Source of the DNA: a virus
Length of the DNA: 20,585 nucleotides
Reading direction: 5' to 3' (one strand)
IMG/VR virus record: IMGVR_UViG_3300026097_000131
Span: 1 to 20,585 of that record
In this document: positions 1 to 20,585 of the stretch, in pieces
Numbering within the stretch: the first letter of the stretch is position 1
Layout of the letters: each line of letters starts with the position of its first letter
Position numbers and translations under genes: made by a program
Notes under the pieces: model-generated
Told to the model about the DNA's origin: nothing
The model's database searches: none
What the model saw: the letters and a program-made list of their open reading frames with translations, nothing else

Positions 1-138
1 ACAACAGACACAACAGGCCAAACTACCGGCCAAACTACCGGCCAAACTACCGGCCAAACTACCGGCACAACAGACACAACAGACACAACAGGCCAAACTA
101 CCGGTCAAACTACAGACCAAACTACAGACACAACAGAT
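1..138 (+). repeat. In-frame tandem repeat array of 12-bp and 9-bp units (TTGQ/TTD)
   Basis: Four perfect 12-bp units (caaactaccggc) lie at 19-66. Three 9-bp acaacagac/ggc units follow at 67-93 and three more 12-bp variants at 94-129. The array begins at or before base 1, so its full length is unknown. All units are multiples of three, so gain or loss of a unit would keep the reading frame and change only the length of the Thr-rich tract. Confidence 0.9.
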
Positions 139-1059
139 AACACCTTTACCCTAACCGCAGCAGATGGCACTACAAGCACGACTAACGTACCCACTAGGCA
201 GGCGACAGCCTTCGTTCCTATAGACCCTGACGGCTCTGTCTACGGCCCAGTACAAAGTACCCCAACAGAAATACTGGAGGGTATAAATCCCGAAGGTGGC
301 TTTTCCGATCAGGAACAAAGAATAGTAGCTAACCTGCTTACTTCAGGCCGAACCGACATAGGTACAGTTAACGAAATGCTCGGTGTCGAAACTGGCGATG
401 TACTAGAAGGCTTACTACGTGGCGAATTCCAAACACCTGCTGAAACGGCGGCTATGCTACGCGACTACGGCAATGAAGGCTTCACTGAGGTTGACCTAGT
501 TGCTAATCTGCTAAATACAGGCAGGGCAAAACCAGAAGAAGTAGCTTCATACTACAGAAACACGGACGCCAACTATGCAGACTTAACTGCGCAAGACGTA
601 GAAAATGAGCTAGCTAAGATAAACCAGCAAAGCACGCTGGACTATTTGACTGGGCTGTCAGACGAAGAAGTTGGGGCGCTAATAAACGACGGCACGCTTC
701 CTATATCCCAAGCCGTAAAAGTATACCAAGACCGCTACCCCGGGCTTACCGAAGCAGACGTAGAGGCAGCGTTAAAAGCGCAAGGCTACGCCCAAGGCGG
801 TAATGTAAGCGGGTATTACTTAGGCGGTACAACAGATGGTATGGCAGATCAAATTCCTGCTACAATCAACGACATGCAGCCAGCAGCGCTAAGTGACGGG
901 GAGTTTGTGATTCCTGCCGATGTAGTCAGTCATTTAGGTAATGGCAACTCCGACGCCGGAGCAAAAGAACTATATTCAATGATGGACCGAATACGTCGAG
1001 ATCGTACCGGTACTACCAAACAGGGCAAAGAAATTGACCCTAACAAATACTTAGCGTGA
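1..1059 (+). CDS. Virion-associated protein with Thr-rich repeats and DGEFVIPADVV tail, 5'-partial
   Basis: The frame is open from base 1 to the TGA at 1057-1059, so 352 codons of a longer gene are visible; the ATG at 376 is internal, because the same frame continues upstream of it in protein-like sequence. Residues 1-46 are a Thr-rich low-complexity tract built from TTGQ and TTD units. Residues 101-261 hold three degenerate helical repeats about 60 residues apart, starting FSDQEQ (101), FTEVDL (161) and LSDEEV (219). After a Gly-rich hinge comes a conserved end with DGEFVIP (299-305) and a Lys/Arg-rich tail. I recall this ending from many environmental phage proteins encoded with structural genes, but no function is established. 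It heads a co-directional row of likely virion genes, 10 bases before the next one. A tail, fibre or internal virion role is inference. Confidence 0.8.
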   Translation, partial: TTDTTGQTTGQTTGQTTGQTTGTTDTTDTTGQTTGQTTDQTTDTTDNTFTLTAADGTTSTTNVPTRQATAFVPIDPDGSVYGPVQSTPTEILEGINPEGGFSDQEQRIVANLLTSGRTDIGTVNEMLGVETGDVLEGLLRGEFQTPAETAAMLRDYGNEGFTEVDLVANLLNTGRAKPEEVASYYRNTDANYADLTAQDVENELAKINQQSTLDYLTGLSDEEVGALINDGTLPISQAVKVYQDRYPGLTEADVEAALKAQGYAQGGNVSGYYLGGTTDGMADQIPATINDMQPAALSDGEFVIPADVVSHLGNGNSDAGAKELYSMMDRIRRDRTGTTKQGKEIDPNKYLA

Positions 1060-1069
1060 GGCAATAACA

Positions 1070-1960
1070 ATGGCCGGATTAGACCTACCGATAGGCACAC
1101 AAACAGGAACTACGGAGGAACTGTCTTCTTGGGCGGCCCCTTATGTGACTAACATGTTGGGCAAAGGGCAGGCACTCTCCAACATGCCGTATACGGCATA
1201 CTCGGGGCCTCTTACTGCGGGGCAGTCTGCGCTACAAGGTCAAGCATTTCAAGGACTTGCTAATCTGTCTATGCCCACAGCGCAGCAGACTACTTACGAC
1301 CCTATGTCTTTTACTGGGGCAGGATACGCAGCGCCTACGGCGGCCCAAGCGGCAGCGGGGGAAACCGGTACTTACACCCCGGCTTCGGGCAATGTACTAC
1401 AGCAATACATGTCACCCTACCTACAAGGCGCACTTCAGCCTCAGTATGATGCGGCGAACCGCCAAGCCCAGATTGCTGCTCAAAACCTCCAAAGCCAGTA
1501 CGGTAAAGCAGGTGCCTACGGTGGGTCTCGTCAGGGTATTGCCGAGGCTGAATTACAGCGTGGCCTACTAGATCGCATGGCAGGTATTACAGGCAAGGGC
1601 TACCAGACTGCATTTGAGCAGGCGCAACGTCAGTTCAACGAAGAACAGCGGCGCCAGATGGATGCAGCGGGTCAAGCCCAACGTTACGGCTTAGATGTAC
1701 TACGTGAGCAGCAAACGGGTGGGGCAGCGCAGCGCGGCATAGAAAGCGAAGGCATAGCGGCAGACATTGGCCAGTTCCGTGAAGAGCGGGACTTCCCGTT
1801 CAAGCAGGTACAGTTCCAACAGGGGCTACTATCTAACCTGCCAATCTCGCAGCGCACAACTCAGTATGCGGACCCTAGCACCCTACAGAAATTTGGTGCG
1901 GGGGCGTCGGAAATAATTAGCATATTAGATTTACTGACTGGTAATAGGGACGAGGGGTAA
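1070..1960 (+). CDS. Gln/Ala-rich phage protein, probable virion or internal protein
   Basis: This 296-residue protein of unknown function starts at an ATG with GAGG eight bases upstream. It is rich in Gln, Ala and Gly and looks helical, with no signal peptide or transmembrane segment. The most family-like part is residues 108-190. It has a YMSPYLQG segment, then long Ala/Gln helices, then GAYGGSRQGIAEAEL near 148-161, then a Gln-rich amphipathic stretch (AFEQAQRQFNEEQRRQ). The C-terminal DFPFKQVQFQQGLLSNLP (241-258) is another recognisable element. Comparable proteins sit beside structural genes in many podovirus-like environmental genomes. Its place between two probable virion genes suggests an internal or tail-associated component, but nothing in the sequence shows an enzymatic site. 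Confidence 0.75.
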   Translation: MAGLDLPIGTQTGTTEELSSWAAPYVTNMLGKGQALSNMPYTAYSGPLTAGQSALQGQAFQGLANLSMPTAQQTTYDPMSFTGAGYAAPTAAQAAAGETGTYTPASGNVLQQYMSPYLQGALQPQYDAANRQAQIAAQNLQSQYGKAGAYGGSRQGIAEAELQRGLLDRMAGITGKGYQTAFEQAQRQFNEEQRRQMDAAGQAQRYGLDVLREQQTGGAAQRGIESEGIAADIGQFREERDFPFKQVQFQQGLLSNLPISQRTTQYADPSTLQKFGAGASEIISILDLLTGNRDEG

Positions 1961-1966
1961 CACACA

Positions 1967-3634
1967 ATGGCTTACGGAGTAGACTCTGAGATCAATGAGC
2001 GTGTGGATATGTACTCGTCCGACCCTCAGAAACTAATGCAGCGTTACGGGCAAAGCCAAAGCCTGCTGGACTTGCTTGCTTTACAGAAACTTAAATCTGA
2101 AAAAGAAGCGGCTATGCGTAATATGCAGGCCCAAATGCAGCCTCGTATGGATACTGTAAAAGATCAGCGCGAGCAGCAAGTACTTGATATGACTAGAAAT
2201 GAAGTAGCCCAACAGGCTATGCAAGGTGGTCAGCAGCTCGCACTTAACCGACAACGTGCCATGCAGGCGCGCGGTCTACCCACACAGGCGGCTCCTAATA
2301 TGGGCGGTATGATGGGCGGGGGTATTGTTGGCTACCAAGCAGGCGGCGAAGTCGAAGACAAAGGCATGCTGGAAAAGATTGGCCGTACGTTCCTAGGTGA
2401 TGAGAGCTACGACATCATCCGACAGCGCTTAGAAGGTAACAAAGCTAATACGCAAATGCAGCCTCCTATGACGGAGAGCGAGCGCGTTACACAGCTACAG
2501 AACCTCATGCTCAAGCGTAAAGCCGCAGGCGCTACCGATGCCGAAATCCAACGCATACAGGAAGAGATTAACTCCTACGACCTAGGCGGTATTAAGTCTG
2601 GCGGCCTCAAAGGCTTTGAAGGTGGGGGTATTGTTGGGCTACAAGCTGGCGGTACTGGCGAAGATAAAATGCGCGAGTTAGGTATTGACCCCGACTACAA
2701 CATATTTAGCGGGACACTTGAGGCGATCGGTGACGCAGTTAAAACCGGCGCTACAGTAGTACCCGAGTTTCTAGCCGGTCTATTGCCATATGGGGGTTCA
2801 GTGGGCGAAGCGCGTATGGCAGAACAAGAAATGGCTGATGCGGTATCTGCCGCTTACCCTGAAGAGTCTGTCGGTACTCAACGCGCGATTGCTGAAGTAA
2901 TGATGGCACGAGGCGAAGAACTGCCCCCACCAGCAGCAGTAGAAACCCCAGCCGTTGACCCGCTCCTTACCCAAGAAATGTACATGGTGCCTAGGACTAT
3001 AGACGACGAAGCTACTGCTGAACCTACGGGTGACGGTCTTGCCGCTCTTACTGCTGCTATACAACCTAATAGACTTGCAGAGCTACGCCAGAAACGTGAA
3101 GATGTTATGGGCGGTATTACCTCTCCTGAGCGCCTACAGCGTGACAAGCTGCGTGCCTACTTATCAGGACTAGGACAAACCGGTTTAGGTGGTGGAGCGG
3201 AAGCCCTTACTAAAGAACAGCAACGCCAAGATGCGCTGCGTGTTGGTGACCTAGACAAGCTGATCGCGCTGGAACGTGAAGATGTAAATCTACAGCGTGA
3301 GATAGACGCTAGTATGGAAGAGCTTGTCGCTAAGAACCAAAATGAGTTGGCTAAAATAATTGCTGAGGCAGGGTTCAAAGACCAGCTAGACCGTGCGGGC
3401 GACCGCCGTAAGTTTATTGCCGACGTAGTTAAGCAGGTACAGAAAGATGCGGCGCTTAATCCTGAGCTGATGGCCCTTGAACAAGCGAAGCGAGAAGGCG
3501 ATATTTCTGCCTCTGACTACGACACCCAACGCATGGCCATAATTAAGAACATTATGAGCGGACTGCCTGCCAACTACGATTTGGAAGTTGGGTTAGGCGG
3601 CGGGGTTTCCTTTACTTCAGGTAGTTTTGAATAG
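1967..3634 (+). CDS. Phage protein with two GGGIVG..AGG motifs, probable virion or ejection component
   Basis: This 555-residue protein starts 6 bases after the previous stop, with GAGGGG nine bases before the ATG. Residues 1-100 form a Gln/Met/Arg-rich helical region containing DPQKLMQRYGQSQSLLDLLA, a segment common in environmental phage proteins of this genome position. Two near-identical Gly motifs, GGGIVGYQAGG (117-127) and GGGIVGLQAGG (219-229), each end an Ala/Gln-rich helical stretch and are followed by acidic or polar sequence. A weakly hydrophobic stretch follows near residues 245-275. Residues 370-500 are charged and helical, probably coiled coil. No catalytic motif is visible. It is encoded directly upstream of the giant polyvalent protein, so a role as a co-packaged internal or ejection protein is plausible but inferred. 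Confidence 0.75.
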   Translation: MAYGVDSEINERVDMYSSDPQKLMQRYGQSQSLLDLLALQKLKSEKEAAMRNMQAQMQPRMDTVKDQREQQVLDMTRNEVAQQAMQGGQQLALNRQRAMQARGLPTQAAPNMGGMMGGGIVGYQAGGEVEDKGMLEKIGRTFLGDESYDIIRQRLEGNKANTQMQPPMTESERVTQLQNLMLKRKAAGATDAEIQRIQEEINSYDLGGIKSGGLKGFEGGGIVGLQAGGTGEDKMRELGIDPDYNIFSGTLEAIGDAVKTGATVVPEFLAGLLPYGGSVGEARMAEQEMADAVSAAYPEESVGTQRAIAEVMMARGEELPPPAAVETPAVDPLLTQEMYMVPRTIDDEATAEPTGDGLAALTAAIQPNRLAELRQKREDVMGGITSPERLQRDKLRAYLSGLGQTGLGGGAEALTKEQQRQDALRVGDLDKLIALEREDVNLQREIDASMEELVAKNQNELAKIIAEAGFKDQLDRAGDRRKFIADVVKQVQKDAALNPELMALEQAKREGDISASDYDTQRMAIIKNIMSGLPANYDLEVGLGGGVSFTSGSFE

Positions 3635-3644
3635 GTAGGACACT

Positions 3645-6600
3645 ATGCCTTTATTTACGGCTAACTCCCCTTCGGGGGAAAGCATTCGCTATTTTGTACC
3701 TGAAGGCACGTCAAGAGAAGAAGCGCTACGCTATGCCCCTACGGCCTACCAACTCAAGCGCCGTGGTGTAGATGTAGAGAAGCCGTCTGAGCCTGTGGCG
3801 CCAGAACGCACGTTCGGTGGTTATGCAAAGGAAACAGGTAAAGGTTTACTAGCTGGTGCTGCGGGGCTACTAGAAGCTGCCGCTACTGGCGCTACCCCAA
3901 TACTCCGCGATGAGTTAGAGCCGGGCGCTCGTGAAGCTATTGCCGAAGTCGGTGGTGGGATACAAGACTTACTTGCCCCCGGACGGGCCTATGAAGACAG
4001 CACCTACTTAGATGTAGTACGTGGTGCAGGTTCTACCCTACCGTTCCTTGCCACGGGATTCCTTGGCGCTCCGGGCTTAGCCGCCGGTATTGCTACTGGT
4101 GCTGCTGCGGGTTCTGGTGAGGCCATCCAACGTGCCGAAGCTGCCGGTGCTACCGAGAGACAAATAAAACGAGCGGGTACAGCAGGTTTGCTTCCCGGCC
4201 TTGGCGAGACTTTAGTACCGTTTGCTATAGGTAAGACCATCCGTGCTGCCCGTGCAGCTAAAGGGTTGAAGGACGCTATTGGTGAAGCGCCCGCCACAGA
4301 TGTACTAGCTAGGCTTCGTAGGGTAGGTGGTGCAGCCGGTGGCGAAGGTCTACAGGAAGCCTCGGCCCAAGTAGCACAGAACCTGATCGCGCAGAATATC
4401 TACGACCCCGAGTCCGGTACGTTTATCGGTACGGGTGAATCTCTCGGTATTGGTGCCGGTGTTGGTGGCTTAATCGCCGCCCTTGCTGAACTTGCCATCC
4501 GTGACCGTGGCCCTCGCACCTCTACCCCTACCGATTTAACCGAAGAAGAACTTGCTGCACTACCCCAAGCCCCAGTAACTTCGGAATCCCTACCCGACGA
4601 AGAACTTACTGACGAGCAAGTACAAGCGCGCCTAGCAGAAGCTGCTGCCGATGAAGAGGCCCTTTCCGGTGTAGTAGGGGAAATCCAAGACCGAGAAATA
4701 CGTAGGGACGAGGGAATCTTTGAGGAACAACTACTGTTCCCAGAGCTGGAACCCGCGCAGCAGGCCGAAGGTCTGGTAGCGCTAGGCGTAAGGCCGACTG
4801 CTCCTATTATCAAGCGCATTGAAGGTAAGCAGTTATCTGATCCTATACAGAGACGTGAAGTATTCGACGAGCTGCAAAAGTATGCCCGCAATAAAAACGT
4901 CAAGCCTGCAACCCGCAGACGCATAGGTGATTTACTACAGGACGAAGTTTTTGCGGATACTAGATTAGACGTAGCGGCTGGCCCCGGGCCTGCACCGCAG
5001 CAGATGACCATAGAGGAAGGCATCGAGCGCGACGTTCGCCGTGAAGAAGCAGAAGAGCGTAGAGCGCAAGAGTTTGCGCTAGCGGAAGCCGCCCGTCGTC
5101 CTGATGTACCTACTGCTATGGGCGCTGCGTTGCAAGCCGCTGAAACTACTGGCCGACGAGTACCGGGCCAAGCGCAGTTAGAGATACCTACTATCGAACC
5201 TGCTGACCCCCAAGCTCAACAAGCTATGGAAAGTGCGGACCTCGACCAGCAAATAGCCGCAGAACAACGCGCCATAGAAGCTACGGAAGCGCAAGCCCAA
5301 GAACAAGTTGAGATGCTAGGACCGCGTGGGGGTATTTTGCGTCCTACCCGTCCTGCTCGTCGCGCTGCTCCTGCTGCCCCTGAACCTGTTGCTGAGCCTG
5401 TTGCCGAAACTACTACCCCTGAACCTGTTGCTCCTGCTCCTGAGCCTGTTGCTGAGCCTGTTGCCGAAACTACTACACCTGCTGCTAAGCCTGTATTTAC
5501 CCCATCTCCAGAAACCAATGCACCTAGGAGTCGTGAAACGGCGACGGTAATTAGTCCAGACGAGTTCCTAAACTTAGCCGAAGATTTACCTGAAAGCCAA
5601 GCACGTGAGGAGTCAGAGGAGTTTATACGCGAGCAGATAGCTAAGGGAGAGCCGCTAGAAACCCCTTTCTTGACCTTTGAACTAGACAATAAAGGCATAG
5701 CCAAAGTTACTGGGCATGAAGGGCGCCATCGCGCTCGCGTACTAAAAGAAATGGGCATAGCAGAAATGCCGGTACGCCTTAGATCACAAGGAAAAAACGA
5801 GATACGCTGGTCCGAGCAAGACAGCGCTACAAATAGGGATAGGCTTGATGTCCCTTGGCCAACGACACTAGAACCACAAGAAGGAAGTAGTGGGAGTGCA
5901 GTCCCCTTCCCTATAGCCGATCCTTTAGCTGCCGAGCCTGCTGTTGAGCCTGCACCTGCCCCCGAAGCTGCCTCTGTAGTAGAAGAAGAAGCAGTAAGCA
6001 CAGCCGAGACTGAAGCTGCTGCGGTAGCGGCGGAACAAGGTGATACGGATGCGGAGGTACTAAAAGCAGAAACAGAAGCTGTATCGCAACCTACTCCTGA
6101 AGCGGAAGTTAAACGATCTGCTAGCCGGGAAGAGGACAGTACCAGAGTATTCGAGGAAGTTGTCAGCAACCCACAAGGTCCTGTAAGCAAGTACTTTAAA
6201 GACGCAAAGAGCCTAGAAGAAGGCATAGACGCGCTAGCTGCTGATATGTCCACGGGCCTGACTAAAGAAAATGTAGCGGCCCAAGAGTGGGTAAAGGCCA
6301 ACCTAAGCGCCACTTCGCGTAAAGACCTGTCAGATTCAGTACGCGTTATGCGCGAGTCCATGGGCCTACCACTGCCTGCGGCGGCTATTGCTGTGGCTAG
6401 CAATCCACTATCCCAACAGATTCGGGCCAAGTTGGACGCCGGTGACTTGCGTGGGGCCATTAACGATCTCACACAAAGTACTGACCAGACCGTAGCGCGG
6501 GTAGCTACCGCCATAGAACAAGGTTTAGACAACACTAAAGTCGTTATGGTTAGTGGGCTTACTAACGCCGAAGGCAAGACAGTAGCCGGTCAGTACGATC

Positions 6601-9600
6601 CCGCAACAGATACTATTACGCTAAACCAAGATGCAGACCTTAAGAATCACGTCCTGCTCCACGAGGCTATGCACGCTGTAACCTCTCACGAGATAGCGAA
6701 GAACACCCCTGCTGCGCAGCAAATGCGCAACCTATTCGACTCAGTTAAAGACCGGCTGGATACTGCGTACGGCGCTACCAACCTTGATGAGTTCGTGGCG
6801 GAAGCGTTCAGTAACCCCGAGTTCCAAGCCAAGCTAGGCCGTATAACTCCTAAAGGCGAGAAGATTAGTCTGTGGAGTAGATTCAAGAACATTGTCGAGA
6901 ATATAGTACGCCGATTCCGTGGGCAGCCTAGCAAGAAAATCGAGTCCGCTATGGACAAGGCTGATTCCCTCGTTGCAGAACTTATCTCTCCAGCTCCTGA
7001 GTCCCGCGACGCCACTAAGCTCTACTCTGCTACCGTTGAAGGTGAAGAGAAGGCCACACTTAACGCATCCGGTAGGTTCGCCAAAGGTAAGATAAGCAAA
7101 GAAGATATAGCAGTTGCAGCTACCGCTTTCAGTACAGCAGGTGGTCAGGCGCAGAACGCCTTAATGCAGTTCCTACCTCTTAACGCTGTGTACAAGCTAG
7201 CGCAAAAGAATTACCCGAGGCTAGCCGAGAAGGCCGAAGAGTTGTTTAAGCTGCTCCAGACTAAGAACGGCGATCGCCAGAAGTACCTCAACAGGACCAA
7301 AGATACTGCTGATGCGGTTGAAAGGATTATAGGCAAGGACAAGAAGGTAAAAGAGGTTCTAAATAACTGGACTGCTGAGAGTACGCTTGCTCGTGTTGAC
7401 CCTACAAAACCCGAAAGCAAGTATAGAGGAGACGAAGAGGCGCTAGACGCATGGAATATGATGAACGACATGCTGAAAGGCATGACCCCTGCGCAGCAAA
7501 AAGCCGTTAAAGACTCCTACAGTATGCTACGCGATTCGTATTCTGAGGTTTACAAGATTCTTGTAAAGACTATGGAAAAGCGTATCGACGACATAAAAGA
7601 CGCGGACGTGCGTGAGAACATAAGAAACAAACTACTTGTTCAGCGCTTAGAAAAAGAAGCCATCGAGCCGTACTTCCCGCTGTACCGTAAGGGCAGCCAT
7701 TGGGTTTTTTATAGAGCGCGCGACCCTAGGACTGGGCAGAATGAAACTTATAAAGAAGCGTTTCAGTCCGAGTACGCCCAACAAGAAGCCGCAAGGCAGC
7801 TAAGAAGCACGGAAGGCGTGGACAATATAGAAGTATATACGCGCAACAAAACCGGTAACTTTGGGCAGGTAGATGCGCAGTTTGCGTTTAACCTACTTGC
7901 CGATGTGCGGGCGAAGGGCGCGGACCAGAGTATCCAAGACGTACTGCTTGACTCGCTATTCGACATCATGCCGGAGCGATCTTTAGTACGCGCGTTTAAG
8001 CCGCGCCAAGGTACCCGAGGCTTTGAGACAGACGCCCTTAAAGTGTTTAGAGAGCGGATGCCTAACTTCACTAATCAGATCGTCAACCTGAAGCATGATT
8101 TCAAGTTAAGTACAATTAGCAACGAGCTAACCGACAGAAAGAACGAGTACAAAGCCACTCCAGAAATCTACTCGGGGGCGGAGAAACTCGAAGCGCAGTT
8201 GCAAGGCTACATTAACTTCGCACGTAACCCTAAGATAGCTACTTGGAGTAAGGCACTTAAGACTGCTGGCTTCGGTATGACTCTAGGCTTCAACGTGTCG
8301 TCGGTCATAGTTAACGCGTCTAACTTACCTATCGTGGTATTGCCGTACTTGGGTGGGCGCTATGGGTTTACCGATACCATGAAGGCTATGAACGACGCAC
8401 GTAAGCTATTTATGAGCACGGGTACAAAGCGCAGGACTGAGACGTTTACCGGCGAAGGTACCAGAGAGGTGTTTGAAGGCCCGTCTTTATCTAACATAGA
8501 CTTTAGCGCCTCTAACCTTTCTAACCTCCCTCCAGAACAACGTGAGCTAAAAGAACTAAACGACCTAATGGAAGCGCGCGGGCAGTCGAATATATCCACT
8601 ACGTCTGAAAACTTAGACATGGAGAACCCTGCTAACACTGCGTGGACAGCTACTAACGCCTACATGGGCTGGATGTTCCACCAAGGCGAGCGGTTTAACC
8701 GCCAAGTCACCGCAATAACTTCGTACAAACTTGAGTTAAGAGAGCGCGCAAAAAAGGGGGAGATAACAAAACAAGACCGCGAAGAAGCCGCTGAGATTGC
8801 TCTCGACGATACCGAGCTGACAAATAGTGGTGCTATGGCCGAAACCGCCCCCCGCGTAGCGCAAAGCAATATGGGCAACTGGATGATGATGTACAAGCGG
8901 TTCGGTATATCTATGTACTATCTCCAGTTCCAGATGGCTAGGCAGGCTATAGACCGCGCCAAAACTCCTGACGAACGCAAGCAAGCGATACAGCAGATTG
9001 TAGGGTTGTTCGCCTCCTCTGCGCTGTTTGCCGGTGTTCAGGGCCTACCGTTGTACGGTGTAGTTTCAATGCTAGCAAACGCAATACTGCTAGGCGACGA
9101 GGACGAGGACTTCGATAGCATAGCCGCTAGTTACTTCGGTGAGGGTCTGTACTCTGGTGCGATCAACGCCGTATTTGATGTGGATGTGGCGCCTCGTATC
9201 GGTATGACGAACTTAGTGTACCGCTCGCTACCTAACCGCGAGCAAGAAAGCCTGATACTACAAGCCATGGAATTCTTAGGTGGCCCGGTTGTAGGTATAG
9301 CCAGCCGTATGGAAGATGGTATTGGCTTAATATCGGAAGGTGAGGTGAGTCGTGGGGTTGAGAGAATGCTCCCGTCTGCGCTGTCCAACGGCATGAAGGC
9401 ACTGCGCTACGGTACTGAGGGTGCTACTACTCTGCGCGGCGATCCTATAATGGAAGACATGAACCCATGGAACGTGTTTGCTCAGTCGTTAGGCTTGGCT
9501 CCTGCGGGCTACACAAAGCAGTTAGAGGTCAATGCCCGAGATAAGGGTGTAGAGCGAAGGGTAAATGCCAAACGTACCGACATGATGCGCGACTACTACA

Positions 9601-9830
9601 TGGCGATAAAAGAGGGCGATGCGGATACTGCCAACGAGCTGATACAAGAGATGGTGGAGTTCTCTCAAAGAAATCCGTTTGCGGCGATCAGTGGACAGAC
9701 ACTATCGCGTTCGATGCGACAGCACCGCGTTACAGATGAGATAGCTAGACAGCTTGGTGGTATTACCGCATCGCAACGCTCTATGCTGCGAATAATCCAA
9801 CGACGCATGGAAGATATGGGCGAGGAATAA
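3645..9830 (+). CDS. Giant polyvalent protein: ParB-like domain, HEXXH metallopeptidase, PLxRxG motif
   Basis: The gene encodes 2061 residues with AGGTAGGA just upstream of the ATG. Domains in order: a short N-terminal domain (1-40); a Gly/Ala-rich hydrophobic region (about 62-180); a long acidic helical region (295-520); a Pro/Ala/Glu linker with a 20-residue repeat (about 579-612); a ParB/sulfiredoxin-like domain (about 632-757) with GHEGRHRA at 690-697; an Ala/Glu-rich linker; a zincin-type metallopeptidase with HEAMH at 1006-1010 and DEFVAEAF at 1048-1055, Glu1053 being the likely third zinc ligand; a helical region with a PLxRxG motif (PLYRKG, 1345-1350); and hydrophobic segments near 1534-1575 and 1785-1815. 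Multi-domain polyvalent proteins of this kind are known from phages and conjugative elements and are thought to enter the host with the DNA. Delivery into the cell and peptidase cleavage of a host or phage protein are inferences. It is the last gene of the plus-strand block. Confidence 0.85.
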   Translation: MPLFTANSPSGESIRYFVPEGTSREEALRYAPTAYQLKRRGVDVEKPSEPVAPERTFGGYAKETGKGLLAGAAGLLEAAATGATPILRDELEPGAREAIAEVGGGIQDLLAPGRAYEDSTYLDVVRGAGSTLPFLATGFLGAPGLAAGIATGAAAGSGEAIQRAEAAGATERQIKRAGTAGLLPGLGETLVPFAIGKTIRAARAAKGLKDAIGEAPATDVLARLRRVGGAAGGEGLQEASAQVAQNLIAQNIYDPESGTFIGTGESLGIGAGVGGLIAALAELAIRDRGPRTSTPTDLTEEELAALPQAPVTSESLPDEELTDEQVQARLAEAAADEEALSGVVGEIQDREIRRDEGIFEEQLLFPELEPAQQAEGLVALGVRPTAPIIKRIEGKQLSDPIQRREVFDELQKYARNKNVKPATRRRIGDLLQDEVFADTRLDVAAGPGPAPQQMTIEEGIERDVRREEAEERRAQEFALAEAARRPDVPTAMGAALQAAETTGRRVPGQAQLEIPTIEPADPQAQQAMESADLDQQIAAEQRAIEATEAQAQEQVEMLGPRGGILRPTRPARRAAPAAPEPVAEPVAETTTPEPVAPAPEPVAEPVAETTTPAAKPVFTPSPETNAPRSRETATVISPDEFLNLAEDLPESQAREESEEFIREQIAKGEPLETPFLTFELDNKGIAKVTGHEGRHRARVLKEMGIAEMPVRLRSQGKNEIRWSEQDSATNRDRLDVPWPTTLEPQEGSSGSAVPFPIADPLAAEPAVEPAPAPEAASVVEEEAVSTAETEAAAVAAEQGDTDAEVLKAETEAVSQPTPEAEVKRSASREEDSTRVFEEVVSNPQGPVSKYFKDAKSLEEGIDALAADMSTGLTKENVAAQEWVKANLSATSRKDLSDSVRVMRESMGLPLPAAAIAVASNPLSQQIRAKLDAGDLRGAINDLTQSTDQTVARVATAIEQGLDNTKVVMVSGLTNAEGKTVAGQYDPATDTITLNQDADLKNHVLLHEAMHAVTSHEIAKNTPAAQQMRNLFDSVKDRLDTAYGATNLDEFVAEAFSNPEFQAKLGRITPKGEKISLWSRFKNIVENIVRRFRGQPSKKIESAMDKADSLVAELISPAPESRDATKLYSATVEGEEKATLNASGRFAKGKISKEDIAVAATAFSTAGGQAQNALMQFLPLNAVYKLAQKNYPRLAEKAEELFKLLQTKNGDRQKYLNRTKDTADAVERIIGKDKKVKEVLNNWTAESTLARVDPTKPESKYRGDEEALDAWNMMNDMLKGMTPAQQKAVKDSYSMLRDSYSEVYKILVKTMEKRIDDIKDADVRENIRNKLLVQRLEKEAIEPYFPLYRKGSHWVFYRARDPRTGQNETYKEAFQSEYAQQEAARQLRSTEGVDNIEVYTRNKTGNFGQVDAQFAFNLLADVRAKGADQSIQDVLLDSLFDIMPERSLVRAFKPRQGTRGFETDALKVFRERMPNFTNQIVNLKHDFKLSTISNELTDRKNEYKATPEIYSGAEKLEAQLQGYINFARNPKIATWSKALKTAGFGMTLGFNVSSVIVNASNLPIVVLPYLGGRYGFTDTMKAMNDARKLFMSTGTKRRTETFTGEGTREVFEGPSLSNIDFSASNLSNLPPEQRELKELNDLMEARGQSNISTTSENLDMENPANTAWTATNAYMGWMFHQGERFNRQVTAITSYKLELRERAKKGEITKQDREEAAEIALDDTELTNSGAMAETAPRVAQSNMGNWMMMYKRFGISMYYLQFQMARQAIDRAKTPDERKQAIQQIVGLFASSALFAGVQGLPLYGVVSMLANAILLGDEDEDFDSIAASYFGEGLYSGAINAVFDVDVAPRIGMTNLVYRSLPNREQESLILQAMEFLGGPVVGIASRMEDGIGLISEGEVSRGVERMLPSALSNGMKALRYGTEGATTLRGDPIMEDMNPWNVFAQSLGLAPAGYTKQLEVNARDKGVERRVNAKRTDMMRDYYMAIKEGDADTANELIQEMVEFSQRNPFAAISGQTLSRSMRQHRVTDEIARQLGGITASQRSMLRIIQRRMEDMGEE
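5381..5480 (+). repeat. Two 40-bp near-perfect direct repeats, period 60 bp, in the giant gene
   Basis: Bases 5381-5420 and 5441-5480 differ at two positions only. They encode EPVAEPVAETTTP twice, separated by a related Pro/Ala stretch. The unit is in frame and lies in a Pro-rich linker between the acidic helical region and the ParB-like domain. Confidence 0.85.
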
Positions 9831-9855
9831 AAAAAGCCCCCAACTAGTGGGGGCT
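9829..9855 (-). terminator. Rho-independent terminator of the minus-strand operon
   Basis: GCCCCCA (9836-9842) pairs with TGGGGGC (9848-9854) around a 5-base loop, and A9835 can pair with T9855. Read on the minus strand the stem is followed by seven T (complement of 9829-9835), the classic terminator form. On the plus strand it is followed only by TAAAACTCTTT, so termination in that direction should be weaker. It lies about 100 bases after the last minus-strand stop codon and its T-tract overlaps the TAA of the giant plus-strand gene. Confidence 0.85.
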
Positions 9856-9859
9856 AAAA

Positions 9860-9876
9860 CTCTTTGGACTAAAGAG
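9860..9876. other. Second small hairpin in the convergent gap
   Basis: CTCTTT (9860-9865) and AAAGAG (9871-9876) form a 6-bp stem with loop GGACT. It directly follows the main terminator. It has no T-tract on either strand and is AT-rich in the stem, so it may be a helper structure or chance. Confidence 0.5.
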
Positions 9877-9917
9877 GATGATGAAGGGCCATGGTACTAA
9901 TAGTGGTAGTGAAAGTC

Positions 9918-9931
9918 TAGTTACGTAACTA
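9918..9931. promoter_or_regulatory. 14-bp perfect palindrome in the convergent gap
   Basis: TAGTTACGTAACTA is its own reverse complement. It sits 21 bases beyond the last minus-strand gene and 63 bases before the terminator stem in the direction of minus-strand transcription. It could be a protein-binding site. No loop is available for a stable hairpin, and no partner is known. The rest of the 9831-9951 gap shows no gene. Confidence 0.45.
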
Positions 9932-9951
9932 CATCTAGGTCCATCAAGCTC

Positions 9952-10170
9952 CTACCGTATCCGCCACACTCTCACCCCATACATACCCTGCTCAATACAA
10001 ACTCGTTTTGTTAAGTCTGCTTTCGGTATGCCGCTAGCGTCGGCTATGTCGGCCATGGCCTGCCTTACGTTTATACAGGGTACAAACACCGACGTACCGA
10101 CTACGAACTTCTCCCAGTCTATTACTATGCGTATCCCGTCTGGGGATATGTCGCTATGCTTCAGCCTCAT
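9952..10170 (-). CDS. Small phage protein of unknown function (72 aa)
   Basis: This is the last gene of the minus-strand block. Its ATG lies inside the 3' end of the primase-helicase gene (17-base overlap, different frame), with GGAAGA five bases upstream, so translation is probably coupled. The sequence reads as a compact alpha/beta domain: a strand-rich start (IRIVIDWEKF), then GTSVFVPC near residue 25, a helix rich in Ala, and a closing MYGVRVWRIR. The pattern GxSVxxP followed by an Ala-rich helix and a terminal WRI also occurs in the 73-residue protein at 20294-20515. I recall similar small proteins in marine phages, with no assigned function. Confidence 0.75.
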   Translation of the reverse strand: MRLKHSDISPDGIRIVIDWEKFVVGTSVFVPCINVRQAMADIADASGIPKADLTKRVCIEQGMYGVRVWRIR

Positions 10171-13108
10171 CTGAGTCTTCCGCTTGTACAGTAGGGTCTA
10201 TGTTTAGCCTGCACTCTATGACAGCGGTAACACCTATATCCATCTTAGTGCCGGAACCCATCCGTTTCTTAGTACTTTTGCCCTCCATACGAGCGTATAT
10301 GAGAGCCTTTACGCTATTCCAAGTGTACTTACGATCTGCTAGCCACTGCTTAAACGGCGGTATGCGTATGAACAGCTTACTCGTGTCCAACTCATGGCGC
10401 GCTACGAACCTATAGTTGGGCATGTCCTGCATATTTATCGGGATTATGTTTTGCAGCTCTGGGTCAGTGTTATTAGCAGTGCTGTTTATGCGCAGGATTG
10501 AACGGGCGTTGTCCATGTAGAACTGTGAGATTAGGTCCTCTATGTCCATGTCCATACCCTTGAGGTTAGCCCTCTGAGCTTTAATCAGCTTGAGTATGTA
10601 CTTCCATAGCTTGTCGAGGTCCCAGTCTATTAGCCCAAGTTCTTTTGCTATGACACAACCCGCATACACAGTGGCACCTTGCGCAATCCAGAAACGTTCC
10701 TGCGGCTCAGCGTTTAGCGCTTTAATTAGATTAGTACGAGTTGTTGCCACTAGCTCTTTTACCGACGCCATGTTCTTGAGGACGTGCTGTATGAACAGCG
10801 GTCCTGCATGCCCATAGTTTTCGGCTAACTGGTCATTAAGGTCATTAGCTTTAATGGTGTCATCAGCGCCGTACAGTAGCCTAGTAGCGGTATTACCCAC
10901 CACACGTCCTGATTCCCCTTTAGGAGATGCGCGGTACTGCCCTGCGATGTCAGTGAGGCTGCTGTTACCTGTAGTGCCGCAGTTTAGAGACCAAGGCTCG
11001 CCCCTGAATCGCTCGGCGTTCTCGCCCTTGTTACTCATCCTGTTCTTTTGCACGCCGTCACTAATGGCATAACAGAAATCACTAGCGGCTTCGGGCTTGT
11101 AGTTAGACACCTCGTCAATATACAAGGGCAGGTTCTTAAGCACCTCTGCGCGGTTCCAAGCCGAGTTGGGTGTGTCCTTACCTACTATGACTAGCTTCTT
11201 GTGGTTGCCCCATACGGACGCGCCGCCCCACATACCTGTGGTTTTACCTATACCTGTTTCTGGACTGTTAAGGTTATAGATACCGCCAGATATACCGGAG
11301 ACAAACTCCATAAGTGGAGAGCCAAAAGACAGCGCAAACATATACTGATGCTGCTCAAACCCCGGCTTGTTGTAGAACTTAGCGAGGTTCTTCCACTCTT
11401 CTAGGCTGCCCTTCTTGTCGAACATGTGCACGTACTGTGCTGTGCGCGATCCTGCGGGGTTATGCTCTATGCGGTTAGCGAATATCTCTTTGTCGCCAAG
11501 TACAAAAGACTTACAGTTCTCTGTCCATCCAAACTGCGACTTAACCTGAATCGGTGGTCCTGCTTCTTTGAGTTTGGTTATCCAAGCTGCTACGTATTCC
11601 ATAAGGTCCTTCTGACTGCTAGGCAGTACTAATACATCGTTAGAGTTTAATTTAGCCCTGAACGACTCAGCAGACATAAGCTCTTTCTGAGAGGCAATAA
11701 ACGTACGCTCTCCTTCGTACTTACTCGTGTGGGCTATCTCGTAACACGGCCCCTCTATGTCTGCCATACGCTTCTTCAAGTACAGGTTGTCAGGACAGAT
11801 TATTACTTCTTCGCGGTTGCCTTCTTTGTCGTGCATTACCTTGGCTACCCCACCACCTTCCGGCCGCAAATACTTGTCTGGGTAGGTAGGTATCTTTATC
11901 TTTTCTAGTACCGATTCCCTCTCGGGTTTGGTTTCTTTCGTGCTTGCCTGTACGTCAACGCTTTCGGCATCGGGAGTATCGGCAGGAACCTCGTCAGCTC
12001 TCTCGTCGTAAAACTCTTCCTCTGGCTCAGCGTAGCCCTGTACTTCTACCTCGTCACTCTGGGCCACCTTAAGTTCTCGACACAGCGTGATGGGGCTTTT
12101 GATCTTGCCGTTGTTCGGACACCCTTCACACAGGCCGGGGCAATCACTGTCAAACGTGGTGCATAGGTGGGGAAACTCAATAGACGACGCTATCTTTTCC
12201 GTCTCGTCAGCACTGTACTCTTTGTAACCCTTTGATATTAAATGTATCGCAGGCAAAGCACCTTCCACACCATCCGAATCACAGCGCTTGGCTATAGACA
12301 GTGCGTGGGTCCACTCTGGGTAAGTAAGCTCGTCCGGTTTACGTATGGCTTTGTCGATGTGCGCACAACCACTACCCTGCGCAGTCTTAAGCAGGATGTT
12401 AGAAAACTTGTACGTGTATTTACTTTCTCCGCCCTTTGCGTTGTCCATGTCGGACTTATCCGCACTAGAGAACTCTCTAACGGAGGATACTGGTATCAAG
12501 TCTGTGGGCAGCTTAGCGGCAAAGTCTTCTAGGGATGTCGTCACGTCGGACTTCATCATCACCCGTACGGGCATTGGGTTGCCGTTCTTGAAGTTGCGGG
12601 TGTTCGGTATGCGCAGTAAACGCGCAGCGTCACTTGTTACCGCAGGGTCTATATCAAGCCCGTTCTGTAGGCATGCTGCCTTGAGCGCGGTAGCGACAGG
12701 TAGCCACTCATCACGCGGGTAGGCTTTATCTAGCCGCCAGTACACATGCAGTCCGCGCCCCGAGTTAACGATCAAAGGGCGAGGTAGGCTGTACTCTTTA
12801 TAGAAATCTCTTAGTGCTGCTAGTGCTTCGGTTTGCGTAGGGTATGGCTTGTCGGCGCCGCAATCTAAATCCAAGAAAAGCGACTTTATCTGGTGTATGT
12901 TTTCGCCTTTGGTGCTAGCACCGTCAACAAATGAGGCAGGGGCAAAGTATGCGTCCCGCTCTTCTACATCAAAGTTGTTTGCGACATCTACGACAGCATC
13001 TAAAGTCTCGAAGGACTTACGTACCATCTTGCCGTCTTTTAAGCCTGCTACGCAGTAATAACCATCTTCACTCAACACCGTACTCAAAAACTGTTTGGTG
13101 TCCATCAT
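10154..13108 (-). CDS. Primase-helicase fusion: AEP-type primase, zinc site, DUF927-type ATPase
   Basis: The 984-residue protein probably primes and unwinds DNA for the phage replisome. The N-terminal part fits an archaeo-eukaryotic-type primase: FLDLDCG with Asp80 and Asp82, then SGRGLHVYW (116-124) with the sxH-type His121, then DPAVTSDAARLLRIPNT (154-170). A four-Cys zinc site follows (C316, C323, C327, C330). A Pro/Glu-rich acidic linker (about 350-405) joins it to a C-terminal ATPase of the DUF927 type, with Walker A SPETGIGKTT (615-624) and Walker B LYIDE (662-666), then NCGTTGNSS (709-717) as a likely sensor segment. The start has two adjacent ATG codons with only GGA as a weak Shine-Dalgarno site; either could be used. 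The gene follows the ssDNA-binding protein gene after a 51-base gap with a UUCG hairpin. Confidence 0.85.
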   Translation of the reverse strand: MMDTKQFLSTVLSEDGYYCVAGLKDGKMVRKSFETLDAVVDVANNFDVEERDAYFAPASFVDGASTKGENIHQIKSLFLDLDCGADKPYPTQTEALAALRDFYKEYSLPRPLIVNSGRGLHVYWRLDKAYPRDEWLPVATALKAACLQNGLDIDPAVTSDAARLLRIPNTRNFKNGNPMPVRVMMKSDVTTSLEDFAAKLPTDLIPVSSVREFSSADKSDMDNAKGGESKYTYKFSNILLKTAQGSGCAHIDKAIRKPDELTYPEWTHALSIAKRCDSDGVEGALPAIHLISKGYKEYSADETEKIASSIEFPHLCTTFDSDCPGLCEGCPNNGKIKSPITLCRELKVAQSDEVEVQGYAEPEEEFYDERADEVPADTPDAESVDVQASTKETKPERESVLEKIKIPTYPDKYLRPEGGGVAKVMHDKEGNREEVIICPDNLYLKKRMADIEGPCYEIAHTSKYEGERTFIASQKELMSAESFRAKLNSNDVLVLPSSQKDLMEYVAAWITKLKEAGPPIQVKSQFGWTENCKSFVLGDKEIFANRIEHNPAGSRTAQYVHMFDKKGSLEEWKNLAKFYNKPGFEQHQYMFALSFGSPLMEFVSGISGGIYNLNSPETGIGKTTGMWGGASVWGNHKKLVIVGKDTPNSAWNRAEVLKNLPLYIDEVSNYKPEAASDFCYAISDGVQKNRMSNKGENAERFRGEPWSLNCGTTGNSSLTDIAGQYRASPKGESGRVVGNTATRLLYGADDTIKANDLNDQLAENYGHAGPLFIQHVLKNMASVKELVATTRTNLIKALNAEPQERFWIAQGATVYAGCVIAKELGLIDWDLDKLWKYILKLIKAQRANLKGMDMDIEDLISQFYMDNARSILRINSTANNTDPELQNIIPINMQDMPNYRFVARHELDTSKLFIRIPPFKQWLADRKYTWNSVKALIYARMEGKSTKKRMGSGTKMDIGVTAVIECRLNIDPTVQAEDSDEAEA

Positions 13109-13132
13109 CTAGTCCATGTAGTAAGGGAAGTA

Positions 13133-13152
13133 CGGGTGCCCGAAGGCACCCG
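13133..13152 (-). promoter_or_regulatory. Intercistronic hairpin with UUCG tetraloop
   Basis: On the minus strand CGGGTGCC-TTCG-GGCACCCG forms an 8-bp GC-rich stem closed by the very stable cUUCGg loop. It starts eight bases after the stop codon of the 310-residue gene and lies 24 bases before the primase-helicase ATG. No T-tract follows on the minus strand, so it is more likely an mRNA-stabilising, processing or attenuating element than a full terminator. On the plus strand it is followed by CTTATTTTT, but no gene on that strand would need a terminator here. Confidence 0.75.
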
Positions 13153-13159
13153 CTTATTT

Positions 13160-14092
13160 TTAGTCATCAAATTCATCTAACAAGGAAGCCAGATCAGCTT
13201 CAGGTGCCGGTGCGTCTTTTTTCTTCTTAGACACCTTAACTTTAGGTTCTTCCACTTCTTCCTCAGCTTCGTCCTCGTCGTTGCTTTCAAACAGCGAAGT
13301 CTTTTCTGGGGCAGGGCTTGGAACTTTATCACTACTCAGTTGTGGAACGCTAGTATCTTGTTTTGGTTTTACAGACAAAGTGACTAACTTAAGCGTCGCC
13401 TCATCTTTCTGAGCCTCTACAGACATAGCAAGCTCATCGTGCTCTAGCATTCGCACGGGCTTGAATAACAGCTTTGGTGTAGAGCTATCGGTATCGAACC
13501 TAAGTTCAGTAAGGATAGCGCCAAGCGGTGCCTTCTGTGCGTCTAGCAAACGGGCATAGCTCTGTAGGCCCATCTTCTTCTTGTCGTCACCGAACACACT
13601 GGTAGCCGGTAGAGAGAGTTGGTACACCGCATTAGAGCGCACCTTGCCTTCTCCATCCGCTAGCATTACAGCAACGCGTTGTTGGAAACGGCACGCACGT
13701 GACTGGCCTTGGCCCGAACCCTTTACGTTCTGCGGGCAATCGAAACACGCAGTAGATTGGCGCGTGTCACTTGGCACGTCATCCGCAGGCTTACCACTAC
13801 TTGAATCCGCAGACCAACAAGAAGGCGCGGTAGCCTGTCCTGCTACGTACTGGCCCTCGTAGAACATACGTGACACAGGTGAAGTCTTAACAATTACTAT
13901 GTTAATGGAACGCCCATCAAGCTCGCCCACTTCCTGCCCGTTTACCACCTTACGGAACACACCACCACGGATGCTTAGACGGTTAGTGCCGCCCTTACTA
14001 CCACCACCGGAGGCGTTCTTGTCGGGTTCTAGCTGCGCTAGTAGGTCTTTGTACTCCGCAGGCATGTTATCGAATAAAGCTAATTCGCTCAT
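13160..14092 (-). CDS. Probable single-stranded DNA-binding protein with zinc site and acidic tail
   Basis: The 310-residue protein has the layout of a phage ssDNA-binding protein. A flexible Gly/Ser-rich start is followed by a strand-rich core (about 38-230) containing GGVFRKVVNG and INIVIVKTSP, as expected for an OB-like fold. Four cysteines (C92, C116, C119, C134) could hold zinc, as in T4 gp32-type proteins. Residues 250-300 are low-complexity, Glu/Asp then Lys rich. The end is LASLLDEFDD, an acidic tip like those by which SSBs contact polymerases and helicases. Its ATG overlaps the previous stop (ATGA) with GAGGAG eight bases upstream. It lies just before the primase-helicase. The fold assignment is inference; I see no decisive SSB signature. 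Confidence 0.6.
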   Translation of the reverse strand: MSELALFDNMPAEYKDLLAQLEPDKNASGGGSKGGTNRLSIRGGVFRKVVNGQEVGELDGRSINIVIVKTSPVSRMFYEGQYVAGQATAPSCWSADSSSGKPADDVPSDTRQSTACFDCPQNVKGSGQGQSRACRFQQRVAVMLADGEGKVRSNAVYQLSLPATSVFGDDKKKMGLQSYARLLDAQKAPLGAILTELRFDTDSSTPKLLFKPVRMLEHDELAMSVEAQKDEATLKLVTLSVKPKQDTSVPQLSSDKVPSPAPEKTSLFESNDEDEAEEEVEEPKVKVSKKKKDAPAPEADLASLLDEFDD

Positions 14093-14346
14093 AGGTCCAT
14101 CTCCTCATTGAAATCTAGTTCTAGTTGTTGGGTAATCTGTCCTTCTGCTTCGTGGTCATCACTCGGCTCGTCCTGCTTAAGCGCTTCGACTACTGCGGGG
14201 ACATTAAAGCGGTACGTGTAACCCACTTTTATATAAGTACTTTTTGGTATAAAGCCCTTACTTACCCACTGCCTAATCGTGCTCACTTTCACAGAAAGAT
14301 GCTCAGCAACATCCTCTACAGGGACGTAACTTGCTGTCTCACTCAT
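14089..14346 (-). CDS. Helix-turn-helix protein of the MerR/excisionase type
   Basis: The 85-residue protein has a winged-helix-like DNA-binding domain at residues 7-57: YVPVEDVAEHLSVKVSTIRQW, then a turn with SKGFIPKSTYIKVG, then a strand and helix ending VPAVVEAL. This is the pattern of HTH_17 and excisionase-like proteins. The remaining 28 residues are acidic and Gln-rich with no fold apparent. It overlaps both neighbours by four bases (ATGA), with GGAGG five bases before the ATG, so it is made together with the coiled-coil protein and the ssDNA-binding protein. No integrase is visible, so an excision role has no support; transcriptional control of this sub-operon or origin binding is more likely. 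It is a candidate ligand for the palindrome at 14794-14809. Confidence 0.8.
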   Translation of the reverse strand: MSETASYVPVEDVAEHLSVKVSTIRQWVSKGFIPKSTYIKVGYTYRFNVPAVVEALKQDEPSDDHEAEGQITQQLELDFNEEMDL

Positions 14347-14747
14347 TTCTTCCTCCGTACAGTAATAGAATACTCACTGTCTGCGTTTAGTCCCGGCGGT
14401 AACACCTCGGGGTTTTCTTCAAGAAACTGCTTCATGTTGCCTTGGTGAATCCGTTTCTCTAATAGGTCTACCGCTTCGTTCTCCACGATAAACCTGTTCA
14501 TTGCATCCCAGTCACTCGTCCAGAATCTTTTCTTTTGAGTGCGCCAGAACGTACCGGAAGTGGTCTTTACAGATTCAGTTCCAGTAGCTTTGCAATGTTC
14601 TAGTAGAGCCTGCTTTATCCTATCTAGCTTACCGTCCAGTTCTTTTTCCTGCTCGGCAAACGTAGCAGCCAGCTCGTTCTTTTTGTCTCGAATCTTAACG
14701 TACACAGAAACGAGGCGGTCAAGGTCCGTCACAACAGCGTCTGTCAT
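14343..14747 (-). CDS. Coiled-coil phage protein of unknown function (134 aa)
   Basis: First gene after the probable internal promoter, with GGAG eight bases before the ATG. Residues 10-55 form a charged helix, likely coiled coil (VKIRDKKNELAATFAEQEKE). A conserved-looking block follows: TESVKTTSGTFWR near 57-69, then FWTSDWDAMNRFIVENEAVD, then LLEKRIHQGNMKQFLEENP and a final strand, YSITVRRKK. I recall this block in other aquatic phages near replication or recombination genes, but no function has been assigned that I know of. It shares only a general layout (N-terminal coiled coil, C-terminal domain) with the Gp157 family of siphoviruses, which is not enough to name it. Confidence 0.75.
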   Translation of the reverse strand: MTDAVVTDLDRLVSVYVKIRDKKNELAATFAEQEKELDGKLDRIKQALLEHCKATGTESVKTTSGTFWRTQKKRFWTSDWDAMNRFIVENEAVDLLEKRIHQGNMKQFLEENPEVLPPGLNADSEYSITVRRKK

Positions 14748-14780
14748 GTCATCATCTCCAACTTTTGTTTTGTTTTATTG

Positions 14781-14809
14781 AGTGTAATTTAGTTTGAACT
14801 ACAGTTCAA
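14781..14809 (-). promoter_or_regulatory. Probable sigma70-type promoter for the primase/SSB sub-operon
   Basis: On the minus strand TTGAAC (14809-14804) and TACACT (14786-14781) are separated by exactly 17 bases. Each matches the sigma70 consensus at four of six positions, including the most conserved first two bases of the -35 and the TA..-T frame of the -10. Transcription would begin near 14774, about 27 bases before the ATG of the 134-residue gene. The -35 lies at the very end of the SNF2 gene. Confidence 0.55.
14794..14809. promoter_or_regulatory. 16-bp inverted repeat overlapping the -35, operator-like
   Basis: TTGAACT-AC-AGTTCAA is a 7-bp perfect inverted repeat with a 2-base centre. 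It spans the SNF2 stop codon and the proposed -35 element. As RNA it could form only a weak 6-bp hairpin. Its position fits a dimeric repressor or activator site. Confidence 0.5.
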
Positions 14810-16340
14810 GTATATCTTGGTATAAATCAATCATCTTTGTATGGACGTTGATTCGGTCGTCTAGCATCTTGTAGATGCGCTTCTCTACGGGGGAGCCTTG
14901 CAACTGAACTACGGTACAAGGGTGCTTCTGTCCTGAGCGGTGTACGCGAGCGTTAGCCTGTGCGTAGGTCTCAAGCGAAGAGGTTGGCCCCCACCATACG
15001 ATCGTATTCGCCGCAGTAAGAGTCACGCCATGCGCAGCAGCTTGCGGTTGTATGATAAGTACGCGGGGGTCGTCGGTGTCTTGGAACTCTTTGAAGATGG
15101 CAGTACGTTTATTGGCGCTGACATCTCCGTTTATCACAGCGTTGGTTATACCTTCTTTGTCTAGCTTTTCTTTAAGGATTCCAATGACATGCTTGAACGG
15201 CACGAAGATAAGTACCTTCTGGCTAGACTCGTCGATAACCTCACGCAGTACCTTGTACCGGTTCTTAACATCGAACTCTACTGTCTCTCCAGTATCGCTA
15301 TAGACCGCACCACATGAAATCTGTAAGAGTTTGTTCATGTTCACGGCAGCGTTAGCCGCAGTTATTTGTTCCCCACCCGCAGTAGTCATCATCTGCTTGC
15401 GTAGTATTTCGTAGAACTTCTTTTGCTGTGCGGTCAGCTCTACCTCACGTTTAACGTAAGTCATCTCAGGCAGGTCGAGACATTGCTCCTTAGTGAAACG
15501 TATTGCAGGTTGTAGGGCGTTGTAGACTATCTCGGTGGCGTTGGGTTTCGGTGCCCACTTGAACTGCGTCACCTTGTGCATTACTAACTCACGAAACGCG
15601 CCGAAGAACCTAGGCACCTCTTTAGGATTAACTAGTTTGGCTAGTCCGTATGCGTCAACCGGTGACTGTGCGGCAGGTGTACCCGTCATCATCCAGAGCC
15701 AAGTGTCGCCCGTCATAATGCTAGCCAGTACTTTCCACCGCTTAGATTGTGCGTTCTTGTAGTGTGTTGCCTCGTCCACAATAATCAGGTCGAAGCCGCC
15801 GTTAGCTATATCATCTTTTACTATCTCTACACCGTCGTAGTTGATGATGACGAACTCAGTATCACTACCTATAATCTCTTGGCGTTTCTTCTTAGCGCCG
15901 TGCGCTATGTCTACAGTACGGTGCATGGCAAAACTAAACAGGTCGTTACGCCAAGCTGAGTCCATGATGGACAGGGGGCAAATGATAAGCACGCGGTTTA
16001 TCTTGCCTTGCTTCATTAGGAAGTCAGCCGCCCATATAGCAGAAGCTGTTTTACCTGTGCCCTGCTCGTTAAAGCAGAAGGCTCGGGGGTTCATGGTAAG
16101 AAACGAAGCGGTTGTCTTTTGGTGGTCGAAAGGTTTATAGCGCCCGGGCCAATCGTACTTACCCAGAATAGGTGACGGTACGTCCTTTACGTTTAAGTTC
16201 CTAAGTACTCGGGCTTCGTCTACGCCCCACTTAACTAGTACCTCGTTATCCCCAACTACCTTGCTTGTCGGTATGGCCGTTGTTATTTTCGCAGGATTAC
16301 GAAGCCGCAGAAGCAAACCTCTGTTATCTATTATTTGCAT
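14799..16340 (-). CDS. SNF2-family superfamily 2 helicase/translocase
   Basis: A 513-residue DNA translocase. Motifs in order: KPFDHQ (69-74), Walker A NEQGTGKT (91-98), Walker B/DEAT at 189-192 (IIVDEATHYKN), motif III TGTP (219-222), and motif VI QANARVHRSGQ (461-471), where the RxHRxGQ form is typical of SNF2 proteins. Both RecA-like lobes are complete and there is no accessory domain. I chose the ATG at 16340, which leaves the upstream nuclease gene intact apart from a 10-base overlap and follows GGGAGAG; an ATG at 16376 would add 12 unlikely residues inside that gene. In phages such proteins are thought to act in replication fork remodelling, recombination or strand displacement. The tight link to a small nuclease suggests the two work together. 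Confidence 0.9.
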   Translation of the reverse strand: MQIIDNRGLLLRLRNPAKITTAIPTSKVVGDNEVLVKWGVDEARVLRNLNVKDVPSPILGKYDWPGRYKPFDHQKTTASFLTMNPRAFCFNEQGTGKTASAIWAADFLMKQGKINRVLIICPLSIMDSAWRNDLFSFAMHRTVDIAHGAKKKRQEIIGSDTEFVIINYDGVEIVKDDIANGGFDLIIVDEATHYKNAQSKRWKVLASIMTGDTWLWMMTGTPAAQSPVDAYGLAKLVNPKEVPRFFGAFRELVMHKVTQFKWAPKPNATEIVYNALQPAIRFTKEQCLDLPEMTYVKREVELTAQQKKFYEILRKQMMTTAGGEQITAANAAVNMNKLLQISCGAVYSDTGETVEFDVKNRYKVLREVIDESSQKVLIFVPFKHVIGILKEKLDKEGITNAVINGDVSANKRTAIFKEFQDTDDPRVLIIQPQAAAHGVTLTAANTIVWWGPTSSLETYAQANARVHRSGQKHPCTVVQLQGSPVEKRIYKMLDDRINVHTKMIDLYQDILEL

Positions 16341-16750
16341 ATTTCTTTGAACTCTCCCATAGGGATGTAAACACAAGATTCCATATCATTAGGGTTCCCC
16401 CTATCGTATCTACCACCCACTGCTGTGGTGTACTCGTCTTTTATTTTTGTGGCGAACACACCATCAGTAAAATTAACCACCAATAATGCCGGTATGGATT
16501 CTTGATTAGTTATATACACTAAGTTTTCATGTTTGTTGGCGCTCAACATGTAGGTAGGGTATCGGTCATGGGGGTTACGGCGGGTTTTTATTTCCACCGC
16601 CACGGCTCTACTACCATCGGTGTTTAGTAAATACCCGTCGATTGCAGAAAGTGCGGGGCAGGTTTCTATCCCACAATTATACTTTTTAGACAGTAGGGCA
16701 AACACGCCAGACTCGTTAGCACGGTCAGCTTCAGTTTCGTATATCATCAT
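16331..16750 (-). CDS. Small PD-(D/E)XK nuclease-like protein
   Basis: About 139 residues. The nuclease signature is AIDGYLL with Asp38, then a loop and AVAVEIKTRR with Glu53 and Lys55, that is D-x14-E-I-K, the core of the PD-(D/E)XK fold. The early acidic helix (ETEADRANESG) can supply the usual upstream Glu. The small size suits a structure-specific or Holliday-junction-type nuclease, but substrate cannot be read from sequence. ATG at 16750 with AAAGG five bases upstream is the best start; a GTG at 16756 would add two residues. The stop overlaps the SNF2 start by 10 bases, so translation is probably coupled. Nuclease plus SNF2 helicase pairs are common in phages. Confidence 0.75.
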   Translation of the reverse strand: MMIYETEADRANESGVFALLSKKYNCGIETCPALSAIDGYLLNTDGSRAVAVEIKTRRNPHDRYPTYMLSANKHENLVYITNQESIPALLVVNFTDGVFATKIKDEYTTAVGGRYDRGNPNDMESCVYIPMGEFKEICK

Positions 16751-16763
16751 CCTCACCTTTCGG

Positions 16764-17048
16764 TTAGTTTTTAGTTGTAGTCTTTTTCTTTTTGTAATTT
16801 CTAGCGCGGTTCTTGCTGCGGCTTTCTACTGTAACGCCGTCTTTGTTGCTGCCGCCTTTGCTAAGTGCTTTCTTGTGGCTAACGTCTTTGCCTTCGCGCT
16901 TGTCGGCTTTGCCGTTGTTGTTCTTGTCTACACCTTCTTTGTCCATCTTACGTCGAGCGCGTTGGCGTTCCATACGAGCTTCAAACTCAGGACTGCCTTT
17001 AGGTTTGTTCGTTTGCTTCGGTCTGTCTTTCGGGTTCTTGTACGGCAT
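16764..17048 (-). CDS. Small, highly basic protein with degenerate HNH-like motif
   Basis: The 94-residue protein is rich in Lys, Arg and Asn and has no hydrophobic core segment. MPYKNPKDRPKQ at the start and RARRKMDKEGVDKNNNG in the middle lead to DVSHKKALSKGGSNKDG, which resembles the VDHxxPLSKGG...N segment of HNH endonucleases and of small phage proteins that share it. Here the Asp before the His is Ser, and the second half of an HNH site is missing, so nuclease activity is doubtful. DKNNNGKAD also resembles a calcium-loop pattern, which may be chance. GAGGTGA four bases before the ATG overlaps the previous stop codon. A nucleic-acid-binding role fits the charge but is inferred. Confidence 0.65.
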   Translation of the reverse strand: MPYKNPKDRPKQTNKPKGSPEFEARMERQRARRKMDKEGVDKNNNGKADKREGKDVSHKKALSKGGSNKDGVTVESRSKNRARNYKKKKTTTKN

Positions 17049-17052
17049 GGTC

Positions 17053-17730
17053 TCACCTCTTACCGTTATGTGGGCACTCCAGTACCACGCACCAAGCGCG
17101 GCAAAGCCCTGTTGGCCTTGCGTTCCAAGTATCTACCTCAAACGCTTTCTCTAGCTTAGCGTACTCACCAAGCCACTTCTTCCACAGGTCAGGCTCGTTC
17201 TCGATGGTGTACGTCTCTTTGATAAACGCGTTACACACCACAAAAAGCAGCCCGCTCTTTACTACCTTTACCTCGGGGAAGTGCTTGAACGTAGCTAGTG
17301 CCATCAACTCAAGCTGTCCCTTGTCCGCATACTTCGCAGACTTGCCGGTCTTGTAGTCGAATATCTTAGCTACACCGGCTTCTCTATCTATTATCGTCAG
17401 GTCCGAAACGCCTCTAAACCACACGTCCTTGTCAAAGAATCCGCAGGGTTCAAGGTTCTCGGTAAGCCCCATCTTATACTCGCAGAGCTTCTCGCCTTTC
17501 ATGTTCTTGAGCTTGTCTAACGCCGCCTTGGCGTAATCAAACCTTGGGTCTAACTTCTCAACATCGCCCCTTACGTAGTGCTCAGCAGCTTCGTGGAACT
17601 CGTTGCCATACAGGATAGCTTCGGTATTAAAATCTTCTTTGTAATCCTTAGCTACCTTGGTGTGGTAGTACTTCTTGGGGCATTGGTCGAACGTCTTTAT
17701 GCTACTAAAGGACCATGTGGGTTTACCCAT
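17053..17730 (-). CDS. Cas4/RecB-like PD-(D/E)XK exonuclease with Fe-S-type cysteines
   Basis: The 225-residue protein reads as a complete RecB/Cas4-like nuclease. The early helix SFSSIKTFDQCPKKYY holds Cys17. EFHEAAEHY has the conserved His46, WFRGVSDLTII has Asp110, KIFDYKTG has Asp125 and Lys127, and QLELMAL starts with Gln139. The C-terminus carries C210-x3-C214-x4-C219 before PHNG. Cys17 plus this triplet is the one-plus-three arrangement that binds a 4Fe-4S cluster in Cas4 and AddB nucleases. The gene starts inside the polymerase gene (34-base overlap) at the only suitable ATG, which follows from the conserved KPTWSFSS start. In phages this type is thought to make recombinogenic 3' ends or trim DNA. 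There is no cas1 or CRISPR array, so no adaptation role is implied. Confidence 0.88.
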   Translation of the reverse strand: MGKPTWSFSSIKTFDQCPKKYYHTKVAKDYKEDFNTEAILYGNEFHEAAEHYVRGDVEKLDPRFDYAKAALDKLKNMKGEKLCEYKMGLTENLEPCGFFDKDVWFRGVSDLTIIDREAGVAKIFDYKTGKSAKYADKGQLELMALATFKHFPEVKVVKSGLLFVVCNAFIKETYTIENEPDLWKKWLGEYAKLEKAFEVDTWNARPTGLCRAWCVVLECPHNGKR

Positions 17731-19559
17731 TCCGTGACTTCTCCGTAGTTCTTTCCGATTTCCACGTCACCACGCACCGGAAGGCCCTTTGCCCAATCGG
17801 GAGTGTGTCGCATACATTCATCAACATAAGCCGCAGCTTCGTCAACTTCATTGTCTGGGACACAGCATACCACAGAGTCATGTACTGTAAGTAATATAGG
17901 ATACTTCTTTGAAATCAAGAGCATCTGGTCTGTCATAACACATCGGGCAATACCTTGGCACACGTTCTCTATCACCTTACCGCCATAGATATTCACCCTA
18001 CCTCGACGGGTCTTGTACGAGAACTGTAGCCCCATATCCCCCTCTTCGGCTTTCAGGTCACCGTAGCGCATGATGAGTCCCGAGGGCAGGCGTATACCGT
18101 TAGCTTCGGGCAGAGTCTTTAACACCCCCGCCTTGCCTATACCGTAGCGCTCGCCTTGGTACATACCCATCAGAGCGTTCTGTGCGTCACGCCACAACTG
18201 AGAGATAGCAGCATTGGCACTGCGGTACACACGTATGATGCGTTTACATTCTTCCTCGTCTACCTCAACCCCCATACCCTTGAGCTGATCGCGGAACTTA
18301 GCGGCGCCCATGCCGTAGCCTGCACCTAGGATTGTAGTCTTGCCTATGAAACGTTGTGAGGCGTCGATCTCCTCCACCTTCTTGTTGTAGATAGTGGCGG
18401 CCATCTTCTTGTAAACATCTTCGCCTTTCTCGAACGCCCTAACTAGATCAACTTGTCCTGCTAACCAAGCTAACACCCGGGCCTCAATCTGCGCAGAGTC
18501 AGCTTCGATGAGGGTATGGCCTTCGGGGGCGCAAATACAGGATTTCAATACCTTTGCATTCGGACCGCGTGATGGTAAGTTCTGTAGGTTTATCTTGTCA
18601 GAACCGCCGAACCTGCCTGTGTGTGCAGCGTAGTACCGTATCGGTACGGGCAGCGTGCCTCGTACACCAATGTCGATGAACCGTTCCGTGCGGGTCTCTT
18701 CTAGTGTGCTCTTCAAACCTATTCGTGCAGCTACTAGGGCTTGTACTCGCGCATCCTCATGTTCCTGTAGCGCCTTAAACTCTTGGTCACTCTTGGCAAA
18801 AGCAAAGGTCTCCTTGCCCGTACGCAAACTTGTTTTCATTGGTGGCACAACGCCCAGCGATTCAAGTGCCTTAGCAAACTTCGGGTTGGACATTAGTTCG
18901 TCCTTACCAATGCCGCACTCTTCTAGCAGCTTCTCTTTCTGTTCTTGTAGCGTGTCTAGGTGGTCTTCTAGCTTACCGACGTTCAACTCTAACTGCGGGT
19001 CGATAAACATACGCAGGGTCATGTCGATTACTTTGAGTTCTTTCTTGGGGAATACTTTTAGGAATATCTCGAACAACTGATAGGTAAGCTCAACGTCTTG
19101 TATGCAGTAGTCGCCGTACCGCTCTAGCTCTTCGTCATTGAAGTCAGCGCGGCGTTTACCTATGGCGTTTCCTACTTCTGTACCCTTCGCGCCGATCTCA
19201 TACATGTCAGCCAAGTACTTAAGCGAGCCGCCAACTTCCGTACCATGGAGCGCACGGCCCATACACAACGTATCAAGGTATAACTTAGGGTGAATATCAA
19301 ACAGCCAACTAAGAATAGCGCCATCAAACATAGTGTTATGAGCGAGAACAGCAGAATTTTTCCAATCGTAGTTATCATGCAAATACTCTTTGACCGCATT
19401 GAACGGTCCGCTTATCCAATCTGTTTCTCCCCCATTGACCTTCACGCCAAGCCCGATGACTTCAAACTCTGGGCTGCGCACGTACTGCTCTGTTGTTAGT
19501 TTCGAGAGACTAAACTGTTTGTCGTAGTACGTCTCGAAGTCTACCGTTATTATGTTCAC
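17697..19559 (-). CDS. polA: Family A DNA polymerase with 3'-5' exonuclease, Leu in motif B
   Basis: The 620-residue phage replicative polymerase starts at GTG 19559, fixed by the in-frame TAA directly before it. The exonuclease domain has VDFETYYD (Asp7, Glu9), AHNTMFD (Asp79) and YCIQD (Tyr151, Asp155), so proofreading looks intact. The polymerase domain has motif A EADSAQIEARV (Asp354), motif B RFIGKTTILGAGYGMG (Arg403, Lys407, Leu411, Tyr415) and motif C VHDS (His560, Asp561). There is no 5' nuclease domain, as is usual for phage enzymes. Leu411 aligns with E. coli Pol I Phe762, a position that affects nucleotide selection. The gene follows the SNase-like gene with no gap and overlaps the Cas4-like gene. 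Confidence 0.95.
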   Translation of the reverse strand: MNIITVDFETYYDKQFSLSKLTTEQYVRSPEFEVIGLGVKVNGGETDWISGPFNAVKEYLHDNYDWKNSAVLAHNTMFDGAILSWLFDIHPKLYLDTLCMGRALHGTEVGGSLKYLADMYEIGAKGTEVGNAIGKRRADFNDEELERYGDYCIQDVELTYQLFEIFLKVFPKKELKVIDMTLRMFIDPQLELNVGKLEDHLDTLQEQKEKLLEECGIGKDELMSNPKFAKALESLGVVPPMKTSLRTGKETFAFAKSDQEFKALQEHEDARVQALVAARIGLKSTLEETRTERFIDIGVRGTLPVPIRYYAAHTGRFGGSDKINLQNLPSRGPNAKVLKSCICAPEGHTLIEADSAQIEARVLAWLAGQVDLVRAFEKGEDVYKKMAATIYNKKVEEIDASQRFIGKTTILGAGYGMGAAKFRDQLKGMGVEVDEEECKRIIRVYRSANAAISQLWRDAQNALMGMYQGERYGIGKAGVLKTLPEANGIRLPSGLIMRYGDLKAEEGDMGLQFSYKTRRGRVNIYGGKVIENVCQGIARCVMTDQMLLISKKYPILLTVHDSVVCCVPDNEVDEAAAYVDECMRHTPDWAKGLPVRGDVEIGKNYGEVTEWVNPHGPLVA

Positions 19560-19967
19560 TTAAATCAATCCCCGTTGTTTGAGTATCTTATAGTTCGCTT
19601 CGTGCTTGGGTTTTGTAATGTACTTACCTTCGCCGTTGTAAGGCACGGCTAGGTTTTCACTTACTAGCGCAGCGTTAATGGTTAGCTCGCCTTCTATTTT
19701 TATGGTGCCTAAGTATCGTCCGTACTTGCCCTTGTCTCTCGTGGTGAGTTTGTAAATTCCGCCGACGTGCAGTACGTCTTCCACAAACGCCTTTGCCAAG
19801 AATCCGGCAGCCTTCTCCGTAGCATTTCGCGTCCGGCACTCTGGAGTATCAATACCATACAGACGAATGCGCTCACCGCACTTCCAAGTATCAAAGCCAA
19901 GATCAATATCCACATCGACTGTATCTCCATCAACGACTCTTACGATCTTGCAGTTATACTCGTACAT
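19560..19967 (-). CDS. Staphylococcal-nuclease-like (thermonuclease) protein
   Basis: A 135-residue SNase-fold protein. The catalytic set is complete: VVDGDTVDV with Asp13 and Asp15, then IRLYGIDTPE with Arg35, Asp40, Thr41 and Glu43, then KYGRYLG with Arg84, matching the S. aureus enzyme residues (Asp21, Arg35, Asp40, Thr41, Glu43, Arg87). No signal peptide is present, so it should act inside the cell, for example on host DNA or RNA, or in DNA processing. The ATG at 19967 is preferred because it overlaps the stop of the 46-residue gene (TGATG) and begins right at the fold; an upstream codon at 20000 would add an Arg-rich leader inside that gene. The stop TAA is directly followed by the polymerase GTG in the same frame. 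Confidence 0.9.
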   Translation of the reverse strand: MYEYNCKIVRVVDGDTVDVDIDLGFDTWKCGERIRLYGIDTPECRTRNATEKAAGFLAKAFVEDVLHVGGIYKLTTRDKGKYGRYLGTIKIEGELTINAALVSENLAVPYNGEGKYITKPKHEANYKILKQRGLI

Positions 19968-20107
19968 CAGTCTTTTACCTCTCGCACGGCAGCGTCGCAA
20001 TATGGGCAGGGGGCGTGGTCAATATCTGCGTCGTACATCGTCTGGAACTCGTGGGCTGCGCTGCCGTCGCAGCGTACAATAATTAAATCTTCTGGGTCAT
20101 ACTGCAT
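19967..20107 (-). CDS. 46-residue Cys-containing small protein
   Basis: A short gene supported by a perfect AGGAGG (20118-20113) five bases before the ATG and by a TGATG stop-start overlap with the SNase-like gene. The protein begins MQYDPEDLIIVRCDG and ends near HAPCPYCDAAVREVKD. Cys13, Cys34 and Cys37, with His19 or His31 as a possible fourth ligand, suggest a small zinc-binding fold. It is acidic and hydrophilic, with no membrane segment. No homologue is recognised. It belongs to the early part of the minus-strand replication operon. Confidence 0.75.
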   Translation of the reverse strand: MQYDPEDLIIVRCDGSAAHEFQTMYDADIDHAPCPYCDAAVREVKD

Positions 20108-20112
20108 GAATG

Positions 20113-20118
20113 CCTCCT
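20113..20118 (-). promoter_or_regulatory. Consensus Shine-Dalgarno AGGAGG for the 46-residue gene
   Basis: CCTCCT on the plus strand reads AGGAGG on the minus strand, five bases before the ATG at 20107. It lies in the 17-base gap after the previous gene and is the main support for calling this small gene. Confidence 0.85.
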
Positions 20119-20124
20119 AAATTT

Positions 20125-20292
20125 TCACTTTCCGCTTTTTATACCAACTATAGTTTCACTTGCGGTCGTCCACAACATGCTGCACTTATCCATTTGTTCT
20201 TTGCAGTCTGGGCAGAACAAAGATTCTTTTCTACCATTGCCCCTGTGGCCGCCGCACATGTCACACCTTTTGCCGTCCCAAGTTTTGTTCAT
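20125..20292 (-). CDS. 55-residue zinc-ribbon-like protein
   Basis: The ATG at 20292 lies one base after the TAA of the 73-residue gene, with GGAGAA about nine bases upstream; earlier in-frame ATGs fall inside that gene and would give an unrelated leader. The protein has two CxxC knuckles, C10-x2-C13 (RCDMCGG) and C27-x2-C30 (LFCPDCKE), 13 residues apart, plus Cys37, which is the spacing of a zinc ribbon. The loop between is Gly/Arg-rich. Such mini-ribbons in phages are often nucleic-acid or RNA-polymerase binders, but nothing specific can be claimed. Confidence 0.75.
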   Translation of the reverse strand: MNKTWDGKRCDMCGGHRGNGRKESLFCPDCKEQMDKCSMLWTTASETIVGIKSGK

Positions 20293-20293
20293 A

Positions 20294-20515
20294 TTAAAAA
20301 ATTCTCCATAGCATGTACGTACCGTCTTTTTGTTTGCGCATCGTTGCGCCCATGTCGTGCCTACTAAGAAACATCTGAGCTGCGTTAGCATCGGACTGGG
20401 TAGGTAGCGTTACGCTATCCCCTTTTTTCATGTCTAGCAGCGCCTCGTATTTAGAAGTAGGGCCGCTCTTCTTTGTAGTAGGTATGGGCACATCGCTTCT
20501 TATTTCTAGCTCCAT
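20294..20515 (-). CDS. Small phage protein of unknown function (73 aa)
   Basis: A strong GGAAGGAG eight bases before the ATG marks the start. After a Pro/Thr/Lys-rich leader (residues 8-22) comes KYEALLDMKKGDSVTLPT, a helix of SDANAAQMFLSRHDMG type, and the ending GTYMLWRIF. The elements GxSVxxP, an Ala-containing helix and the closing WRI match the layout of the 72-residue protein encoded at the far end of this operon. It is the first complete gene of the minus-strand block in the window. Confidence 0.75.
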   Translation of the reverse strand: MELEIRSDVPIPTTKKSGPTSKYEALLDMKKGDSVTLPTQSDANAAQMFLSRHDMGATMRKQKDGTYMLWRIF

Positions 20516-20530
20516 GTTTATTTCTCCTTC

Positions 20531-20584
20531 CTAGTCGGCAAGAAGCCGCCTACTGTTCTTTTTGTTGGGTCGGTTAGTGAGTCC
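20531..20584 (-). CDS. C-terminal end of an upstream gene, cut by the window edge
   Basis: On the minus strand one frame is open from the window edge to a TAG at 20533-20531, giving a Lys/Arg/Asn-rich end (LTNRPNKKNSRRLLAD). It stops 15 bases before the 73-residue gene, the spacing seen elsewhere in this operon, and the next gene's ribosome-binding site lies in that gap. With 17 codons visible this is weak evidence. Confidence 0.4.
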   Translation of the reverse strand, partial: GLTNRPNKKNSRRLLAD

Positions 20585-20585
20585 G

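Follow-up and report, generated by a model that had tools for sequence, protein, structure and literature searches.

A giant gene at the end of a virion operon

The window analyzed here is a 20,585-nt stretch of viral DNA, and 30.05% of it (6186/20585 nt) is taken up by one gene, in agreement with a sequence-only reading that had assigned 30% to it. The gene is a single open reading frame (ORF) on the + strand (positions 3645 to 9830) with an ATG start, and it encodes a protein of 2061 amino acids (aa), here called the giant protein. At this GC content, a stop-free run of such length is not expected by chance (log10 P, about -41). Compared with relatives, most modules of the protein have dN/dS values of 0.05 to 0.19; values for the spacer at aa 345 to 620 are 0.30 to 0.37. 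This purifying selection confirms that the ORF is coding.

The TAG of the preceding gene ends at position 3634, just 5′ of the giant gene, and a convergent replication operon faces the end of the giant gene. The gene order is 296, 555, and 2061 aa, and the first of these proteins matches an ejection-protein PHROG (Table 1). Nothing significant was found in PHROG or Pfam for the 555-aa protein, and the truncated upstream gene had no match in either. An ejection-protein gene lies upstream in L009 as well as in the window, and structural virion genes lie upstream in L009 and L014. The proposed position at the end of a virion operon was borne out, since the giant gene is the last + strand gene and has an ejection-protein gene upstream. 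The nearest genome match gave no host assignment: it is a short, possibly mis-binned contig of a Verrucomicrobiales MAG.

Table 1. Genes, modules, and motifs at the giant gene, by window position
Feature	Positions	Strand	Basis or remark
Upstream gene, 5′-truncated, 352+ aa, start Thr/Gln/Gly-rich	1..1059	+	ORF call
296-aa "DNA ejection protein," gp14/gp7-like position	1070..1960	+	phrog_4287, E 4.6e-14
555-aa protein, gp15/periplasmic-tunnel position	1967..3634	+	Putative role, from gene order only
AGGA, ribosome-binding-like site of giant gene	3637..3640	+	Sequence; 4 bases 5′ of ATG
N-terminal motif, aa 1-60	3645..3824	+	Kept in full-length relatives
Gly/Ala-rich hydrophobic module, aa 60-345	3822..4679	+	Also precedes an unrelated 1822-aa protein (L010)
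Helical domain, aa 363-450	4731..4994	+	Two divergent variants among relatives
Spacer, aa 450-627, first acidic, then Pro-rich	4992..5525	+	27% Pro across 566-628
ParB/sulfiredoxin-fold cassette, aa 628-760, with GHEGRHRA	5526..5924	+	AlphaFold model; lacking in closest relatives
Zincin metallopeptidase, aa 930-1135	6432..7049	+	HEAMH 1006-1010, probable third ligand E1049
HEAMH zinc-binding motif, aa 1006-1010	6660..6674	+	Sequence
LPD39, aa 1168-1324	7146..7616	+	PF18858, E 1.3e-5, 25.4 bits vs cut-off 27
PLxRFG ("tail-700") domain, aa 1342-2041	7668..9767	+	NF032893, 334.1 bits, E 1.8e-99
PLYRKG motif, aa 1345-1350	7677..7694	+	Sequence
Terminator-like hairpin closing convergent replication operon	9835..9855	-	Sequence

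Modules of the giant protein

Pfam and PDB sequence searches with the full-length giant protein returned nothing significant, and Pfam showed over its full length neither a methylase nor a helicase, an RNA polymerase, or any known anti-defense domain. The hydrophobic Gly/Ala segments noticed earlier are real (aa 67 to 87, 134 to 154, and 260 to 285). Small-xxx-small patterns in this N-terminal module were only weakly above those of shuffled sequences (p = 0.07). The acidic spacers likewise exist, at aa 450 to 627, where an acidic part is followed by a Pro-rich one.

A search against the HMMs of large polyvalent-protein families, suggested as a check by the sequence-only reading, gave an LPD39 match just under the Pfam cut-off; LPD39 was matched in 12 of 19 relatives (best E, 4.7e-56). 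The score of the PLxRFG domain is well above the curated cut-off of NCBIfam model NF032893, which is 100 bits. The PLxRxG motif is present as PLYRKG at aa 1345, but it is not a short motif: the domain spans 700 aa. This domain is mostly helical and contains the predicted C-terminal hydrophobic segments (aa 1546 to 1569 and 1781 to 1816). Fold matches of the C-terminal part included an "internal core protein" of RSB3 (E, 2e-10) and an "internal virion protein D" of CRP-4 (E, 7e-8); a Foldseek search of the C-terminal half against PDB gave no match with an E value below 0.1. The PHROG label of the giant protein, "DarB-like antirestriction," derives from the shared C terminus only.

The metallopeptidase is present and is a zincin, with HEAMH at aa 1006. 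It is under the strongest constraint within the giant protein (dN/dS, 0.06 to 0.09), and its catalytic residues are retained in most relatives. Aligned by hhalign with the zincin of the N4 virion RNA polymerase (vRNAP), it gave a probability of 92.8% (P, 4e-7) across the HExxH and EF motifs; the giant protein also had a PHROG vRNAP match (E, 3.7e-6). As judged from these comparisons of sequence, the zincin is kin to that of N4 vRNAP (C1). The weak fold match to M34-type peptidases (toxin catalytic domain, Z 8.6; PPEP-1, Z 6.6) was taken to mean a common zincin fold and nothing more. The protease slot alternates among relatives: a RadC/JAB-like peptidase replaces the zincin in 11 of 63, and none was recognized in 5 of 63.

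A replaceable ParB/sulfiredoxin-fold cassette

The AlphaFold model of the ParB part (pLDDT, 81) has a ParB/sulfiredoxin fold, and the ParB signature GHEGRHRA is located at aa 690. The top-ranked and nearly all of the matches shown by Foldseek were of the Srx/ParB/SerK/Noc/OSA type, the best being Srx (Z, 7.2). The ParB-like domain described from the sequence stands as a fold but not as a fixed component, close relatives having no such cassette. GHEGRHR is invariant in 12 of 12 members of the cassette family, all of which retain the conserved ParB-box R. The cassette had no Pfam family match. Assignment to the DdrB-like ParB family (PF18763) was rejected, as 0 of 12 members match the Pfam model and the cassette family has no match to P1 DdrB.

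None of the closest relatives with sequence across the slot (66 to 87% identical elsewhere) has the cassette, yet it recurs in distant giants that share the layout. The N-terminal module, ParB part, zincin, and PLxRFG domain occur together also in L095, L097, and L098. Hence, the domain combination, at first taken to be particular to one chain, is not unique, and giants of this kind are already catalogued. What is new here is that the cassette is absent from the closest relatives yet reused in distant giants. We conclude that the ParB part can be replaced, being a cassette that, among close relatives, is specific to this genome. The cassette domain is probably an NTP-dependent nuclease or nucleotidase, a predicted cargo activity. 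ParB/Srx domains of polyvalent proteins are predicted DNases (PMC5512222), which would also suit a role in counter-defense (see below).

Relatives and virion evidence

H66 gp60 shares the C-terminal domain with the giant protein (E, 1.8e-70) and is annotated as a virion protein "verified by mass spectrometry"; this is an annotation note on a protein that shares the C-terminal part only. A homologue in the cultured phage Rollin (E, 1e-145) is encoded between head genes and lysis/tail genes. Relatives with the same C terminus bear methylase, SNF2, RadC, ART, InPase, MuF-C, or DdrB-ParB domains. JC1 gp69 was detected with 51 peptides (PMC9144972). We did not take it as direct virion evidence, since its C terminus belongs to another sequence family and the C-terminal profile had no match there; its support is parallel only.

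The protein had been proposed to be polyvalent. It joins a ParB/Srx fold, a zincin, and LPD39/PLxRFG in one chain, and a DNA ejection protein gene lies upstream. The NF032893 score (334 bits), the LPD39 matches in relatives, and this virion-gene setting substantiate the kinship. Absence from virions and a lack of family matches would have counted against it; the H66 gp60 annotation and the matches to NF032893 and LPD39 point the other way.

Proposed role of the giant protein

We consider it fairly probable that the giant protein is a virion protein ejected with the DNA, an inner-membrane-type ejectosome member with interchangeable cargo. Its proposed injection with the DNA is well supported by homology. 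The 296-aa and 555-aa products and the giant protein would together form an ejectosome of the T7 gp14-15-16 or N4 gp52-51-50 type, with the giant protein as its inner-membrane/cytoplasmic member. The conserved C-terminal half (zincin, LPD39, and PLxRFG domain) would package the protein and contribute to ejection, whereas the Gly/Ala module at the N terminus would insert into or cross the host membrane. The variable middle would hold the cargo that accompanies the DNA into the cell, here a ParB/sulfiredoxin-fold domain. The zincin would probably cleave the chain, either to process it or to release the cargo from the Pro-rich linkers. The zincin-bearing region of N4 vRNAP is needed for encapsidation (PMC5512222). 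Since N4 vRNAP is packaged uncleaved despite its zincin (PMC5512222), chain processing may not occur here.

A wider proposal is tentative and, in our estimate, doubtful. The PLxRFG/DarB-like/LPD39 giants of podovirus-type phages would be one inner-membrane ejectosome family, equivalent to T7 gp16 and N4 vRNAP, and would serve as a chassis for delivery in which the ends are kept, as is a slot for a protease (zincin or JAB). Cargo would be swapped into and out of disordered Pro-rich linkers, which the protease would cut after ejection to free it; in this genome, the cargo would be a ParB/sulfiredoxin enzyme family not in Pfam.

We think it unlikely that the giant protein is instead a dedicated injected counter-defense protein, similar to the P1 Dar proteins, that blocks host restriction/CRISPR or disables host functions and does not belong to the DNA channel. 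The PHROG label and the domains borne by relatives with the same C terminus would fit such a function, but the giant protein itself has no methylase or helicase, and close relatives do without the ParB cassette, which is its one candidate effector other than the zincin; the parts that are always kept are the conserved ends. P1 DarB and DdrB match neither the C-terminal profile nor the ParB family of the giant protein. A DarB-type antirestriction identity was rejected, there being no Pfam match to an adenine methylase or a SWI2/SNF2 helicase in the whole protein and only a chance-level comparison of the C-terminal profile with P1 DarB.

Less likely still is an assembly-time, core- or scaffold-like virion protein that is not ejected and whose zincin is the maturation protease of head proteins. 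Its length, membrane-like segments, and exchangeable effector-type cassette fit delivery better, and a zincin that in relatives gives way to a RadC/JAB-like peptidase, or to none that is recognized, would be odd for an essential maturase; the late-operon position, the strong constraint on the zincin, and the processing of P1 DdrB ahead of packaging (PMC5512222) would agree with an assembly role. A tail or tape-measure-like structural protein without an effector role, its domains being decayed remnants, is very improbable given the zincin catalytic residues retained in most relatives, dN/dS values of 0.05 to 0.09, and the ParB-box R kept in all family members, even if the model name "tail-700" and the great length of the helical chain bring it to mind.

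If the giant protein is an ejectosome member with interchangeable cargo, the catalogued "DarB-like"/"PLxRFG" giants would be a natural protein-delivery chassis with cargo swapped between close phages, and comparing the slot across close relatives would be a direct route to what phages inject. The role of the zincin in N4 vRNAP and in the giant protein would become testable. A ParB/sulfiredoxin family missing from Pfam would also be named.

Comparison with known systems

Polyvalent proteins (Iyer et al. 2017, PMC5512222) have several unrelated domains per chain; zincin and ParB-type parts, LPD39, and a virion-gene neighborhood are shared with the giant protein, but the polyvalent ddrB-ParB Pfam model does not match its ParB family. 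The cassette model resembles the ParB/sulfiredoxin/SbnI-type fold, whereas its sequence has no significant match to these families and carries an additional conserved tail, IRWxxQ...WPTTLxGE...PFP. The PLxRFG/"DarB-like" giants of phages H66, F116, ZX1, SopranoGao, Atu_ph08, and Rollin have the 700-aa C-terminal domain and the late-operon position in common with the giant protein, at only about 20 to 29% identity. Many such giants contain a methylase/SNF2 helicase, some have RadC/JAB in place of the zincin, and none of the matched giants from cultured phages has the ParB cassette.

T7 gp14-15-16 and N4 gp52-51-50 have the same small-medium-giant gene order as the window. The C-terminal part of the giant protein weakly resembles in fold proteins that bear the name of T7 gp16 (internal virion protein D). 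An hhalign comparison of the PLxRFG domain with T7 gp16 was not significant (probability, 2.9%; score, 32 versus ≤24.8 in 20 column shuffles), and that with N4 C2 gave no signal. The lytic transglycosylase/lysozyme of T7 gp16 has no Pfam match in the giant protein; P22-type gp16 likewise has no lytic transglycosylase (PMC8954989). Structural overlap with N4 gp50 (Z, 6.6; rmsd, 21) and with a phiM1 ejectosome chain (Z, 5.9) is in the noise range for helical models. The RNA polymerase domain of N4 gp50 has no Pfam match in the giant protein. In N4 vRNAP, the NTD is of membrane type, C1 is a zincin, and C2 is helical (PMC12633501). Like the giant protein, it is the giant of its set and comes third, behind two smaller ejection proteins, and both have a membrane-type N-terminal part, a related zincin, and a large helical C-terminal part.

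Gene and module layout of the giant protein

The ORF at 3645-9830 (+) encodes a 2,061-aa protein (the giant) and fills 30% of this 20,585-base record of an uncultured virus. It is a real gene, as the sequence-only reading had held: chance cannot account for the ORF (log10 P about -41), and dN/dS relative to homologues is 0.05 to 0.19 in most modules. The gene starts 10 bases past the preceding stop codon, with AGGA ahead of the start, and is the last of its + strand operon; it meets a convergent replication operon (DUF927 primase-helicase, SNF2 helicase, PD-(D/E)XK nuclease, and family A polymerase). Directly upstream is the gene for a 555-aa protein, preceded by one whose 296-aa product matches a "DNA ejection protein" PHROG (E, 4.6e-14). 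At 1-180, a TTGQ/TTDT-type low-complexity repeat opens the truncated first gene. A relative with 68% identity (L125; JARGNI010000084.1) is on an 8.9-kb contig assigned to a Verrucomicrobiales MAG; this placement either hints at the host or reflects mis-binning of a viral contig.

Features of the giant (aa) and its gene's surroundings (nt)
Feature	Position	Detail
Short motif	aa 1-60	
Gly/Ala-rich module	aa 60-345	Hydrophobic stretches 67-87, 134-154, 260-285
Helical domain	aa 345-450	
Acidic and Pro-rich spacer	aa 450-627	
ParB-like cassette	aa 628-760	
Zincin	aa 930-1135	HEAMH 1006-1010, E1049
LPD39 (PF18858)	aa 1168-1324	25.4 bits (cut-off, 27)
PLxRFG domain	aa 1342-2041	NF032893, 334 bits
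Hairpin	nt 9835-9855	End of convergent replication operon

The domain combination had been thought particular to this protein. It is not unique: PLxRFG/polyvalent giants are an already catalogued kind, of which this is one member. The Gly/Ala module is conserved across the whole clade and also heads an otherwise unrelated 1,822-aa protein of locus L010. The giant at L010:5868-10592 shares the Gly/Ala N-module alone and has a different body with another HExxH motif (HEISH).

Two protease types in one slot

The zincin is the module under strongest constraint (dN/dS, 0.056 and 0.092), and HExxH and the downstream Glu are retained in most relatives aligning across it. It matched N4 vRNAP at the PHROG level (E, 3.7e-6) and the N4 vRNAP zincin by hhalign (probability, 92.8%; P, 4e-7); judged from these profiles, the two zincins are related. 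Encapsidation of N4 vRNAP depends on its zincin region, and the chain enters the particle uncleaved (PMC5512222).

We counted motifs in 63 giants (partly redundant loci) with enough sequence ahead of PLxRxG. HExxH lay 150 to 900 aa upstream of PLxRxG in 47, a JAB/RadC-like HxHP...S..D motif was present in 11, and 5 had neither; Pfam identified RadC in 1 of 19 giants scanned. Alternation of protease types in one slot is new. Since two unrelated metallopeptidase types occupy this slot, we suggest that proteolysis close to the delivery half is of benefit. Atu_ph08 (L011:15143-18691) and loci L069-L085 carry a JAB/RadC-like motif, HNHPS...S..D, at the zincin's place.

A probably mobile cassette

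In relatives L002-L006 and L009, 66 to 87% identical to the giant over the rest of the C-terminal half, the cassette is absent and the spacer passes directly into the zincin region. It is likewise missing there from L014, L018, L029, L030, and L034; L008, 90% identical at the N terminus, stops before the slot. These data are new and point to exchange of the cassette between close relatives. The closest copies (53%; L090/L091) are in a protein encoded beside the portal gene of a virus not related to this one. A profile scan found the cassette in giants with a matching overall layout (L095, L097, and L098), other large proteins (L094, L096, and L100), and small stand-alone proteins (L102-L107). 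GHEGRHR is invariant among family members; in L102-L107 and phage NCTB (LT598654, about 1069-1407), this domain forms stand-alone or short proteins of about 90 to 215 aa.

No Pfam model matched any of 12 members, and the family, new here, is not in Pfam. The best solved matches of the AlphaFold2 model (pLDDT 81; 12 sequences) were sulfiredoxin (Z, 7.2; 3.1 Å over 93 residues), free serine kinase, ParB, Noc, and OSA. We read the domain as a mobile ParB/sulfiredoxin cassette that, by its superfamily, may be enzymatically active. The 2,829-aa same-layout giant L095:5709-14195 has, between cassette and zincin, a stretch (HSVW...SFGCINVP) that by eye, without Pfam confirmation, seems L,D-transpeptidase-like.

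Fold of the C-terminal half

The model of the C-terminal half (pLDDT 75.5; 69-sequence alignment) was mostly helical. Foldseek found no significant match in the PDB. Among predicted viral structures there were 114 matches (E < 0.001), mostly polyvalent-domain proteins of uncultured phages; they included the "internal core protein" of Ralstonia phage RSB3 (E, 2e-10) and the "internal virion protein D" of Roseobacter phage CRP-4 (E, 7e-8). VIA-align scores for N4 gp50 (Z, 6.6) and for one chain of the phiM1 ejectosome (Z, 5.9) were within noise for helical models; the aligned gp50 span, 2374-3490, coincides with the C2 domain (PMC12633501). Sequence profiles established homology to neither of these two, so kinship with ejection proteins is suggested by fold and position. 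JC1 gp69 (L110) and the SopranoGao/ZX1 giants are 43 to 44% identical just ahead of the C-terminal domain and differ in C-terminal family, which suggests that exchange extends to C-terminal modules.

Virion evidence and comparison with ejection systems

Injection of the giant, also proposed from the sequence, is well supported by homology. The annotation of H66 gp60, which has the PLxRFG domain in common with the giant (E, 1.8e-70), states that mass spectrometry verified this protein in virions. The phage Rollin homologue (E, 1e-145) has head genes on one side and lysis/tail genes on the other; its annotation as oligopeptide-binding protein OppA (L012:10008-16562) is apparently an error. JC1 gp69, a "DarB-like" giant, gave 51 unique peptides in virions (PMC9144972), although its C-terminal family differs from that of PLxRFG giants.

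Most likely, the giant would be packaged via its C-terminal half, ejected with small and medium partners, and inserted into the inner membrane by its Gly/Ala and C-terminal hydrophobic stretches, delivering cargo in its variable middle. In relatives, domains include ART, InPase, MuF-C, RadC, methylase/SNF2, or DdrB-ParB; here the cargo would be the ParB/sulfiredoxin cassette. Because the flanking linkers are Pro-rich, we propose that the zincin would release it. The counter-defence or takeover role envisaged earlier is a possible, conjectural function of the cargo. What is new is the case for regarding PLxRFG/polyvalent giants as ejectosome proteins with cargo. Relative L009 has its small, medium, and giant genes in the same order, following endolysin and virion structural genes. 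T7 gp14-15-16 and N4 gp52-51-50 are also arranged small-medium-giant, and in these phages the third ejection protein is delivered to the inner membrane and the cytoplasm (PMC8954989, PMC12633501).
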